Assembly (NCBI GenBank): GCA_913775725.1
Contig: CAJYNG010000020.1
Coordinates: 124,001 to 188,000, forward strand
DNA length: 64,000 bases
Source of the DNA: an uncultured Stenotrophomonas sp.
GTDB lineage: Bacteria; Pseudomonadota; Gammaproteobacteria; Xanthomonadales; Xanthomonadaceae
Reading direction: 5' to 3'
Shown: in pieces, positions 1 to 64,000 of the stretch
Numbering within the stretch: the stretch's first letter is position 1
Layout of the letters: each line of letters starts with the position of its first letter
Notes under the pieces: generated by a model
Seen by the model: only the letters and a program-made list of their open reading frames with translations
What the model was told of the DNA's origin: nothing
Database searches by the model: none
Made by a program: the position numbers and the translations under genes

Positions 1-1912
1 TGCCGCGTACGCCGGCGGTGATGTCATCGCTGTCGAAGCCGGTCGGCACCCATTCGTAGTCCACGATCAGGCGCTGTTCGTAGCCGTCCAGCGGCACGTC
101 ACGGCTGATCCGGCGCAGGTTCTCACGGCTGACCTGGGCCAGCGGCCGGGTCAGCAGGATGCGGCCCTGCAGGGCATCGATCTCGTAATCGGCGCCACGC
201 ACCATCGGCACGCGCTGCTCCACGCGGCCGGTGGTGCGGTCACGGATTTCCAGCACCACCTGGTCCGAACCACTGAGGATGCTGGCATGGCGCAGGTAGT
301 ACAGGCTGCCACCGGTGCCGATGAACTCGCTGTGGCCCGGCGCCGTCTCCGCCTGTGACCCGAACAGGCGCAACTCGCTGCGTGCGTCACCCCAGGCATT
401 GGCGCCGCGCGAACGCCACGACAGCGCCGCACCGTACAACGAGCGCACATACTGCGCGTACTCGGTGCCGGTCAGCCCGGTGTTGTAATTGCCCCACAAC
501 GCCTGGTTCTTGTCCCAGTCCATGCGCAGGTAGAAGCGGCCCATGCTGTCGACATCACGCTGGGTCAGCGAATCATCGCCGTAGGTTGGGTAGTACAGAT
601 CCGGGTCCAGGCTGCGGAACAGGTCGCGCGGGTCGGCCGTGGTGAAGCCGGTGAACAGCTCGTCCAGCGGACGGTTCTGGGTATCGGCCTGTGCGGTCAG
701 CAGGTAGCGGCCACGCGTCTTGGCCTTCAGGTAGAACGCCAGGCGACCATCACTGAGCACATCATCGTTGCGCCCGCCGCGGGCAAGATCCTGCCCTGCC
801 CCGCTGGCCTTGTTCTGGTACACGGTGATGTCGGCCAGGCCGACACCGAACAGGTACCGGCCACTGACATCGACGTCCAGCGTGCGCGCGATGGCCGGCG
901 CATCCGGCCGTTCAACGCGCACGTCGAAGGCATGATGGCCGATCGGCATCAGGTACTCGGCAGCGAACTTGCGGTCCTGGTCCAGCGGATAGCTGTCGCC
1001 GTTGATCTTCAGCGCCGCGCCCAGAGGCAGGTCGCGGCCGCGCAGGCGCACCCGCGAGCCGTATACGGGGATGTTCTGCTGGCGCAGGCCGTTGCTGTCG
1101 AACACCTGCTGCAGCAGCGACAACGACGCCGCTTGGCTGGCGTCCACCGCGGTGCCTCGCCGATCCTCCTGCGCGTCACGCAACTGCTGGTTGCCGCGCT
1201 CGAATTCCGCCGGGGTCACCAGCTGCATCGACTGCGCCGTGGTTTCATCCACATTGCCCTCGGCATCGAAGGCACGCAGCACATAGACCAGGCGGTCGCC
1301 ACGACGCAGGGGTGTCGAGGCCGGCAGCGTGCCGTCCCAGCTGCCCTGCGCGACGGCGGCCACCGGCAATTCGAACTTCGCCAGCGGTGCAACGCGGTCT
1401 GTGTCGCTGCCGCGATAGAGGCTCACTTCGAGGCGCTGGATGAAGGCGGTGTAGTTGCCACGCACGTAGAACTCGACCGGCCGCACGATGCGGCCTTCGT
1501 CGAAGGCGACCATGCCCGGTGCGGAGATCGACAGTTCCGGCTGGCCCATTGCCGGGTCTTCGGTGGCCCAGATCGCGCCCCCTTCCGGCAGGCGGATCAT
1601 GAACTCGCCGCGCACGGTGGCCTTGCCCGGTTCATCGATCGCCAGGCTGACCCGGCGGTCCGGTTGCAGGGCCTGCGAGGTCGAACGCACCGACGTGCCT
1701 TCGGACAACGGCTCGTCGTAGCTGCGCGAGCGCAGGCTGAACAGCATTTCGCCCTCGGCACTGCACTGGCTGCCGTCACAACGGATCGGAGTCGGATCGA
1801 CGGTCTGCGGCGCCGCCTGGACGGCCCCGGCCAGGCCCAGCAGCAACGCCTGGTACAGAACGGCACGCTGCATGTGGGCCGCGCGAGGCGCGGCGGAATG
1901 GTACGCGCTCAT
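1..1912 (-). CDS. Large surface or outer-membrane protein, partial (3' end off window)
   Basis: The frame is open from an ATG at 1912 to the left edge (about 637 codons) with no stop; I translated it by hand. The N-terminus has a hydrophobic stretch (AVLYQALLLGLAGAVQA) that looks like a signal peptide. The rest is rich in beta-strand-like segments, for example VEFYVRGNYTAF, GRYLLTAQ and SLYYLRHASILSG, and includes YEIDALQGRILLTRPL. This suggests beta-sandwich or barrel domains, but I cannot name a family. The start codon overlaps the stop of the upstream giant gene by four bases (ATGA), so the two are translationally coupled and probably act together at the cell surface. The C-terminus lies outside the window. 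Confidence 0.8.
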   Translation of the reverse strand, partial: MSAYHSAAPRAAHMQRAVLYQALLLGLAGAVQAAPQTVDPTPIRCDGSQCSAEGEMLFSLRSRSYDEPLSEGTSVRSTSQALQPDRRVSLAIDEPGKATVRGEFMIRLPEGGAIWATEDPAMGQPELSISAPGMVAFDEGRIVRPVEFYVRGNYTAFIQRLEVSLYRGSDTDRVAPLAKFELPVAAVAQGSWDGTLPASTPLRRGDRLVYVLRAFDAEGNVDETTAQSMQLVTPAEFERGNQQLRDAQEDRRGTAVDASQAASLSLLQQVFDSNGLRQQNIPVYGSRVRLRGRDLPLGAALKINGDSYPLDQDRKFAAEYLMPIGHHAFDVRVERPDAPAIARTLDVDVSGRYLFGVGLADITVYQNKASGAGQDLARGGRNDDVLSDGRLAFYLKAKTRGRYLLTAQADTQNRPLDELFTGFTTADPRDLFRSLDPDLYYPTYGDDSLTQRDVDSMGRFYLRMDWDKNQALWGNYNTGLTGTEYAQYVRSLYGAALSWRSRGANAWGDARSELRLFGSQAETAPGHSEFIGTGGSLYYLRHASILSGSDQVVLEIRDRTTGRVEQRVPMVRGADYEIDALQGRILLTRPLAQVSRENLRRISRDVPLDGYEQRLIVDYEWVPTGFDSDDITAGVRG

Positions 1913-4900
1913 CGGCGGGCCTCCTGTTGGCGGGCGGCCGCGCGGGTGGCGGCGCTCTCCTCGTTGCGGACGCGCAGGCGCTGCTGCACGGCGGGGCTGA
2001 GCTGGCTGCGCAGCGCCTCGAACACGGCACTGGCCCGGCGCAGGCCCAGCGCCTGGTTGTAGGCATGGCTGCCGCGCACATCGGTGTGCCCGACCAGGCT
2101 GACCTGACCACCTCCCATCTTCTCCAGGCGCGCGGCGATAGCCGCCAGCAGCGGCTTGAACTCCTCGCGCACGGCCGCCTTGTCGGTGTCGAACAACACG
2201 TTACCCAGCAGCGCACCATCCGCATCGACACCGGCCAGCAGCGAGTGCGGATCCTGCACATTGGTACGCAGCTGCACGGTCAGGCCCGCACGCGCACTTT
2301 CCGCAACCTCGGCCTGCAGCGCATCGCGCACCACCGCCGCACGGGCGAAGGCCAGCGCCTGGCTTTCGCCATTGGCGGCGATCACCACGTCGCCGCCCTG
2401 GTAGCGGTCCACCACCTCGGCCATCTTCTTCAGCACCAGGCGATAGCTGGCTTGCAGTTCGCTGCTGCCGGGTGCGAACAGCACCTCGCCCAACGCGATC
2501 TCCATGCGCTCGGCGGCGGCCTGCGGCGACGGTGGCAGGCGCACACCGAAGCTGAAGCGGGTCGGCACACCCTGGGTGACCCGTCGCAGCAGCGGGTTCT
2601 CGGTAGTCAGTTCGGCACCGGCCGGTATCGTGGCCGGGTCCAGCTTGATGATGAAGTTGCGCCCCAGGCGCGCATCGCCGCCGTGGACATCGGCCAGGTG
2701 GTAGCGGCCGAACGGATCGGTCTCCACCAGCAGGCCCTCCACCGTGGCCAGACGCACACCGGGGATGCCCTGCTCCTGGATGCCTTCGTTGCCGATCACG
2801 TAAGCCACTTCGTAGCCGTCGGCGACACGGGCGATCTCGCGGCGCACGGTCGGCGCGGCGGCGGTCAGGCCCTTGCCGGCATCGCCACTGAGCTGCACGC
2901 TTGTCGCCCCCTGTGCATCCATCCGCAAGCGGTGCCCCTGAGCGCTCTCCAGCACGAAGTCATCGCTGAAGGCCAGTTCGCGCAGGCGCTGGCGCAACAC
3001 CACCCGGTGGGCCTGGGCGGTGTCGGACGTCGAGGCGCGGCCATGCACCACGCCAATCTGCACCCCGTGCAGCAGCGGCGCGCTGGCATCGGCCAGCGAC
3101 TGCGGTCCTTCGCCACGGTCCAGCGTGGTCGAGCCCGGCACATAGGCCGCAGCAGCGAAACCGCCCTGCACACGCACGCCACTGAGCTCGGCACTGTCCT
3201 GCCAACCGTCGCCATCGCGGTCATCGAACACGGTGCCGAACACCAGGCTGTCTTCCAGCAGCGGGTCGGCCTCCATTGCCACTTCAGCGGTGGCCACGTT
3301 CGACAACGGACTGCCGTCATCGGCGGTCGCCACCGCCTGGTTCACGTGGGCACCGCTGCGCACACCTGCGCCCACCCGCAGCAGATAGGTGATGGTGGCA
3401 CTGCGACCCACCGCGATGTCCACCGCGCCGATACGCAGCGGCGACTGGCTGCTGGCCAGCGCGAACGCGCCGTCATCGTCGGCCACGCGCATCGAACCAT
3501 CGACATAGCTGAAGCCCTGCGGCGGGGTGTCGACCACCACGCCATCGCGCCAGTGACTGCCCCCCACGTTCTCCACCACCAGCTGGTAGCGCACCAGGTC
3601 GCCCACCTTCACCCGGCGCGGGCTGGCGGTCTTGGTGATGCGCAGCGAGAAATCAGAGATCACCTTGTGAAGCGTTTCGCAGGTCGTGCACTCCGGGGGC
3701 GGCGAGCCATCCGGGTACTGCCCGCGTAGACGATTCAGCACCTGCGTCCGCGCTTCCTGGTTGACGATCGCCTGGTAGACATACTCGTGGCGACCAACCG
3801 GCGTTCCACTTGGCACGGTGCAGACGATGTCCGCTCCCTGCTGTGCACATCCGGCCGGCAGGCTCTCGATGCTCAGCCCAGCGTCGGGCGTATCGACCAG
3901 CTGCAGCGGCTGGCGCAGTGCAGCGCGCTCAACGGTGGCTACCAGGGTGTAGCGCAGGCGGTCGCCAGGGCGCACGTCGGTGCCGCTGGCCGGACCGGAC
4001 TGCTTCTCGAGCACCACGCGCGGATCGGCCAACGCATGTTCGGTACTGCAGTCGCCGCTGCAAGTGGGCGTATCACCGCCACTGCCGAGCACCGCATTGC
4101 GTACGCTGCCAGCGGCCTGTGCATTGACCCGCGCGCGATAGCCCAGCGTATAGGTGCCCGGTGCGGTCCCGGCCGGCAGCGTGCACACCAGTGGATTGCT
4201 GCTGTTGCAGGTAAACGGACCGGTCTGGGTGACCGACTGCAGGTCCAGGCCGCGGCCCAGGGTATCGGTCAGGGTCACCACATCCAGCGTCTGCGAATTG
4301 GCGATCGTCACCTCGACGGTGTAGTCCACCGCATCACCGATATCGACCGGCGCCACCGTGCTGGATTGCTTGTGGTACGTCACCACCGCCGACAGCACCG
4401 GCGTGGTGGTGCCGCAGTTGCTGGTACAGGTATTGGTGCCGGTGCCACTGCCCAGCACCGCGTTGCTGACGCTGCCCTTGGCCTGCGCGTTCACCTTTGC
4501 GGTGTAATCCACCGTATAGGTGCCCGGCGCGGTACCGGCCGGCAGCGTGCACACCAGCGGATTGCTGGCGTTGCAGCTGAAGCCCTGGCTGGCGGTGACC
4601 GCGCCGAAATCGAGACCCGGGCCCATGGTGTCGGTCAGGGTGAACACGGACGTGGTACGCGAACGGCTGACCACGGCAGTGAGCGTGTAGGCGATGCTGT
4701 CACCCACTTTCACCGCACCTGCAGCGGTCGAGGTCTTGCGGTAATCGATCTCGCTGCCTGCCACCGGCGTGGTGGTATCGCAGTTGGCCGTGCACGACGG
4801 ATTGTCGCCACCACTGCCCAGCACCGCGTTGGTGACCTGGCCGCTGGCCTGCGCATTCACTACGGCGGTGTAGGACAGGCTGTAGCTGCCCGGCACGGTA

Positions 4901-7900
4901 CCGGCCGGCAGCGTGCACACCAGCGGATTGGCGGCATTGCAGCTGTAGGCGCCTGTGCTGGTCACAGCACCGAAGTCCAGACCGGTGCCCAGGGTGTCGG
5001 TCAGGGTCACGACAGCGGTGGTACGTGAGTTGGTCACCACCGTGGTCAGTGTGTAGGTCAGGCGATCCCCCACCGACACCGGACCGGTGCTGCTCACCGA
5101 TTTGGCATAACTCACCCCCGGCGTTGCGACCGGCGTGGTGGTATCGCAGTTCACGCTGCACGACGGCGTGTCGGTGCCGCTGCCGAGCACGGCGTTGCGC
5201 ACGCTGCCGCTGGCTTGCGCATTGACGGTCGCGCCGTAGGTGAGGCTGTAGGTGCCGGGCACGGTGCCCGCCGGCAGTGTGCAGACCAGCGGATTGGCGG
5301 CATTGCAGGTGAAGGCTCCCGCACTGCTCACGCCCACGAAGTCCAGGCCGTTGCCAAGGGTATCGGTGAGGGTGACCACGCCGCTGGTGCGTGCACGGGT
5401 CACGGTCACGCTCAACGTGTAATCGATGCGGTCACCGACCCGCACCGGGCCACCGGTGGACGCCTGCTTGGCGTACGCCACCTGCGGACTGGCCATCGGC
5501 GTGGTGGTATCGCAGCTGCCCACGCAGGACGGGTTGTCGGTGCCGCTCGGCACCACCGCGTTGCGCACCTGGCCGCTGGCCTGCGCGTTGACGATGCCGG
5601 TATAGGAGAACGCGTAGCTGCCCGGCACGGTGCCGGCCGGCAGCGTGCACACCAGCGGGTTGCCCGGCACGCAGCTGAAACCGCCGGCGTTGGTCAGGCT
5701 GCCAAAGTCCAGGCCGGTACCCAGCGTATCGGTCAGCGTGGTCACCGCCGTGGTACGCGCATCGGCAACCACCACGGTGACGGTGTAGGCGACGCTGTCG
5801 CCTACCGCGACTGGACCGGCCGTACTGCTGGCCTTGGAGACCGAGATCTTCGGTGCCGCCACCGGGGTGGTGGTGGTGCAGTTGCTGCTGCAGGTCGGCG
5901 TATCGGTGCCGGTGCCGACCACGGTGTTGACCACCTGGCCGCTGGCCTGCGCGTTGACGGTGGCGGTGTAGCTCAGGCTGTAGGTGCCCGGCACCGTGCC
6001 GGCCGGCAGCGTGCACACCAACGGATTGGCCGCATTGCAGGTGAACGCGCCGGCATTGCTGACACTGCCGAAATCCAGGCCGGTGCCCAGCGTGTCGGTC
6101 AGGGTCAACACATCGCGGGTATTGCCATCGGCCACGGTGACGTCGACGGTGTAGCTCACCGTCGCCCCCACAGCGACCGGACCCGCCGTGCTGGAACGCT
6201 TGGCATAGCTGACGCGCGTCACCGGTACGGTCACATCGCTGCGCGTGCAGTGGTCGGTGTCGGTGCAGCTGCTGCCCGGCGTCGGCGGCGTGCCGTTGTT
6301 GAACGGATCGTGGCCACCGCCCACGCTGGCGTGGTTGGTCAGCACGCCGGTCGCAGCCGCGGTGACCGTCACCGGCAGGGTGAAGGCCGAGCTGGAGCCG
6401 GGGCTGCCGGCTGCGGCCAGCACCTGGCTGCTGGTGCAGGTGACGTCCTGACCACTGGCCGTACAGCTCCAGCTGCCGCTCACATGGACACCCGTCCAGT
6501 TCGCGACGATGCCGGCAGGCAGCTGGTCGCGCACGGTGATCACACCCGCGGGCACGTTCGGCGGATTGCCGGTCGGCACGTCGCTGGTGTTGCTCACCGT
6601 CAGCGTGTACTGGGTTCCGGCCTGGCCGTAGTTCCAGATGCCGCCGGTGGCATTGTTGCTCTTCACCACCTTCAGCGATGGCGCGGTGATGGTGATCCGG
6701 TGATCTTCCACCTCGCCGTCATCGGCCACGCCGGTCGGATTCTGGATCTGCGCTGCATTGGTGGCATAGCGCAGGCGCACATAACTGGTGCCGGCACTCA
6801 CCGTGTTCGGGACATTCCAGCTGAGGTTGGCCTGCCCGCCGCTGCATGCCGCGATAGTGCTGCGCTCATTGGCATCGAAGCTGCCATTGCGGTTGAAATC
6901 AATCCAGCCGGCTACGCTGCCACTGCCCACGCAGGTCACCGGTTGGTTGATCTGCGTCCCGGCCTGCATCACGGTCAAGCGGTAGCCGGTCGGCCACGCA
7001 TCTTCCTCGCGACTACCGGCCACCGGCGAATTGTCGTCACCCAGCGCGTCCGGGCTGTAGCTGCTCTGCTGTTCGGTATCCGGGCCGAGGCTGCCGAGGA
7101 AATCGGTCAATGGCGGCGCCAGGCCACCCGGCATGTACGCCGCCGTGTTGATGTTGAAGTTGCTGGCGCCCTGCGGGATGCCGTCGGATCGGAACTGCAG
7201 GTCATCCACCACGTGCATCGCATCGCCGTAGCTCTGCGGCGCATCACCGAAGTCCGCGTAGGGCACCAGCAGGCCGATGGCGATGGCAGTGGTCCCGCTG
7301 CCCCGCATCGAGAAGCCCATGTTCACGGCCAGATTGCCCGGCGCGTGCGCGGCGTTGTCGAAGCTGAGGAAGGTGACCGCCGCCGTGTTGTCGTCGTTGC
7401 CGGGGCCGAAGCGGATCACCTGGTTGGCACCGCTGGTCGACTTGTTGACCAGATACGGCGTGCTGTTGGCCAGGTTCTTGCGGACCTCGACCACGTTCCA
7501 GGTGCCCTGCGCACTGGCCTCAACGAACTCGCCACTGTTGTTGATCGACTCGGCGTCGGCCATCACCACGCCACGCAGGCGATAAGGCGCCCCCCCCACG
7601 GTCGAGGTGCAGGTGATGCTGAAGCTGGATGTACCACCGGCACGCGCGATACCGGCAATCAGCTGGTTGCTGCTGCCAGTACCGCCGATGTTGTACAGAT
7701 CGTCGAGGCTGTCACCGCCAAAGTTGCCGGGACGATAGCTGCGCAGCACGTTGGTCTCGGCCGTGTTCAACCGGCAGTCGACGCGCAGGTTGATGCCCGA
7801 TGCGATGGGCAGGTCGATCGATGACGTCGCACCATCATTGAGCACGACATTGTCGACACCGTTGGCGCCACCACCCCAGGTCAACCACAGCACCGTATTG

Positions 7901-8082
7901 CGGTACGGGCTGCTGCCGCCGGTCGCATACGCGGCCGCCCACGCCAGCGAGGGCGCGCCCATCAGGAACAACAACATCAGGCCAAGTGCCATCCAGCGGC
8001 CTGGCTGCGCGCACTGCTGGGTTTTCTTGGGATGAACGCATCCACCGCCCGCGCGAATGCGCGACGTCGTCGACTGCCACAT
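1909..8082 (-). CDS. Giant repeat surface protein with DUF11-like repeats and OmpA-like C-terminus
   Basis: 2057 residues. The N-terminus carries an extended signal peptide (hydrophobic core around residues 31-50, ending LAWAA). A GEVED-type segment (WIDFNRNGSFDANE, then VADDGEVEDHRI) lies around residues 390-465. Next come DUF11-like domains, including six tandem 122-residue copies with the core TLTDTLGTGLDFG and NPLVCTLPAGT, then a degenerate seventh. An SdrD/B-like segment (FDDRDGDGWQDSAEL) follows. The C-terminal 150 residues contain an OmpA-type peptidoglycan-binding motif (NVLFDTDKAAV, GHTDVRGSHAYNQ). Start ATG 8082 has GGGGA eight bases upstream. Inference: a long, cell-wall-anchored surface protein, possibly an adhesin. 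It is coupled (ATGA) to the next gene. Confidence 0.9.
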   Translation of the reverse strand: MWQSTTSRIRAGGGCVHPKKTQQCAQPGRWMALGLMLLFLMGAPSLAWAAAYATGGSSPYRNTVLWLTWGGGANGVDNVVLNDGATSSIDLPIASGINLRVDCRLNTAETNVLRSYRPGNFGGDSLDDLYNIGGTGSSNQLIAGIARAGGTSSFSITCTSTVGGAPYRLRGVVMADAESINNSGEFVEASAQGTWNVVEVRKNLANSTPYLVNKSTSGANQVIRFGPGNDDNTAAVTFLSFDNAAHAPGNLAVNMGFSMRGSGTTAIAIGLLVPYADFGDAPQSYGDAMHVVDDLQFRSDGIPQGASNFNINTAAYMPGGLAPPLTDFLGSLGPDTEQQSSYSPDALGDDNSPVAGSREEDAWPTGYRLTVMQAGTQINQPVTCVGSGSVAGWIDFNRNGSFDANERSTIAACSGGQANLSWNVPNTVSAGTSYVRLRYATNAAQIQNPTGVADDGEVEDHRITITAPSLKVVKSNNATGGIWNYGQAGTQYTLTVSNTSDVPTGNPPNVPAGVITVRDQLPAGIVANWTGVHVSGSWSCTASGQDVTCTSSQVLAAAGSPGSSSAFTLPVTVTAAATGVLTNHASVGGGHDPFNNGTPPTPGSSCTDTDHCTRSDVTVPVTRVSYAKRSSTAGPVAVGATVSYTVDVTVADGNTRDVLTLTDTLGTGLDFGSVSNAGAFTCNAANPLVCTLPAGTVPGTYSLSYTATVNAQASGQVVNTVVGTGTDTPTCSSNCTTTTPVAAPKISVSKASSTAGPVAVGDSVAYTVTVVVADARTTAVTTLTDTLGTGLDFGSLTNAGGFSCVPGNPLVCTLPAGTVPGSYAFSYTGIVNAQASGQVRNAVVPSGTDNPSCVGSCDTTTPMASPQVAYAKQASTGGPVRVGDRIDYTLSVTVTRARTSGVVTLTDTLGNGLDFVGVSSAGAFTCNAANPLVCTLPAGTVPGTYSLTYGATVNAQASGSVRNAVLGSGTDTPSCSVNCDTTTPVATPGVSYAKSVSSTGPVSVGDRLTYTLTTVVTNSRTTAVVTLTDTLGTGLDFGAVTSTGAYSCNAANPLVCTLPAGTVPGSYSLSYTAVVNAQASGQVTNAVLGSGGDNPSCTANCDTTTPVAGSEIDYRKTSTAAGAVKVGDSIAYTLTAVVSRSRTTSVFTLTDTMGPGLDFGAVTASQGFSCNASNPLVCTLPAGTAPGTYTVDYTAKVNAQAKGSVSNAVLGSGTGTNTCTSNCGTTTPVLSAVVTYHKQSSTVAPVDIGDAVDYTVEVTIANSQTLDVVTLTDTLGRGLDLQSVTQTGPFTCNSSNPLVCTLPAGTAPGTYTLGYRARVNAQAAGSVRNAVLGSGGDTPTCSGDCSTEHALADPRVVLEKQSGPASGTDVRPGDRLRYTLVATVERAALRQPLQLVDTPDAGLSIESLPAGCAQQGADIVCTVPSGTPVGRHEYVYQAIVNQEARTQVLNRLRGQYPDGSPPPECTTCETLHKVISDFSLRITKTASPRRVKVGDLVRYQLVVENVGGSHWRDGVVVDTPPQGFSYVDGSMRVADDDGAFALASSQSPLRIGAVDIAVGRSATITYLLRVGAGVRSGAHVNQAVATADDGSPLSNVATAEVAMEADPLLEDSLVFGTVFDDRDGDGWQDSAELSGVRVQGGFAAAAYVPGSTTLDRGEGPQSLADASAPLLHGVQIGVVHGRASTSDTAQAHRVVLRQRLRELAFSDDFVLESAQGHRLRMDAQGATSVQLSGDAGKGLTAAAPTVRREIARVADGYEVAYVIGNEGIQEQGIPGVRLATVEGLLVETDPFGRYHLADVHGGDARLGRNFIIKLDPATIPAGAELTTENPLLRRVTQGVPTRFSFGVRLPPSPQAAAERMEIALGEVLFAPGSSELQASYRLVLKKMAEVVDRYQGGDVVIAANGESQALAFARAAVVRDALQAEVAESARAGLTVQLRTNVQDPHSLLAGVDADGALLGNVLFDTDKAAVREEFKPLLAAIAARLEKMGGGQVSLVGHTDVRGSHAYNQALGLRRASAVFEALRSQLSPAVQQRLRVRNEESAATRAAARQQEARR
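4018..6213 (-). repeat. Six tandem 366-bp coding repeats
   Basis: The landmark gtgcacacca (or a one-base variant) recurs at 4181, 4547, 4913, 5279, 5645 and 6011, exactly 366 bases apart each time. Each unit encodes 122 residues starting at a conserved V/I-x-Y-x-K. A seventh, diverged unit starts at 4017 in the same register and continues toward about 3650. No unit has gained or lost a codon, which points to recent duplication, gene conversion or strong length constraint. Confidence 0.95.
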
Positions 8083-8451
8083 GGTGATTTCCCCGGTCGG
8101 CCCGCGTAGGAGCCGCTGTTCAGTGGGTCGCCTGGGACGAGCTCATCAGCCTGGCGACGCGCGTCGCACGTTCTGCCGGCTCAATGGCCACTACAACCGT
8201 CCCTGGACCCGTTGGTCAGGTATGAAGTTCAGCGACTACGATACCGCACTGCAACAAAAGTGTGATGAACGTCTCATTTAAACTTGCCGATCCCGGCGTT
8301 GTTCGACGAGCACAGTTGTAGCAACCCGGAAGTGCGACACCGTGCACGATTCCGGCAGCGCGAACGCCCTTTCCGGCAAGACGTCACGCGAATTCGGCGC
8401 AGGGTGCAGTGCAGGCCCAGATCGGCGCGGAGTGCGCTGCGGGCATCGCGA
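8083..8451. other. Intergenic region without a supported gene
   Basis: This 369-base stretch lies upstream of the giant surface-protein operon and beyond the 3' end of the TetR gene. Short open frames exist on both strands, but none has a ribosome site or recognisable protein. An AT-richer patch around 8255-8282 may hold the promoter of the 8082 gene. I could not identify convincing -10 and -35 elements. Confidence 0.5.
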
Positions 8452-9018
8452 TCAGGATTTCATCGCACCCTGCTGGAACGACGCCAGCAGCGTGGAGGCG
8501 GCCATGGCCGGGGCCAGCCGACCACGTGCGAGTGACCAGGTAATGCCGTAGAAACAGGTCCAGTAGAAATCGGCCAGCCACACCGCACTGAACTCGACGT
8601 TGAACGCGCCGGCCTTCTGGCCGCGCAGGAAGAACGCCTCGAAACGTTCGCCGACCGGCGCCCAGCGCTCCGGCAGCAGATGCAGGTCACCCTGGCGCTG
8701 CTGCTCTTCCATCATCCGCGCAAACAGCAGCGTCACCAGTTCCCAGTCCGCCAGCAGCGTGGCGGTGACCTGCTGCAGTACCTGCCGTGCATCCGCGGCC
8801 TCGTCGAACCAGACCGCCGCCGCTTCCAGACGCTCGAAGCCTGCGGCGAACAGTGCTTCGTCTATCGCTTCACGTGTTGGTGCAAACCGATACAGCGTGG
8901 CCCGGCTGATGCCTGCCCCCTGCGCCAGTTCGCTGAGCGTGCAGCGCGGATGGCTGACCAGGGTGGCTGCCAGGGCGTGGTGCAGGTCGCGGCGGGTGCG
9001 TGATGCGGCAGGTCGCAT
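8452..9018 (-). CDS. TetR/AcrR family transcriptional regulator
   Basis: 188 residues from ATG 9018. A TetR-type DNA-binding region is visible near the N-terminus (TLSELAQGAGISRATLYRFAPTREAI); the rest is a helical effector domain with no recognisable ligand. I prefer ATG 9018 (MRPAASRTRRD) because it gives the usual short lead before helix 1 and leaves a TGAATCA repeat upstream. An in-frame ATG at 9063 (or TTG 9066) would add about 15 residues but would put that repeat inside the gene. Neither start has a good Shine-Dalgarno sequence. The gene is divergent from the universal stress protein gene and probably regulates it and itself. Confidence 0.85.
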   Translation of the reverse strand: MRPAASRTRRDLHHALAATLVSHPRCTLSELAQGAGISRATLYRFAPTREAIDEALFAAGFERLEAAAVWFDEAADARQVLQQVTATLLADWELVTLLFARMMEEQQRQGDLHLLPERWAPVGERFEAFFLRGQKAGAFNVEFSAVWLADFYWTCFYGITWSLARGRLAPAMAASTLLASFQQGAMKS

Positions 9019-9055
9019 GAAAGCGCTGAGGTGTGGGTTCGCCCACACGCTAGCA

Positions 9056-9104
9056 TGAATCATCAATTAATAAACTGAATCAAAAGTGATTCACCCGAAT
9101 CATA
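9056..9104. promoter_or_regulatory. Candidate TetR operator: TGAATCA repeats
   Basis: TGAATCA occurs at 9056-9062 and 9076-9082, with a third related copy CGAATCAT at 9097-9104; the spacing is 20-21 bases, about two helical turns. The middle copy pairs with TGATTCA at 9087-9093 to make an 18-base inverted repeat with a 4-base spacer. The cluster sits in the divergent TetR/USP intergenic region, which suits an operator. Binding by the adjacent TetR is inference. Confidence 0.6.
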
Positions 9105-9189
9105 GATGCGCTACAACGGAGCTGCGTCCGGTGCACCCGGGTCGGTGCACGGCAGGGAACGCGTCACAGGCATCGAAGGAGACAACGCC

Positions 9190-10020
9190 ATGCTGCATCC
9201 ACTACGCGATATCGCTGTGCTGTTCGATGCCAGCGACACCGGGGACCGCGTTCTCAACATCGCCGCCCATCTGGCGCAGGCACAGCAGGCCCATCTGGTC
9301 GCGGTCTCCACCGCCCAGCATCCCACCGACATCGCCAACGGCTTCGCGCGCGGCGCCGGCATCGCCGCCGCGCTCGACCATGAGGCGCGCGCGGATGCCG
9401 CCTGCACCGCACAGCTGATGCAGAACCTGCGCACCGTGTCCGAGCCACTGCGGATCAGCACCGAACTGCGCATCGTCTCGGACTATCTGGGTGGCGCCGA
9501 CCTGGCCCTGCAGTCGCTGTACTGCGACCTGATCATCGCCGGTTATCCGCGCACGCCCGGTGCCCCTTCTGGCTGGCACCCGCTGGGCACGCTGCGCCAG
9601 ACCGGCGTGCCGATGCTGCTGGTGCCGCCACACTGGCAAGGCGATCAGGTCGGCCATCGCATCGTGGTGGCCTGGAACGCCAGCAAGCAGGCACGTCGCG
9701 CGGTGGCCGATGCGTTGCCGTTGCTCGCGCGTGCACAAGCGGTGCACCTGCTGATGGTCGACACGCCCAAGGCCGAGGCCACACCCGGCGCAGAGATGGC
9801 CCAGCATCTGTCGCGGCATGGCGTTGACGTGGAGATCCAGACGATCAGTTCGAGCCAGGGCGGCGTTGCCGCAACCATCCGCCAGCACGTACTGGATGTC
9901 GACGCCGACCTGCTGGTGCTGGGCCCTTACAGCCGCAGCAGGGTGGTCGAGCGCGTCCTCGGCGGAGTCACCGAGGACCTGCTGGCCGAAGTACCGGCGC
10001 CGCTGTTCGTATCACATTAG
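9190..10020 (+). CDS. Universal stress protein, tandem-domain type
   Basis: 276 residues. The N-terminal half starts LRDIAVLFDASDTGDRVLNIAAHL, and the C-terminal half is a clearer UspA domain (HRIVVAWNASKQARRAVADAL, then ADLLVLGPYSRSRVVERVLGG, then PAPLFVSH). The Gly-rich segment resembles an ATP-binding UspA loop. The start is ATG 9190, eight bases after GAAGGAGA; the in-frame ATG at 9106 would add 28 unlikely residues. Proteins of this type are cytoplasmic and usually induced under stress or growth arrest. The last 53 bases overlap the convergent AraC gene. Confidence 0.9.
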   Translation: MLHPLRDIAVLFDASDTGDRVLNIAAHLAQAQQAHLVAVSTAQHPTDIANGFARGAGIAAALDHEARADAACTAQLMQNLRTVSEPLRISTELRIVSDYLGGADLALQSLYCDLIIAGYPRTPGAPSGWHPLGTLRQTGVPMLLVPPHWQGDQVGHRIVVAWNASKQARRAVADALPLLARAQAVHLLMVDTPKAEATPGAEMAQHLSRHGVDVEIQTISSSQGGVAATIRQHVLDVDADLLVLGPYSRSRVVERVLGGVTEDLLAEVPAPLFVSH

Positions 10021-10861
10021 TGCCGCCCTGCCCCGCCCGGCGGTAGCCAGTCAGCGATTGACCGGTATGCCGCCGGAAGTAGCGGCACAGGTAGGACGCA
10101 TCCTCGAAACACAGGCGCTCGGCGATGCGACCGATCGGCAATTCGCTGTAGGTGAGCAGTGCCTTGATCTCCAGCACCACCTGACGGTCGATCAACGCCT
10201 TCGGCGTCTCGTCGAAGCACTCGCGGGTCAGCTGAGAGAGATAGAACGGGGTGATGCACAGCGCCTCGGCGTAGGACTGCACGTCACGCTGACGGGTACT
10301 GCGCTGCCCAACCAGCTCCCAGAAGTTCCAGGCCAGGCGCTCGCGTCGACTGACCTGCGCGGGCGTCCGCTTCTGCTTCGGCAGCAACGTGGCCATCTTC
10401 AGGAAGAAACTCTGCAGCAGATTGCGCAGCATCACGTGGCGATGCCGTCCACCGTTGTGCTGCGCGTCCATCATCAGCTGCAGCCATCCCTGCAGCAACG
10501 GCACATCCAGCGCTGACGGCCGGCAGTGCGGCTGTTCGTGCAGAAACTGGAACAGCGCATTGGGCAATACATAGGCCACCTCCGATGCCAGCGCCTTGGG
10601 CATCAGGCAGACCATCGCCAGGAAGCCGCGTGAGCGTTGCCGCAGCAGTGCCAGCGTGTCCTCTGCCAACACCAGCACATCATGGCGCTGCACCGCTACC
10701 TCGCGGAAGTTCAGTGCAAAGCGCGCGCGCCCCGAGACGCATACCAGTACCACCAGATAGGCGTGACCGAACGACAACGGGACGCCCTGCCCTTCGGCCA
10801 GCGTACTGACCTCCAGGCGCATGGATTCGTCCTGGTCCAGAAGCTGGGGTACGCGGTCCAT
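9968..10861 (-). CDS. AraC family transcriptional regulator
   Basis: 297 residues from ATG 10861. The N-terminal half is a cupin-like sensing region (HAYLVVLVCVSGRARFALNFREVAV). The C-terminus holds the double helix-turn-helix (QSYAEALCITPFYLSQLTRE, then PIGRIAERLCFEDASYLCRYFRRHTGQSLTGYRR). The frame stays open up to 11413, but that extension is antisense to the acetyltransferase gene and not credible. ATG 10894 and 10822 are alternative starts. The C-terminal tail of about 24 residues after the DNA-binding domain is encoded across the end of the USP gene. Target genes are not evident. Confidence 0.85.
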   Translation of the reverse strand: MDRVPQLLDQDESMRLEVSTLAEGQGVPLSFGHAYLVVLVCVSGRARFALNFREVAVQRHDVLVLAEDTLALLRQRSRGFLAMVCLMPKALASEVAYVLPNALFQFLHEQPHCRPSALDVPLLQGWLQLMMDAQHNGGRHRHVMLRNLLQSFFLKMATLLPKQKRTPAQVSRRERLAWNFWELVGQRSTRQRDVQSYAEALCITPFYLSQLTRECFDETPKALIDRQVVLEIKALLTYSELPIGRIAERLCFEDASYLCRYFRRHTGQSLTGYRRAGQGGTNVIRTAAPVLRPAGPR

Positions 10862-11005
10862 GGGCCGATCCGGCTGTGTTCCGGGCCCCAGCATACCCGG
10901 ACCTGGCGGCGAGTTGTGAAAAGTACCGAAGGCATCAAGGTCCTGCTCTGGGTCGGCCGCGCCTGGCGACCTAGCCTGTGCACTCCCTTTCCCCTTGGAA
11001 TCGAC

Positions 11006-11563
11006 ATGCAGCTGCACACCGAGCGCTTGATCCTTCGCCCCTGGCGAGACACCGACGCCGCCGATCTGTACGAGTACGCCCGCGACCCGCGCGTGGGTCC
11101 GATCGCCGGTTGGCCGGTGCACACCAGTGTCGAGGAAAGTACCGAAATCATCCGCACTGTCTTCAACCAGCCGGAGGTCTACGCACTGCAGAACCGCGAA
11201 GACGGCCGCGCCATCGGCTGTGTCGGCATCCTGATCGGCGCTGACAGCAACTTCGAGATCAGCGACCGCGAAGGCGAGATCGCCTACTGGATCGGCGTAC
11301 CGTACTGGGGCCGCGGCTTGGTACCCGAAGCGGTGCGCGAAGTGATGCGGCATGCGTTCCTGCAGCTGGAGCTGGAAGCGCTGTGGTGCGGCTACTTCGC
11401 TGACAACCTGCAATCACTCACCGCTCAGAGCAAATGCGGTTTCCAGCATCACCATACCGAAGCGAACAAGTTCAACAGCTTCCTTGGCGACTACCGCACC
11501 GAGCACATCAGCCGCATCACCCGGGAGCAATGGTGCGCCCTGCAGGCCGTCACACCGGCTTGA
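11006..11563 (+). CDS. GNAT N-acetyltransferase, RimJ/RimL type
   Basis: 185 residues. The opening TERLILRPWRDTDAADLYEYA is typical of the RimJ/RimL branch, which acetylates protein N-termini or small molecules with acetyl-CoA. The acetyl-CoA loop region is GEIAYWIGVPYWGRGLVPEAVREVMRHAF, and the family pattern CGYFADNLQSLTAQSKCGF follows. ATG 11006 is chosen because the sequence upstream in this frame is antisense to the AraC gene. The substrate is unknown. A second GNAT gene follows immediately on the opposite strand, with 7 bases between the two stop codons. Confidence 0.88.
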   Translation: MQLHTERLILRPWRDTDAADLYEYARDPRVGPIAGWPVHTSVEESTEIIRTVFNQPEVYALQNREDGRAIGCVGILIGADSNFEISDREGEIAYWIGVPYWGRGLVPEAVREVMRHAFLQLELEALWCGYFADNLQSLTAQSKCGFQHHHTEANKFNSFLGDYRTEHISRITREQWCALQAVTPA

Positions 11564-11570
11564 ACAGACT

Positions 11571-12044
11571 TCAGCCCGGCGTGCGCTGCATGAACAGAAG
11601 TTCTGGGGTTGAGGACGTTTCGACCTGCTGGAAACCGAGATCGCGGTACAGGGCCTCGGCAGCCGTGTTGTCACGATAGACGCGCAGGGTGAGGCGTTGG
11701 ATACCGTCTTCGCGCAGGGCCTGTGCACTCAAGGACTGCATGAGCAGTCGGCCAAGGCCGCGCCCGCGTGCCAGTGGGGAAACAATGATGCGCCCCAGGT
11801 GCGCGGTGCCTGTGTCGGTCATCCAGTACTGGCCAAAGCCTACACAAACGTCCTGCTCGTCCAGCAGCACCCAGCCCGGGCGCACCGCTAGTTCGAGCAC
11901 CTGCGCGAACCGTTCCGGCGGCAAGGGAAACGGCACGCCGGGTCCCGCCCAGCGCTGGGTGGCCTGGGCGGAGTCAAGCCAATCGGCAATGGTGGCGTAG
12001 TTCGAAGGCTGGACGGGGCGAAGGTTGGGTTCCATGACATTCAT
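11571..12044 (-). CDS. GNAT N-acetyltransferase
   Basis: 157 residues from ATG 12044 (ATG 12035 is an alternative start). The acetyl-CoA-binding motif A is clear: LGRIIVSPLARGRGLGRLLMQSL, followed by LTLRVYRDNTAAEALYRDLGF. This is a single-domain cytoplasmic acetyltransferase of unknown substrate. It is divergent from the DapA-family gene at 12183, and the two start regions are 138 bases apart. The frame upstream of 12044 is antisense to that gene and is not counted. Confidence 0.88.
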   Translation of the reverse strand: MNVMEPNLRPVQPSNYATIADWLDSAQATQRWAGPGVPFPLPPERFAQVLELAVRPGWVLLDEQDVCVGFGQYWMTDTGTAHLGRIIVSPLARGRGLGRLLMQSLSAQALREDGIQRLTLRVYRDNTAAEALYRDLGFQQVETSSTPELLFMQRTPG

Positions 12045-12182
12045 GGTGCGCCATTTGCACTGGGTAGACACGCTGCATGGTGGCACTTGAGTTTTGTCAT
12101 AGGACAATAAACAATTCCAGACGTCCAGTCGCCACGCCCCAGGCGCGGCGGCACCCAGCCCATTCCAGTTCCGGGAGATCCC

Positions 12183-13073
12183 ATGTCCAATGGCCTCAGC
12201 GCGTTTCCCCTGACCCCGCTCTCTGAAGCCGGCATCGACTTTCGGGCATTTGCGCAACTGGTCGAGCGCCTGGCTGATTCCGGTGTTGATTCAATGGGCG
12301 TCCTGGGCTCCACCGGCAGCTACCCCTACCTGGAGAAGCCCGAGCGCAAGCGGGTACTGCGCGAAGCACTCGCGCATGCCGGGGGCGTTCCTGTGATTGT
12401 CGGCATCGGTGCATTGCGTACTCGCGATGTGCTGGAACTGGCACTGGATGCGGAGGATGAAGGTGCTGCGGGCCTGCTGCTCGCCCCCGTGTCCTACCAG
12501 CCTCTGAAGGATCATGAGGTGCAATCGCTGTTCGAAACCGTATGCGCAGCGGTGCGCACGCCCATCTGCGTCTACGACAATCCGGGCACCACGCATTTCC
12601 GCTTCACCGATGCACTGCATGGCCGGATCGCCGCGCTGCCCAACATCGCTTCGATCAAGATCCCGCGCCTCGCAGATGATCCGGCCGAGGCGGCCGCGCG
12701 CGTTGCTGCACTCCGCGCGTGCGTTCCTGCGCATGTGACGCTGGGCGTCAGTGGCGACGCGTCGGCGGTGCGTGGACTGCTGGCGGGGTGCGATGGCTGG
12801 TATTCGGTAACTGCCGGACTGTTCCCCGAGGTTGCGCTGCAGATCGTGCGGGCCGTGGGAAACAGCGATGCCGAGGGTGCCATGGCCCTCTCGGCACGAC
12901 TGGCGCCGCTGTGGTCGTTGTATGACCGGTTTGGCGGGATTCGCGTCATGGCCTGCGCGGCGGCCCTGCTGGGGCTGTGCGGCGAAGACTGCCTGCCACT
13001 GCCGTTGCAGGGGCTGCGGGGCGGCGAGCGCGAGGAGGTGGCGGCGGTGCTGGGTGGGCTGGGGCTGTTGTAG
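12183..13073 (+). CDS. DapA-family (dihydrodipicolinate synthase/NAL) aldolase
   Basis: 296 residues forming a class I aldolase TIM barrel. The GSTGSYPYL loop replaces the usual GTTGE carboxylate-binding motif. The catalytic Tyr is in CVYDNPGT and the Schiff-base Lys is in IASIKIPR. The family condenses or cleaves pyruvate-containing substrates. The altered GTTGE motif suggests this is not the true dapA but a paralogue acting on another 2-oxo acid. Start ATG 12183 gives a full-length family member. tRNA-Arg follows on the other strand. Confidence 0.88.
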   Translation: MSNGLSAFPLTPLSEAGIDFRAFAQLVERLADSGVDSMGVLGSTGSYPYLEKPERKRVLREALAHAGGVPVIVGIGALRTRDVLELALDAEDEGAAGLLLAPVSYQPLKDHEVQSLFETVCAAVRTPICVYDNPGTTHFRFTDALHGRIAALPNIASIKIPRLADDPAEAAARVAALRACVPAHVTLGVSGDASAVRGLLAGCDGWYSVTAGLFPEVALQIVRAVGNSDAEGAMALSARLAPLWSLYDRFGGIRVMACAAALLGLCGEDCLPLPLQGLRGGEREEVAAVLGGLGLL

Positions 13074-13104
13074 AAGCCCGGAGAGCGGCCTGCGGTGTGA
13101 CGGA

Positions 13105-13181
13105 TGGTGACCCCGGCCCGATTCGAACGGGCGACCTTCCCCTTAGGAGGGGGACGCTCTATCCAGCTGAGCTACGGGGCC
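13105..13181 (-). tRNA. tRNA-Arg (anticodon CCU)
   Basis: 77 bases on the minus strand. The acceptor stem GGCCCCG pairs with CGGGGTC with one G-U pair. The D-arm is GCTCAGCTGGATAGAGC, the anticodon loop reads CTCCTAA (CCT, decoding AGG), the T-loop is GTTCGAATC, and the CCA end is encoded. No integrated element is visible on either side. Confidence 0.97.
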
Positions 13182-13290
13182 ATTGGCAGCGGGAAAGGAT
13201 ACCTCGTCTGGCTGAATGGACCAAGCGCAGGGCGTCCTGCGCGCCTCTCGAAGTAGATATGCTGGCCCGCCGCGACCCGTTGTGAACTGG

Positions 13291-13875
13291 ATGTTCGACG
13301 TCTGGCGAACCCTCTCCGCCCTCGGCGACAGCCGCTGGCTGCTGCCGATGGCCCTGGTGCTGCTGATCACTCTGCCCCGCGCAGACGCACGCCTGAAATG
13401 GCGATGGCTGCTGGCCATCGCCGTCACCGCCGGCGTCACGCTTGCTTCGAAGCTGGCCTTCATGGGCTGGGGGATCGGCATCAAGAGCGTGCACTTCACC
13501 GGGTTTTCTGGGCACGCTGCGATGTCCAACGTCATCTATCCGGTCGTTGGCGCGCTGCTCGCGGGGACCGGCAAGCGCCCCCGGACGATCGGCCTGGTCA
13601 TAGGCGTACTGCTGGCCACCGCCATTGCCTGGTCACGAATCCCGCTGCATGCGCACAGCCTTTCGGAGGTCATTGCCGGGCTGGCGCTTGGGCTGGGCGG
13701 CGGCGCTTGGGCGCTTTCCACCACAACTCCGTGGAACCGCCCCAGCGCGCGGGTCCTGGCCTCTGCCCTGCTCATCGGCCTCATCCTTCCACTCTGCCTT
13801 CCAGATCTACGCACACATCAGCTGGTCACAGCGCTTGCCGAGGCCCTGGAGGGCTGCCTCGAGACCAACCACTGA
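13291..13875 (+). CDS. PAP2-family membrane phosphatase
   Basis: 194 residues with about five membrane segments. The phosphatase motifs are SGHAAMSN (motif 2) and SRIPLHAHSLSE (motif 3, with Glu where the usual final residue is Asp). Motif 1 is weak: KLAFMGWGIG lacks the usual RP. Family members hydrolyse lipid phosphates or undecaprenyl pyrophosphate, but the atypical motifs make the exact substrate uncertain. GTG 13282 is an alternative start. The next gene downstream opens the exopolysaccharide locus, so a role in recycling its undecaprenyl carrier is possible but unproven. Confidence 0.82.
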   Translation: MFDVWRTLSALGDSRWLLPMALVLLITLPRADARLKWRWLLAIAVTAGVTLASKLAFMGWGIGIKSVHFTGFSGHAAMSNVIYPVVGALLAGTGKRPRTIGLVIGVLLATAIAWSRIPLHAHSLSEVIAGLALGLGGGAWALSTTTPWNRPSARVLASALLIGLILPLCLPDLRTHQLVTALAEALEGCLETNH

Positions 13876-13990
13876 AGTTGAAGGCCGTCGATTTGCTTGC
13901 ACAAGCCCTTCACCTTCCTTGACAGGGCAGATGACTATTCGCCACCATACGCGTGGAAAAATTTACCTCACGGAGTAGGAGACCCCGTAG

Positions 13991-14311
13991 ATGAAGAAGA
14001 TGATTGCCGCTCTGGCCCTGCTGGGCCTGTCCTCCCCGGTGTTCGCTCAGGAGATTCCGGCAACGGAAGCCACCGCAGAAGGCACCACCGCCGCTGTAGC
14101 GGGCACCGAAGCCGCAGGCCTGTCGACCGCCGCCATTGTCGGCACCAGCGTCATCGCCGTTGCTGCTGGCGCCGTGCTGTACAGCGTCGCCGGTGACAGC
14201 ACCAGTGGCCCAAGCGATCCGGGCGGTGACCCGGGTAATCCGGAAGAGCCGGGCACCGGTGGCACCGGCGGCACGGGTGGTACTGGCGGCACTGGCGGCA
14301 CTGGCCGCTGA
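13991..14311 (+). CDS. yjbE: YjbE/GfcA-like small exopolysaccharide-locus protein
   Basis: 106 residues: a signal peptide (MKKMIAALALLGLSSPVFA), an Ala/Thr-rich stretch, one hydrophobic segment (STAAIVGTSVIAVAAGAVLYSV) and a low-complexity Gly-Thr tail of repeated GTG triplets ending in Arg. In E. coli, small proteins of this kind open the yjbEFGH and gfcABCDE operons, and yjbF, yjbG and yjbH homologues follow here in order. Their molecular role is not known. A GGAG-type ribosome site precedes ATG 13991. An intrinsic terminator follows directly, so this gene is probably transcribed far more than those behind it. Confidence 0.78.
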   Translation: MKKMIAALALLGLSSPVFAQEIPATEATAEGTTAAVAGTEAAGLSTAAIVGTSVIAVAAGAVLYSVAGDSTSGPSDPGGDPGNPEEPGTGGTGGTGGTGGTGGTGR

Positions 14312-14333
14312 TCCAACCGTTTCCGCTTTCAAG

Positions 14334-14368
14334 CCCTCGCCGGGCAACTGCTTGGCGAGGGTTTTTTT
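14334..14368 (+). terminator. Intrinsic terminator between yjbE-like gene and wza
   Basis: CCCTCGCC (14334-14341) and GGCGAGGG (14354-14361) form a perfect 8-base stem with a 12-base loop, followed by seven T. It ends 25 bases before the wza start, so it would have to be read through, or bypassed by an internal promoter, for the export genes to be expressed. Confidence 0.93.
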
Positions 14369-14393
14369 ATGCCTGTCGAATTTTCTTACTCCC

Positions 14394-15503
14394 ATGACCA
14401 AGAAGTTGACCTGTCTCGCGGCTGCTCTACTGGCAACCGCCACCCTGTCCGGCTGCCTGCTGGCCCCCGGCCAGCACCTGCGCCATAGCGATGTCTCGCG
14501 CGGCCGCCAGAGCGACGACCGCCAGCTTGAGCTGATCACCATCACGCCCAAGCTCATCGCCATGGATCGAGCAACGCAGAGTGAGCAGGTCCTTCCCTCG
14601 GAACTGTTTGACTACCAGCCACCGGAATACACGGTTGGTATTGGCGACATTCTGTACATCACCGTCTGGGATCATCCGGAACTGACTGTTCCCGCCGGCT
14701 CGCAGCAGCAGGGCAATCTTGCTGGACGACTGGTGCAGAGCGACGGCTCACTGTTCTACCCCTACATCGGTAAAGTCCAGGCCAAGGGCAAGACTCCGGT
14801 TGCCCTGCGCGAGGAAATCAGCCGACGACTGGCGCAGTACATCGAATCGCCCCAGGTCGACGTTTCCATCCTTACCTACGGTAGCCAGCGCGTATGGGTC
14901 ACGGGTGCTGCCGAGCGCTCAGCCCCGATTGCACTTGGTACCTCGCCGCTAACTTTGGCTGACGCCATCAGTCAGGGTGGCTTGAACGTCAATCAAGCTG
15001 ACCTGTCCGGCGTCCGCCTCAGCCGCGCCGGTGCCACCTATACGATCAATCTGGAAACACTGGCCACCCAGCATGGCGGCCGCCAGTTGTTCCTGAAGGA
15101 CGGGGATTCAATCTTCATCCCCTACTTGGATCGAAAGGAAATTTTCGTAGTCGGTGAAGTCAATCTTCCTGGCGCCTACAGCTTCCGCACCGGCGACGTG
15201 TCACTGAACCAGGCACTCGGCCGCGCCCGCGGACTGACCCAGGAGACCTCAGCGGGTAATGCAGTCTATGTGATCCGCGGCAGCAGGGATCTGGAGTCAG
15301 TGCCTTCCACTGTCTATCAGCTCGAAGCTCGTTCACCGGCTGCCTTCGCGATTGGCAGCCAGTTCATGCTGCAGCCCGGAGATGTGGTTTTTGTTGGCGC
15401 GGCCGGCGTCACGCGCTGGAACCGCTTCGTGAACCAGCTGTTGCCATTCACGAACATCCTGTACACCGCCGCCCGCACGGAGAACGAAGTCGGGAACAAG
15501 TGA
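14394..15503 (+). CDS. wza: Wza-like polysaccharide export outer-membrane lipoprotein
   Basis: 369 residues from ATG 14394. The lipoprotein signal ends with the lipobox LSGC (Cys around residue 21). A Poly_export domain follows (YTVGIGDILYITVWDHPELTVPAG) and then SLBB-type domains (RVWVTGAAERSAPIALG, IFVVGEVNLPGAYSF). The C-terminal region (FVNQLLPFTNILYTAART) matches the helix that forms the outer-membrane pore in Wza. It should form the export channel for the polysaccharide and dock with Wzc at 26136. The in-frame region upstream of 14394 overlaps the small gene and terminator and is not coding. Confidence 0.92.
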   Translation: MTKKLTCLAAALLATATLSGCLLAPGQHLRHSDVSRGRQSDDRQLELITITPKLIAMDRATQSEQVLPSELFDYQPPEYTVGIGDILYITVWDHPELTVPAGSQQQGNLAGRLVQSDGSLFYPYIGKVQAKGKTPVALREEISRRLAQYIESPQVDVSILTYGSQRVWVTGAAERSAPIALGTSPLTLADAISQGGLNVNQADLSGVRLSRAGATYTINLETLATQHGGRQLFLKDGDSIFIPYLDRKEIFVVGEVNLPGAYSFRTGDVSLNQALGRARGLTQETSAGNAVYVIRGSRDLESVPSTVYQLEARSPAAFAIGSQFMLQPGDVVFVGAAGVTRWNRFVNQLLPFTNILYTAARTENEVGNK

Positions 15504-15504
15504 C

Positions 15505-16185
15505 ATGATGCGCATGGATGTGCTCTTGGCGCGCCGCAGATTGCGGCGCGCCCTCCATTGGATGATGACCCTCTCCATGCTGGCTCTGCTGGCAGGCTGC
15601 ACAACGGCCAGCCGTGCGACCAGCGATTCCTTTCGCCTGCTGCTGAAGCGACAGGTGACAGCTACTCCTGAACAGGTCGCCGCGAACCGCTTCCCACAGG
15701 CGCAGTTGAAAGCCCCCGACCTGACTGCCGTGATGGTGTTGGGTTACGTCGACGGGGGGCGCCAGAGCTGGTACGCCGGAAGCAACGCGGTATTCCAACT
15801 CGACGACACAGGCCTGGTAACAGGCGTTTCGAGCTCAGACCGGCAGATTCAGGCGCGCATCGCAGGAGCCTCGCCTTTTGCCAGATTGCATGCGCTCAAC
15901 AGCACCACCACTGTACAGCGCGAGTACGACTGGATTCCTGGCTACCGTATGGGGGTCAGGGCTACCGGCACCCTCACGCGTGGCGGTATCGAGTTGGTGA
16001 GCATCCTCGGCAAGGAACGGTCGTTGATTCGCTTTGATGAGCGCATCGAAGGCGGCTTCCATGCGCACAACATCTACTGGGCGGATCCCAGCACGGGCTT
16101 TATCTGGAAGAGCCGGCAGCAGCTGGGACCCTCCTACACCGTGGAGCTGGTGCAGCTCAAACCTTACCGCGCCGCAAAGGACTGA
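15505..16185 (+). CDS. yjbF: YjbF/GfcB-family outer-membrane lipoprotein
   Basis: 226 residues. A basic N-terminus precedes a lipobox (LALLAGC), so the mature protein is lipid-anchored. The body is beta-rich, with tracts such as TVQREYDWIPGYRMGVRAT and STGFIWKSRQQLGPSYTVEL that fit the YjbF/GfcB family. Biochemical function is unknown; E. coli relatives are needed for exopolysaccharide or group 4 capsule export. The start follows the wza stop by one base (TGAcATG), and the next gene starts two bases after this one, so the four genes are one tight operon. ATG 15508 and 15514 are equally possible starts. Confidence 0.88.
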   Translation: MMRMDVLLARRRLRRALHWMMTLSMLALLAGCTTASRATSDSFRLLLKRQVTATPEQVAANRFPQAQLKAPDLTAVMVLGYVDGGRQSWYAGSNAVFQLDDTGLVTGVSSSDRQIQARIAGASPFARLHALNSTTTVQREYDWIPGYRMGVRATGTLTRGGIELVSILGKERSLIRFDERIEGGFHAHNIYWADPSTGFIWKSRQQLGPSYTVELVQLKPYRAAKD

Positions 16186-16187
16186 CC

Positions 16188-16961
16188 ATGGGATTTCGAT
16201 TCTTGCCGCTGCTGGCAGCGTTGCTGGCTGCTGGTCCTGCCCTGGCCAACAAATCGCCGGCGCCCGGCAATCTTGAGGTCGTCGCTGATGGAGCGCTGTC
16301 TGCACCGGGAAGCTACACGGTGGCTGTCGGCACCCGGCTTTCCCGGCTTCTCGCAACCACGCAACCCACTGCAGACGCCTATCTGCCCGCATTGGCGCTG
16401 TATCGGCAGCATGCACGCCTGCAGCAGGTTCGACTTCGTGCGGGCCTGCAACACGACCTCGACTTACTTGAGGAGCATCAGGATCCGAAGATCGCAGACG
16501 CAGCCGCCGGGCTTTCTCGTTGGCTGCAGGACCATCCGGCATCGGGTCGCATACGACTGCCCGTCAACGACATGCGACTGATGCAGGTTCAGGCGGGCAG
16601 CGACCCGGTGCTGGAACAGGGAGATGTACTGATCGCTCCTCGCCGACCTGCCACGATCACCGTAGTGGGTGCGGTGGAATCAACCTGTGAGCTGACTCAT
16701 CAGCCGCTGCGTGATGCGCATGAATACCTGCGCGAATGTGCTGTCACACCTGCCGCAGACCCTGATGAACTCTATGTGGTACAGCCAGACATGACTGTCC
16801 AGAAGATCGGCATCGCGCTATGGAACCGCGCCGATCCGCAGCCAGTCGCCCCTGGCGGTGTCATCTTCGTGCCACTGCGCCAGCACGCCGTCGCTGCAGT
16901 CGACAGCACCTTCAATGCCGAGTTCGCGGCGTTCATCGCTACCCAGGCCCTGCAACCGTGA
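16188..16961 (+). CDS. yjbG: YjbG/GfcC-family capsule biosynthesis protein
   Basis: 257 residues with a cleavable signal peptide (MGFRFLPLLAALLAAGPALA), so periplasmic. The two-domain layout fits GfcC: DVLIAPRRPATITVVGAVE resembles an SLBB/beta-grasp strand set, and a C-terminal amphipathic helix (AEFAAFIATQALQP) resembles the Wza-like helix seen in E. coli GfcC. It contains two Cys (CELTHQPL and LRECAV) that could form a disulfide. It probably works with Wza in export. The stop overlaps the yjbH start (GTGA). Confidence 0.85.
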   Translation: MGFRFLPLLAALLAAGPALANKSPAPGNLEVVADGALSAPGSYTVAVGTRLSRLLATTQPTADAYLPALALYRQHARLQQVRLRAGLQHDLDLLEEHQDPKIADAAAGLSRWLQDHPASGRIRLPVNDMRLMQVQAGSDPVLEQGDVLIAPRRPATITVVGAVESTCELTHQPLRDAHEYLRECAVTPAADPDELYVVQPDMTVQKIGIALWNRADPQPVAPGGVIFVPLRQHAVAAVDSTFNAEFAAFIATQALQP

Positions 16962-19120
16962 TTCGCTCCACCCTCTCATCCGCCGGCGCTACGCGCCCTA
17001 CCGCCTTCGCCCTGTCGCTGCTCGCCCTGTCGCTGGCAGCCGAACTGCATGCACAACAGGCTCCGCCCCCGACTGCCAGCGAATGGGGTGGCATCGGCTT
17101 GCTGCAGACACCGACAGCACGCATGGCCGAGGATGGGGATATCGCGTTCACTGCATCGCACAATTCTCCGTACAGTCGATACAACCTGACATTGCAGCCA
17201 TTCTCTTGGCTGGAAGGCTCGTTCCGATACATCAACGTCTCCAACCTGCGATACGGGGAAACCAGCCTCAGCGGTGACCAGAACTACAAGGACAAGTCGA
17301 TCGATTTCAAGGTGCGATTCTGGCGCGAAACGCGCTGGACGCCAGATCTTGCCTTCGGCGTGCGTGATCTGGGCGGCACGGGCTTCTTCTCCAGCGAGTA
17401 CCTGGTCGCGAGCAAGAATTTCGGCCCTATTGATGCATCCGTTGGCCTGGCAACCGGCTACATTGGCAATCGCGGCGACTTTTCGAACCCTCTAGGAGCA
17501 ATCGATGATCGCTTCAAGGAGCGCCGCCCTATCGCCGGAAGCAATATCAATGACGCCGGCAAGTTCGGGGTGAGCAACATGTTCAAAGGCCCAGTAGGCA
17601 TCTTTGGCGGCATCACCTACCAAACACCGTGGGATCCCCTGCTAGTCAAGGTCGAGTATGACGGCAATGATTACAGGCGCGAACCGAGACGCAACAACCT
17701 CAAGCAAAGTACGCCGGTGAACATCGGATTGGTCTACGCGCCAAATCGAAATGTGGAACTCACAGCCGCTTGGGAGCGTGGTGAGGCGGCCATGTTTTCA
17801 TTGACCCTGCGCGGGAATCCCGGTCATGCCCCCTCTGCACCTAAGCCCTTCGATCCACCTCCCACAAGGATTGACCGCAGCGCGCTAGCGAACCAAGGAG
17901 CATCAAGTGCGACGCAACCGGATTGGAAGTCCGTCGCTGGCGACATCGACGAGAACGCTGGATTCCGCGTAGACAGCATTTCCCGCCGCGGCAGCGAGCT
18001 GGTGATCGACGGCTATCAGAATCGCTACGCCAGCCCAGCCAAGGGCATGGGCCGCGCTGCGCGCATTCTTGGCAATACGCTTGACGACAGCTACGACTGG
18101 TACACATTCCGGACGACACGTCTGGGCATGCCAACCGTAGACATGTCGATCAAGCGAGAGACCATCGAGGCGTATCTGCAGGGGGCTGCAAGCGAAGATG
18201 ACCTTCGACGCAGTACCGAGATCAGCGCGCCCACCGCCATCCGGACCGATACCCTCTATCAGGCAGGAAGCCGCCCCTGGGGAGGCGGCTTCAGCTTTGG
18301 GTATCGACAGAATCTCGGCGGCCCGGATGGGTTCATCCTGTATCAGGTTTCTGCCAATGCAAGCGGGAGCGTATTCTTCCGTCCAAACGTATGGCTGACA
18401 GGTTCGCTGAGCGCGAACGTCATCAACAATTACGACAAATTCCGCTACGACGCCCCGAGCAATGTCCCGCGAGTACGAACTGATATCCGCAGGTACTTGA
18501 ATACATCCGACCTAACAATGCCCAACCTGCAGTTCAACATTGCAGGCCGACTTGGCAAAGACCTCTACGGTATCGCGTACGCCGGCTATCTTGAGTGGAT
18601 GTACGCCGGCGTGGGCGGCGAGCTTCTCTATCGACCGATGGGTGAATCATGGGCAGTTGGAGCCAATTTGAACCACCTGCGCCAGCGTGATTTCAATCAG
18701 CATTTTGGTTTGCGTGATTACCGAATTACCACGGGCCACGCCACAATTTACTACTCGTTTGACGCACAGGAACGAGTCGTTGGCTCCCTCTCGGTAGGAC
18801 GGTACCTGGCCGGCGACTACGGCGCCACGATCAATGTCGCGCGTGTTTTCGACAATGGCATGAGCATGGGAGCCTATGTTACGAAAACCGACATGTCTGC
18901 CAGGGACTTCGGGGAGGGCAGCTTCGACAAGGGAATCTACTTCAGCATACCGTTTGACAGCATTCTTCCTCGCTCCACCCGCGGCAGCGCAACCATCAAC
19001 TGGGCCCCCCTTATCAGGGATGGCGGCGCAATGATGGGACGTAAGTACTCGCTATATAGCATTACCGGCGAGCGTGAAGACCGACTTTTCTACGACAACA
19101 TCCGCTCGATTGCGGATTGA
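16958..19120 (+). CDS. yjbH: YjbH/GfcD-family outer-membrane protein (DUF940)
   Basis: 720 residues from GTG 16958, which overlaps the previous stop by four bases. A signal peptide (FALSLLALSLAAELHAQ) is followed by the family opening SEWGGIGLLQTPTARMAEDGDIAFTASHNSPYSRYN. The remainder alternates short beta strands ending in aromatics, consistent with one or two outer-membrane barrels, and ends YSLYSITGEREDRLFYDNIRSIAD. Family length is about 700 residues. Relatives are needed for polysaccharide export in E. coli, but the mechanism is unsettled. It is the last gene of the plus-strand arm. Confidence 0.9.
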   Translation: MIRSTLSSAGATRPTAFALSLLALSLAAELHAQQAPPPTASEWGGIGLLQTPTARMAEDGDIAFTASHNSPYSRYNLTLQPFSWLEGSFRYINVSNLRYGETSLSGDQNYKDKSIDFKVRFWRETRWTPDLAFGVRDLGGTGFFSSEYLVASKNFGPIDASVGLATGYIGNRGDFSNPLGAIDDRFKERRPIAGSNINDAGKFGVSNMFKGPVGIFGGITYQTPWDPLLVKVEYDGNDYRREPRRNNLKQSTPVNIGLVYAPNRNVELTAAWERGEAAMFSLTLRGNPGHAPSAPKPFDPPPTRIDRSALANQGASSATQPDWKSVAGDIDENAGFRVDSISRRGSELVIDGYQNRYASPAKGMGRAARILGNTLDDSYDWYTFRTTRLGMPTVDMSIKRETIEAYLQGAASEDDLRRSTEISAPTAIRTDTLYQAGSRPWGGGFSFGYRQNLGGPDGFILYQVSANASGSVFFRPNVWLTGSLSANVINNYDKFRYDAPSNVPRVRTDIRRYLNTSDLTMPNLQFNIAGRLGKDLYGIAYAGYLEWMYAGVGGELLYRPMGESWAVGANLNHLRQRDFNQHFGLRDYRITTGHATIYYSFDAQERVVGSLSVGRYLAGDYGATINVARVFDNGMSMGAYVTKTDMSARDFGEGSFDKGIYFSIPFDSILPRSTRGSATINWAPLIRDGGAMMGRKYSLYSITGEREDRLFYDNIRSIAD

Positions 19121-19928
19121 GCGAAGCAGCGAATAGCAAAAAGTGGAGCTGGCTTTACCAGTTCGCAAGAGCCGCCGACCCAGCAAGCAACGCGAGCCAC
19201 AATCGAACGCCTGCGCCAAGCTCAGTCCTGAAATTTTGCCTGCCCTAGCTTCACCCACAGTTCGGTGGCCTAGCGCTGATGTGACGCCAAGGCCCCCGAT
19301 AGCCCTACGTCATCCAGCCAAGAATGCGATAGCCAGACGAGGGCTCGACCTCAATCAAATTTCAGTCGGCGAAGCCACCAAAGGTGGAACTGCATGTGCA
19401 CGCTCTGAGACTTAGCACGCCGATGTAATGATCAGCCGGTTTCTGCTCAGGTCATGCGGTCAATGTAGCCGCATAGACCGCATCTAGGGTCATCATCTTC
19501 AGTGCCTAATGTGGGCGCTACTGGCTTTAGAAGGCGATCCAGTCAGCGATCACCCGCATTGCATGGGTTTGGCTCTCAAAGTGATACCTGCGCACGCATT
19601 GCTCTTTCAGTGTGCTGATCAAACGTTCCACCATTCCCTACTGCTGTAAGCATTGCAGGGTGATGAACTCCTGCTTCAGGCCGTGGCTGCGCACCAGCCG
19701 GGTGCAATCGCGGCTGGTGAATACCAGGCCGCTGTCTGAGCGGACTAGACCGGTCTGGCGACCAACAGGCTAGCCCTGAATGATATCCAGGACCAGAGTC
19801 GGCTTGCCTCGGGCGGCGCATCGCCCAACTTGTACGTCTTTCACTTTACTCGTCGCAGCCTTCTTCACGAAAAGCAAACCTCATCCGAAAGGCCTCATTC
19901 CACCACGGATACGGCCCATCAAACTCAT
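19121..19928. other. Junction between the two polysaccharide arms; no intact gene
   Basis: About 800 bases separate the converging arms. Positions 19452-19812 hold a decayed IS3-type transposase fragment. I see nothing recognisable in 19121-19451 or 19813-19928; the short frame at 19143-19415 (+) has no ribosome site or family resemblance. No intact insertion-sequence ends or target duplication could be defined. Confidence 0.6.
19452..19812 (-). pseudogene. IS3-family transposase (orfB) C-terminal remnant
   Basis: Read on the minus strand in one frame, the fragment gives GLVFTSRDCTRLVRSHG, LKQEFITLQCLQQ, GMVERLISTLKEQCVRRYHF, ESQTHAMRVIADWIAF, RPH and ALKMMTLDAVYAATLTA. This is the C-terminal part of an IS3-type rve transposase, including the GMVER...LKEQC block with its catalytic Glu. 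Five in-frame stop codons interrupt it, and the N-terminal half and orfA are missing. It is a dead remnant that marks past rearrangement next to the sugar-specific genes. Confidence 0.88.
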
Positions 19929-21089
19929 TTAGCTTGAAACCGTATAACGATTAGAACTGAGAACCGGCGCCTTACGAAGGCCTAGCGCCAATGCGAGAGC
20001 GAGGGCCACAAACACACTATTCATTGCCGAGACCGAAAGTGCAGAACTGCAAACTATCCCAATAAACACGGCAACATCATTCTTTGAATATCCACTATTC
20101 CTCAGTGCGCACCACATAAACCACAAAAGGAAAGCGAGACCAATGATTCCATGATCAAAAACAACCCGAAGGAAATAAGAGTGCAAAATTACGGAATAAC
20201 AGCGCCCATCACCCGCGAAACTAAATAAATCATCATAGAAGGCCAGCCGCCCGCAAGCCGAACTAGATAGCGGCGTCAGCGGCATGCTTCCAACTAGAAA
20301 CTTCCAAGATGGCCAACTCGAAACCTCATTCACGAATACCATCATGAAGTTATATCTATCAATCGACTCAACCCCCCCTCCCTCAGACCGCAGGAAAAAG
20401 ATAGCCGCCGCGACCGCGCCAAGAGCCAACATGCCTGCAAAGTAAAAAAAGGTTTTGAGACTGAGCCTATTCAGATACAACCCATAGAAAAGCACAAGCA
20501 GCGCGAGAACCGAACTTCGCGAACCAGATAGAGCAACAATAGCCAAAAGAACCAAAAACCAATAGGTCATCCTCCGACCGAGATCACCCCTAACCACAAA
20601 GAAATAAAGAATAATGAATATCAACTCAAAATTATTCTCAACATATATACCCGGCCTCGACCCCATTCTCGGAGTAAAATTCATAATTATTGAGTATAAA
20701 TACTTAATCAAAAATGCCACAAGAAGAAATTTAAGAACACGTACTGCAAACTTCCTCGAAAATACATCCGACTTATAGAACAGGCACAAGGGAATCACGT
20801 AGAAGAAAGCTTTGTAAGCCTGCGCAAAATCAAGAGGGTGCGCAGGCCTATACAGATTCATCACCACGAACGAACCAAAAACATAGGCAGCTGCTGCAAT
20901 GAAGAAAGCAATAACCGAGCGTTTCGGCAGTCGAAAAACGATTAATGCAGCAAGGACAAGGACGACCTCAAAAATTGGCCCTGCGGGCAAATAGTTGTAC
21001 GAGAACGGGCTTAAAAGCCCTACAACTCCCAAGGCAACAAGAGAATAGAAGCACAGCTTCTCCGCAAAACCAACGCGCGCATTAATCAT
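19929..21089 (-). CDS. wzy: Probable O-antigen/exopolysaccharide polymerase (Wzy)
   Basis: 386 residues from ATG 21089. About ten to twelve hydrophobic segments and a longer polar loop (SEGGGVESIDRYNFMMVFVNEV...SSACGRLAFYDDLFSFAGDGRC) match the layout of Wzy polymerases, which join lipid-linked repeat units in the periplasm. Wzy sequences diverge too much for a motif call; the position among wzx, glycosyltransferases and wzc is the main support. The frame continues upstream to a TTG at 21161, adding 24 unlikely residues. The coding sequence is AT-rich relative to the flanking genome, which suggests horizontal acquisition. Confidence 0.72.
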   Translation of the reverse strand: MINARVGFAEKLCFYSLVALGVVGLLSPFSYNYLPAGPIFEVVLVLAALIVFRLPKRSVIAFFIAAAAYVFGSFVVMNLYRPAHPLDFAQAYKAFFYVIPLCLFYKSDVFSRKFAVRVLKFLLVAFLIKYLYSIIMNFTPRMGSRPGIYVENNFELIFIILYFFVVRGDLGRRMTYWFLVLLAIVALSGSRSSVLALLVLFYGLYLNRLSLKTFFYFAGMLALGAVAAAIFFLRSEGGGVESIDRYNFMMVFVNEVSSWPSWKFLVGSMPLTPLSSSACGRLAFYDDLFSFAGDGRCYSVILHSYFLRVVFDHGIIGLAFLLWFMWCALRNSGYSKNDVAVFIGIVCSSALSVSAMNSVFVALALALALGLRKAPVLSSNRYTVSS

Positions 21090-21167
21090 TGCGAGTTCCC
21101 AAGCATTAGCACCACCACCACCCGAAGCCCACAACAAAAACTCCAAGTGAATCGATGGCAAAAAATT

Positions 21168-21863
21168 CTATCGAAAACAAACCCTATCCAGAACGAACGC
21201 AACCAATCCAACCGGATAGTCAATAGCGTATCTAGGAATAAGCCTCCCGGGCTCCTTCCATATTCTATATAGCCAACGAAGATTCAATTTGTCCATCAGG
21301 AGCGGGTAGTAGCTAACCCCTTCACTCCCAACTAGTTGATCAAGGTATCCGCCGCAAGTGTATCCAGTGCCCTTCCAAGCGTGCGCCCTAAGTTTAAGCA
21401 AAAGGTTCTCTTGGTGCGGAGTCCCCATACTGCAGATAACAACATCGCATTGAGCAGCTCGGGCCAGAACCTCCGATAGCATCTCTTCTGGAAAGTAGCC
21501 ATCAGATACGAACTTGACATTCAACGCTGGATAACGCCTCATCAAATGATCAGCAGCCAATGAAGCCACGCCTGGCGCCGATCCGATCAGCGCCACACTC
21601 AGGCCATGCGAGACACACTCGGAAAAGACGACCGGAGCCAGCGACGTGTCGTCGAAACTCTCCCGTTGAACTGTTCGCCCTCCGCAAACCCGCGCAAGTA
21701 GAGCTAGAGAGATGCCATCAAAATGAACCAAGAAGGCTTCTCCTCGAAGAACATCAGGCCGCAGGTTCCTCAAAACACGGTAGGAATATGGATTGACGAA
21801 GGTATGAAGCCTTCCGTCGAGTCCCTTTCCTGCCCGATGGGAACGAGCTCCATCTACTTCCAC
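21168..21863 (-). CDS. WecG/TagA/CpsF-family glycosyltransferase
   Basis: 231 residues. The family core is clear: NPYSYRVLR, FLVHFDGISLALLARV, VALIGSAPGVASLAADHL, FVSDGYFPEEM and CDVVICSMGTPHQENLLLKL. Members (WecG, TagA, GumM) transfer ManNAc, ManNAcA or GlcA onto a lipid-linked acceptor at the cytoplasmic face. A GumM-like GlcA transfer would fit the UDP-GlcA supplied by ugd in this cluster, but the donor is not proved. The start overlaps the preceding glycosyltransferase by 10 bases. The gene is AT-richer than the genome around the locus. Confidence 0.88.
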   Translation of the reverse strand: MEVDGARSHRAGKGLDGRLHTFVNPYSYRVLRNLRPDVLRGEAFLVHFDGISLALLARVCGGRTVQRESFDDTSLAPVVFSECVSHGLSVALIGSAPGVASLAADHLMRRYPALNVKFVSDGYFPEEMLSEVLARAAQCDVVICSMGTPHQENLLLKLRAHAWKGTGYTCGGYLDQLVGSEGVSYYPLLMDKLNLRWLYRIWKEPGRLIPRYAIDYPVGLVAFVLDRVCFR

Positions 21864-22510
21864 AGCTTCTTCTCCACCTTCTTAATTATTCGACTGAAAA
21901 TATTCTGCCGCCAGGACTTACCCCAGTGATGAATAGCAAACGTGTCGGGAGTGATGTCTTGGAACATCAGCTCCTTGGTAGCAGACTCCCTGTCATACGG
22001 ATTGTATGGATAGAAATAGTTCGGCGGAAGGACACGCACTCCGTCCTTCGAAATCGTCCGCAGCGTCTCCATGGCCACCTCCGGAGCAATCATGTATGGC
22101 CGTTTTGCCTCATGCCGCTCATCGATAAAGTCCATGCATGCACGCATAAATGCGTGCCCCTTAACGGCACCAAATACCCCTGTGGTTGCCCTACCTCTTG
22201 ACTCTTCACCTATGAACATCTCACAGTCCAAGAGAGGCTCCATGTTCTTGATAACTTCGACATCAGCATCAAGATAAATCCCTCCCTCACTGTGTACGAC
22301 ACGCAATCGCACGTAATCCGAGAGAAATGCCCACTCTTTTCGCGCGTAGCATGACTTCAAAAATGGGGTGTCAATTGCCGTATTGGATTCATCCCAACGC
22401 ACAATTTCAAAGTCCGGAAGCCACGCATTCCAGCTATCGACACAGCGCTCATACATTGCAGGCAGCGGCTTCCCGCCAAACCAGCAGTAGTGAATCTTCT
22501 TGTCAATCAC
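21854..22510 (-). CDS. Glycosyltransferase family 32 (DXD sugar transferase)
   Basis: 218 residues from GTG 22510. The opening KKIHYCWFGGKPLP and the metal-binding DXD in GGIYLDADVEVIKNM are diagnostic of GT32/capsular polysaccharide transferases. FLSDYVRLRVVHSEGG precedes the DXD as usual, and HHWGKSW near the C-terminus is also typical. It probably adds one sugar to the repeat unit; the donor is unknown. GTG 22510 overlaps the stop of the upstream GT4 gene by four bases (GTGA), which fixes the start; the longer frame back to 22651 is antisense-like noise within that gene. Confidence 0.9.
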   Translation of the reverse strand: MIDKKIHYCWFGGKPLPAMYERCVDSWNAWLPDFEIVRWDESNTAIDTPFLKSCYARKEWAFLSDYVRLRVVHSEGGIYLDADVEVIKNMEPLLDCEMFIGEESRGRATTGVFGAVKGHAFMRACMDFIDERHEAKRPYMIAPEVAMETLRTISKDGVRVLPPNYFYPYNPYDRESATKELMFQDITPDTFAIHHWGKSWRQNIFSRIIKKVEKKLWK

Positions 22511-23604
22511 GATGTCACGTCCTTGATAATTTCGATCACCGTCTCTGCGTGCACTCGCTCGCTGAATCTGTCCAACGCCAGGGCCGACCGACCCCAGGCA
22601 TCGCGACACTGCTCCGGATCGCCGCTGATCTTTTTCAGCGCAGCTCCCCACGACTCAACACTATCGTCGAGCACTACAAAGTAGGGATCAACGGTTTCCG
22701 GCAGCCCCCCTCGATTGCTTACAAGCACTGGACGACCGTGCGACAAGGCCTCTATCGCGGCTCGACCAAGCGGTTCATGCCACTGGGACGGCACAAGCAG
22801 AACATCGATCGAGGAAAAAATATCTTCAACACGGGATTTCCAGCCGCCATAAATAAGATTGGGCAGTCGAAAGTTCCTCTCTGCCGCTGAAAAATAGAAG
22901 AACTTAACTTTCGGCAGCGATGCCGCCAGCCCTGTCAGAACATCCTCACCTTTATGCGCTGAAGGATTGATCATGCCTACATGAAGCTCGGCACGGGGCT
23001 GCATGTAGCTATGACACTTACCAGAGAGCGGCGGATAGAGTACAGATATGCGAGCACAAGGAATTCTGAAGTAATTGCCAACCAGCCTCTGCATAAAGTG
23101 GCTGTTCGTTATCACTCTATCGGCTGATCGATACGCCCGTCGCACCCGACCTAGTCCTGCGACGTCGAAAGCGAGCGCTTTGAGTCGTGCAATCGCTCCA
23201 CCGTGATGCTGGCTGTAATAGAGATCTTCGAACGCTCGAGTAATGATCACATGCGCAGCGCCAACACTCCTCTTCATCAGCAAGGAGTAGACGATATCCG
23301 AAACGCCATTTGTGGAAAGTACCACACGCACCCCGCTACTACTCAGCACATCGTCAAGCCGCGCCTTGATCCATGTGCGCTTTCGGACCCGGGAAGAGAA
23401 TCCCTTCTCCGGGAAAGGCGCCGTCAGATGCCTGATGCCATGCCCCGCAAGCAATGTAATGACATTCTTTGAGAGATTTGGCGCAATGACCATACACTGA
23501 CCCGCGCGGGAAGCATCGATTATCAGCTGCATGTTCGAAACATGACCGCCACTGGCCCCAGCATCACCACGTGCTTTCAGGGCATAAAGAGCAAAAACTA
23601 TCAT
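22507..23604 (-). CDS. GT4-family glycosyltransferase
   Basis: 365 residues. GT-B fold: the N-terminal domain includes ASGGHVSNMQLIIDASRAGQ and RVITNSHFMQRLV. The C-terminal donor-binding domain carries VGMINPSAHKGEDVL and the GT4 signature VPSQWHEPLGRAAIEALSHGRPVLVSNRGGLPETV, with the second Glu of the EX7E motif. The first acidic position is also present. It uses a nucleotide sugar at the cytoplasmic membrane face. ATG 23604 overlaps the wzx stop (ATGA), so these genes are translationally coupled. Confidence 0.9.
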   Translation of the reverse strand: MIVFALYALKARGDAGASGGHVSNMQLIIDASRAGQCMVIAPNLSKNVITLLAGHGIRHLTAPFPEKGFSSRVRKRTWIKARLDDVLSSSGVRVVLSTNGVSDIVYSLLMKRSVGAAHVIITRAFEDLYYSQHHGGAIARLKALAFDVAGLGRVRRAYRSADRVITNSHFMQRLVGNYFRIPCARISVLYPPLSGKCHSYMQPRAELHVGMINPSAHKGEDVLTGLAASLPKVKFFYFSAAERNFRLPNLIYGGWKSRVEDIFSSIDVLLVPSQWHEPLGRAAIEALSHGRPVLVSNRGGLPETVDPYFVVLDDSVESWGAALKKISGDPEQCRDAWGRSALALDRFSERVHAETVIEIIKDVTS

Positions 23605-24893
23605 TGCGACCCCCAACCAGGACGCAAAGTCCGCGCCAACCACAGATAGAATGCGACCAACGTAGCCTCACCTGTGACAGTAGAAAGTACTGCGCCCCAT
23701 AATCCGAGAACTGGAATGCAAATGAGATTAAGGCCGACGCAAATTGCGGCCACGGCAAACATAGCGGCAACCTTTGGTCGCACAAAGCAGTCAAGCGAAA
23801 GCGACGCCCCAACTGAAATGGAGACAAATCGCAAAGGGATTGCGACAGACAACCCTGAAAGCAAAATACCCGCCTGCCTATACTGATCGCCGAAAATCAG
23901 CGGAATGACAAAGGGCGAAGTCACCGCACAACCCAACCCGGCTAGGCTCCCCAGCCCCGCCATCAACTTGACTCCACGCGCGTGAGTCTGAAGATAGCGC
24001 TCTTGAGAGTGCGCAGCCCACCGATGCAACCTCGGCAACATCATTTTCTGGTAAACGACATTCGGCACCATGTAAACAGCCATGAGTATCGATGCGGCCG
24101 CGCCGTAGGTGCCAGCGGCTGCTGATCCAAGGAGATAGGTGAGGGAGACGATACTGGCCTGGAAGTAGAACTGATAGAAGATCCCTCCCAACCCGTAGGG
24201 AAGAGCTCCCTTGCCCGCCTCGATCATTCTCGGAACTTCTGACTGCGCGACGGAGCTCGATAGCAGTCCAGCTGGACCATGACCAACCAGCTTAATTTCG
24301 CCTCGTGCAAGACTATTCAGATGGCGCCAACCGGCGACAAGCGTGATCACGGCAACCAAAGCAAATGCCCAGCTCATTGCTTGGGCATCCAGTCCTTGAA
24401 CCTTGCACAAGAGCAGCGAAACCACCCCCAGTCGAGCGAACTGGGGGACCGTCTGCCAGAGCATCAATGCAAGGGGGCGCTCTTCCAGCAAAAAGCGGGT
24501 TCCGATGATCTCCAGAAAAGCCATCGACAACAGATGGAACTGGAGAATCAGTAGACTCGCACCGGCATGACTTGAAGCACCGGCCAACAGTCCAACCACA
24601 CTGACAAGACAGAGCGCGGAGAAAGTAGACCAAATTCCAAATCGCAGTGAAGCGGGCATCCAGCGCCGCGCCCCCCAACCTTCTTCGCCAAAGACGCGGA
24701 GCCAGAAGGACTGCACGCCAAATCCGGCCAGCGGTGCGGCCGCGGTGACCGTAGCCAGCGCCGACGCAAAGATGCCAAATTCACTAGGTCCTAATGCTCT
24801 AGCGATAAGAATCTGAGTAGTAAACGCGGCACCCGATCCCAGTAGAGTAAAAATCGAGAGCACCGCTACGCTCGCGCGATCGGAAGACGGCAC
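23601..24893 (-). CDS. wzx: Wzx-type polysaccharide flippase
   Basis: 430 residues with about twelve membrane segments of the MATE/MOP superfamily. The N-terminus FTLLGSGAAFTTQILIARALGPSEFGIFASAL is typical of polysaccharide repeat-unit flippases, and the late segment PLIFGDQYRQAGILLSGLSVAIPLRF fits the conserved second half. It should move the lipid-linked repeat unit across the inner membrane for the polymerase at 19929. GTG 24893 starts three bases after the ugd stop and gives the expected length. Confidence 0.9.
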   Translation of the reverse strand: MPSSDRASVAVLSIFTLLGSGAAFTTQILIARALGPSEFGIFASALATVTAAAPLAGFGVQSFWLRVFGEEGWGARRWMPASLRFGIWSTFSALCLVSVVGLLAGASSHAGASLLILQFHLLSMAFLEIIGTRFLLEERPLALMLWQTVPQFARLGVVSLLLCKVQGLDAQAMSWAFALVAVITLVAGWRHLNSLARGEIKLVGHGPAGLLSSSVAQSEVPRMIEAGKGALPYGLGGIFYQFYFQASIVSLTYLLGSAAAGTYGAAASILMAVYMVPNVVYQKMMLPRLHRWAAHSQERYLQTHARGVKLMAGLGSLAGLGCAVTSPFVIPLIFGDQYRQAGILLSGLSVAIPLRFVSISVGASLSLDCFVRPKVAAMFAVAAICVGLNLICIPVLGLWGAVLSTVTGEATLVAFYLWLARTLRPGWGSQ

Positions 24894-24896
24894 TGG

Positions 24897-26063
24897 TCAG
24901 TCCGCCCCGAACAAATCGCGAGAGTACGTTCGGGTCGAAACGTCGTAGAGCTCATCATTTACGCGATTTGCAACAATCACGTCAGAAAGCGCCTTAAACA
25001 CATCAAGATCTCGCACTACTTTCGAGCCGAAGAACACATCCTCTCGTAGCAACGGCTCAAATACGATGACCTCGACGCCTTTCGCCTTCAGCCGTTTCAT
25101 GACGCCCTGAATACTCGATGCACGAAAATTGTCGGACCCGGACTTCATCGCGAGGCGGTAGATGCCGACAACCTTCGGGCTGCGAGCAAGAATCTCATCC
25201 GCAATGAAGTCCTTTCGTGTACTGTTGGAATCGACGATTGCCCGAATCAGGTTCTGGGGAACATCCTGATAATTCGCAAGCAGTTGCTTTGTATCTTTGG
25301 GGAGGCAGTAGCCTCCGTAACCAAATGATGGATTGTTGTAGTGCCCACCTATGCGCGGGTCCATGCAGACACCCTCGATCACCTGACGGGAGCTCAGACC
25401 ATGGGTAGCGGCATACGTATCAAGCTCGTTGAAATAGGCGACGCGCATTGCCAAATATGTATTGGCAAATAGCTTGATTGCCTCTGCCTCAGTTGAATCG
25501 CAGAAGAGAGTGGGAATGTCCGTTGCTTCCGCCCCGCCTTGCAAAAGCCCTGCAAAAGCCCTCGCCCTGTCGCTATCCTCGCCCATTACAATACGACTAG
25601 GATGGAGATTGTCGAACAACGCCTTGCCTTCGCGCAGAAATTCGGGCGAAAAAATGATGTTCTCCGTACAAAAACGCTTCCTTGCCAATACAGTGAAGCC
25701 GACAGGTACCGTTGACTTGAGAATCATGATCGCTGAGGGGTTGACCTCCAGCACGGCGGCGATGACCGACTCGACCGAAGCTGTATTGAAGCGATTGGTC
25801 GCAACGTCGTAGTCGGTAGGTGTCGCAATCACCACATAGTCGGCATTCCCATAGGCAGACCGCGCATCCAGGGTTGCATGAAGATCGAGCTCTCGCGTTG
25901 CCAGATAGCGCTCAATATCGCGATCCTCGATCGGCGATATCCGGGCATTGATCTGCGCCACCTTGGCTGCATCAATATCAACCGCCATGACAGAATTATG
26001 CTGGGCAAGCAGGATTGCGTTTGCCAGTCCGACATAACCAGTGCCCGCAATCGCGATCTTCAT
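24897..26063 (-). CDS. ugd: UDP-glucose 6-dehydrogenase
   Basis: 388 residues, the length of E. coli Ugd. It shows the NAD-binding N-terminus ([21 protein letters not shown]), KSTVPVGFT, the segment [19 protein letters not shown], and the catalytic Cys in [13 protein letters not shown]. It oxidises UDP-glucose to UDP-glucuronate with two NAD+. The product indicates a uronic-acid-containing polymer and gives a donor for one of the glycosyltransferases here. It probably belongs to one transcript with wzx and the downstream genes. Confidence 0.95.
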
Positions 26064-26135
26064 GGTTTAAATTCGATTCTAGAAAGATGGCTGCACACAC
26101 AACCGAGCTTCTGGATAACCAATCCCACTTGAAAC

Positions 26136-28349
26136 TCAGTGATTGCTCGACTTGTACTCGTAGTACCCGTAGCTGTAATAGCCCGTAGCGCGACGCTGCA
26201 CCGCGTTGAAGATCGCACCCTTGATGCGCACGTTGTTCTGTTCAAAGCGGCGCTTGGCGAGCGCCAGCTCCTTCGCCTGGTTGAGGCCAAAGCGCGCCAC
26301 CATCAGGCAGGTACCGGCGTGATGGGCAATGATCGCAGCATCGGTAACGGCCAGGATCGGCGGCGTATCCACAATGACCAGGTCGTACTGCGGTGCCAGC
26401 TCTTCCAGCAACGCGGTGAAGTTGGCGTGCATCAGCAGTTCCGACGGATTCGGCGGAACATCGCCACGCGCGATGAAGCTCAGATTGTCCAGGCCCGGAA
26501 GGCTTCGCACCACCTGAGAACGATCAACTTTGCCCACCAGAAGGTCAGACAGACCTGGCGTCTGCGCTGCACCCAACGCCTTGTGCAGGGTTCCCTTGCG
26601 CATGTCGGCGTCGATGATCAGCACGCGCTGCCCGGCCTGCGCGATCACCGCCGCGAGGTTGGAGGACACGAATGTCTTGCCGGCGTTGGGGCTCGCGCCA
26701 GAGATCAGCACGATGTTGTTCTTGGCTTCCAGACGCGCGAAGTGCAGGCTCGTGCGCAGGCTGCGCACCGCTTCGATGGCCAGGTCGGCCGGGTCTTTCA
26801 CCGCCAGCAGATGCAACTTGCCGTCGGCGCGGAACTTGCCGCGGACCGAATCGGTCTGCTGCTGCGTACTCACCGGAATCGAGGCATATACCGGGAGACC
26901 CAGCTCTTCGATCTGCGCGGGGTCTTCCACGCCGCGATTGAGCAGCTGCTTCAGCAGTACCAGCGCCACCGACAGGAACGCGCCCAGAACGGTACCGATC
27001 AGCACCACCACCGCCTTGCGCGGCTTGACCGGCGTAGTGGCATCGACTTCGGCAGCATCAACGATGCGCACATTGCCAACGGTGCCGGCACGGGCCACGT
27101 CCAGCTGCTGCGCCTGATTCAGCATGCCGGTATACATCTCATTGCTGACCTGGAGGTCGCGGGTCAGGCGCAGCAACTCCTGCTGCGCTTCCGGAAGCTG
27201 CTTGACCTGTCCCTGGAAGTTGCTCTTGCGCCCCTCAAGCTCGCCGATCTGGCGCATCAGCGCTTGGTAGGCCGGGTGGTCGCGGGTGAACTTGCGGTCC
27301 ATCTCCGCCTGCTGCAGGCGAAGTTGCTGGATGCTGGTTTCCACGGCCACTTCCTGATCCAGCAGGCCCTTGGTCTGCAGGGTCAGATCCACGGAGTTGG
27401 CACGTGTCTGGTAGGCACTCAGCGCCTTCTGCGCCGCATCCACCTGGTTGCGGACATTGGGCAGCTGCTCCTTGACGAAGGTCAGTTGCGCAGAGGCCTC
27501 GGCCGAATTGCGCTCGACGTTCTGGCGGACGTAAGCCTGCGCCACCTGCTGCAGGAAGTTCTGCGCCAGGACCGGGTCGGCACTTTCATAGGCCAGGGTA
27601 AGGATGCCAGAGTCCTTGCCGGACTCGCTCACGGCAATGTCCTTCTGCAGGTCGTTGATGACCGTCAGATGGCGCTGGCGCGACACTTCGAAGCGCATGC
27701 CCGGATGCGCCCGCATCTCGGCAACCTGTGCGGTCACCCCCTTTCCGCTGGCGACCTTGCCGACCTGTCCCTTCAACAGAAGATTGTCGTCTTCGTCGAA
27801 CAGTTCATAGCTGCTGTTCTCGCCGACGACCAGAGTCATCGGTCGTGCCAGCAGCGCGCGCGGCACGTCCAGCTGGAAGATCTCCAGCTTCTCGCCGCCC
27901 CAGCCGAAACGGCTCATGCCAAAGCGAACATCAGCCAGAGCGTCCGGATCGGCACGCTCCGCCTTGCGCGCGACATAGCCGCCCAGCAGCGGGAAGCGAT
28001 TGGGCTCGATGGTGATATCCAGCTTCAACGCATCGACTGCGCTGCCGACCACCGCACGTGAAGTAATCAGTGCGATCTCGGTGGTTGCCTCTACAGATCC
28101 GGTGCCCATGCCCAGCGACTGGCTGATATCCGACAGGCCTGGCAACGAAGGCACCTTCGATTCAACCTGGACGATTGCATCCGCACGATAGATCGGCGTG
28201 GCCAGCAACGCGTAGGCCACCGCAACCACGAAGAAGAGCCCGGTAATGCCGACGATCCACCACTTGTAGTCGATCAAGGTTCCAAGCAGCTGGCGCAGAT
28301 CGATCTCGTCGCTGTCTTCCGGTGCGGAGGTACGGGCTTCAGTGGTCAT
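26136..28349 (-). CDS. wzc: Wzc-like polysaccharide co-polymerase and BY-type tyrosine kinase
   Basis: 737 residues. Order: Wzz domain with first membrane helix (YKWWIVGITGLFFVVAVAYALLATPIYRADAIVQVE), a periplasmic coiled-coil region (about 270-410), a GNVR-type motif region, second helix (AVVVLIGTVLGAFLSVALVLL), then the cytoplasmic kinase. The kinase has Walker A (SGASPNAGKTFVSSNLA), A' (VLIIDADMRKGTLH) and B (LVIVDTPPILA). The C-terminus is a Tyr cluster (GYYSYGYYEYKSSNH) for autophosphorylation. It controls chain length and export with Wza, and the phosphatase at 28407 should reset it. Confidence 0.95.
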   Translation of the reverse strand: MTTEARTSAPEDSDEIDLRQLLGTLIDYKWWIVGITGLFFVVAVAYALLATPIYRADAIVQVESKVPSLPGLSDISQSLGMGTGSVEATTEIALITSRAVVGSAVDALKLDITIEPNRFPLLGGYVARKAERADPDALADVRFGMSRFGWGGEKLEIFQLDVPRALLARPMTLVVGENSSYELFDEDDNLLLKGQVGKVASGKGVTAQVAEMRAHPGMRFEVSRQRHLTVINDLQKDIAVSESGKDSGILTLAYESADPVLAQNFLQQVAQAYVRQNVERNSAEASAQLTFVKEQLPNVRNQVDAAQKALSAYQTRANSVDLTLQTKGLLDQEVAVETSIQQLRLQQAEMDRKFTRDHPAYQALMRQIGELEGRKSNFQGQVKQLPEAQQELLRLTRDLQVSNEMYTGMLNQAQQLDVARAGTVGNVRIVDAAEVDATTPVKPRKAVVVLIGTVLGAFLSVALVLLKQLLNRGVEDPAQIEELGLPVYASIPVSTQQQTDSVRGKFRADGKLHLLAVKDPADLAIEAVRSLRTSLHFARLEAKNNIVLISGASPNAGKTFVSSNLAAVIAQAGQRVLIIDADMRKGTLHKALGAAQTPGLSDLLVGKVDRSQVVRSLPGLDNLSFIARGDVPPNPSELLMHANFTALLEELAPQYDLVIVDTPPILAVTDAAIIAHHAGTCLMVARFGLNQAKELALAKRRFEQNNVRIKGAIFNAVQRRATGYYSYGYYEYKSSNH

Positions 28350-28406
28350 GGATTAGGGATCTTCAATGCGGGAAAAGAGTTGCAGGACAGGACTTCGCAG
28401 CGGACT

Positions 28407-28841
28407 TCAGAGGTGCCGCGCCCAGCTCTCCACGCCCTCGGCCATCAACTTGTAAACATGCTCGAATGCCGGGCGTTGCTGGCGGTAAGGATCGGGAATC
28501 TCCCGATCCTGCTGCCATTTGCCCAGCAGGAAGGTTTTTCCGGACGCCTGCGGCGCGATCTCGGCGATGCGGCGCACGTGCTTGCGCTCCATGGTCAGCA
28601 CCAGATCAGCGGCTCCCAGGATGGCGTCATCAATCTGGCGCGCGCGATGAGCCAGGCCATCCATGCCCTGCTCAACCAGCAGCTCCTGCGCCGTGGCATC
28701 AATGCCATGCCCAACCAGCGCACCGAGACCCGCGGAGGACACCTGGATGCCCCTGCCCTCGACCGCCTGCCGCAGCATCACTTCTGCGGACGGACTGCGG
28801 CAGATGTTGCCGACACATACAAAAAGAACATTCTTGAACAC
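28407..28841 (-). CDS. wzb: Low-molecular-weight protein-tyrosine phosphatase (Wzb)
   Basis: 144 residues from GTG 28841, the usual size for Wzb. The P-loop is FVCVGNICRSPSAE (CX5R) and the acid/base Asp lies in EIPDPYRQ. It dephosphorylates the Tyr cluster of Wzc, the next gene downstream, and this cycling is needed for polymer assembly. GTG is preferred because family members begin directly with the FKNVLFVCVGN strand; the ATG at 28886 would add 15 residues without homology. It is separated from the WcaJ gene by 150 bases. Confidence 0.93.
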   Translation of the reverse strand: MFKNVLFVCVGNICRSPSAEVMLRQAVEGRGIQVSSAGLGALVGHGIDATAQELLVEQGMDGLAHRARQIDDAILGAADLVLTMERKHVRRIAEIAPQASGKTFLLGKWQQDREIPDPYRQQRPAFEHVYKLMAEGVESWARHL

Positions 28842-28991
28842 TGACCTGGATCCTGTGGCATTCCTTGCAGTGCACACACCCGGCACTACACAGGGCGGCG
28901 GCAGCCGCTCAGAATACCCTACAAATGCACCACTGACGATGAAATCACCAGCAGATTCATGGAATTACGTCTCACTTCCAGCCAAAGAGGC

Positions 28992-30476
28992 TCAGTAGGC
29001 CGACTTCTGCCCGAGCACTTTCAGCGCTGTCAGCACGATGATCCGCACATCCAGCGTCGGACTCCAGCGCCGGATGTAATCGATGTCGTACTGGACACGC
29101 TTCTTCATCGAGCGAAGCTCCGGCGTCTCGCCACGCAACCCGTGCACCTGCGCCCAGCCGGTAATCCCGGGCTTGACGTAGTGACGATGCATGTAGCGCT
29201 CGATCACCCGTTCATAGTGGTCATTGTGCTGGATCGCGTGCGGCCGCGGCCCCACCACCGACATGTTCCCACCCAGAACATTGAAGAACTGCGGGAGCTC
29301 ATCCAGGCTGCTGCGGCGCAGGAAGGCACCGAATCGGGTCACGCGAGGATCCCCCCGCGTCGCTTGAGTGATCTGCCCTGCGCCCTCCGCATGCACGCGC
29401 ATGGAGCGGAACTTGAGCATCCAGAATTCCTTACCGCCCAACCCGTGGCGCTTCTGGCGGAACAACACCGGCCCCGGCGAACTCAGCTTCACGCCGATGG
29501 CCAATAAAGCAAACAACGGCGCCAACAAGATCACCGCCAGTCCCGCCACAATGATGTCCTCGATCCGCTTGAACAGGCGGAATCGATGGTCCGACAGGCC
29601 CTGGCGCACGCCAATCATCGGCACATCGCCCACCTGATGCACCCCAGGATTGAGCGCCCCCAGGCCAGTCGTGTCAGGAATCAGGCGCACTGGCACGGGA
29701 AAACGCTCGATCTGCTTGAGCATATCCTTGACTGCTGCCGCGTGCCCGATGGGCATTGACACCCATACCTGATCGAATTCACCCCTATGCTGATCCATGT
29801 ACAGCGGAACCTCGTCTAACGCACCAAGCCTACGTGGCGCGTCTCCACCACGCCGGGTCGCAATGTCACCGGTGCTCGCAAAGTAGCCAACAACTTCCTT
29901 GCCCAGCTCCGGCTTGCCACGCAGAAGGCGATGCAGCTTCAGCGCTGGCGCACGCAGCCCGACCAGCAGGATGCGCTCTCGATCCATCCCACGCGAGCGC
30001 AAGCGGTGCAACTGCACCCTCAGCAACACACGCAACAAAGCCATTGCAGCAAGCCCGAACGCATACCACCCTACCAGCCAACTGGATGGAACAGCGTCGG
30101 CCACCCCAACGATGACCACATAGATCGAGAACAGAGCAAAGGTGGACGACCAGGCCAGCAGCAGCAACCAGAGATCCGCCAGGAGGCCCCTAACACGCCA
30201 GTTGCGATAGACCGGCGCTACCGAAAAGCAGACGATGGCACTGAGGATCACCGCACCGAACACGATTCGCTGGGACGAATCCGGCGCGCCTGCGCCATAG
30301 AGCAGGATGTGAGAAAGCACCGCCATTCCTGGCAGCAGCAACAGATCACCCAGACGCAACCCAAGCTCGAGGGCTGCTCGGGCCTCGACACGACGGCGGC
30401 CAGCGCGGGCCCGCTCCGCAGGAAGGTCTTCTACTGATCCATGTAGCAAAGCACTTCTCCAGTATCCGCTCGACAC
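28992..30476 (-). CDS. wcaJ: Undecaprenyl-phosphate glucose phosphotransferase (WcaJ/GumD family)
   Basis: 494 residues. Four to five N-terminal membrane helices and a CoA-binding-like domain ([14 protein letters not shown]) precede the bacterial sugar transferase domain: [74 protein letters not shown] and [19 protein letters not shown]. It should start the repeat unit by moving glucose-1-phosphate (or a related sugar) to undecaprenyl phosphate. GTG 30476 has GGAG just upstream. It is the first gene of the minus arm, with an AT-rich upstream region shared with galE. Confidence 0.94.
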
Positions 30477-30789
30477 GACTCCGAAGGATTCGGCGTCACG
30501 TGCATGGACTCCCCAGCCAGCACAGGACTGTCAAGACAACGTCAGTCAAATGTGGAGGAATTGTGAATGAAGTCCAGACCAAAAGATAGGAACCTCAAGT
30601 CGGGAGAATCCCCACCCACCCCCGGAAGAATCACCTAAGTAACTAGAATTATTACGAATTTCTAATGTATCCAAATGAATCAAAAGAAATCATTTTGAGT
30701 CACAAATCAGACTTTTCGACACACCCTGAGCATCCTGGATCCCTCAGCACTGGTAGACTTTCGTGCAGTTTTCGCAACAAGGACGATGC
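30477..30789. promoter_or_regulatory. AT-rich divergent promoter region between wcaJ and galE
   Basis: This 313-base region contains no supported gene and is markedly AT-rich around 30635-30710. It should hold promoters for both the wcaJ-led operon and galE. A 27-base imperfect inverted repeat lies at 30676-30702: TGAATCAAAA, seven bases, TTTTGAGTCA (9 of 10 pairs). I could not assign -10 and -35 boxes with confidence; TTGACA-like hexamers occur on the minus strand near 30528-30545. Confidence 0.55.
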
Positions 30790-31827
30790 GTGCCACACAT
30801 CCTCATCTGCGGCGGCGCCGGCTACATCGGCAGCCACATGGCCCAGTACCTGGCCGAAGCCGGCCACTCCGTAACCGTGCTCGACAACCTGTCCACGGGC
30901 CACCGCGATGCCGTCCGCTGGGGCGAACTGCTGGAAGCCGATCTACTGGCCCCCGAAACACTCGAGCGCGCCCTCCAAGGCCGTCACTTTGACGCCGTGA
31001 TGCACTTCGCCGCACGTTCGCTGGTGGGCGAATCGGTTTCCGCTCCTTACGCCTACTACGCGAACAACGTCACTGGCACGTTGAACCTGCTGGAGGCCAT
31101 GCGCCGCCACGACATCGATCGCATCGTGTTCTCCTCCACCGCTGCGGTATTCGGCAATCCTCAGTCGGATGTGATCGACGAGGACCACCCCAAGGCGCCC
31201 ATCAACCCTTACGGCGCCAGCAAGCTGATGGCAGAGCGGATCCTCGCCGATGCAGCCACAGCCTACGGCCTGCGCTCGACCTGCCTGCGCTACTTCAATG
31301 CCGCAGGCGCCCTGCCCGACCACGGCATCGGCGAGGCCCATGCCTGCGAAACCCACCTGATCCCCAATGTCTTGCGTGCCGCTTTGGGCATCGGCAACGC
31401 CATGAAGGTGTTCGGCGATGACTACGCCACGCCCGATGGCACCTGCGTGCGCGACTATGTACATGTGCAGGACCTGGCCCAGGCCCACGCGCTGGCTCTT
31501 GAGTACATGGACCACACGCCCGGCGCGCACGCCTTCAACCTGGGCAATGGCCAGGGCTTCTCTGTCCGCGAAGTCATCGCCGCTGCCGCAGAGGTAAGCG
31601 GGCGAAGCATTCCATTTGAGTTGGCGGACCGCCGGCCGGGCGATCCAGCCAGCCTGGTCGCCTCCTCCACCCGCGCTCGGCAACTGCTGGGTTGGCGACC
31701 CATATGGACCGAGCTGGCACCGATCATCGACAGCGCCTGGCAATGGCATCGCAACCCGCCCACATGGTCGCCGCAGCCGGCGATTCCTGACACCGCGCGC
31801 AGCCTGGACGAAGCCCTGCCTGCCTGA
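30790..31827 (+). CDS. galE: UDP-glucose 4-epimerase
   Basis: 345 residues from GTG 30790, which has AAGGA six bases upstream; the longer frame from GTG 30763 lacks a site. It is an extended SDR with the NAD motif GGAGYIGSHMAQYL, the segment FAARSLVGESVSAPYAYYANNV, the catalytic Thr/Ser region SSTAAVFG and YGASK (YX3K). It interconverts UDP-glucose and UDP-galactose, which could supply galactose to the adjacent polysaccharide pathway or serve housekeeping needs. It is divergent from wcaJ. The family usually runs to about 330-340 residues, so this is full length. Confidence 0.93.
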   Translation: MPHILICGGAGYIGSHMAQYLAEAGHSVTVLDNLSTGHRDAVRWGELLEADLLAPETLERALQGRHFDAVMHFAARSLVGESVSAPYAYYANNVTGTLNLLEAMRRHDIDRIVFSSTAAVFGNPQSDVIDEDHPKAPINPYGASKLMAERILADAATAYGLRSTCLRYFNAAGALPDHGIGEAHACETHLIPNVLRAALGIGNAMKVFGDDYATPDGTCVRDYVHVQDLAQAHALALEYMDHTPGAHAFNLGNGQGFSVREVIAAAAEVSGRSIPFELADRRPGDPASLVASSTRARQLLGWRPIWTELAPIIDSAWQWHRNPPTWSPQPAIPDTARSLDEALPA

Positions 31828-31985
31828 ACAGGCATCCCTTACTGGGATGGCGTCTCGGCGTGGCCTCACCCCGCACCGCACCAAAGCGCAACCACCACCC
31901 TCTGCTACCATCGGCGGTTCTGTTCATCGCGTCCCCCACCTGCCCGCGATGGCGCCAAACAACGTAACGAAACACAGGAGTCTGC

Positions 31986-33518
31986 ATGTCTTCCGAGCTG
32001 CTCAAGTCCCTTGGCCTGGACGCGATCAACGCTGGCACGTACCTGGGCAACGGGGAGTGGTCGAGCGCGACCAGCGGTGAGCTGATCACCCCGGTCAACC
32101 CGACCACCGGCGAGCCGATCGCGCAGGTCCGCGCGACCACCGAGGCCGAGTACGAGACCGTCGTCGCCCTTGCCCAGGAGGCCTTCAAGGTCTGGCGCAC
32201 CACGCCGGCCCCACGCCGCGGCGAAGCCGTGCGCCTGTGCGGCGAAGCACTGCGCAAGCACAAGGACGCGCTGGGTTCGCTGGTTGCGCTGGAAATGGGC
32301 AAGAGCAAGCCGGAAGGCGATGGCGAAGTGCAGGAGATGATCGACATCGCCGATTTCGCCGTGGGCCAGAGCCGCATGCTGTACGGCTACACCATGCATT
32401 CCGAGCGCCCCGGCCACCGCATGTACGAGCAGTACCACCCGCTGGGCCTGGTCGGCATCATCTCGGCCTTCAACTTCCCGGTCGCGGTGTGGAGCTGGAA
32501 CTCGTTCCTGGCGGCCATCTGTGGCGACGTGTGCATCTGGAAGCCGTCCAACAAGACGCCGCTGACCGCCATCGCCTCGCTGAAGATCTGCAACGATGCC
32601 CTGCGCGAAGCCGGCTTCCCGGACATCTTCTTCCTGATCAACGATGCCGGCACTGCGCTGTCGGAAAAGATGGTCGATGACCGTCGCGTGCCGCTGATCA
32701 GCTTCACCGGCTCGACCCAGGTCGGCCGCACGGTCAACGAGAAGGTCGCGCGCCGCCTCGGCCGCTGCCTGCTGGAGCTGGGTGGCAACAACGCCATCAT
32801 CCTGGACGAAACCGCCGACCTGAAGCTGGCCGTGCCGGGCATCGTGTTCGGTGCGGTCGGTACCGCCGGCCAGCGCTGCACCACCACTCGCCGCCTGATC
32901 GTGCACCGCTCGATCTACGCCGACGTGCTGGCCACGCTGGTCAAGGCCTACAAGCAGGTTGAAGGCAAGATCGGCGACCCGACCGACGCCGCCAACCTGA
33001 TGGGCCCGCTGAACAGCGATGGCGCCGTGCAGCAGTTCCTCGATGCCATCGCCCAGGCCAAGTCCGCCGGCGGCACCATCGAAACCGGTGGTACCCGCAT
33101 CGACCGCGCAGGCAACTTCGTGCTGCCGGCGATTGTCTCCGGCCTGAAGAACAGCGACGCCGTGGTCCAGCACGAGACCTTCGCGCCGATCCTGTATGTG
33201 ATGCCATACGACAGCATCGACGAAGCCATCGATATGCAGAACGGCGTGCCGCAGGGCCTGTCGTCCTCGATCTTCACCCAGAACCTGAAGACCGCCGAGA
33301 AGTTCCTGTCGGCCGCCGGCAGCGACTGCGGCATCGCCAACATCAACATCGGCACGTCCGGTGCGGAGATCGGCGGCGCCTTCGGTGGCGAGAAGGACAC
33401 CGGCGGTGGCCGCGAGTCCGGCTCGGATGCGTGGAAGGTCTACATGCGTCGCCAGACCAACACCATCAACTATTCGGATTCGCTGCCGCTGGCGCAGGGC
33501 ATCAAGTTCGATCTGTGA
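31986..33518 (+). CDS. amaB: ALDH7-family aldehyde dehydrogenase, probable L-piperidine-6-carboxylate dehydrogenase
   Basis: 510 residues. Motifs: [23 protein letters not shown], the Glu in [11 protein letters not shown], the catalytic Cys in [13 protein letters not shown], and the C-terminal [35 protein letters not shown]. These match the ALDH7/antiquitin branch, including AmaB of pseudomonads, which oxidises 2-aminoadipate semialdehyde (in equilibrium with L-piperidine-6-carboxylate) in lysine breakdown. Substrate assignment is by family resemblance. ATG 31986 follows a purine-rich acacaggag site. It is coupled to the next gene by a TGATG junction. Confidence 0.9.
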
Positions 33519-34357
33519 TGGCAAACGACGCGGACACGTCTGTGGGTCAGAGCCCCTCCGGGGATCTGACCCCAGCGAAGGGTCGGACCCCCGCAGGGGC
33601 CCCGACCCTCGATTTCACCGGCCGCCGCGTGTTGATTGCCGGCGGCAGCAAGGGCATTGGCCGTGAAATGGCGCTGGCGTTTGCCGGCGCCGGTGCGCAG
33701 GTCTCGGTCTGCGCGCGCGGCCAGGCCGGTCTGGATGCCCTGCGTGCCGATGCACGGGTGCAGGGCTTCGAACTGCACACATTCTCCGCCGATCTGGCCG
33801 ATCCCGGCCAGATCCAGGCCTGGCTGCAGGCCACCGCCGATGCACTCGGTGGCATCGACGTGCTGGTCAACAACGCCACTGGCTACGGCATGGCCGACGA
33901 TGAGGACGGCTGGGCCGCCAGCCTGCAGATCGACCTGATGGCGGCCGTTCGGGCCTCGCGTCTGGCCCTGCCCTGGCTGCGCGCGTCCAGTGACGCCTGC
34001 ATTCTCAATCTCTCTTCGATCGCCGCGCAGCAGCCGCGCCCCGGTGGTGCGCCCTACGCCGCCGCCAAGGCCGCGCTTTCGCACTACACCACTTCGCAGG
34101 CACTGGCGCTGGCCAAGGATCGGATCCGGGTCAATGCCATCGCACCGGGCTCGATCGAGTTCGATGACGGCCTCTGGGACCGCCGCCGCACCGAAGATCC
34201 CGCTCTGTACCACGGTACGCTGGCGAAGATTCCGTTCGGTCGCTTCGGCCACCCGCGCGAGATCGCCGATGCCGCCCTGTTCCTGTGCTCGCCGCTAGCG
34301 CGCTGGGTCACCGGCAGCGTGCTCAACGTGGATGGCGGCCAGGTGTTGATGGGCTGA
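33518..34357 (+). CDS. SDR-family oxidoreductase with repeat-encoded N-terminal extension
   Basis: 279 residues from ATG 33518, which overlaps the ALDH stop by one base (TGATG). Rossmann motif: VLIAGGSKGIGREMALAF; then VNNATGYG, catalytic Ser in LNLSSIAAQQ and YX3K in APYAAAK; it ends VTGSVLNVDGGQVLMG. NAD(P)-dependent, substrate unknown. The first 30 residues (around TSVGQSPSGDLTPAKG) come from two GGGTC...GACCC palindromes of the kind normally found between genes, and they precede the conserved core LDFTGRRVLIAGG. Either they are translated as a disordered tail or the real start lies at a downstream GTG; coupling favours the former. Confidence 0.88.
   Translation: MANDADTSVGQSPSGDLTPAKGRTPAGAPTLDFTGRRVLIAGGSKGIGREMALAFAGAGAQVSVCARGQAGLDALRADARVQGFELHTFSADLADPGQIQAWLQATADALGGIDVLVNNATGYGMADDEDGWAASLQIDLMAAVRASRLALPWLRASSDACILNLSSIAAQQPRPGGAPYAAAKAALSHYTTSQALALAKDRIRVNAIAPGSIEFDDGLWDRRRTEDPALYHGTLAKIPFGRFGHPREIADAALFLCSPLARWVTGSVLNVDGGQVLMG
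33544..33608. repeat. Pair of GGGTC...GACCC palindromes inside the SDR reading frame
   Basis: The first palindrome has arms 33544-33556 and 33560-33572 (12 of 13 pairs, 3-base loop). The second has arms 33580-33592 and 33596-33608 (11 of 13 pairs, 3-base loop). Starts are 36 bases apart, so both keep the reading frame. Similar GGGTCAGAGCCC/GGATCTGACCC palindromes are familiar as intergenic repeats in xanthomonads (from memory, not searched). Confidence 0.85.
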
Positions 34358-34361
34358 ATTT

Positions 34362-34450
34362 GTAGAGCCGAGCCCATGCTCGGCTTGCGCGCAAAGCGCG
34401 GTCCATACCGCATCGGCCCAGAGTTCAGCCGAGCATGGGCTCGGCTCTAC
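34362..34450. repeat. SMAG (GTAG) repeat, inverted pair
   Basis: GTAGAGCCGAGCCCATGCTC opens a hairpin at 34362-34385, and its inverse lies at 34427-34450 ending GGCTCGGCTCTAC. This is the dimeric arrangement of Stenotrophomonas GTAG-headed palindromes. It lies just behind the SDR stop and may stabilise or terminate the transcript. Confidence 0.9.
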
Positions 34451-34517
34451 AGGGCACTGCCCATGGGATTGCCCGGGCAGAGGCACTATCATGTGCACAC
34501 TGCCAAGGAGGACCCCG

Positions 34518-34802
34518 ATGAGCGTGGCACCCCGACAGACAAGCGCCCTGGCCGTGGTCAGCCTGGTCATGGGCATCGCCAGCTGGACCGTCCTGCCCTT
34601 CGTGGCCAGCATCGTGGCCATCATCACCGGCCACATGGCCCGCGCCGAGATCCGCCGCCGCCCGCATGAACTGGAAGGCGATGGCTTGGCCGTCACCGGT
34701 CTGGTACTGGGCTGGGTGATGGTCGGCGCCGTGATCGCCGCCATTCTGGTCTTCATCCTGTTCTTCGGGGGCCTGGCCTGGCTCGCCGCGATGTCGAACT
34801 GA
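34518..34802 (+). CDS. DUF4190-type small membrane protein
   Basis: 94 residues from ATG 34518, preceded by AAGGAGG (34505-34511). Two hydrophobic hairpins are visible: ALAVVSLVMGIASWTVLPFVASIVAIITGHMARAEI and GLAVTGLVLGWVMVGAVIAAILVFILFFGGLAWL. The GHxARxEI turn between them is characteristic of DUF4190 proteins. Function is unknown. It is followed four bases later by a methyltransferase gene, so the two are probably co-transcribed. Confidence 0.87.
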   Translation: MSVAPRQTSALAVVSLVMGIASWTVLPFVASIVAIITGHMARAEIRRRPHELEGDGLAVTGLVLGWVMVGAVIAAILVFILFFGGLAWLAAMSN

Positions 34803-34806
34803 CGCC

Positions 34807-35577
34807 ATGACCACTTCCGACAGCACTGAACGCTTCAGCAGCCGCGTCGCCGACTATGTCCGTTACCGGCCCGATTACCCGCCCGCCCTGTTGGAGTGGC
34901 TGCATGGCCCGATGGGCGTCAGCCACGAGGCCGTGGTCGCCGATATCGGCGCCGGCACCGGCATCTCCAGCCGTCTGTTCCTGGCCACCGGCCATCCGGT
35001 GGTTGCCGTTGAACCGAATGCGGCCATGCGCGGCGCCGCTGAGGAATGGCTCGCGCCGCAATACCCACGATTCAGCGCAGTCGATGGCCGCGCCGAGGCC
35101 ACCGGGCTGCACGAGGCCAGCGTTGATCTGGTCAGTGTCGCGCAGGCCTTCCACTGGTTCGACACCGTGGCGGTGCGCGCCGAGTGGCAGCGCATCCTGC
35201 GTCCAGGTGGCCTGGCACTGATCTACTGGAATTCGCGCCTGCTCGATGCCAGCCCGTTCCTGATCGGCTACGAACAGCTGCTGCTGGACTACGGCACCGA
35301 CTACACCGCCGTGGCCGAGCGCTACCAGGACGATGCCACCATGCAGGCCTGGTTCGGCCCCGGTCTGCGCGGCATGGTGGAGCTGCCGAACGTGCAGTAT
35401 CTGGATTTCGACGCCCTGCGCGGGCGCCTGCTGTCCTCCTCCTACGCACCCCAAGCCGGTCATCCGCGCCATGCGCCGATGATCGCCGCCCTGCAGGACC
35501 TGTTCGCCGACCACGCGGTCGACGGCCAGGTCGCCTTTGAATATCGAACCCGAGCCTTCCTCGGCACGCTGGACTGA
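34807..35577 (+). CDS. Class I SAM-dependent methyltransferase
   Basis: 256 residues. The SAM-binding motif I is VVADIGAGTGISSRLFLATGHPVVAVEPNAAM, followed by VDGRAEATGLHEASVDLVSVAQAFHWFD and the post-motif RILRPGGLALIYWNSR, as in the Methyltransf_11 group. The opening ERFSSRVADYVRYRPDYP is also typical. The methyl acceptor cannot be told. It starts four bases after the DUF4190 gene and ends nine bases before pyrD. Confidence 0.9.
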   Translation: MTTSDSTERFSSRVADYVRYRPDYPPALLEWLHGPMGVSHEAVVADIGAGTGISSRLFLATGHPVVAVEPNAAMRGAAEEWLAPQYPRFSAVDGRAEATGLHEASVDLVSVAQAFHWFDTVAVRAEWQRILRPGGLALIYWNSRLLDASPFLIGYEQLLLDYGTDYTAVAERYQDDATMQAWFGPGLRGMVELPNVQYLDFDALRGRLLSSSYAPQAGHPRHAPMIAALQDLFADHAVDGQVAFEYRTRAFLGTLD

Positions 35578-35586
35578 AACCTACGC

Positions 35587-36642
35587 ATGTATTCGCTTGC
35601 CCGCCCCTTCCTGTTCTCGCTCGACGCCGAGCGCGCCCACGGCCTCGGCCTGTCCGCACTGGACCTGGCCTACCGCACCGGCACCACGCCGCTGCTGGCC
35701 GCACGCATCGCGCCGATGCCGAGCACCGTGTTCGGGCTGACGTTCCCCAATCCGGTCGGCCTCGCTGCCGGCCTGGACAAGAATGGCGAGCACATCGATG
35801 CACTGTTCGCGCTCGGCTTTGGCTTCGTCGAGATCGGCACCATCACCCCGCGTCCGCAGGCCGGCAATCCGCAGCCGCGTCTGTTCCGGCTGCCGGCGCA
35901 CAACGCGATCATCAACCGCATGGGCTTCAACAACGCGGGCGTGGACGCGCTGGTGCGCAATGTCGAACGCGCGCGCAACCGCCGCGGCCTGCTCGGCATC
36001 AACATCGGCAAGAACAAGGACACCCCCAACGAACAGGCGGTGGACGATTACATCGCCTGCCTGGACAAGGTCTATCCGCTGGCCGACTACATCACCGTCA
36101 ACATCTCCTCGCCCAATACCGCCGGCCTGCGTGAACTGCAGGAAGAAACCGCGCTGCGACAGCTGGTCAGCCAGCTGCGCGACCGCCAGGAAGCACTGGC
36201 CGCGCAGCACGGCCGCCGCGTGCCGATGCTGGTGAAGGTGGCGCCGGACCTCAGCGAGCGCGACATCGATGCCGCCGCGCGCGTGCTGGGCGAGCTGCAG
36301 GTGGACGGCGTGATCGCCACCAACACCACCATCGACCACAGCAAGGTGGCCGGCGATCCGCTGGCCAACGAGGCCGGCGGCCTGTCCGGTGCGCCGGTGC
36401 TGGAGCAGTCCACGCTGGTGCTGCGCCGCCTGCGTTCGCGCCTGCCCGAATCGGTACCGCTGATCGGTGTCGGCGGCATCCTGTCCGGTGCCGATGCGGT
36501 GGCCAAGATGGCCGCCGGTGCGGCGCTGGTGCAGTGCTACAGCGGCCTGATCTTCCGTGGCCCGGCGCTGGTCTCCGAATGCGTGGAGGCGATCCGTCGC
36601 CGCCGCGAAGCGCCGAGCCGCGGCGCGGTGGCCCCACTGTGA
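35587..36642 (+). CDS. pyrD: Quinone-dependent dihydroorotate dehydrogenase (class 2)
   Basis: 351 residues. The N-terminal membrane-associating extension ([22 protein letters not shown]) is specific to class 2. The FMN site is [37 protein letters not shown], and the catalytic Ser lies in [18 protein letters not shown]-phosphate binding occurs at [29 protein letters not shown]. It oxidises dihydroorotate to orotate with ubiquinone in pyrimidine synthesis. Its stop overlaps the murB start (GTGA). Confidence 0.97.
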
Positions 36643-37712
36643 GCGCGCCCATCGATACCGCCGACAACGCCGCGCCGCTGCGCTGGACGCTCACCCGCAA
36701 TGCACCGCTGCAGGCGCTGAACACCTTCCATGTGCAGGCCAGCGCAGCGCAGCTGCTGGAACTGCACGATGCCGCACTGCTGCCGGACGTGCTGGCGTTG
36801 CCCGAGGTGGCCAGCGGCCCGCTGCTGGTGCTGGGCAGCGGCAGCAACGTACTGATCGCCGAAGACCTGCCCGGCACCGTGCTGGTGTTCGGCAACCGGG
36901 ACATCAGCTTCCTGGAACACCGCGCCGACCATGCGGTGATCCGTGCCGGTGCCGGCGTGCCCTGGCATGGCCTGGTGATGTGGTCGCTGCAGGAAGGCCT
37001 GTCCGGGCTGGAGAACCTGGCCCTGATCCCCGGCACCGCCGGTGCCGCGCCGATCCAGAACATCGGTGCCTACGGTGCGCAGGTCGGCGAGTTCATCCAG
37101 GCCGTTGAAGCCTGGGACTGCCAGGAACAAACCTGGGTACGGCTGGACAACGAACAGTGTGGCTTCGCCTACCGCGACAGCGTGTTCAAGCAACAGCCTG
37201 ATCGCTACCTGATCACCGCCATCGAGCTCAAGCTGCCGCTGTTGCACGACCTGCGCATGGACTACGCCGGCATCCGCGAGGAACTGCAGGCGCAGGGCGT
37301 GGAGCTGCCGAGCGCTGTAGACGTGGCCAACGCGGTGATCGCGATCCGCCGCCGCAAGCTGCCCGACCCGGATGTACTGGGCAACGCCGGCAGCTTCTTC
37401 AAGAACCCGGTGCTGCCGCTGGAACAGGTCGACGTGCTGCTGCAGCACTTCCCCGAGCTGCCGGTGTTCCCGTCCGACCAGGACGGCAAGCGCAAGGTCT
37501 CGGCGGCATGGATGATCGAGTCCTGCGGCTGGAAGGGCTTCCGCGAAGGTGATGCCGGCGTGGCGCCAAGCCACGCACTGGTGCTGGTCAACCACGGCAA
37601 CGCCACCGGTGCTGAACTGCTGGCGCTGGCGCGACGCATCTCCGCTTCGGTGCTGGAGAAGTTCGGCGTGCCGATCGAACCGGAGCCCCGCCTGCTCGGC
37701 GCACAGTGGTGA
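36639..37712 (+). CDS. murB: UDP-N-acetylenolpyruvoylglucosamine reductase
   Basis: 357 residues from GTG 36639, coupled to pyrD by a GTGA overlap. FAD-binding motif [58 protein letters not shown]; and the catalytic Ser in [13 protein letters not shown]. The C-terminus ([30 protein letters not shown]) shows it is a type I MurB like that of E. coli. It makes UDP-MurNAc for peptidoglycan using NADPH. The pyrD-murB coupling has no obvious metabolic logic beyond both being growth genes. Confidence 0.97.
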
Positions 37713-38632
37713 ACAGCCCCGCCCTCTCCCCCAGCGCCACCCCGATGCGGGCGGCGCTGCTGATGCTCGGCAGCACCATGGCGTTCGGCCTGATGGCGGT
37801 GGCCATCCGCTATGCCACGCGCTACGTGCCGACCCAGGAAGTGGCGTTCTTCCGCAATGCCTTTGGCCTGCTCGCGTTGCTGCCGATGCTGCTGCGCCCC
37901 GGCCACGCGCCGCTGAAGACCCAGCAGCTGCCGCGCTATTTCGTGCGCAGTGCGATCGGCCTGGGCTCGATGCTGTGCGCGTTCTGGGCACTGGGCCACC
38001 TGCCGCTGGCGCAGGCGGTTTCGCTGTCGTACTCCACGCCGTTGTTCGTCACCATCGCTGCCGTGCTGTGGCTGGGTGAAACCGTGCGCGTGCGCCGCTG
38101 GGCCGCGGTCGTGGTCGGCTTCATCGGTGTACTGGTGATCGTCCGCCCCGGCACTGCCGGCTTCACGGCCGGCAGCCTGGTCGCTGTCGGTGCGGCCGTG
38201 CTCAGTTCGCTGGTGGCGATCCAGATCAAACAGTTGACCCGTATCGACAGCGCGGACACCGTGGTGCTCTATACCTACGTGTTCTGGGTACCGCTGTCGC
38301 TGGTCCCGGCACTGTTCGTCTGGGTCTGGCCCACCGGCGTGGCGTGGCTGTGGTTGCTGGCCACCGGCGTGCTCGGCACTGTCGGCCAGCTGCTGTGGAC
38401 GCGTGCACTGCGCCTTGGCGAAGTCTCGGCGCTGACCCCGATCAGCTTCCTGCAGCTGCCACTGGTGACGCTGTGCGGCTGGCTGCTGTTCAACGAAACG
38501 GTGGACCGCTGGACGATCATCGGCGCCGGCATCATCCTTGCCGCGAACGCCTACATCGCCCACCGCGAAGCCGTACTGTCGCGGCGTGCCGCAAGTGCAG
38601 CGGCCTCGGCAGCGGCCAAGCCCGCCGAGTAG
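37709..38632 (+). CDS. EamA/DMT-family transporter
   Basis: 307 residues from GTG 37709, overlapping the murB stop (GTGA); GTG 37706 is possible. Ten membrane segments in two EamA repeats: [39 protein letters not shown] ... [33 protein letters not shown], and [44 protein letters not shown]. These are drug/metabolite exporters of unknown substrate. Its TAG stop is formed by the first bases of a GTAG palindrome at 38629. Confidence 0.92.
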
Positions 38633-38655
38633 ATCCACGCATGGCGTGGATCTAC
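38629..38655. repeat. Single GTAG palindrome providing both flanking stop codons
   Basis: GTAGATCCACGC (38629-38640) and GCGTGGATCTAC (38644-38655) form a perfect 12-base stem with an ATG loop. The TAG at 38630-38632 stops the EamA gene on the plus strand, and the symmetrical TAG (38654-38652 on the minus strand) stops the phosphotransferase gene. The element probably also acts as a bidirectional terminator stem. Confidence 0.95.
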
Positions 38656-39656
38656 AGCCCGCGATACACCCGCTCCGCCGCATCGAACACATTGCCCGGC
38701 GCGAACTGCTCGCCCAGGTAATGCAGTGACTGCCGGCGCAACTGCGGCGAACGCTCCTCCCCATCACTGCCCAGCAGCACCTGCTGGAACTCGATCAGGT
38801 CCTGCAGGATGCGCCAATGCCGGTACCAGGCAATCCAGCGCGGGTCGCCGCGGTCGCTGCCGTAACCGTCCTCGAAGCCCAGCGGATTCTCGCGCCCCCA
38901 GCGCCCACCAACGGCCGCACCGATGAACATCAGGTCGCGCTCGCGCGGTGCCAGCGACAGGCCATCCCAGTCGATCAGGTGCAGGCCACCGTCATTGCCC
39001 ATCAGCAGGTTGCCGGCATGCAGATCGGTGTGGCACAGATGCAGGTCTACCGGCACGTCCTGCAATGCCACGAGCAGTTCCCGTGCCTGCGCATGCAGCG
39101 CCGCGATGCGCGCATGCTGCCGGTCCCATACCGAAACGAAGGCGCGGCCCAGCCCGTCCTTCGCGGCCGCCAGGCCTGCGCCAGCCAGCCATTGCCCAAC
39201 GGTTTCCAGCGCCGCGGTTTCCAGCCCTACGATCGGCAGCGCCTGCTGCAGTTCCGCTGGCAGCTGCGCGCCGTGCAGGCGCCGTAGCACCTCCCCCAGC
39301 CGTTTCCACTGCGTGCGGCTCAACGCCGCCTCGAACCCGGACTGGCCTTCCACATAAGGGAACAGGGTGAACTGCAATCCCCAACGCTGCACCGACGCAC
39401 CACCGGTCAATGCCGGCCACGGCGCGACGATCTCATCGATACCCAACGAGCCGCGCAACCAATGCAGGCTGTCCCACACTGCGGGGTCGACCTGGTAGGT
39501 GCGGCATTTCAACCACCACTGCCCGTGCCGCGCATCGACGCGATACACGCTGGCATTGGCGTCGGCACCCACCGGGCGTGGCACCACGGCGGTGGGAGTG
39601 ATGCCATAGGATTGTTGCAGGACTTCGCCGAGATGCTGCGCCGAAGCGAATGACAT
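38652..39656 (-). CDS. APH(9)-like aminoglycoside/spectinomycin phosphotransferase family protein
   Basis: 334 residues. The catalytic loop is LCHTDLHAGNLLMG and the metal site LHLIDWDGLSLAPRERDLMFIG. The following tract (YRHWRILQDLIEFQQVLL) and the ending FAPGNVFDAAERVYRGL resemble APH(9)-Ia of Legionella in order and spacing, as far as I recall that sequence. Such kinases phosphorylate spectinomycin; many chromosomal relatives have unknown substrates. The nucleotide-binding region is WWLKCRTYQ, with the expected Lys. The stop codon lies in a GTAG palindrome. Confidence 0.85.
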   Translation of the reverse strand: MSFASAQHLGEVLQQSYGITPTAVVPRPVGADANASVYRVDARHGQWWLKCRTYQVDPAVWDSLHWLRGSLGIDEIVAPWPALTGGASVQRWGLQFTLFPYVEGQSGFEAALSRTQWKRLGEVLRRLHGAQLPAELQQALPIVGLETAALETVGQWLAGAGLAAAKDGLGRAFVSVWDRQHARIAALHAQARELLVALQDVPVDLHLCHTDLHAGNLLMGNDGGLHLIDWDGLSLAPRERDLMFIGAAVGGRWGRENPLGFEDGYGSDRGDPRWIAWYRHWRILQDLIEFQQVLLGSDGEERSPQLRRQSLHYLGEQFAPGNVFDAAERVYRGL

Positions 39657-39755
39657 GGATGCAAGCGGAAAGTGTTACCTGCCGCCACTATCGCAGATGC
39701 ACTCGCCACGACACAGACATGTCCGTCACAACATCGCCTCGGCACGACCAGAGAA

Positions 39756-40790
39756 CTAACCTGCGATGCGCCGCATCACCGCTTCCAGCGGGCCGCGCGC
39801 GAACTGCCACGACCACAGCCATGCCGCCCCCGTCGCCACCATCAGGAACAACAGTGCCCACAGCAGCACCGACGCGAGCGATGCACTGCCATCGAGCAGG
39901 CCTAGGCTTTCCAGCGTACCCATACCCAGCAGGATGTGGCCGACGTACAAGGTCAGGGTCATGCGCCCGGCCGCAGTGAACGGCTCCAGCCAGTCACCCG
40001 GTCGCACACGCGTCAGCCACAGACAGGCGGCAATGACACTGCACGCCGCGCCCGCACCAGTGAGTACGTAGGCCGGTCCCGGCGGCATCGGCTGCGTTCC
40101 CAGCCACGCCTGCCAGGGCGTTCCCTGTGCGAGGTGCTGCACACTGTGGCCTGCGCCGATCAGCAGCAGGCCCAGCACCAGCAGCCCACGCTGCACCCGC
40201 GGCTGCGCCAACAGCAAACGTGCCAGCAACATGCCCAGCAGGAAGAAGCACAGCCACGGCAGCAACGGATGGAACCCATTGAACAGCAGATTGCGCGCGG
40301 CACCCGGCCATTGCCACAGGCCGGCGTATTCCAGCGTCTGCCAGTTCCATCCCTGGCTGTAGTCCCAGTGCAGCAGCATCCAGAACGAACAGGCCGCCAA
40401 GCCGATGATGCTGGCCAGCAACACCCGCGGCGAGGCACGCAGCCACACCACGGCCAACGCGAAATACACCGCGTAGTAGTGAAGGATATCGGCCGGGAAC
40501 AGGGTCAGGTTGAGCAGGCCCAGCACCATCAGAAACAGTGCGCGCCGCCAGGTCTGCACACTGGCCGGCCACCACCCCTGCCGATGCGTGGCCAGCACCA
40601 GGCCAAGGCCGGCCAGGGTGACGAAGGTCGCCGAGGCCTTGCCTTCCAGCAGATGGAAGAAGCCAGCCAGCCAACCTCCGCTCTCCGCGGGAACCGCCAT
40701 CGCAAGGCGGAAGTTGACCAGCACCATGCCGGCCAATGCCAGATAGCGCGCCAGATCGAGGCCGTGCAAACGCCGGTCGACGGCGCTCAT
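39756..40790 (-). CDS. DUF418/DUF1624-like multi-pass membrane protein
   Basis: 344 residues with about nine to ten membrane segments. The opening RLHGLDLARYLALAGMVLVNF and the late segment FTAAGRMTLTLYVGHILLGMGTLE are the two conserved blocks of DUF418-type proteins, which are distantly related to membrane acyltransferases (heparan-alpha-glucosaminide N-acetyltransferase type). An acyl-transfer role is therefore possible but unproved. Its start overlaps the TetR stop by four bases (ATGA), so the regulator and membrane protein form one operon. Confidence 0.88.
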   Translation of the reverse strand: MSAVDRRLHGLDLARYLALAGMVLVNFRLAMAVPAESGGWLAGFFHLLEGKASATFVTLAGLGLVLATHRQGWWPASVQTWRRALFLMVLGLLNLTLFPADILHYYAVYFALAVVWLRASPRVLLASIIGLAACSFWMLLHWDYSQGWNWQTLEYAGLWQWPGAARNLLFNGFHPLLPWLCFFLLGMLLARLLLAQPRVQRGLLVLGLLLIGAGHSVQHLAQGTPWQAWLGTQPMPPGPAYVLTGAGAACSVIAACLWLTRVRPGDWLEPFTAAGRMTLTLYVGHILLGMGTLESLGLLDGSASLASVLLWALLFLMVATGAAWLWSWQFARGPLEAVMRRIAG

Positions 40791-41377
40791 GCGCGTGCCC
40801 CGAGCAGCAGCGCGAGCAGGCCCAGATCCAGCGATGCCTCATCGGTGCCATCGGCGTCGCCCAGCCCCCGGCGCAGCGCGTCGCTTTCGATGGCATCCAG
40901 CAGCACCTGCGCCTGCAGTGCCGGGGCCAGCACGGGACGCCTACGTTCGCGCTGCGCCACGTGTTGCAGGGCTTCGGCCAGCGTTGCCTGCAATTGCCTG
41001 CGATTGGCCGCGAATGCCTCGGCCACGGCAGGATTGCGTGCGCTCTCGGCCAACACTTCCACGGCGAGCGTCGCCCATTCCGGCTGCCGGCACAGTGCGT
41101 GGAAATCCTGCAGGAAGGTCAGCACCTGTGCGCGCTCGCCGCCGGCTGACGCCAACTGCTGCATCAGCGGCGCCAGTTCTTCGCTCTCGGCCGCCGCCAC
41201 CGCAAGAATGATCGCTTCCTTGCCCGGGAAGTGGTTGTAGAGATTGCCCAGGCTGACACCGGCCGCCTGCGCGATGTCACGCATGCTGGTCTGGTGGAAT
41301 CCCATTGCGAGGAAGCACTGCAGCGCCGCCTGCAGGATCAGGGTCACGCGCTGCTCATTGCGGTCGATTCTGCTCAT
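40787..41377 (-). CDS. TetR family transcriptional regulator
   Basis: 196 residues. N-terminal HTH: ILQAALQCFLAMGFHQTSMRDIAQAAGVSLGNLYNHFPGKEAII, a textbook TetR domain. The effector region is helical and of unknown ligand. The ATG at 41377 lies 15 bases downstream of a perfect palindrome ACGAACGTTCGT (41392-41403), a likely autoregulatory operator. It is coupled to the DUF418 gene downstream, which it probably controls. Confidence 0.93.
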   Translation of the reverse strand: MSRIDRNEQRVTLILQAALQCFLAMGFHQTSMRDIAQAAGVSLGNLYNHFPGKEAIILAVAAAESEELAPLMQQLASAGGERAQVLTFLQDFHALCRQPEWATLAVEVLAESARNPAVAEAFAANRRQLQATLAEALQHVAQRERRRPVLAPALQAQVLLDAIESDALRRGLGDADGTDEASLDLGLLALLLGARA

Positions 41378-41391
41378 GCCTCGAATAGTGA

Positions 41392-41403
41392 ACGAACGTT
41401 CGT
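41392..41403. promoter_or_regulatory. Candidate TetR operator palindrome
   Basis: ACGAACGTTCGT is a perfect 12-base palindrome 15 bases upstream of the TetR start codon. Palindromes of this sequence type are common TetR-family operators. It lies in the divergent region with doxX, so it may also affect that gene. Confidence 0.7.
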
Positions 41404-41520
41404 CCGCTTTGAAGAGGGTATCCCGGCCACCACCGGGCTTCGTTCAGGCAGCCTTGACCTCAACCGCTGTTGAGGCCCGATGCTGCCCGCCCCGCCCACC
41501 GCTCAACCCGGAGTTGCTGC

Positions 41521-41946
41521 ATGCCAAGGATGATCTCCACCCTGCTCGACAGCCGCGTGCTGTGGTTCCTCGCCCGACTGCTGCTGGCCGTGGTGTTCCT
41601 GTCCTCGGGTCTGGCCAAGCTGCTGGCGTGGGACACCAGCGTGGCCGAAATGCAGGCGGCCGGGCTGCAACCGCCCGCGCTGTTCAACCTCGCCAGCGCC
41701 GTGCTGCTGTTGGGCGGTTCACTGTGCCTGCTGCTTGATCGCCTGCTATGGCTGGGCAGCGGCGCGCTGGCGGTGTTCATGCTGCTGACCATCGTCATCG
41801 TGCATACCTTCTGGACCACGCACGGCGCGGAACAGCAGCTGGCGCTGTTCTTCGCGCTGGAACACCTGAGCGTGGTCGGCGGCCTGATCTGCGCGGCCAT
41901 CGCCAGCCATGCGCGGGCTCAGAAGAACTCGTCGAGCAGCCGATAG
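41521..41946 (+). CDS. DoxX-family membrane protein
   Basis: 141 residues from ATG 41521, with GGAG seven bases upstream; ATG 41530 is an alternative start. Four membrane segments: LARLLLAVVFLSSGLAKLLAW, LFNLASAVLLLGGSLCLLL, LGSGALAVFMLLTIVIVHTFW and LALFFALEHLSVVGGLICAAI. The FLSSGLAKL motif is typical of DoxX proteins, which are linked to quinone or thiol redox processes but have no settled activity. Its last 28 bases overlap the convergent phosphotransferase gene. Confidence 0.9.
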   Translation: MPRMISTLLDSRVLWFLARLLLAVVFLSSGLAKLLAWDTSVAEMQAAGLQPPALFNLASAVLLLGGSLCLLLDRLLWLGSGALAVFMLLTIVIVHTFWTTHGAEQQLALFFALEHLSVVGGLICAAIASHARAQKNSSSSR

Positions 41947-42722
41947 AACGCCAGCCGGCGCTCATCAGCCACCGCGCCATAGCGCCGGAACAACGGCGCG
42001 ACCCAACGCGTGTCGCCGACGTTGTGAACCAGGCTGCGCGCGGCCAGCGCCAGGTCCTGGTAGCGGTCGGCCACGCCCAGCCGCCCACAGTCGATGAAAC
42101 CACTGAAACGCCCCTCGACCGCCATCAGGTTCGGCAGGCATGCATCGCCATGGCTGACCACCAGATCTTCATGATCTGGCCGGGTGCTGCACAGTTCGGC
42201 GAAGACCTGCTGCGGACTCTGCCCCAGGCGTTCGTCATCGAAGTCATCGGCGTCCACCAGACCCGCCTCGACGCGGGCGGCGGCGGCCTGCAGGCGCGAG
42301 GCCAGTCGCTGGTCGAACGGACAGGCTGCCACCGGCAACGCATGCAGGCCGCGCAGCGCGTCGGCCAGCAGTTCCACCAGTTGCTGCGGCGCCAGTTCCG
42401 GCGACGAGGCCAGATCACGGCCGGGCAGCGCACTCATCAGCAACCAGCGCCGGCCCGCCTCTTCGGCTGTAGCAATCACCACCGGCGCCGGCTGTCCCTG
42501 TGCCTGCAGCCAGCGCAGGCGCGCGATCTCATCGCCCAGCTCACTGAAGGCGTCGATCACTTCCGACTTCAGGAAGGCGTCGGCCTGCCCGGGACGATGC
42601 ACCCGCGCGACATCCGCACGCGACACGCCGATCGACTGCCGCTCGATGCGGGCATCGGCCAAGCCCTGCTGCCACGCTCGCGGCAAGGGCATGCCGTGGT
42701 TACCTGCGTGGATTGCATCCAT
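41919..42722 (-). CDS. aph(3')-IIc: APH(3')-II family aminoglycoside O-phosphotransferase
   Basis: 267 residues from ATG 42722, which has AGGA ten bases upstream and gives the length of P. aeruginosa APH(3')-IIb. Motifs: FLKSEV (ATP-binding Lys), SELGDEIARLRWLQ, WLLMSALPG, the catalytic VVSHGDACLPNLM and FSGFIDCGRLGVADRYQDLALAARSL, ending LLDEFF. It phosphorylates the 3'-OH of kanamycin or neomycin; S. maltophilia carries such a chromosomal gene. ATG 42767 would add 15 residues and overlaps the DUF2938 stop (ATGA), so it is a serious alternative start. Allele naming is by recognition only. Confidence 0.9.
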   Translation of the reverse strand: MDAIHAGNHGMPLPRAWQQGLADARIERQSIGVSRADVARVHRPGQADAFLKSEVIDAFSELGDEIARLRWLQAQGQPAPVVIATAEEAGRRWLLMSALPGRDLASSPELAPQQLVELLADALRGLHALPVAACPFDQRLASRLQAAAARVEAGLVDADDFDDERLGQSPQQVFAELCSTRPDHEDLVVSHGDACLPNLMAVEGRFSGFIDCGRLGVADRYQDLALAARSLVHNVGDTRWVAPLFRRYGAVADERRLAFYRLLDEFF

Positions 42723-42763
42723 TGCTGAGTGTTCCTGTTGTCGGTGGCCCCACGGATTCTCGC

Positions 42764-43267
42764 TCATCCGGCCCTGGCCATGGCCCACAGGCATGCCGAA
42801 AGGTACATGCCCAGCCCGAACACCGAATGTGCGAGCAGGCTGCGCAGGCGAGCCTTGACCGGCGCCGGCGTCCTGGACGCGGCAATGCCTGCGCCCATCC
42901 CGGGCTGCATGATGAAGAACGGCGCGACAATGCTCAGAATGCCGAACAACAGTGCCGGCAACAGCGTTGGCGACTGCACCCAGCCATCGCCGACGACCGC
43001 GAGCAGTGCCGCCGCGAAGAACACGCCGATCAGGTAGTGCGCCGACCAACCCAGCACACGCTCCCCCTTTACCGGCGCGGCCCGGCCGATCGCCTCGTGG
43101 CGGAAGCGCCCGCGTCGCAGATGGCCCAGCCAGCGCCCGACCATCCCGAAGTCCAGCGTGGGAATGCCGAACACCCGCCGTTGCAGCACCGACCACAGGT
43201 CCAGCACGGCGGTGGCGCCAACGCCGATCATCAGGGCGTCCGCCAGGAATGCCGAAGATCCGTCCAT
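42764..43267 (-). CDS. DUF2938 membrane protein
   Basis: 167 residues from ATG 43267 (GAAGG eight bases upstream). About four membrane segments: ADALMIGVGATAVLDLW, HYLIGVFFAAALLAVVGDGW, LLPALLFGILSIVAPFFIMQPGMGAGIAAS and LLAHSVFGLGMYLSACLWAMA. The PFFIMQPGMGAGIAASRTP block is characteristic of DUF2938. Function unknown. It is divergent from the ArsR-rhodanese regulator and leads directly into the APH(3') gene, so that regulator may set expression of both. Confidence 0.88.
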   Translation of the reverse strand: MDGSSAFLADALMIGVGATAVLDLWSVLQRRVFGIPTLDFGMVGRWLGHLRRGRFRHEAIGRAAPVKGERVLGWSAHYLIGVFFAAALLAVVGDGWVQSPTLLPALLFGILSIVAPFFIMQPGMGAGIAASRTPAPVKARLRSLLAHSVFGLGMYLSACLWAMARAG

Positions 43268-43277
43268 GATGAGTACC

Positions 43278-43295
43278 TTCAATTATTTGCTTGAA
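43278..43295. promoter_or_regulatory. Candidate ArsR operator in the divergent region
   Basis: TTCAA (43278-43282) and TTGAA (43291-43295) form an inverted repeat with an 8-base spacer, in an AT-rich island between the DUF2938 and ArsR start codons. The position suits repression of both genes, but the repeat is short. Confidence 0.5.
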
Positions 43296-43322
43296 TGATA
43301 GAGCGATGGTAGCGTGCTGATC

Positions 43323-43988
43323 ATGAACGCTTCAAGTCACCTGCCGCCGTCGCCGCTGGAGGCGCTGGCCGAGATCGCCCGCACACTCGGCCATGCCCAC
43401 CGGCTCGCGCTGCTGGAGCACGTCGCCCAGGGCGAACGCGCAGTAGAACGCCTGGCCGAGTTGACCGGGCTCTCGGTGGCCAACACCTCCCAGCATCTGC
43501 AGCAGCTGCGCCGCGCCGGCCTGGTGCAGACCCGCCGCGATGGCAAGCGCATCCTCTACCGCAGTGGTGACGGCCCGCTGGGCAATCTGCTGGCCGCACT
43601 GCGTGACTATGCCGACCATCAGCGCAGCGAGATGCACGGCGTGATCGCCGACAGCGTGCATCGCCGCGACACGCTGGAAGGGATGACCGTAGAGCAGCTG
43701 CTGGCACAGCGAAGCGATGTGGTACTGCTGGATGTGCGTCCGCGCGAGGAATTCGATCTGGGCCACCTGCCCGGCGCGCTGAACATTCCCGCTACGGAAC
43801 TGCGCGAACGGATGGACGAACTGCCGCGCGACGTCCACATTGTCGCTTACTGCCGCGGCCCCTACTGCGTGCTTTCAAGCGCTGCCGTAACGCAGCTGCG
43901 CGACGCCGGACTGACCGCGCAGCGCCTCGCTGCCGGCTATCCGGAATGGAAGGCGGCCGGACTGCAGGTGGATCTGCCCGCACACTGA
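43323..43988 (+). CDS. ArsR-family regulator fused to a rhodanese domain
   Basis: 221 residues from ATG 43323. The N-terminal winged helix (LEALAEIARTLGHAHRLALLEHVAQG, then LTGLSVANTSQHLQQLRRAGLVQTRRDGKRILYR) is ArsR type. The C-terminal rhodanese domain (VVLLDVRPREEFDLGHLPGALNIPA) has its active Cys in AYCRGPYCVLS. ArsR-rhodanese fusions are thought to sense or handle reactive sulfur species; no CxC metal site is visible in the HTH part. It is divergent from DUF2938 and the APH(3') gene, which suggests it controls that unit. Confidence 0.92.
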   Translation: MNASSHLPPSPLEALAEIARTLGHAHRLALLEHVAQGERAVERLAELTGLSVANTSQHLQQLRRAGLVQTRRDGKRILYRSGDGPLGNLLAALRDYADHQRSEMHGVIADSVHRRDTLEGMTVEQLLAQRSDVVLLDVRPREEFDLGHLPGALNIPATELRERMDELPRDVHIVAYCRGPYCVLSSAAVTQLRDAGLTAQRLAAGYPEWKAAGLQVDLPAH

Positions 43989-44001
43989 GCGAGACTTTGT
44001 C

Positions 44002-44730
44002 ATGGATGATGCCTTCTCCCCGTTGATCCATGCCGCCTGGCAGGGCGTGTTCGCCGGGGCACACACCCTGCAGAACGATCAGATGCTGCGCCTGGCGTGC
44101 AGTGATGATCTCGACGAGGGCGAGGACGGCATGCTGCTGCAGCCAGTCGCGGGCCCCGCACGCGCACTGTTGCGCCCTGCCCTGGCGGCTCGCCTGCACC
44201 TGCACGCGCAACCGCACTGGACGCTGGCGCAGCTGCAACAGCGCCTGCAGCAGCTCGGCCAGCGCACGCATGGTGCGGATCGCGTCTTCTACTTCCCTGC
44301 CGCAGAACTTGCAGCCCTGGCCGAGCGCCCGGCACCGCCACACATCCGCCGTCTCGACGCGGCCGACGCCGCCGCGTTCGACGTGTTCCAGGCCAGCGCC
44401 AGCGAAGAGGATCTGGATGCGGCCTGGGTTGAACTGGACCACTGGCAGGTGTTCGGCGCCTTCGATGGCGAGCGGTTGGTTGCCGCGGGAAGCATGTACC
44501 CGTGGGGCCTGGATCCGGCCCTGGCCGACATGGGCGTGCTGACCCTGCCCGAGGCCCGCGGTCGCGGGCGCGCGCGCCAGCTGGTACACGCCATGGCCGT
44601 GTCAGCGCAGGCGGCCGGGCTGCAGCCTCAGTACCGTTGCCAGCTCGACAACACCGCCTCGATCATTACCGCCGAGCGCAGCGGCCTGCGCGCGTTCGCC
44701 GACTGGGACACCGTTCTGGCAGTCGATTGA
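44002..44730 (+). CDS. GNAT N-acetyltransferase with extra N-terminal domain
   Basis: 242 residues starting 13 bases after the ArsR-rhodanese stop, so possibly co-transcribed. The C-terminal half has the acetyl-CoA motif LADMGVLTLPEARGRGRARQLVHAMAVSAQAAGLQPQYRCQLDN, followed by ITAERSGLRAFADWDTVL. The N-terminal 110 residues (ALLRPALAARLHLHAQPHWTLAQLQQRLQQLG) resemble the lead domain of GCN5-related proteins that also contain an N-terminal Acetyltransf-like fold. Substrate unknown. Confidence 0.87.
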   Translation: MDDAFSPLIHAAWQGVFAGAHTLQNDQMLRLACSDDLDEGEDGMLLQPVAGPARALLRPALAARLHLHAQPHWTLAQLQQRLQQLGQRTHGADRVFYFPAAELAALAERPAPPHIRRLDAADAAAFDVFQASASEEDLDAAWVELDHWQVFGAFDGERLVAAGSMYPWGLDPALADMGVLTLPEARGRGRARQLVHAMAVSAQAAGLQPQYRCQLDNTASIITAERSGLRAFADWDTVLAVD

Positions 44731-44758
44731 GGCTACCGCAGTACAACAAGGAAGCAAC

Positions 44759-45475
44759 ATGAAATTGATGGTCATCGGCGCCAGCAGGGGCCTCGGTCGG
44801 GCGTTCGTGGAAGGCCTGTGCAGTGCGGGCGACACCGTCATCGGCGTTTCGCGCAAGCGTCCACGCGATCTTGAATGCCCCGAGGATGTCACCCTGCAGT
44901 GGATCGAAGCCGATCTGTCCCAGCCCACCCTGGCTGCCAATCACATCGCAGCGCAGGCACCGGCCGATCTGGATGTGCTGATCCACAACCTGGGCATCTG
45001 GGAAGAGACCGCCTTCAGCGACGAGTACGCCTTCCTCGACGAGAGCGATGCCGCGCTTGCTCAACTGGTCGACGTCAACATCACCGCCACCCTGGTGCTG
45101 CTGCAGCGCCTGCTGCCGCGGGTGCTCGGCGCGCCACGCCCGCAGCTGGTGCTGACCGGCTCGACCTCGGCGCTGCCGCGCAGTGGCCGCCCGGAAGTGG
45201 CGTTCGGCGCATCCAAGTTCGCACTCAACGGCATCGCCGATGCACTGCGCGAGGGCTTCCGCGATCGCCGCCTGGCGGTGACCAGCCTGCAGCTGGGCTA
45301 CCTCAACACCGACGATGCACTGTCGGTGCCGGTTGCAGAGGCCGCAGCGCGCGGCGACGGCGAACGGGTGCCCGTACATGACGTCGTTGCGATGGTGCGC
45401 GCGCTGCTGCAGTTGTCACCGTCCGGCTTCGTGCGCGAACTGGTACTGCCGGCCATCGCCGACCCGCGCTACTGA
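44759..45475 (+). CDS. SDR-family protein lacking the catalytic Tyr
   Basis: 238 residues from ATG 44759 (AAGGAAG upstream). The cofactor motif MKLMVIGASRGLGRAFVEGL and the Ser block LVLTGSTSALP are present. The expected YX3K reads VAFGASKFAL, so Phe replaces the catalytic Tyr while the Lys remains (codon ttc). Acid-base catalysis of the usual SDR kind is therefore doubtful; it may bind a nucleotide as a sensor or use another residue. The layout otherwise resembles C-factor-like SDRs. The gene overlaps the convergent MFS gene by seven bases. Confidence 0.88.
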   Translation: MKLMVIGASRGLGRAFVEGLCSAGDTVIGVSRKRPRDLECPEDVTLQWIEADLSQPTLAANHIAAQAPADLDVLIHNLGIWEETAFSDEYAFLDESDAALAQLVDVNITATLVLLQRLLPRVLGAPRPQLVLTGSTSALPRSGRPEVAFGASKFALNGIADALREGFRDRRLAVTSLQLGYLNTDDALSVPVAEAAARGDGERVPVHDVVAMVRALLQLSPSGFVRELVLPAIADPRY

Positions 45476-46980
45476 CTACCGCTGCGCAGGCCAGGCTCAA
45501 CCTCTTCGCGCAACAGATACCCAAGCACGATGGCGGTCAGCACGGTCGCCATCGCCAGAACACACAGCTGGCCACGGACGGCCTCCAGGTACGCTTGGGC
45601 CAGCACCGTTCTCGAAACCCCGGGCAACGCCTCCACCGCTCCGCCAAGGTCGCCCATGGACAGCCTGTGCACCGCGGCACGGGCCACGTTGCCGGCCTCC
45701 AGCATCATGTTCCCTCCAATCCGGGCCGAGAGCATGATGCCGACAAGCGCGAGGGCAATGGAATCGCCTGCCAGTCGCATCGCATTGAAGATGCCAGCGG
45801 CCATGCCTGCCTGCTCTTTGCCGACCACGCTGACCGCCAGGCCATCCATGATCCCCCAGGGCAGGCCGATGCCGATTCCGATGACCAGCATCGGCATCCA
45901 GCGCACCGACGGGATCTGGAACACCTGCGCCAGCCATGCCAGCCCAAGGGCGCCGATCAGCAGGCCCGCACAGCACAGCGTCCGCGCCGGCATCCAGCGC
46001 AGCAGGTAACCGGCAACCAGGGGAACAACCAGCAAGGGTGCAGACAGTGCTGCCATCGCCAGTCCAGCCTCGGTGGGCCGCAGTCCTTCAACACCGATGA
46101 AGCCAGCCGGCAGCACGACCAGAAGGACGACGTAGGAGAACGCAGGGGCAGCGGCCAGAATCTGCACGCCAACAAAGCGCCGGTTGCGGAACAGCCCGAG
46201 ATCCAGCAAGGGTGTTCGATGGGAGCGTTCAACGGCAATGAACACGCCCAGCAACACCACCGGGAGCGCCAGCAGTATCAGCGTCTGCGGCTGCAACAGG
46301 CCACGTTCCGGCAGCACGATCATGGCGTAGGTGAGTGAGCCCAGCGCCAGCATGAAGGTGATGGCGCCCAGCCAATCCAGGCGTGGCGAACCGGCGTTTC
46401 TCGATTCGACGGATGACGTGGCGACCAGCGGTACGGTCAGGGCGGCCAGCAACGCAGGCAGGAAGAACACCCATTCCCAGCCCAGCGCATCGATCAACCC
46501 GCCTGCCAGCAGCGGACCGCCTGCGGCCCCTGCACCAAAGGTGGTGCCGATCAGGCTGAACACCCTGGCCCGCGCCTGGCCGTCGAACACCTGCGCCAAC
46601 GACGCCATCGCACCGGCAAACGCTGCCGACGCTGCCATCCCCTGAAGCAGTCGCAGGGCATTGATCCACGCCACATTGGGCATCAAGGGAATCAGGCCGG
46701 TGACAAGCGCAAACAACGCGCCGCCCAGAATCCAGATCCGGCGCCTGCCATGCAGATCGGCCAGCCCACCGGCCACCAGCGTGGTGCAGCCGTAGGTCAA
46801 CAGGTAGGCGTTGATGATCCAGGACAACGCCGCCGGGGAACCGCCCAGTGCCTCCCGGATGGCAGGAATGCCCACGGCGGGGCTGGCAATGCTCAAGGGA
46901 ATGGTGAGCGCCGTCAGACAGCCCGCCAGCACCACGCCAAAGCGTGATGATCCGGCCGTCTCAGCAGAGGCAACAGACAT
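45469..46980 (-). CDS. MFS drug/metabolite transporter, DHA2-like (14 TM)
   Basis: 503 residues with about 14 hydrophobic segments. Motif A is GGLADLHGRRRIWILGGALFAL, and the antiporter-type motif C is visible in LIGTTFGAGAAGGPLLAGGLIDALGWEWVFFL. The first helix ends SIASPAVGIPAIREALG. Proteins of this subfamily exchange drugs or metabolites for protons. It is divergent from the LysR gene at 47101, which probably controls it. There is no membrane-fusion or outer-membrane partner nearby, so it acts at the inner membrane alone. Confidence 0.92.
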   Translation of the reverse strand: MSVASAETAGSSRFGVVLAGCLTALTIPLSIASPAVGIPAIREALGGSPAALSWIINAYLLTYGCTTLVAGGLADLHGRRRIWILGGALFALVTGLIPLMPNVAWINALRLLQGMAASAAFAGAMASLAQVFDGQARARVFSLIGTTFGAGAAGGPLLAGGLIDALGWEWVFFLPALLAALTVPLVATSSVESRNAGSPRLDWLGAITFMLALGSLTYAMIVLPERGLLQPQTLILLALPVVLLGVFIAVERSHRTPLLDLGLFRNRRFVGVQILAAAPAFSYVVLLVVLPAGFIGVEGLRPTEAGLAMAALSAPLLVVPLVAGYLLRWMPARTLCCAGLLIGALGLAWLAQVFQIPSVRWMPMLVIGIGIGLPWGIMDGLAVSVVGKEQAGMAAGIFNAMRLAGDSIALALVGIMLSARIGGNMMLEAGNVARAAVHRLSMGDLGGAVEALPGVSRTVLAQAYLEAVRGQLCVLAMATVLTAIVLGYLLREEVEPGLRSGSQ

Positions 46981-47071
46981 GTCGATGAAGCTCCAGCGTG
47001 GCCAAGCGCCACCGCATTGATGCTATCGACGACGCTATTGTGGAAAAATCCTTCATTCGGTCCATGCTTTA

Positions 47072-47087
47072 ATGACACAAACGTCAT
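47072..47087. promoter_or_regulatory. Candidate LysR binding site
   Basis: ATGAC (47072-47076) and GTCAT (47083-47087) form an inverted repeat with a 6-base spacer, 13 bases upstream of the LysR start codon and in the MFS/LysR divergent region. Dyads of this size are usual for LysR-type regulators. Confidence 0.55.
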
Positions 47088-47100
47088 CAATGGCCACGTC

Positions 47101-48003
47101 ATGGACAGCTTTGCCGGTCTCAGCCTCTTCGTTCTGGTTGCCGAGGCACGCAGCTTCGCGGCCGCAGCACGACAGCGTGGCATCACCCCTTCGGCCGCAA
47201 GCAAGACCATCGCCCGGCTGGAAGAGCGCCTGGGCGCCCGCCTGCTGAATCGCAATACCCGCAGTGTCAGCCTCACTGCCGAAGGTGAGCAGTTCCTTGA
47301 ACGCTGCCGTCGCATCATGCTCGAGGTTGCTGCGGCGGAGCGCGAACTGACCGACGCCCACGCCGCGCCCAGCGGTCGCCTGAAGGTCAGTCTTCCACTC
47401 GCCAGCGGGCTGATGCTGCCGGTGCTTTCAGCGTTTGCGCACCGCTTCCCCGCCATCGAACTCGACCTGCACTTCAGCGACCGCCTGGTCGATGTCATCG
47501 AGGAAGGCTTCGACGCGGTTGTCCGCACCGGCAGCCCCGCCGACTCCCGGCTGCACGGCCGCAACCTCGGCAGCACCCGGCTGCTGTGCGTGGGTGCCCC
47601 TGCGTACTTCGCCCAGCGCGGCACGCCGCAGCACCCGGATGACCTGAGCGGCCACGCCTGCCTTCTCCATCGCTTTCCCGGCACCGGCCTGCTCGAACGC
47701 TGGCCACTGCCCGTGCAGCAGGGAGGCTCTGAGACGCGGCTGACTGCCGCAATGACCGCCAATCATCTTGAGACGATCCTGCACATGGCCATCGATGGCC
47801 ATGGCATTGCGTGCCTGCCCGACTTCGCCACGCGTGATGCGCTGGACCGCGGTGCGCTCGTCAGCGTTCTGGACCCATGGAGCACCGAGCGAAGCACCTT
47901 CTGGGCCCTCTGGCCAAGCCATCGCCATCAGCAGCCACGTGTACGCGTGTTCGTGGATTTCATGGCCGAACACCTGCTGCCCGAACGCAGCCAGTGCAAT
48001 TGA
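47101..48003 (+). CDS. LysR family transcriptional regulator
   Basis: 300 residues from ATG 47101. N-terminal winged HTH: LSLFVLVAEARSFAAAARQRGITPSAASKTIARLEERLGARLLNRNTRSVSLTAEGEQF, of the AaeR/PerR-like branch with the T-at-SR(S/T) start. The C-terminal substrate domain (GRLKVSLPLASGLMLPVLSAFAHRFPAIELDLHFSD) is standard. The in-frame region from 47017 lacks homology. It most likely regulates the divergent MFS gene in response to that transporter's substrate. Confidence 0.92.
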   Translation: MDSFAGLSLFVLVAEARSFAAAARQRGITPSAASKTIARLEERLGARLLNRNTRSVSLTAEGEQFLERCRRIMLEVAAAERELTDAHAAPSGRLKVSLPLASGLMLPVLSAFAHRFPAIELDLHFSDRLVDVIEEGFDAVVRTGSPADSRLHGRNLGSTRLLCVGAPAYFAQRGTPQHPDDLSGHACLLHRFPGTGLLERWPLPVQQGGSETRLTAAMTANHLETILHMAIDGHGIACLPDFATRDALDRGALVSVLDPWSTERSTFWALWPSHRHQQPRVRVFVDFMAEHLLPERSQCN

Positions 48004-48066
48004 ACCTGCGCCCTGCTGCGACTACGCTGCGGGTCACTGGCCGTCGGTCACAGGCGGGAACCTGCT

Positions 48067-50013
48067 ATGGATGCGCTTTCACGGGTCTCGGCCCAGGTCC
48101 TGGACAGCGCCCTGCCCAGCCTGCCGCTGTACCTGCTGCAGGCCACAGCGGTCATCGGCATGATCGGCGTGCTGCTGATCGCCACCCGCCGCGCCGGCCA
48201 TGCCATTGAAGGCCGCCGGCTGTACGTGGGCGTGGCGCTGGGCCTGATCTACCTGTTCAACGCCTGGTTCGTGGCCCGCTACACCCAGGGCGTGGTCAAG
48301 CTACACCTCGGTTTCGACATCCTGCTGGTCAGTGGCCTGCTCGGCGGCTGGCGCGGTGGCCTGGCCTGCCTGGGCGCAAGCCTGCTGGCCCGCTACCAGT
48401 TCGTCGGCACCCAGTACTTCCTACCGGCCGGCCTCGAGGCCACGCTGCAGATGCTGGCCGGTGTCTGGCTGCGCAGGCGCCTGCACCCGCGCATGCTCAA
48501 TGAACTCTCGCTGCGCATGATCCTGCAGGCCTGGGGCGTGCGTATCGTCGTCACTGCGTTGGGCCTGGCACTGGGCGTAGCAATCATCGGCGCCAATCAG
48601 CTGCCCGTGGAGGAGTTGGCAATCCAGCGCCTGCTGGCACTGCCGCTATCACTGCTGATGCTGGGCGCAGTGTTTGCACTGGTCTACAACGATGCGCAGA
48701 TCGATGCACAGCGTCAGCGCGAGCACGCCTGGCTGCGCATCGATCCGATCAGTGGCCTGCCCAACATGCGTGCGCTCGGCGAGCGCCTGCAGCACTACTG
48801 GCGCGACAACGACCGCATCGGCAAGGCTTGCCTGATCGTGGCCGAGATGGGCAACCTGCGCGATCTGCGCCTGCGCTATGGCCCGCTGCAGGACAACGGC
48901 CTGTGGCAGCGCGACAGCACCGAAGAGGTGCATCGGTTGCTGCCCTCGCTGCCGGCCGGGCAACTGGAGATCTACCAGTTCGGCGATGCCGCGCTGGCGA
49001 TCCTGGTGCGCGACCTGACCTTGTCCGAACTGCGCACGCAACCGCAGATCACCGAGCTGGCCAGCAACCTGGCCGATCGGGTCGGCCGCGATTGGCCCGG
49101 CTTCCGGCCGCTGTTCCGCTGTGCCGTGGTCGAACTGAAGCCACCGGCCACTGCAGACGATGGCCATCTGCCTTTCCGGGCAATCACCGTGGCATTGAGT
49201 GCGATCGAATCGGGCGTGGTGTTCTTCGACGACCCGATCCAGCGCGACAGCGAGATCGACGCCCTGATTGAAGTCACCCTTGATCGCTGGCTGCAGCAGG
49301 GCGACGCACCGCTGTGCTACCAGCCCAAGCATCGCCTGCAGGATCGTCAACTGGTCGGCGCAGAAGCACTGCTGCGCATGCGCGACGGCGAGGGCCGGCT
49401 GATCGCGCCGATGCGGGTGATCTCGCTGTTGCGCCGGCAGGGGCGGCTGGCCGAACTGGAATGGGCCACGCTGCAGTCGGCCATCCACTTCCTGCAGCAG
49501 TGCCGACGCGATGGCACGGAACTTAAAATCGCCGTGAACGTTTCGGCTGAGTCATTGCGCCTGCCCGACTTCGGCCTGCGCCTGCAGGAACTGCTGGCAC
49601 TGCACGATGTGCCTGGCGTGATGCTGCGCCTGGAGATCGTCGAATGGACCGAGATCGTCGAGCGCGACGTGGTCGATGCCAACATCGCACAGCTGCTGGC
49701 GGCGGAGGTCACGTTGTCACTGGATGATTTCGGTGCCGGCTATTCAACCCTGATCCTGCTCTCGCAGCTGGCCATCGCCGAGGTCAAGATCGAGCAGGCC
49801 CTGATCGCCACGCTGTCCGACGCCAAGTCGCAGTCGATCGTGCGCTTCATCGTCGAAGTCGCGCACCGCTGCGGTGCGATCGTGGTGGCCGAAGGTACCG
49901 AAACCCTGGCGCAGGAGCAGCAGCTGCGCGCACTGGGTGTGGATGTCGGCCAGGGCTATCTGTACTCGGCGGCGCTGCCAGCCGACGAGTTCCGCCGCTT
50001 CGCCGCCAGCTAG
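48067..50013 (+). CDS. Membrane GGDEF (degenerate)/EAL cyclic-di-GMP protein
   Basis: 648 residues. Residues 1-215 hold about six membrane segments resembling the LytS-type 5TM sensor (GFDILLVSGLLGGWRGGLACLGASLLARYQFVGTQYFLPAGLEATLQMLAG). A GGDEF-derived domain follows (IDPISGLPNMRALGERL), but its active site is lost; VAEMGNL stands where a GGDEF-fold strand is expected. The C-terminal EAL domain has VGAEALLRM, AVNVSAESL, SLDDFGAGYSTL, EVKIEQALI and VVAEGTETLAQEQQLRALGVDVGQGYLYS. Most catalytic positions are kept, so it is probably a c-di-GMP phosphodiesterase. It shares a CTAG stop with the convergent TetR gene. Confidence 0.9.
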   Translation: MDALSRVSAQVLDSALPSLPLYLLQATAVIGMIGVLLIATRRAGHAIEGRRLYVGVALGLIYLFNAWFVARYTQGVVKLHLGFDILLVSGLLGGWRGGLACLGASLLARYQFVGTQYFLPAGLEATLQMLAGVWLRRRLHPRMLNELSLRMILQAWGVRIVVTALGLALGVAIIGANQLPVEELAIQRLLALPLSLLMLGAVFALVYNDAQIDAQRQREHAWLRIDPISGLPNMRALGERLQHYWRDNDRIGKACLIVAEMGNLRDLRLRYGPLQDNGLWQRDSTEEVHRLLPSLPAGQLEIYQFGDAALAILVRDLTLSELRTQPQITELASNLADRVGRDWPGFRPLFRCAVVELKPPATADDGHLPFRAITVALSAIESGVVFFDDPIQRDSEIDALIEVTLDRWLQQGDAPLCYQPKHRLQDRQLVGAEALLRMRDGEGRLIAPMRVISLLRRQGRLAELEWATLQSAIHFLQQCRRDGTELKIAVNVSAESLRLPDFGLRLQELLALHDVPGVMLRLEIVEWTEIVERDVVDANIAQLLAAEVTLSLDDFGAGYSTLILLSQLAIAEVKIEQALIATLSDAKSQSIVRFIVEVAHRCGAIVVAEGTETLAQEQQLRALGVDVGQGYLYSAALPADEFRRFAAS

Positions 50014-50621
50014 ACCGCGTAGAAACCCAGGAACATCGCCACCGCCGATTCGGCCACGCGTGCACGCTCCTGTGCGTTCAACGGCGCCTGCCCCATCGTC
50101 ACCTGTGGCCAGAACGCGAAGCTCTTCACCAACCCATGCAGCTGGTGGCCGGCGAACTCCGGATCGACCTCGCGCAGCCGGCCATCGGCGATTGCTGCAC
50201 GGATCCACGCACTCTCGCCGCTTTCCTTTTCGCCCATGCGGCAGACGATGGCCTGCGCGCGCTCCGGCGAATGAATGATCTCGGCCATCGCCACCCGCGC
50301 CAGGTCAATGAAGTTGGCATCGCTGAGCAGTTCCAGCTTCTGGCCCAGCAACTGCAACAGCTGCGCCTGCAGCGACTGGTCGGCGCGGTACGGCAATGCA
50401 TCGCTGGCCACGCTGCGTTCCCACAGCTCCTCCAGGATCATCGAGAACAACGCTTCCTTGCTCGGAAAGTGGTTGTAGACGGTGCGCTTGGAGACCCCGG
50501 CCGCCTCGGCGATGCGGTCCATGCTGGTCGCCTCGTAGCCCGAGGCACGGAACTCCTCCACCGCCGCGCGCACGATGGCGTCGCGTTTACGGTCGGTCAG
50601 GCGTTGCGGGGCACGGGGCAT
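50010..50621 (-). CDS. TetR family transcriptional regulator
   Basis: 203 residues. HTH: IVRAAVEEFRASGYEATSMDRIAEAAGVSKRTVYNHFPSKEALFSMIL. The C-terminal domain (AQLLQLLGQKLELLSDANFIDLARVAMAEII) is of the TetR_C AcrR-like kind; ligand unknown. It is divergent from the metallo-hydrolase gene at 50726, and two palindromic sites lie between them, so it probably represses that gene and itself. The stop codon shares a CTAG with the GGDEF/EAL gene on the other strand. Confidence 0.93.
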   Translation of the reverse strand: MPRAPQRLTDRKRDAIVRAAVEEFRASGYEATSMDRIAEAAGVSKRTVYNHFPSKEALFSMILEELWERSVASDALPYRADQSLQAQLLQLLGQKLELLSDANFIDLARVAMAEIIHSPERAQAIVCRMGEKESGESAWIRAAIADGRLREVDPEFAGHQLHGLVKSFAFWPQVTMGQAPLNAQERARVAESAVAMFLGFYAV

Positions 50622-50657
50622 GGCGGAAACCGGATAACTGAATGGATTTCACCATTT

Positions 50658-50708
50658 TACACCCGGCAGTGTACTTTTGAAAAACACGAAACTACACTGT
50701 GCAGTGTA
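50658..50708. promoter_or_regulatory. Two TetR operator candidates, TACAC...GTGTA
   Basis: Site 1 is 50658-50673 (TACAC, six bases, GTGTA). Site 2 is 50693-50708, TACACTG-TG-CAGTGTA with 7-base arms. Their centres are 35 bases apart. Both carry the same half-site GCAGTGTA and lie between the TetR and metallo-hydrolase starts. Confidence 0.8.
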
Positions 50709-50725
50709 CCCAGCGGACGTCACCC

Positions 50726-51802
50726 ATGAAGCGCCTGCTCCTTGTCCTTTTGCTTGGAATCCTCGCTGTGACCGCCTATACCTTCTGCAAGTCCTGGTCC
50801 CTCCCCGACTTCCCCGATTCGCCGCAGTACCGCGACGGCAAGTTCCGCAATGCCCTGCCCCGTCCGGCGATGGGCCTGCGCGACGGTGCGGAGATCTGGT
50901 GGACGTTCCTGTTCAACAAGCCCAAGGGCACCGTCCCGGCCCACCCCATTCCGGTGCTGCCGCTGGACCGCGCCACCCTGGATGCCGCGCCGGACCGCAG
51001 CCTGTTCCGGCTGGGGCACTCCACGATCCTGCTGAAGCTGCGCGGCCAGTACTGGCTGACCGACCCGGTCTTCTCCGAGCGCGCCTCGCCGGTGCAGTGG
51101 ATGGGCCCGGCCCGCTTCCACGCACCGCCGATCAGCATCGAAGAGCTGCCGCCGATCGCGGGCGTGATCCTCTCGCACAACCACTACGACCACCTGGACC
51201 ATGCCGCGGTGATGCAGCTGGCCGGCAAGACCGCGCGCTTCATCGCCCCGCTCGGCGTCGGCGACCAGCTGATTGCCTGGGGTGTGGATGCCAGCAAGGT
51301 CGAGCAGCTGGACTGGTGGCAATCCACCGAAGCCAACGGCCTGCGCCTGACCGCGACCCCGGGCCAGCATTTCTCTGGCCGCGGACTGGGCGACAGCGAC
51401 CGCAGCCTGTGGGCGTCGTGGGTGATCCAGGACGGTGACTTCCGCATTTTCTTCAGCGGCGACACCGGCTACTTCGAGGGCTTCAAGGCCATCGGTGAGA
51501 AATACGGTCCGTTCGATCTGACCATGATCGAGACCGGCGCCTATGATCCGCGCTGGGCATTCGTGCACATGCAGCCAGAACAGACGCTACAGGCGCACCT
51601 GGACCTGCGCGGCAAGTGGCTGCTGCCGATCCACAACGGCACCTTCGACCTGGCCCTGCACGCATGGCAGCAGCCGTTCGAGCGCATCACCGCATTGGCG
51701 GCCGCAAAGAATGTGCCGGTGGCCACGCCGATGATGGGCGAAGCACTGGACATGCAGGCGCCACAGGCGGGTACGCGCTGGTGGGAGACGGTGGAGCTGT
51801 AA
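50726..51802 (+). CDS. MBL-fold metallo-hydrolase (UlaG/NAPE-PLD-like) with N-terminal anchor
   Basis: 358 residues from ATG 50726. A hydrophobic N-terminus (RLLLVLLLGILAVTAYTF) gives a membrane anchor or signal. The metal-binding motif is VILSHNHYDHLD, with LGHSTILLKLRGQYWLTDPVF before it, FSGDTGYFEGFKAIG, and a final His in LLPIHNGTFDLALH. This layout matches the Lactamase_B_2 group that includes NAPE-phospholipase D and UlaG, whose members hydrolyse phosphodiester or lactone substrates. Regulated by the divergent TetR through two operator candidates. Confidence 0.92.
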   Translation: MKRLLLVLLLGILAVTAYTFCKSWSLPDFPDSPQYRDGKFRNALPRPAMGLRDGAEIWWTFLFNKPKGTVPAHPIPVLPLDRATLDAAPDRSLFRLGHSTILLKLRGQYWLTDPVFSERASPVQWMGPARFHAPPISIEELPPIAGVILSHNHYDHLDHAAVMQLAGKTARFIAPLGVGDQLIAWGVDASKVEQLDWWQSTEANGLRLTATPGQHFSGRGLGDSDRSLWASWVIQDGDFRIFFSGDTGYFEGFKAIGEKYGPFDLTMIETGAYDPRWAFVHMQPEQTLQAHLDLRGKWLLPIHNGTFDLALHAWQQPFERITALAAAKNVPVATPMMGEALDMQAPQAGTRWWETVEL

Positions 51803-51837
51803 CCGGCGTGACGGGGCGCCATGGATCCGAAGGCCCT

Positions 51838-51901
51838 GTAGAGCCGAGCCATGCTCGGCTGCGGCTACCCGAACGGCAGCCGAGCGTAGGCTCGGCTCTA
51901 C
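51838..51901. repeat. SMAG (GTAG) repeat, inverted pair
   Basis: Hairpin GTAGAGCCGAGCCATGCTCG... starts at 51838, and its inverse at 51878-51901 ends GGCTCGGCTCTAC. It follows the metallo-hydrolase gene, where it could act as a transcript end or mRNA stabiliser. Confidence 0.9.
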
Positions 51902-51930
51902 ACAGAAACGGCCCGCGCTGCAGCGCGTCA

Positions 51931-51944
51931 TGTAACCGATTACA
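51931..51944. promoter_or_regulatory. LacI-family operator candidate
   Basis: TGTAACCGATTACA: arms TGTAA and TTACA around a CCGA centre, 57 bases upstream of the glycosidase-like gene. The central CG and the arm sequence are typical of LacI/GalR-family operators of sugar genes. No LacI regulator gene is in the window. Confidence 0.7.
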
Positions 51945-52000
51945 TCCCTTGCTAGCGTAGCGCTCGCCCGATTCCGGTCGAACCTGCGAGGCTGTCCGTA

Positions 52001-55000
52001 ATGACGTTGCGCGCCGAACGCTCCAAGGTCTCCACACCGCTTTTCCCGTTGCGCCCTGCCACTGCCCTGCTGTTGGCCGCCCTGGCCTCCAGCGCACAGG
52101 CACAGACCCTCCCCCCGCGCAGCCAATGGCAGGCCAGCAGTTCCTCGCAGCAGGTACCGGCGATGGCGATCAGCCACCTCATCGACGGCGACCCGAAGAC
52201 CGTGACCGGCGGCGCCTTCAGCCCCGGCCACTGGTTCCAGATCGACTTGGGCGCGCCCACCCTGCTGGCCGGCGCGCGCCTCACCTGGGATGTATCGAAC
52301 CCGGAAGGCTATTCACTGCAGACCTCACTGGATGGCACGCAGTGGCAGACCGCGTACACGATGGCCGATTCACTGGGCGATGTGGAAACGCTGTACTTCG
52401 CACCGCGGCAGGCGCGCTACCTGCGGCTGGCCAGCCCGCAGCGCACCTCCGATTGGGGCGTTTCGATCTTCGAGATGGAACCGCTGGACAGCACGCTCAG
52501 TGCACGCATTGGCGGTGTGGATGCAGCGCAGGCAGCAGCGCTCTGGCAAGGCGGCAGTCCGGTCGCCCTGCCGGCCGGGCGAGGCGGCAGCCACACGCTT
52601 GAAGTCACCCTGCCTCGTGCACAGTCCACGGCCGGCCTGGTCGTGGAATGGGCCGCTGGCGCACGCGGTGCGGCCCGCCTGCAGGCACAGGACGCCCAAG
52701 GCCGCTGGCAGGAACTGGCCCACGATGCGCAGGCAGCAGATCACGAGCAGAGCTGGCTCGCGGCCGATACCGCGCAATCCGTGCGCGCATTCCGCCTGAG
52801 CGTGGATGGTTCTGCACCAAAGGTGGCACGACTGCGCCTGCTGGGCCCGAAAGCCGTGATGACACCGATGAAGCAGTATCAGATCGTCGCCAGCGGCGCG
52901 CAGCGCGCGTTGTTCCCGGCGTCGCTGCAGATGCAGCAGACCTATTGGACAGCCGTCGGTGTGCACGCAGGACGACAGAAATCGATCTTTGACGAGTACG
53001 GCAATCTGGAAGCCTTCAAGGGCGCGCCACTGGTGCAGCCAATCTGGCGAAGTGCTGACGGGCGCGTCGCTGGCGCGGCAGAACAGCCGATACAGCACGC
53101 GTTGCAGGATGGCTGGAAGCCGATGCCCTCCGCCACGTGGTCACCGCAACCCGGCCTGGAGTTGCGCAGTGAAGTGTTCGCCATCGAGCGCAATGGCCAG
53201 CCGGTGACCTTCCTCCGCCATCGCCTGCACAACACCGGAAAGACCCGCATCGACGGCACGCTCAGCCTGGTCGTGCGCCCGATGCAGATGAATCCACCGT
53301 GGCAGAACGGCGGGCTGTCACCCATCCGCGATGTGGCGATCGATGGACAGGCCGTGCGCATCAACGGGCGCACGCTGCTGCAGTCGCTCACGCCGGTGGT
53401 AGCGTCCGGCGCGGCGGCCTTCGGCAAGGATGGTGCAGCGGAAATCACCGCGACCCTCGCTGCCGGCCAACTGCCCTCCACACAACAGGCACGTGATGAC
53501 CAGGGTCTTGCCTCGGCTGCGTTGAACTACCGCGTGTCACTGGCACCGGGAACCAGCGATGCCGTGGTGGTCGCGTTCCCGTTGGGCACCGCCGCCACCG
53601 ACGCCAATGGCGTTCTGCCCGAAGCGCCTGCGCTGGATCTGGCCAGACTGCCCCGCGATGCCAATACGGCATTCGATTCCCTGGCCACGCAGGCCTCCGC
53701 GGACTGGCAGGCGCGCCTGGGCCAGGTCGGCCTGCGCCTGCCCGATCCCTCGCTGGTCGACATGCTGCGCGCGCAGGCCGCCTACATGCTGATCAACCAG
53801 ACCGGCCCGGCGATGCAGCCCGGCCCGCGCAACTACAACCGCTCCTTCATCCGCGACGGCATGGCCACCTCGGCGGTGCTGCTGCGCATGGGCGAAGCCC
53901 GCGTCGCGCGCGACTACCTGGCCTGGTACAGCGAACACGGCGTGCATGCCAACGGTCTGGTCTCGCCCATCCTCAACGACGATGGCAGCGTCAACACCGG
54001 CTTTGGTTCGGACATCGAGTACGACAGCCAAGGACAGTACGTGGCGCTGGTGGCCGACGTTGCACGCCTTGATGGTGGACCGGAATCGGTGCGTGACTAC
54101 CTGCCGAAAGTGAAAGCCGCGCTGCACTTCCTGCAGGAGCTGCGCGAACGCACGCTGGTGCCCGGCTACAAGGCCGACCAGCCATCGCCGGAGCGCTTCG
54201 CCGGCATCCTTGCACCGTCGATCAGCCATGAGGGCTATCCGTCGCCTACCCACAGCTACTGGGATGACTACTGGGGCCTGAAGGGGTGGCGCGACGGCGC
54301 ATGGTTGGCCGACGCACTGGGTGACCACGAGACTGCTGCCTGGGCGCGTGAGCAATACAAGCTGCTCTACGACGCGCTGCACGCCTCGATCCGGGCGACG
54401 ATGGCGTGGAAGGGCATCGACTTCATTCCCTCCTCAGCTGATCTGGGCGATGGCGACCCGACCGGTGTATCGATCGCGCTGGACCCCACCGGTGCGCAGA
54501 GCGTGCTGCCCGCCGAGGCACTGCGGACCACCTTCGCGCGTTATCTGGACGATGTACGCAAGCGCAGCCAGCCAGGCGCACTGTACGCCTACACGCCGTA
54601 TGAGATCCGCAACGTGCTCAGCTATGTGCACCTGGGCCAACCACAGGCAGCCGATGAGCTGCTGCAGGGGCTGCTGCATGACCGGCGCCCGCTCGAGTGG
54701 CAGGTGCTGGCCGAGGTCGTGCACTCGCGCCTGCGTTTCCCACGCTACCTCGGTGACATGCCGCACACCTGGATCGGCGCCGAGTACGGTCGCACGCTGT
54801 TCGGCATGCTGATGCGTGAAGACGATGATGCCCTCTCACTGCTGCCGGGCACGCCGCCCTCGTGGGTGGCAGGCGATGGATTGGCGGTGGAGCGGTTGCC
54901 GACAGCGTATGGCACGTTGCAGATGCAGGCGCGGCAACGCGACGGCGTGCTGACGGTGGCGCTTGGTGAGGGGCTGCGCGGCGGGACGGTGGTGAAGGTC

Positions 55001-55120
55001 TGGTGGCCGGCACGGACGATGCCGAAGACGGTGCGTGTGGATGGACGCAGCGTTTCCGACTTCGATGCCGAGGGTGTGCGGCTGGTGAAACCGTTCCGGA
55101 CACTGGAGGCGCGTTGGTAG
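52001..55120 (+). CDS. Secreted discoidin-domain glycosidase-like protein
   Basis: 1039 residues. A signal peptide (ATALLLAALASSAQAQT) is followed by an F5/8 type C (discoidin/CBM32-like) domain around residues 40-165, containing AISHLIDGDPKTVTGG, GHWFQIDLG and QARYLRLASPQ. The C-terminal half (about 590-960) looks like an (alpha/alpha)6 barrel: RNYNRSFIRDGMATSAVLLRMGEARVARDYLAWY, DDGSVNTGFGSDIEYDSQGQY and SYWDDYWGLKGWRDGAWLA, with acidic residues in usual catalytic positions. I cannot assign a GH family. A LacI-type operator suggests carbohydrate induction. GAGG precedes ATG 52001, and the TAG stop lies in a GTAG repeat. Confidence 0.85.
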   Translation: MTLRAERSKVSTPLFPLRPATALLLAALASSAQAQTLPPRSQWQASSSSQQVPAMAISHLIDGDPKTVTGGAFSPGHWFQIDLGAPTLLAGARLTWDVSNPEGYSLQTSLDGTQWQTAYTMADSLGDVETLYFAPRQARYLRLASPQRTSDWGVSIFEMEPLDSTLSARIGGVDAAQAAALWQGGSPVALPAGRGGSHTLEVTLPRAQSTAGLVVEWAAGARGAARLQAQDAQGRWQELAHDAQAADHEQSWLAADTAQSVRAFRLSVDGSAPKVARLRLLGPKAVMTPMKQYQIVASGAQRALFPASLQMQQTYWTAVGVHAGRQKSIFDEYGNLEAFKGAPLVQPIWRSADGRVAGAAEQPIQHALQDGWKPMPSATWSPQPGLELRSEVFAIERNGQPVTFLRHRLHNTGKTRIDGTLSLVVRPMQMNPPWQNGGLSPIRDVAIDGQAVRINGRTLLQSLTPVVASGAAAFGKDGAAEITATLAAGQLPSTQQARDDQGLASAALNYRVSLAPGTSDAVVVAFPLGTAATDANGVLPEAPALDLARLPRDANTAFDSLATQASADWQARLGQVGLRLPDPSLVDMLRAQAAYMLINQTGPAMQPGPRNYNRSFIRDGMATSAVLLRMGEARVARDYLAWYSEHGVHANGLVSPILNDDGSVNTGFGSDIEYDSQGQYVALVADVARLDGGPESVRDYLPKVKAALHFLQELRERTLVPGYKADQPSPERFAGILAPSISHEGYPSPTHSYWDDYWGLKGWRDGAWLADALGDHETAAWAREQYKLLYDALHASIRATMAWKGIDFIPSSADLGDGDPTGVSIALDPTGAQSVLPAEALRTTFARYLDDVRKRSQPGALYAYTPYEIRNVLSYVHLGQPQAADELLQGLLHDRRPLEWQVLAEVVHSRLRFPRYLGDMPHTWIGAEYGRTLFGMLMREDDDALSLLPGTPPSWVAGDGLAVERLPTAYGTLQMQARQRDGVLTVALGEGLRGGTVVKVWWPARTMPKTVRVDGRSVSDFDAEGVRLVKPFRTLEARW

Positions 55121-55261
55121 AGCAGCCGAGCATGGCTCGGCTCTACAAAAGGCAGACGCCACGCGTAGATCCACGCCATGCCTGGATGCTCCTGTAGAGT
55201 CGAGCCATGCTCGACTCATCGCGCATCGCGCGAACTGCAGCCGAGCATGGCTCGGCTCTAC
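55117..55261. repeat. Cluster of SMAG (GTAG) repeats
   Basis: Three elements: a hairpin at 55117-55146 (GTAG then AGCCGAGCATGGCTCGGCTCTAC-type stem); a degenerate GTAGATCCACGCC...GGAT element at 55165-55190; and an inverted pair at 55194-55261. The first supplies the TAG stop of the glycosidase-like gene. No gene lies in 55121-55294. Confidence 0.88.
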
Positions 55262-55294
55262 AATGACGGCGGTGGCGCCGGGCCACGCCCGGTG

Positions 55295-56272
55295 TCATTG
55301 CAGCGTCGGCAACCCCGGCGGATTGGTCTGCGACTGCGGCACCGCTTCCTCGGCCACGTTCCATCGTTTCAGCGCCTGCGCATAGGTGCCGCTGCCAATC
55401 TGGGTGTTCAATGCCTGGGTCACCGCATCGGCCAGGCCGCTGCCCTTGCGCGTGGTCACCGAAATCGCCGCCGCATTCGGCCAGCCACCAGGGAACAAGC
55501 CCACACGCCGCACCTTGCCGTCGCGTGCCGAGTACGCGCCGGTGGCATTGGGCTCGAACGAGACATCGGCACGGCCGGTGATCACCGCCAACCGGCCGAC
55601 CACGGCATCATCGAAGTACTGATACTCGACTGGCTTCAAGCCAGCAGCAATGTTCTGCTGGTCCCACTGCCGCAGGATCTGGTCCTGGTTGGTGCTGGCA
55701 CCCACCACCACCTTCAGCCCGGCGACATCGGCCGGCTTCTCGATCTTCTGGATCGGCCCATCTGTACGCGTGTAGATGCCCAGCAGGTCGTAACGGTAGC
55801 TGGAGAAATCGAATTTCTTCTTGCGCTCCTCGGTGACCGTCACATTGGACAGCACCGCATCGTACTTGCCCGATTCCAGCCCCAGCGGCCAGTCCGGCCA
55901 AGCCACCGGTACGATCACCAGCCTCAGGCCCAACCCATCGGCGATCAGCCGCGCGATGTCCGGCTCGATGCCGACCACGTCCTTGCTGTCGGCACCATAG
56001 TCGGCCAGCGGCAGCTGCCCCGGATGTGTAGCCACGGTGAACGCCCCGGGCGTGACGAAGCGGTAGCCGGTCGGAATCAATGCCTGCGCCTTCGGGTCGA
56101 ACGTGCCCTTCAGCACGGCCGTGTTCGCACCGGCCAGGCTGGTCGCGGCCACGGCGCCGGCATCCGGTGCCTGGCGTACGCGCGAATAGACGATGCCGGC
56201 GATGCCGATGACCAGCACGCCCACGATCAACAGGGTGCTGCGCGAGGGGCGACGCGGTGCTGCAGGGCTCAT
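55295..56272 (-). CDS. Amino-acid ABC transporter substrate-binding protein
   Basis: 325 residues. An uncleaved-looking N-terminal helix (STLLIVGVLVIGIAGIVYS) anchors or exports it. The SBP_bac_3 fold is clear: GYRFVTPGAFTVATHP, VVGIEPDIARLIADGLGLRLVIVPVAWPDWPLGLESGKYDAVLSNVTVTEERKKKFDFSSYRYDLLGIY, then VVVGASTNQDQIL. The glutamine/cystine-type family binds amino acids in the periplasm. As the last gene of the sulfur-compound operon, it likely captures an S-substituted cysteine for the transporter at 56290. GAAGGA precedes the ATG. Confidence 0.92.
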   Translation of the reverse strand: MSPAAPRRPSRSTLLIVGVLVIGIAGIVYSRVRQAPDAGAVAATSLAGANTAVLKGTFDPKAQALIPTGYRFVTPGAFTVATHPGQLPLADYGADSKDVVGIEPDIARLIADGLGLRLVIVPVAWPDWPLGLESGKYDAVLSNVTVTEERKKKFDFSSYRYDLLGIYTRTDGPIQKIEKPADVAGLKVVVGASTNQDQILRQWDQQNIAAGLKPVEYQYFDDAVVGRLAVITGRADVSFEPNATGAYSARDGKVRRVGLFPGGWPNAAAISVTTRKGSGLADAVTQALNTQIGSGTYAQALKRWNVAEEAVPQSQTNPPGLPTLQ

Positions 56273-56289
56273 GGTGTTCCTTCGGGGGT

Positions 56290-58035
56290 TTACAGGGTCT
56301 TGGCCAGGAAATCGGCGGTGCGTTGCTGGCGCGGGCGCTCGAACAGGGCCTCGGGCGTGCCCTGCTCGATCACCCGGCCCTGGTCCATCATCACCACGTG
56401 GTCGGCCACGCGGCGCGCGAAGCTCAGTTCATGGGTGACGATCACCAGCGTGGTGCCGGAGCGGGCCAGTTCTTCGATCACGCTCAGCACCTCGGCCACC
56501 AGTTCCGGGTCCAACGCCGACGTGGGTTCGTCGAACAGCAGCACCTTCGGCTGCAGCGCCAGTGCCCGCGCAATCGCGATGCGCTGCTGCTGGCCACCGG
56601 ACAGCTGGCGCGGGAACGCATCAGCCTTGTCGGCCAGGCCGACCCGCTCCAGCAGCGTCCGCGCCTGCTGCTCGGCCTGCGCGCGCGGCACGCCACGCAC
56701 CGCGATCGGTGCCTCGATGATGTTCTCCAACGCGGTCAGGTGCGGGAACAGGTTGAAGCCCTGGAACACCATGCCCACTTCCGCACGACGGCGGCGGATC
56801 TCGCGCTCGGGCAGTTCGTACAAAGTGTCACCCTCGCGGCGGTAGCCGATCAGCTGGCCGCCGACGGTCACGTAACCGCCGTCGGCGCGTTCCAGGTGGT
56901 TGATCAGCCGCAGCAGCGTGGACTTGCCGGCGCCCGAAGGGCCGATCAGCACGGTCACGCTGCCTGCGCGCAACTCCAGGTTCACGTCTTCCAGCACCGC
57001 CTGATCGCCGAACGTCTTGCCTACGCCGTGCAGCGACACCGCAGCGCCCTCGCCCGCTTCAACCTGAGTAGCGATGCGCGGGCGGCTGGTCACGCGCGGT
57101 GCTGTGTCACCGGGTATGCGCGGCGCCGACGATACCCGCGACACCGAGCGCTCGCGCTGCAGCTGGCCGCGCGCGAAGCGCTGTTCCACGCGCCGCTGCA
57201 GCAGCGACAACACGGTCAGGATCACCAGGTACCAGACCGTGGCCACCATCAGCAGCGGCACCACTTCCAGATTGCGGCGATAGATCACCTGCACGGTGTA
57301 GAACAGCTCCGGCAGCGCCAGCACGTAGACCACCGAGGTGCTCTTGGCCAGGCCGATCACATCGTTGAACGCGGCCGGCAGGATCGAACGCATCGCCTGC
57401 GGCAGGATGATGCGGCGCACCTGGCGGCCACGCGGCAGGCCAAGCGCGGCCGCGGCCTCGTACTGGCCGTGGTCGACCGACAGGATACCGCCGCGGATCA
57501 CCTCGGCCGAGAACGCCGCCTGATTCAAGGTAAGACCCAGCACCGCAGCGGTGAACACACCGATCAGCTGCGTGGTCGGGTACGAGAACAGGCTGATGCC
57601 GGTGAACGGCACGCCCAGCTCGATGGTGCTGTACAGGTAGCCCAGGTTGTTCAGCAGCAGCAACAGCACCAGCAGCGGGATCGAACGGAACAACCACACG
57701 TAGCCCCACGACACCGCCGACAGCAGTGGCGAACCGGAGACGCGGGCCAGGGCCAGCAAGGTGCCCAGTGCGAAACCGAGTCCGGTACCGAGTGCGGTCA
57801 GCAGCAACGTGCGCCCCAGGCCTTCCAGCACCGGACGTGCGAAGAACCACTCGGCGAACGTGCCCCAGCCCCAGCGCGGATTGCCCAGCACAGACTGCAG
57901 CCCGATCAGGATCAGCGCCAGTGCCAATACCGTGCCGAACACTTGCAGCGGATGCCGGGCCGGCACGATTTTCAGCGCCGGTGCTGGCGCCGGACGAGCG
58001 GCGATGCCCTCCAGCGCGGTCGAGGGCGTGCTCAT
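56290..58035 (-). CDS. Fused amino-acid ABC permease and ATPase
   Basis: 581 residues joining two normally separate subunits. The permease (about 10-300) has the HisM-type EAA loop QYEAAAALGLPRGRQVRRIILPQAMRSILPAAFN. After a linker, the ATPase (about 335-580) has Walker A (LIGPSGAGKSTLLRLI), Q-loop (GMVFQGFNLFPHLTALEN), signature (LSGGQQQRIAIARAL), Walker B (VLLFDEPTSALDPE) and the switch His in IVTHELSF. It matches the yxeN-yxeO and ytmL/M-ytmN pairs of B. subtilis fused into one chain. It overlaps the GNAT stop by four bases. Confidence 0.95.
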   Translation of the reverse strand: MSTPSTALEGIAARPAPAPALKIVPARHPLQVFGTVLALALILIGLQSVLGNPRWGWGTFAEWFFARPVLEGLGRTLLLTALGTGLGFALGTLLALARVSGSPLLSAVSWGYVWLFRSIPLLVLLLLLNNLGYLYSTIELGVPFTGISLFSYPTTQLIGVFTAAVLGLTLNQAAFSAEVIRGGILSVDHGQYEAAAALGLPRGRQVRRIILPQAMRSILPAAFNDVIGLAKSTSVVYVLALPELFYTVQVIYRRNLEVVPLLMVATVWYLVILTVLSLLQRRVEQRFARGQLQRERSVSRVSSAPRIPGDTAPRVTSRPRIATQVEAGEGAAVSLHGVGKTFGDQAVLEDVNLELRAGSVTVLIGPSGAGKSTLLRLINHLERADGGYVTVGGQLIGYRREGDTLYELPEREIRRRRAEVGMVFQGFNLFPHLTALENIIEAPIAVRGVPRAQAEQQARTLLERVGLADKADAFPRQLSGGQQQRIAIARALALQPKVLLFDEPTSALDPELVAEVLSVIEELARSGTTLVIVTHELSFARRVADHVVMMDQGRVIEQGTPEALFERPRQQRTADFLAKTL

Positions 58036-58583
58036 GCGTGGGCCCCTTGCAGCTGGGTCTGCGCAGGCACGATGACGGGCGCCGGTGCCCGCAGGTGCTT
58101 TTCGAACGGCAGATGCGCAACCGTTTCCGGGTCGGCATCCAGATCGAACAGCGCGGTGTAGCCATGGCTGAGGTACAGGCCAACAGCTTCAGGCTGGCGG
58201 AAGCCCGTCGTCAGGAACACCCGCCGGTACCCCTGCCGCGCCGCCTGGTCTTCCAGCTCCTGCAGCACGCGCCGCGCGATGCCCTGCCGGCGCAACCCGG
58301 GCAGCGTCCAGATTCGCTTGAATTCGGCGGTATCCGGGTCTCGGTGCGGCATGAACGCGCCACCGGAGATCGCCACACCGTCACGCAGCAGCAATACAAA
58401 CGCCCCTACCGGCGCAGCAAAGGCCTGCGCCGGATAGCGCTGCAGCTCCTCGCGAGCGCTGCCACCGATGCGTCGACGCACGTCGGCGTAGCGGCTGTCG
58501 TACTCCTGTTCAAGACCGTCGAACAGGGGCCGCGCCAGCGGATCATCCACCGAGGTATAGAGGAAGCGTTCGTCGCTGCTCAT
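58032..58583 (-). CDS. GNAT acetyltransferase, candidate S-substituted cysteine N-acetyltransferase
   Basis: 183 residues from ATG 58583, which overlaps the amidohydrolase stop (ATGA); AAGGA lies six bases upstream. Motif A: FKRIWTLPGLRRQGIARRVLQELEDQAARQGYRRVFLTTGFRQPEAVGLYLSHGYTALF. In the B. subtilis ytm and yxe operons a GNAT protein N-acetylates S-substituted cysteine before oxygenation; the same gene company here supports that role by inference. The longer frame to 58625 lies inside the amidohydrolase gene. Confidence 0.9.
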   Translation of the reverse strand: MSSDERFLYTSVDDPLARPLFDGLEQEYDSRYADVRRRIGGSAREELQRYPAQAFAAPVGAFVLLLRDGVAISGGAFMPHRDPDTAEFKRIWTLPGLRRQGIARRVLQELEDQAARQGYRRVFLTTGFRQPEAVGLYLSHGYTALFDLDADPETVAHLPFEKHLRAPAPVIVPAQTQLQGAHA

Positions 58584-59800
58584 GTCGCATCCTTCACCAG
58601 ATAGTCTTCGGCCAGCCGCGCCCACAGGCTGGCGGCGGGTGCGATGGCCGCATCGTTGAACACGTAGCGCGGGCTGTGCAGCGGCGCGCTGTCGCCGTTG
58701 CCGACGAACACGAAGCTGCCCGGTCGTGCCTGCAGCAGGAACGCAAAGTCCTCGCTGGCAGTGCGCGGTGCGAATTCGGGCACCACCTGCTCGCTGCCGA
58801 ATCCCTGCACGGCAACTTCACGGATGTAGGCAGTCTGCTGCGGATGGTTGATCACGCTGGGGAAGCCGCGCGGGAATTCGATCTCGGCGCGTGCACCGAA
58901 CGCGGCGGCGGTCTGCTCGGCAATCTCGGTGACCCGGCGGCGCAACGTGTCGCGCACTTCCGGCAGGTAGGCGCGCACGGTCAGCTTCAGCTCGACCACG
59001 TCCGGAATCACATTGGCGGCCTGCCCGCCGTGGATCGAGCCAACAGTGACCACGCCCATCTGCCGTGGATCGACATTGCGTGACACCACGCTCTGCAGCG
59101 CGGTGATGATGTGCGCCGCCACCAGGATCGGATCCACGCTGCCCTGTGGTTCAGCGCCATGGCCCCCCTTGCCGATCACCTTCAGCCGTGCCCAGTCCAC
59201 CGACGCCATCGCCGGGCCATCGACGAAACCGAAGTGGCCCACCGGCACGCCCGGCCAATTGTGCAGCCCATAGATCGCATCCACCGGGAAGCGCTCGAAC
59301 AGGCCGTCGGCAATCATCTTCGAAGCACCCGAACCGGTTTCCTCGGCCGGCTGGAACACCAGCTGCAGGGTGCCGTCGATATCACCGTGATGGGCCAGAT
59401 AGTGCGCAGCGGACAGCAGGATGGCGGTATGCCCATCGTGGCCGCAGGCATGCATCAGGCCCTCAGTCTGGCTGGCGTAGGCCAGGCCGGAGTCCTCGTG
59501 AATCGGCAGTGCATCGATGTCGGCGCGCAGACCGAGACGACGGCTGCCCTGCCCGCGCTGCAGCGTACCGACCACGCCGGTGCCACCGAGGCCGGTGGTC
59601 ACCTCGTAGCCCCATTGCTGCAGCAGCTCGGCCACACGGGCGCTGGTGCGATGCTCCTCGAAGGCCAGCTCCGGGTGCCGGTGCAGGTCATGACGGATCG
59701 CAATGGCGGCCTCGGCCCGTGCCGCGATCTCGGGCAATATGCCCGTCGTTTGGGAATTCCGCCGGGCATGGCCTGGCACTACTGCGGATTCTCCGCTCAT
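58580..59800 (-). CDS. M20-family amidohydrolase, candidate N-acetylcysteine-type deacetylase
   Basis: 406 residues from ATG 59800, preceded by GGTGGGG. Metal and catalytic motifs: RHDLHRHPELAFEEHRTS, the bridging LMHACGHDGHTAILL, the general base pair in FQPAEETGSGA, a dimerisation domain with GKGGHGAEPQGSVDPI, and the final His near APLHSPRYVFND. This matches the hippurate hydrolase/YxeP/YtnL branch, which removes an N-acyl group. In this cluster it would release cysteine from N-acetylcysteine at the end of the pathway. It starts five bases from the stop of the monooxygenase. Confidence 0.93.
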   Translation of the reverse strand: MSGESAVVPGHARRNSQTTGILPEIAARAEAAIAIRHDLHRHPELAFEEHRTSARVAELLQQWGYEVTTGLGGTGVVGTLQRGQGSRRLGLRADIDALPIHEDSGLAYASQTEGLMHACGHDGHTAILLSAAHYLAHHGDIDGTLQLVFQPAEETGSGASKMIADGLFERFPVDAIYGLHNWPGVPVGHFGFVDGPAMASVDWARLKVIGKGGHGAEPQGSVDPILVAAHIITALQSVVSRNVDPRQMGVVTVGSIHGGQAANVIPDVVELKLTVRAYLPEVRDTLRRRVTEIAEQTAAAFGARAEIEFPRGFPSVINHPQQTAYIREVAVQGFGSEQVVPEFAPRTASEDFAFLLQARPGSFVFVGNGDSAPLHSPRYVFNDAAIAPAASLWARLAEDYLVKDAT

Positions 59801-59804
59801 CGTC

Positions 59805-61148
59805 TTACCCCACCTTCCGCGCCGGCTCGGCATCGGTCGAATGACGGCTGGCTTTGTACGGCAGGCCCAGATGTTCGCGCAGGGTCTGCCCTTCCAGCTC
59901 GCGCTGGTGGTAGCCGCGCACCTGCAGGATCGGCAGCACCTGGGTCACGAAATCGTCCAGGCCTTCGCGCTGTGCGGCGAATCCAAGAATGAAACCGTCG
60001 CTGGCACCGGCATCGAACCAGCGGATCAGCTCATCGGCCACGTGCTCCGGCGTACCGATGAAGTTCGGTCGCGGGCTCACTGCTTCCAGTGCCACCTGGC
60101 GCAGGCTCAGGCCTTTCTCACGCGCATCCTGCTTGATGCGGTCGGTGGTGGAACGGAACGAGTTGCTGCCGATCTCACCCAGCTCTGGGAAGGGAGCATC
60201 CGGATCGTACTGGCTGAAATCATGGTGATCGAAGAAGCGGCCAAGATAGGCCAGCGCATCCTCAAGCGTGGCCAGTGCGGCGATTGCCTGGTACTTGGCT
60301 TCGGCCTCCTCGGCAGTACGGCCGACAATGGGGCCGATACCCGGGAAGATCTTCACGTCATTGCCGCTGCGGCCGTGCGCGATCGCCGAGTTCTTCACCT
60401 TCTGTGTGAACGAGCGCGTTTCTTCCAGCGACGGCGAATGGGTGAACACCGCGTCGGCGTACTTGCCGGCCAGTGCGATGCCATCGTCGGACGAACCCGC
60501 CTGGAAGATCACCGGCTGGCCCTGCGGCGAGCGCTGGATGTTGAGCGGCCCTTCCACCTGGAAGAAGCGACCCTTGTGGTCGAGGCGGCGGAATTTCTCC
60601 GGCGCGAAGAACGTGCCGCTGTCGCGCTCACGCACGAAAGCGTCGTCGTCCCAGGAATCCCACAGCCCTTGCACCACGTCCAGATACTCGTCGGCGATCT
60701 GGTAGCGCAGCGCGTGCTCCGGGTGTGGCCGGCCGTAGTTACGGCCAGAACCTTCCAACGGCGAGGTCACCACGTTCCAGCCGGCGCGGCCGCCGCTGAG
60801 CAGATCCAGCGAGGCGAACTGGCGGGCCACGGTGAACGGGTCGCTGTAGGACGTCGACAAAGTACCCGCCAATCCGATCTTCCTGGTTGCCGTGGCCAGC
60901 GCCGACAGCAACGAGATCGGCTCGAAGCGGTTGAGGAAGTGCGGGATCGACTTCTCGTTGATGTACAGGCCGTCGGCCACGAAGCCGAAGGCGATGCCGT
61001 TATCCTCGGCCGTGCGCGCGATGTCGATGTAGAACTGCAGGTTGACGCTGGCATCGGCAGGATTGGAGGGATGCTTCCAGGCATGCATGTGGCTGCCGGG
61101 GCCCTGCAGCATGATGCCGAACGGAATGTGGCGCGGGGTGGTGCTCAT
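59805..61148 (-). CDS. FMN-dependent monooxygenase, NtaA/SnaA/DszA/SoxA family (CmoJ/YxeK-like)
   Basis: 447 residues, the length of B. subtilis CmoJ and YxeK. Luciferase-like barrel: IPFGIMLQGPGSHMHAWKHP, FGFVADGLYIN, LAGTLSTSYSDPFTVARQFASLDLLSGGRAGWNVVTSPLEGSGRNYG, and GQPVIFQAGSSDDGIALAGKYADAVFT. These are hallmarks of reduced-FMN monooxygenases that cleave C-S or C-N bonds. Its expected substrate is an N-acetyl-S-substituted cysteine, inferred from the neighbours. An AGGAG site precedes ATG 61148. It needs reduced FMN, for which the reductase at 62678 is the obvious source. Confidence 0.93.
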   Translation of the reverse strand: MSTTPRHIPFGIMLQGPGSHMHAWKHPSNPADASVNLQFYIDIARTAEDNGIAFGFVADGLYINEKSIPHFLNRFEPISLLSALATATRKIGLAGTLSTSYSDPFTVARQFASLDLLSGGRAGWNVVTSPLEGSGRNYGRPHPEHALRYQIADEYLDVVQGLWDSWDDDAFVRERDSGTFFAPEKFRRLDHKGRFFQVEGPLNIQRSPQGQPVIFQAGSSDDGIALAGKYADAVFTHSPSLEETRSFTQKVKNSAIAHGRSGNDVKIFPGIGPIVGRTAEEAEAKYQAIAALATLEDALAYLGRFFDHHDFSQYDPDAPFPELGEIGSNSFRSTTDRIKQDAREKGLSLRQVALEAVSPRPNFIGTPEHVADELIRWFDAGASDGFILGFAAQREGLDDFVTQVLPILQVRGYHQRELEGQTLREHLGLPYKASRHSTDAEPARKVG

Positions 61149-61166
61149 GGGAATCGCTCCTGCAGG

Positions 61167-62144
61167 TCAGGCCACCGCCGCGCGTGGCGCGGGCGACAGC
61201 AGCTCAAGGGAAGTCAGGCGTGCGTCGAGGTCAGCCACTGGCGCGTCGAGGACGAATTCGCCCACGCCGAAGCGCCGATGCAGCGCATCCAGTTCGTCAC
61301 GCACGTGCTGCGCATCACCGGACAACACGCTCGGGCGCGTTTCCTCGATGCGGAAGTCGGCCACACCCACCTGCCGCGCGTACTCGGCAGCCGCCTCGGG
61401 GCTGGGCAGGTTCACCGTCTGCCCGGGACCGAGGTGCAGCTTGTAGACGCGCAGCGCACCGATGTGACGCGCAGCGGCTTCCGCAGTCGGTGCAGCAAAG
61501 GCCACCGTAGCCAGCAGCGGGGGCTGCGAGGAGATGCTGCGATAGGCGTCGAACGCCGCCTCGATGTGCTTTGGATCACCATCGAAGTGCGCGGCGTAGA
61601 CGAAGCGCCAGCCGAGCTCGGCGGCCTGCTGCGCGCTCTGCGGGCTTGCGCCGAGCAGGAAGCGCTCCGGCGCCTGCTGCGGGATCGGGCGTGCCAACGC
61701 GTCGGTTCCGGCGCCGGACAGATAGCCCTCCAGATCGCGTAGTTGCTGGTCGAAGTCGGCGAACGCTGGGCGTCCGGCCGCCAACGCAGCGGTCGAGGCC
61801 GGCAGGCCGCCCGGCGCCTTGCCCACGCCCAGATCCACGCGCCCTGGCGCCAACGCTGCCAGCAGGTTGAAGTTCTCCGCCACCTTGTACGGCGCGTAGT
61901 GGCGCAACATCACCCCGCCGCTGCCGATGCGGATGCGCCGGGTCTGCGCCAGCACCCAGGCCGCCAGCACTTCCGGTGCAGGGCTGGCCAACGTCGGTGC
62001 GGCATGGTGTTCGGCAAACCAGTACCGGTGATAGCCCAGCTGTTCGGCGCGCTGCGCCAGCTGCAGGCTGTTGCGCAGCGCCTGCTCCGGTGAAGCGCCT
62101 TCGGCCACCGGGCTCTTGTCCAGCACGCTGATCAGGTAGCTCAT
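61167..62144 (-). CDS. Luciferase-like flavin monooxygenase (YtmO-like)
   Basis: 325 residues. LLM-class features: ISVLDKSPVAEGASPEQALRNSLQLAQRAEQLGYHRYWFAEHHAAPTLASPAPEVLAAWVLAQTRRIRIGSGGVMLRHYAPYKVAENFNLLAALAPGRVDLGVGKAPGG. This belongs to the MsnO8/YtmO group, which differs from the NtaA-type enzyme next door. B. subtilis carries the same pair of unlike monooxygenases (ytmO, ytnJ) in one operon. The second oxygenase may process a related S-substrate or an intermediate. GAGGA precedes ATG 62144. Confidence 0.92.
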   Translation of the reverse strand: MSYLISVLDKSPVAEGASPEQALRNSLQLAQRAEQLGYHRYWFAEHHAAPTLASPAPEVLAAWVLAQTRRIRIGSGGVMLRHYAPYKVAENFNLLAALAPGRVDLGVGKAPGGLPASTAALAAGRPAFADFDQQLRDLEGYLSGAGTDALARPIPQQAPERFLLGASPQSAQQAAELGWRFVYAAHFDGDPKHIEAAFDAYRSISSQPPLLATVAFAAPTAEAAARHIGALRVYKLHLGPGQTVNLPSPEAAAEYARQVGVADFRIEETRPSVLSGDAQHVRDELDALHRRFGVGEFVLDAPVADLDARLTSLELLSPAPRAAVA

Positions 62145-62158
62145 GGTCGTGTCCTCGC

Positions 62159-62521
62159 TCAGGGGTGGGCCACGGGAATGCCGAGCAATCCGTTCAGCGC
62201 GGCCAGGATCGGTTCGGCACCGGAGATGTACTGGCGGTCCTGGTGCGCGCCACTGGCAAGTTCGCTGCGCACGCCCTGCGGCAGCACCAGCTTGGGCAGC
62301 GACTGGTCCTGCTCGCCGATCTCGGCGATCACCTCGCGGCGCGGCCGCGCGAAGCCGATGCGGCGCACGTCCAGCTGCGCGCCCAGGCCGTCGATGCTCG
62401 ACAGGGCACCTTCCAGCAACAGGCTGTGCCGGCAGAAGAAGCGCTGGCCGGGAATCTGGCCGTCCTCGAACTCGCGGTCGAGCAGGAACAGGATGGGTTT
62501 GCTTGCTGCGTCGAGCGTCAC
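62159..62521 (-). CDS. DUF3088 protein with a thioredoxin-like CxxS motif
   Basis: 120 residues from GTG 62521, with GAGGA eight bases upstream. The opening PILFLLDREFED, the segment RFFCRHSLLLEGALSS and LDVRRIGFARPRREVIAEIGEQDQSLPKLVLPQG resemble a compact thioredoxin or glutaredoxin fold, with CRHS at the redox-motif position and a plausible cis-Pro in SLPKLVL. DUF3088 itself has no assigned function. In B. subtilis the corresponding operon encodes the redoxin-like YtnI (CmoI), so this may be its counterpart. It ends 14 bases before the monooxygenase gene. Confidence 0.8.
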   Translation of the reverse strand: MTLDAASKPILFLLDREFEDGQIPGQRFFCRHSLLLEGALSSIDGLGAQLDVRRIGFARPRREVIAEIGEQDQSLPKLVLPQGVRSELASGAHQDRQYISGAEPILAALNGLLGIPVAHP

Positions 62522-62677
62522 TGGGTGGTCCTCATCTGTGCCGGCAATGCGATGCCGCTTCGATATCGATGCTAGAGATGCCAGCGGCTGCCACAGCGAT
62601 GCCAGGCGACAATCGGCGGTCAGATCCGGCCATGCAGATGCGCCTTGGCCATATGCAAAACGCCGCCGGTTATGGCA

Positions 62678-63259
62678 TCAGGCGATGCGTCGCAGCGGCG
62701 CCGCTACCGCCAGCCCCTGCGTCGCCAGATGCCCGGCCGCGCGCTCGGTCGCCAGCGCGATGCGCGCCTGCAAGGCTGCACTGTTGATGTGCTCACCATC
62801 GAAGTCGGCAGGCGTGGCATACACGCCAACCGGCAACGTGTGCGCCTGCAGGAAACTGAACAACGGCCGCAGCTGGTGGTCGATGACCAACGCATGGCGC
62901 TCACTACCCCCGGTCGCCGCCAGCAGCACCGGCGTATCCACCAGCGCTTCCAGCTCGATGAAATCGACCAGGTGCTTGAAGAGCCCCGGGTACGATCCAC
63001 GGTGAACTGGCGCCGCCACCACCAGCAGCTCCGCCGCCTCGATGGTCTGCAATGCCTGCTCCACTGCCGGCTCCACTTCACCCCGCGCCAGTGACTGGCC
63101 CAACGAGCGTGCAATCGGCGCCAGCTCCACCAGCTCCACGCTGGCATGCACCCGCTGCTGCAGCGACGCCAGCAGATGCCGCACCAGCAGCAATGTGCGC
63201 GACGTCGCCGAACTGGCCGGCGACCCCACCAATGCAACCACCTTCAATGCAGAAGACAT
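62678..63259 (-). CDS. NAD(P)H-dependent FMN reductase (SsuE/MsuE-type)
   Basis: 193 residues. Flavodoxin-like fold: KVVALVGSPASSATSRTLLLVRHLL (FMN phosphate loop), LVVAAPVHRGSYPGLFKHLVDFI and PVLLAATGGSERHALVIDHQLRPLFSFLQAHTLP. These are diagnostic of the SsuE/MsuE family that supplies reduced FMN to two-component monooxygenases. The two LLM enzymes downstream need exactly that. GAGGAG precedes ATG 63259. A 156-base gap to the DUF3088 gene holds no feature I can name and may contain a promoter. Confidence 0.93.
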   Translation of the reverse strand: MSSALKVVALVGSPASSATSRTLLLVRHLLASLQQRVHASVELVELAPIARSLGQSLARGEVEPAVEQALQTIEAAELLVVAAPVHRGSYPGLFKHLVDFIELEALVDTPVLLAATGGSERHALVIDHQLRPLFSFLQAHTLPVGVYATPADFDGEHINSAALQARIALATERAAGHLATQGLAVAAPLRRIA

Positions 63260-63309
63260 GAACTGCTCCTCGATGATGCCGGACTACGTCCGGCCGCCGT
63301 TGGCCTTTT

Positions 63310-63332
63310 GTAGAGCCGAGCCATGCTCGGCT
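63310..63332. repeat. Single SMAG (GTAG) palindrome
   Basis: A GTAGAGCCGAGCC / ATGCTCGGCT hairpin lies in the gap between the TonB-dependent receptor and FMN reductase genes. Its position suggests a partial transcript break between them. Confidence 0.85.
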
Positions 63333-63348
63333 GCCTTTGACCTGAACC

Positions 63349-64000
63349 TCAAAACCGGTAACTGACCCGCCCATACCAGTACGCCCCGACGTTGCCCAGC
63401 ACATCGCCGCTATCCCACGTCGTCTCGATGCTGGCCACATCGGTGGCACTGCGCGCGTACTCGGGCACCTTGCGGGTGCGCTTGTCGAACACGTTGTTGA
63501 TGCCCAGCGCCGCGCTCCAGCCCGCACCCAGTTCCACGCCACCGGACAGGTTGGTCACCAGTACCGGCGGCTGCTTGTATTCCACACCGTTGTTCAGGCG
63601 CTTGATCGGGCCGTAGTAGGTGAAGTCCAGGTTCGAGCGCCAGCGTCCGTTCTGCCAGCCCAGCCCCGCGACCTGTGTGTAGCTGGGCGTGCGGAAGCGC
63701 AGCGCGTACTCGCTGGACTTGGTCAGCAGGTTGATGTTCGGCAGCCCCTGCAGCGCCGCCGGAATGTCGCTGACCTTTTGGATGGTGGTGCGGCCGACGT
63801 TGGCCGCGTAGCTCCAGCGCAGCTTGCCCCACGCAGTCTCCTGGTTCGCTTCCAAGGTCAGCTCAATACCGCGCGTGCGGGTGTTGCCCACGTTGGTGAA
63901 GTAGCTGGCATAGAACGCATCCCCCGGCAGGATGTTGATGCCGGCAGAACCCAGCAGCGCATCGATGGTGGTCTTCTGCGCCGCACTCAGCACCGTGCCG
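63349..64000 (-). CDS. TonB-dependent receptor, C-terminal part (5' end off window)
   Basis: About 217 residues, open to the right edge; the real start is outside. The sequence is a run of outer-membrane barrel strands: ASYFTNVGNTRTRGIELTLEANQ, KLRWSYAANVGRTTIQ, YALRFRTPSYTQVAGLGWQNGRWRSNLDFTYYG and AALGINNVFDKRTRKVPEYARSATD, ending with the barrel signal GRVSYRF. The NNVFD motif is typical of TonB-dependent receptors. It lies upstream of, and in the same direction as, the sulfur-compound operon, so it may import its substrate across the outer membrane. Confidence 0.92.
   Translation of the reverse strand, partial: GTVLSAAQKTTIDALLGSAGINILPGDAFYASYFTNVGNTRTRGIELTLEANQETAWGKLRWSYAANVGRTTIQKVSDIPAALQGLPNINLLTKSSEYALRFRTPSYTQVAGLGWQNGRWRSNLDFTYYGPIKRLNNGVEYKQPPVLVTNLSGGVELGAGWSAALGINNVFDKRTRKVPEYARSATDVASIETTWDSGDVLGNVGAYWYGRVSYRF

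Follow-up and report, generated by a model that had tools for sequence, protein, structure and literature searches.

What does the gene cluster at positions 55295 to 64000 of the window, the 64,000-nucleotide stretch of DNA from an uncultured Stenotrophomonas sp. analysed here, release sulfur from, and is its gene set sufficient for the task? A preliminary description of this region had listed nine genes in a fixed order on a single strand. Family profiles and open reading frames bear this out, all nine being present on the minus strand, and the assembly adds the rest of the receptor gene and a divergent regulator gene:

L009:14242-15243, plus strand, outside the window: FtrA-like AraC-type regulator, divergent, adjoining the receptor gene
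63349..64000, minus strand: C-terminal part of a TonB-dependent receptor, running past the window end (PF00593, 46.7 bits); the full gene, L009:11350-13962, minus strand, is a complete ORF of 870 aa in the assembly
62678..63259, minus strand: MsuE-type FMN reductase (TIGR03566, 218.9 bits, cut-off 212.5)
62159..62521, minus strand: DUF3088 protein of 120 aa (PF11287, 101.9 bits)
61167..62144, minus strand: CmoO-type (YtmO/MsnO8-family) LLM flavin monooxygenase (TIGR03558, 330.9 bits, cut-off 166.95)
59805..61148, minus strand: CmoJ-type (YtnJ; NtaA/DmoA-family) LLM flavin monooxygenase (TIGR03860, 517.4 bits, cut-off 279.7)
58580..59833, minus strand, start possibly at 59800: M20 deacetylase (TIGR01891, 365.3 bits, cut-off 153.75)
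58032..58625, minus strand, start possibly at 58583: GNAT N-acetyltransferase (PF00583, 52.5 bits)
56290..58035, minus strand: fused permease-ATPase of an amino-acid/cystine-type ABC importer (PF00528 at 87-288, PF00005 at 348-506)
55295..56272, minus strand: family 3 substrate-binding protein of the importer (PF00497, 82 bits)

From the DUF3088 gene to the binding protein gene the genes are tightly packed, with gaps of 14 and 18 bases, overlaps of 29, 46 and 4 bases and a gap of 17 bases, in that order; the internal ATGs at 59800 (M20) and 58583 (GNAT) would shorten the two long overlaps to a 4-base gap and an ATGA overlap. Upstream, 156 bases separate the FMN reductase and DUF3088 genes and 89 bases the receptor and FMN reductase genes. 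The 89-base gap holds a GTAG-ended palindrome, which leaves it uncertain whether the genes on either side share a transcript. The gene set is more than a chance grouping, because it is found again in other genomes and on named rhizobial plasmids, where the gene order from CmoO onward is the same as in the window.

We consider it probable that the locus represents a Gram-negative cmo operon, the type that salvages S-alkylcysteine, by which S-alkylated cysteine would be taken up and stripped to cysteine as a sulfur source. This reading is based on the protein families, the clade of the CmoJ-type enzyme, the conservation of the cassette and the co-occurrence of its genes, with the reactions taken over by analogy from Bacillus subtilis. 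There, according to excerpts of one published account, CmoO produces a sulfoxide and CmoJ cleaves it (PMC10863075), and excerpts of another describe YtnL as deacetylating N-acetylcysteine (PMC12757645). In the route that we propose, a cysteine carrying a small S-alkyl or aryl group, or a conjugate yielding such a compound, would presumably cross the outer membrane with the help of the TonB receptor and pass the inner membrane through the cystine-type ABC importer. The GNAT is presumed to N-acetylate the imported S-alkylcysteine, and the CmoO-type protein is presumed to turn the thioether of the N-acetylated product into a sulfoxide, using FMNH2 from the MsuE-type reductase, the presumed source for both monooxygenases. 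Cleavage of the C-S bond of this N-acetylcysteine sulfoxide, the presumed role of the CmoJ-type protein, would yield N-acetylcysteine sulfenic acid together with an aldehyde. For the next step, reduction of that acid (or of its mixed disulfide), the thioredoxin-like DUF3088 protein is the probable agent here; cysteine would finally be released by the M20 enzyme, a presumed N-acetylcysteine deacetylase. The divergent AraC-type protein may regulate the operon. We found no published description of a Gram-negative cmo operon in the open-access literature searched. If the reading is true, a salvage route established in Bacillus extends to Gram-negative bacteria, including rhizobia, Pantoea and Paraburkholderia, and a function is given to proteins whose annotation goes no further than LLM oxidoreductase, 'nitrilotriacetate monooxygenase' or DUF3088.

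The likeness to the B. subtilis cmo (ytm/ytn) cluster, whose gene set we read from the close relative L046, lies in the joint presence of CmoO, CmoJ, an M20 enzyme, a GNAT, a cystine-type ABC importer and a thioredoxin-fold protein. The two differ in that the window has DUF3088 where Bacillus has the glutaredoxin CmoI, and an MsuE-type FMN reductase where Bacillus has the flavokinase RibR; neither CmoI nor RibR is among the operon's genes. In the window the permease is fused to the ATPase, there is one binding protein whereas Bacillus has two, a TonB receptor is present, the regulator is of the AraC type and not a divergent LysR-type protein, and a TSUP-type transporter is missing (RibR, the LysR-type regulator and the TSUP transporter of L046 were named by position and by eye). 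At the level of single proteins, the CmoO-type protein is 41% identical over 331 aa to CmoO of the Bacillus inaquosorum cmo operon. The M20 protein scores 260.6 bits to YxeP (1ysj) and is 42% identical to the M20 protein of L046, and its HACGHD, EE and His residues are invariant in all five aligned sequences. The GNAT, a putative ortholog of YtmI, shows only 28.9% identity over 97 aa in B. velezensis and had no match at E 0.01 among the ORFs of the Bacillus cmo (L046) and yxe loci, which counts against the reading. For the importer the best NCBIfam models are L-cystine TcyN for the ATPase part (311.5 bits, under the cut-off of 406) and a cystine-binding protein for the binding protein (64 bits, under the cut-off of 312).

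CmoO-CmoJ cassettes recur in other Pseudomonadota. Outside the family, 19 cassettes were found via CmoO: wherever CmoO was at least 44% identical, CmoJ lay within 5 kb (19/19 places), as against none of the eight weaker CmoO matches examined. A GNAT is present in 18 of these 19 cassettes. Could plants be the main source of substrate, supplying S-alk(en)ylcysteines or the corresponding sulfoxides of the bean, onion or brassica type, in place of alkylation damage, CmoO being dispensable for the sulfoxides? Cassettes are carried on plasmids from nodule rhizobia of bean, clover and pea and from a Pantoea of onion bulb, which agrees with such a diet, but the collections in question may just be rich in isolates from plants. 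We regard this as a possible but doubtful variant; it overlaps the cmo reading in its chemistry and differs from it in the source of the substrate.

Is the operon instead one for S-(2-succino)cysteine, like the B. subtilis yxe (scm) operon, with the NtaA-family enzyme in the role of YxeK and the MsnO8-family protein as an accessory? The two share an acetyltransferase, an NtaA-family monooxygenase, an M20 deacetylase and an ABC importer, and thus the logic of the route; moreover, the CmoJ-type protein is 46% identical to the YxeK-type paralogue of B. inaquosorum, and the M20 protein is 40% identical to that of the YxeK-type locus. However, the CmoJ-type protein is 57% identical over 423 aa to CmoJ of the same species, and across three Bacillus genomes its identity was 55-56% to CmoJ versus 46-47% to the YxeK-type protein. 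In the tree it falls in a 34-row clade with YtnJ (support 97/91), with YxeK outside. The operon also contains CmoO, to which nothing matched within the 20 kb surrounding the B. inaquosorum YxeK-type gene (locus L166). Within the family, relatives of the CmoJ-type protein at 81-100% identity adjoin CmoO in 11/11 genomes, as against none of four loci examined at 41-49%. No S-(2-succino) lyase was found among the operon's genes. The genome gave a single CmoJ-family match, six of ten first-look candidates having been scored, and together with the CmoO gene and the clade placement this points to the cmo route. Because of the identity to CmoJ, the clade and the presence of CmoO we favour a cmo over an S-(2-succino)cysteine operon, and the latter, rejected as the main reading on clade and gene content, seems to us unlikely. 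The preliminary description had proposed uptake and salvage of S-substituted cysteine by acetylation, oxygenation and deacetylation, which the protein families support well; it had, however, made no distinction between CmoJ and YxeK and had named S-(2-succino)cysteine as the foremost substrate, whereas CmoO and the CmoJ clade point to cmo.

It had also named a grouping of the monooxygenase with sulfonate, nitrilotriacetate or dibenzothiophene enzymes as evidence against itself, and by scores and tree the protein does not group with them. Against solved structures it scores 526.8 bits to YtnJ (1tvl), compared with 267.8 for a dibenzothiophene enzyme, 228.1 for DmoA and 208.5 for EDTA monooxygenase; the dibenzothiophene and EDTA enzymes were compared by score only and left out of the tree. 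Its top match, at 633.1 bits, is 3sdo, called nitrilotriacetate monooxygenase by its depositors, a name for which we found no activity data. That the operon scavenges a sulfonate, dimethylsulfide or aromatic sulfur is very improbable: it shares with MsuE/SsuE two-component systems an FMN reductase above the MsuE cut-off beside LLM monooxygenases, and rhizobial cassettes, too, carry an annotated msuE at their end, but the operon lacks an SsuD/MsuD-type enzyme, its importer is of the amino-acid type, its monooxygenase falls far under the alkanesulfonate (50.6 bits, cut-off 518.2) and SfnG (97.7, cut-off 382.95) models, DmoA lies outside the CmoJ clade, and we know of no role in sulfonate use for the GNAT and M20 enzymes that it contains. 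The sulfonate, nitrilotriacetate and dibenzothiophene readings were thus rejected on scores, and the dimethylsulfide reading on scores and the tree.

The locus had been called complete, and all nine genes are indeed there, yet the word holds only on condition that the sulfenic acid is reduced, be it by DUF3088 or by a housekeeping thiol system. The parts of the literature covered name no enzyme for this reduction step. We propose that DUF3088, to which the preliminary description gave no role, reduces the sulfenic acid or a mixed disulfide, since it stands where the Bacillus operon has CmoI; this makes it a candidate for the step. The family is thioredoxin-like by HHpred, according to excerpts of PMC3091736, and Cys30 and Pro76 are invariant in 28/28 aligned rows, which include near-copies from the genus. 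A single-sequence search of solved structures returned nothing of weight, and a profile search gave 16 matches, none significant (E 0.12 to 1.3), all of them named thioredoxin, DsbA, thiol:disulfide interchange or disulfide oxidoreductase. Homology to CmoI was rejected (hhalign probability 0.3%), and DUF3088 is kept only as a functional analogue. CmoI-like proteins occur in 7/7 further Bacillota CmoJ loci but at no other locus covered by the same search, nor was one found in ten named plasmid loci.

The distribution of DUF3088 counts in several respects against our reading. Fifteen of the 19 cassettes outside the family are without DUF3088, in 11/17 DUF3088 genomes neither CmoO nor a CmoJ-family gene directly adjoins it, and in two of three named plasmid loci inspected it lies outside any cassette. 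A rough Fisher test for association between DUF3088 and the cassette (4/12 vs 13/287, p 0.003), which assumes that the same genomes were sampled twice and counts the window's own genome, carries no weight in our argument. A 'DsbA family' protein ends the cassettes in L137, Rhizobium and Ensifer, and was considered as an alternative reductase; the four sequences inspected all lack Cys and one record names the protein 2-hydroxychromene-2-carboxylate isomerase, so it is not a thiol reductase of the usual kind and was rejected. In the Pantoea, Methylobacterium and Paraburkholderia cassettes (L178-L180, L184) neither DUF3088 nor the 'DsbA family' protein nor CmoI was found within the stretch examined; a thioredoxin-fold partner is therefore not universal.

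Could the TonB receptor be a further part of the cmo operon? TonB receptors usually carry larger or metal-bound cargo than S-methylcysteine, which counts against our main reading. Perhaps DUF3088 is specialised in reducing N-acetylcysteine sulfenic acid (or the mixed disulfide), replacing CmoI in some proteobacterial cmo operons, while the linked receptor brings in a bulky S-conjugate of cysteine or a metal complex, the whole forming an outer-membrane-coupled scavenging system for cysteine conjugates; we offer this combined proposal only tentatively. The linked AraC-type regulator did not figure in the preliminary description. The regulator, an ortholog of the receptor, CmoO and DUF3088 are found in the same 14 of 31 genomes of the genus, in counts that ignore the relatedness of the genomes; given this identical distribution, the four behave as one unit, a co-occurrence that is new here. 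An ortholog of the downstream neighbour gene is found in 6 of the 17 non-carrier genomes of the genus as well.

On the family and clade evidence gathered here, the nine genes considered in this part probably encode a system for the salvage of S-alkylcysteines. The preliminary description had placed them on the minus strand at 55295-64000, and gene calls together with family scans bore this out. The predicted pathway would proceed from uptake through N-acetylation, S-oxidation, C-S cleavage and reduction to deacetylation, with the individual reactions taken from work on Bacillus (PMC10863075, PMC12757645). The gene of the TonB-dependent receptor, the first of the nine, extends beyond the window end, and its whole ORF in the assembly is 870 aa. 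The features around the operon, and the palindromes of the window, are as follows.

Outside the window, adjoining the receptor gene, divergent: FtrA-like AraC-type regulator, 333 aa (PRK09393, 424.9 bits, just below the cut-off of 425)
52001-55120, strand opposite to the operon: downstream neighbour protein, 1039 aa
55122-55263, downstream of the operon: GTAG-ended REP-like palindromes (GTAGAGCCGAGC...GCTCGGCTC)
63303-63338, between the receptor and FMN reductase genes: GTAG-ended REP-like palindrome
34362-34450 and 51838-51901, also in the window: GTAG-ended REP-like palindromes

The 1039 aa protein had no match among NCBIfam models. Like copies of the palindromes are repeated throughout the genome; they have the GTAG end in common with the SMAG consensus of PMC2613905 but otherwise differ from it. 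GTAG-ended palindromes of the type reported for Stenotrophomonas occur in this genome.

We examined the CmoJ-type monooxygenase (59805-61148) against solved structures. The top score, 633.1 bits, fell to 3sdo, which bears the depositors' name nitrilotriacetate monooxygenase, and the YtnJ (CmoJ) structure scored 526.8 bits. Lower scores were found for 7e36 chain B (282) and a dibenzothiophene enzyme (267.8 bits), and the lowest given were those of dimethyl-sulfide monooxygenase (228.1) and EDTA monooxygenase (208.5 bits). When compared with the proteins of three Bacillus genomes, all from near relatives of B. subtilis, the window protein was 55-56% identical to CmoJ and 46-47% identical to a second paralogue, which we took to be YxeK because its B. 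inaquosorum locus also holds M20 and ABC genes. In a maximum likelihood tree of 58 rows (71 gathered; four genus loci and Brachybacterium-type loci, 13 in all, dropped), the window protein and YtnJ share a 34-row clade with support 97/91. YxeK, DmoA, riboflavin lyase and 7e36 all lie outside it, in a tree which excludes the dibenzothiophene and EDTA enzymes and whose outer rows drew a long-branch warning from the program. Of the 34 clade rows, 32 are labelled "next to a CmoO gene", YtnJ having been so labelled by hand, and this clustering is partly built in, since many rows were picked for a nearby CmoO homologue. One further row with this label, the distant paralogue L148_5966, falls outside the clade.

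The CmoJ search matched 27 of 247 genomes of the family. CmoO adjoins CmoJ in all 11 family genomes at 81-100% CmoJ identity, the window's own included, and was beside the CmoJ-family gene in none of the four fetched family loci at 41-49% (further loci at 42-43% lie outside this set). A CmoO search of 398 phylum genomes (E 1e-50) found matches in 32. All 19 places outside the genus with at least 44% CmoO identity were fetched, and each has a CmoJ gene (58-75%) no more than 5 kb away. All 19 also have an ABC gene; 18 have a GNAT, 18 a binding protein and 16 an M20 gene. Near the weaker CmoO places (<44%) no CmoJ was found in the eight fetched of ten. Searched from either side, then, the two enzymes go together. 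The same holds for B. subtilis: there CmoO oxidises the N-acetylated thioether to its sulfoxide, which CmoJ splits to a sulfenic acid and an aldehyde (PMC10863075).

The cmo operon of B. inaquosorum comprises a divergent LysR-type gene, a GNAT, two binding proteins, two permeases, an ATPase, CmoO, a 93 aa glutaredoxin (CSYC), CmoJ, a RibR-type protein, M20 and a TSUP-type transporter; the glutaredoxin was scanned, whereas the LysR, RibR and TSUP names were given by position and by eye. The window has counterparts for the GNAT, the importer, CmoO (41%), CmoJ (57%) and M20 (42%), although the window GNAT had no sequence match in the B. inaquosorum locus. The glutaredoxin and RibR-type protein lack counterparts within the window operon, which has DUF3088 and an MsuE-type FMN reductase instead.

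Could DUF3088 reduce the CmoJ product? A 2010 study put the family in the thioredoxin clan by HHpred, with glutaredoxin 2 as best structural match (PMC3091736), and in our alignment (28 rows, the split copy of locus L045 excluded) Cys30 and Pro76 are invariant. DUF3088 is uncommon, being found in 17 of 299 phylum genomes. It lies inside a cmo cassette (CmoO and CmoJ with neighbouring salvage genes) in four of them (the window's own, one congener and two of family f44), directly beside another CmoJ-family monooxygenase in two (loci L033 and L036) and in neither setting in 11; at one of these, L035, two genes of the CmoJ family lie at a distance of 4-8 kb. It is present in 11/11 cassettes of the family versus 4/19 outside it. 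A search for CmoI-like proteins found them at each of the seven further Bacillota CmoJ loci covered and at no other locus. On these findings a role of DUF3088 as reductase of the CmoJ product is plausible but tentative, and somewhat less likely than not: it is weakened by a profile comparison of DUF3088 with CmoI that gave no match, and by absence from 15 of the 19 cassettes outside the family. On a Mesorhizobium plasmid the order is DUF3088-CmoO-CmoJ-M20-GNAT-permease/ATPase-binding proteins; two other copies from named plasmids, L181 and L182, are not part of a cassette. At L033:7056-13381, DUF3088 is found amid two acyl-CoA-dehydrogenase-like genes, which we take to be of the SfnB type, CmoJ-family monooxygenases and a nitroreductase, probably another sulfur-scavenging cluster.

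The receptor and the AraC-type regulator belong to a unit with CmoO and DUF3088. Of 31 genomes sampled from the genus, it is the same 14 that hold an AraC gene (81-100%), a receptor ortholog (85-100%), CmoO and DUF3088 (counts uncorrected for relatedness). Receptor relatives of any kind (E 1e-60) are present in 30 of the 31, the non-orthologs being 33-41% identical. The flanking genes are distributed unlike the unit: by counts likewise uncorrected in the same sample, 13 of the 14 carriers have an ortholog of the downstream gene (at least 79%), as do 6 of the 17 non-carriers, and a gene further upstream (at least 81%) is present in four carriers and one non-carrier. Among ten fetched loci having the receptor, the AraC gene was present in eight, divergent from the receptor in all eight, and was not found in L043, which is cut by the contig, or in L136, from another family, whose cassette holds a receptor 33% related. 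In one carrier congener, a draft genome of 83% completeness, the receptor ortholog (G652:C171:45329-47878) contains one TAA in frame, and the CmoO and AraC matches of that genome are free of stops. The receptor may carry a bulky S-conjugate, which we hold to be less likely than not.

Several cassettes vary in composition. That of L136 is without M20; upstream of its GNAT, at a distance of 0.6 kb, lies an AstE/AspA-type (aspartoacylase family) hydrolase (L136:3781-4773) that may stand in as the deacetylase. M20 was also not seen in L138 and the Paraburkholderia cassette L184. L137 and the Rhizobium/Ensifer plasmid cassettes L176, L177 and L185 are without DUF3088 and have at their end a DsbA/HCCA-isomerase-type protein that contains no Cys; after it comes msuE or a cystathionine beta-lyase. 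The cassette starts less than 5 kb from the start of the plasmid record in R. leguminosarum 248, where it comes after repABC, and in R. etli IE4803. In the former (L176:8148-10508), the GNAT and permease-ATPase align in two pieces each, neither being in the gene table, and may be interrupted or mis-sequenced.
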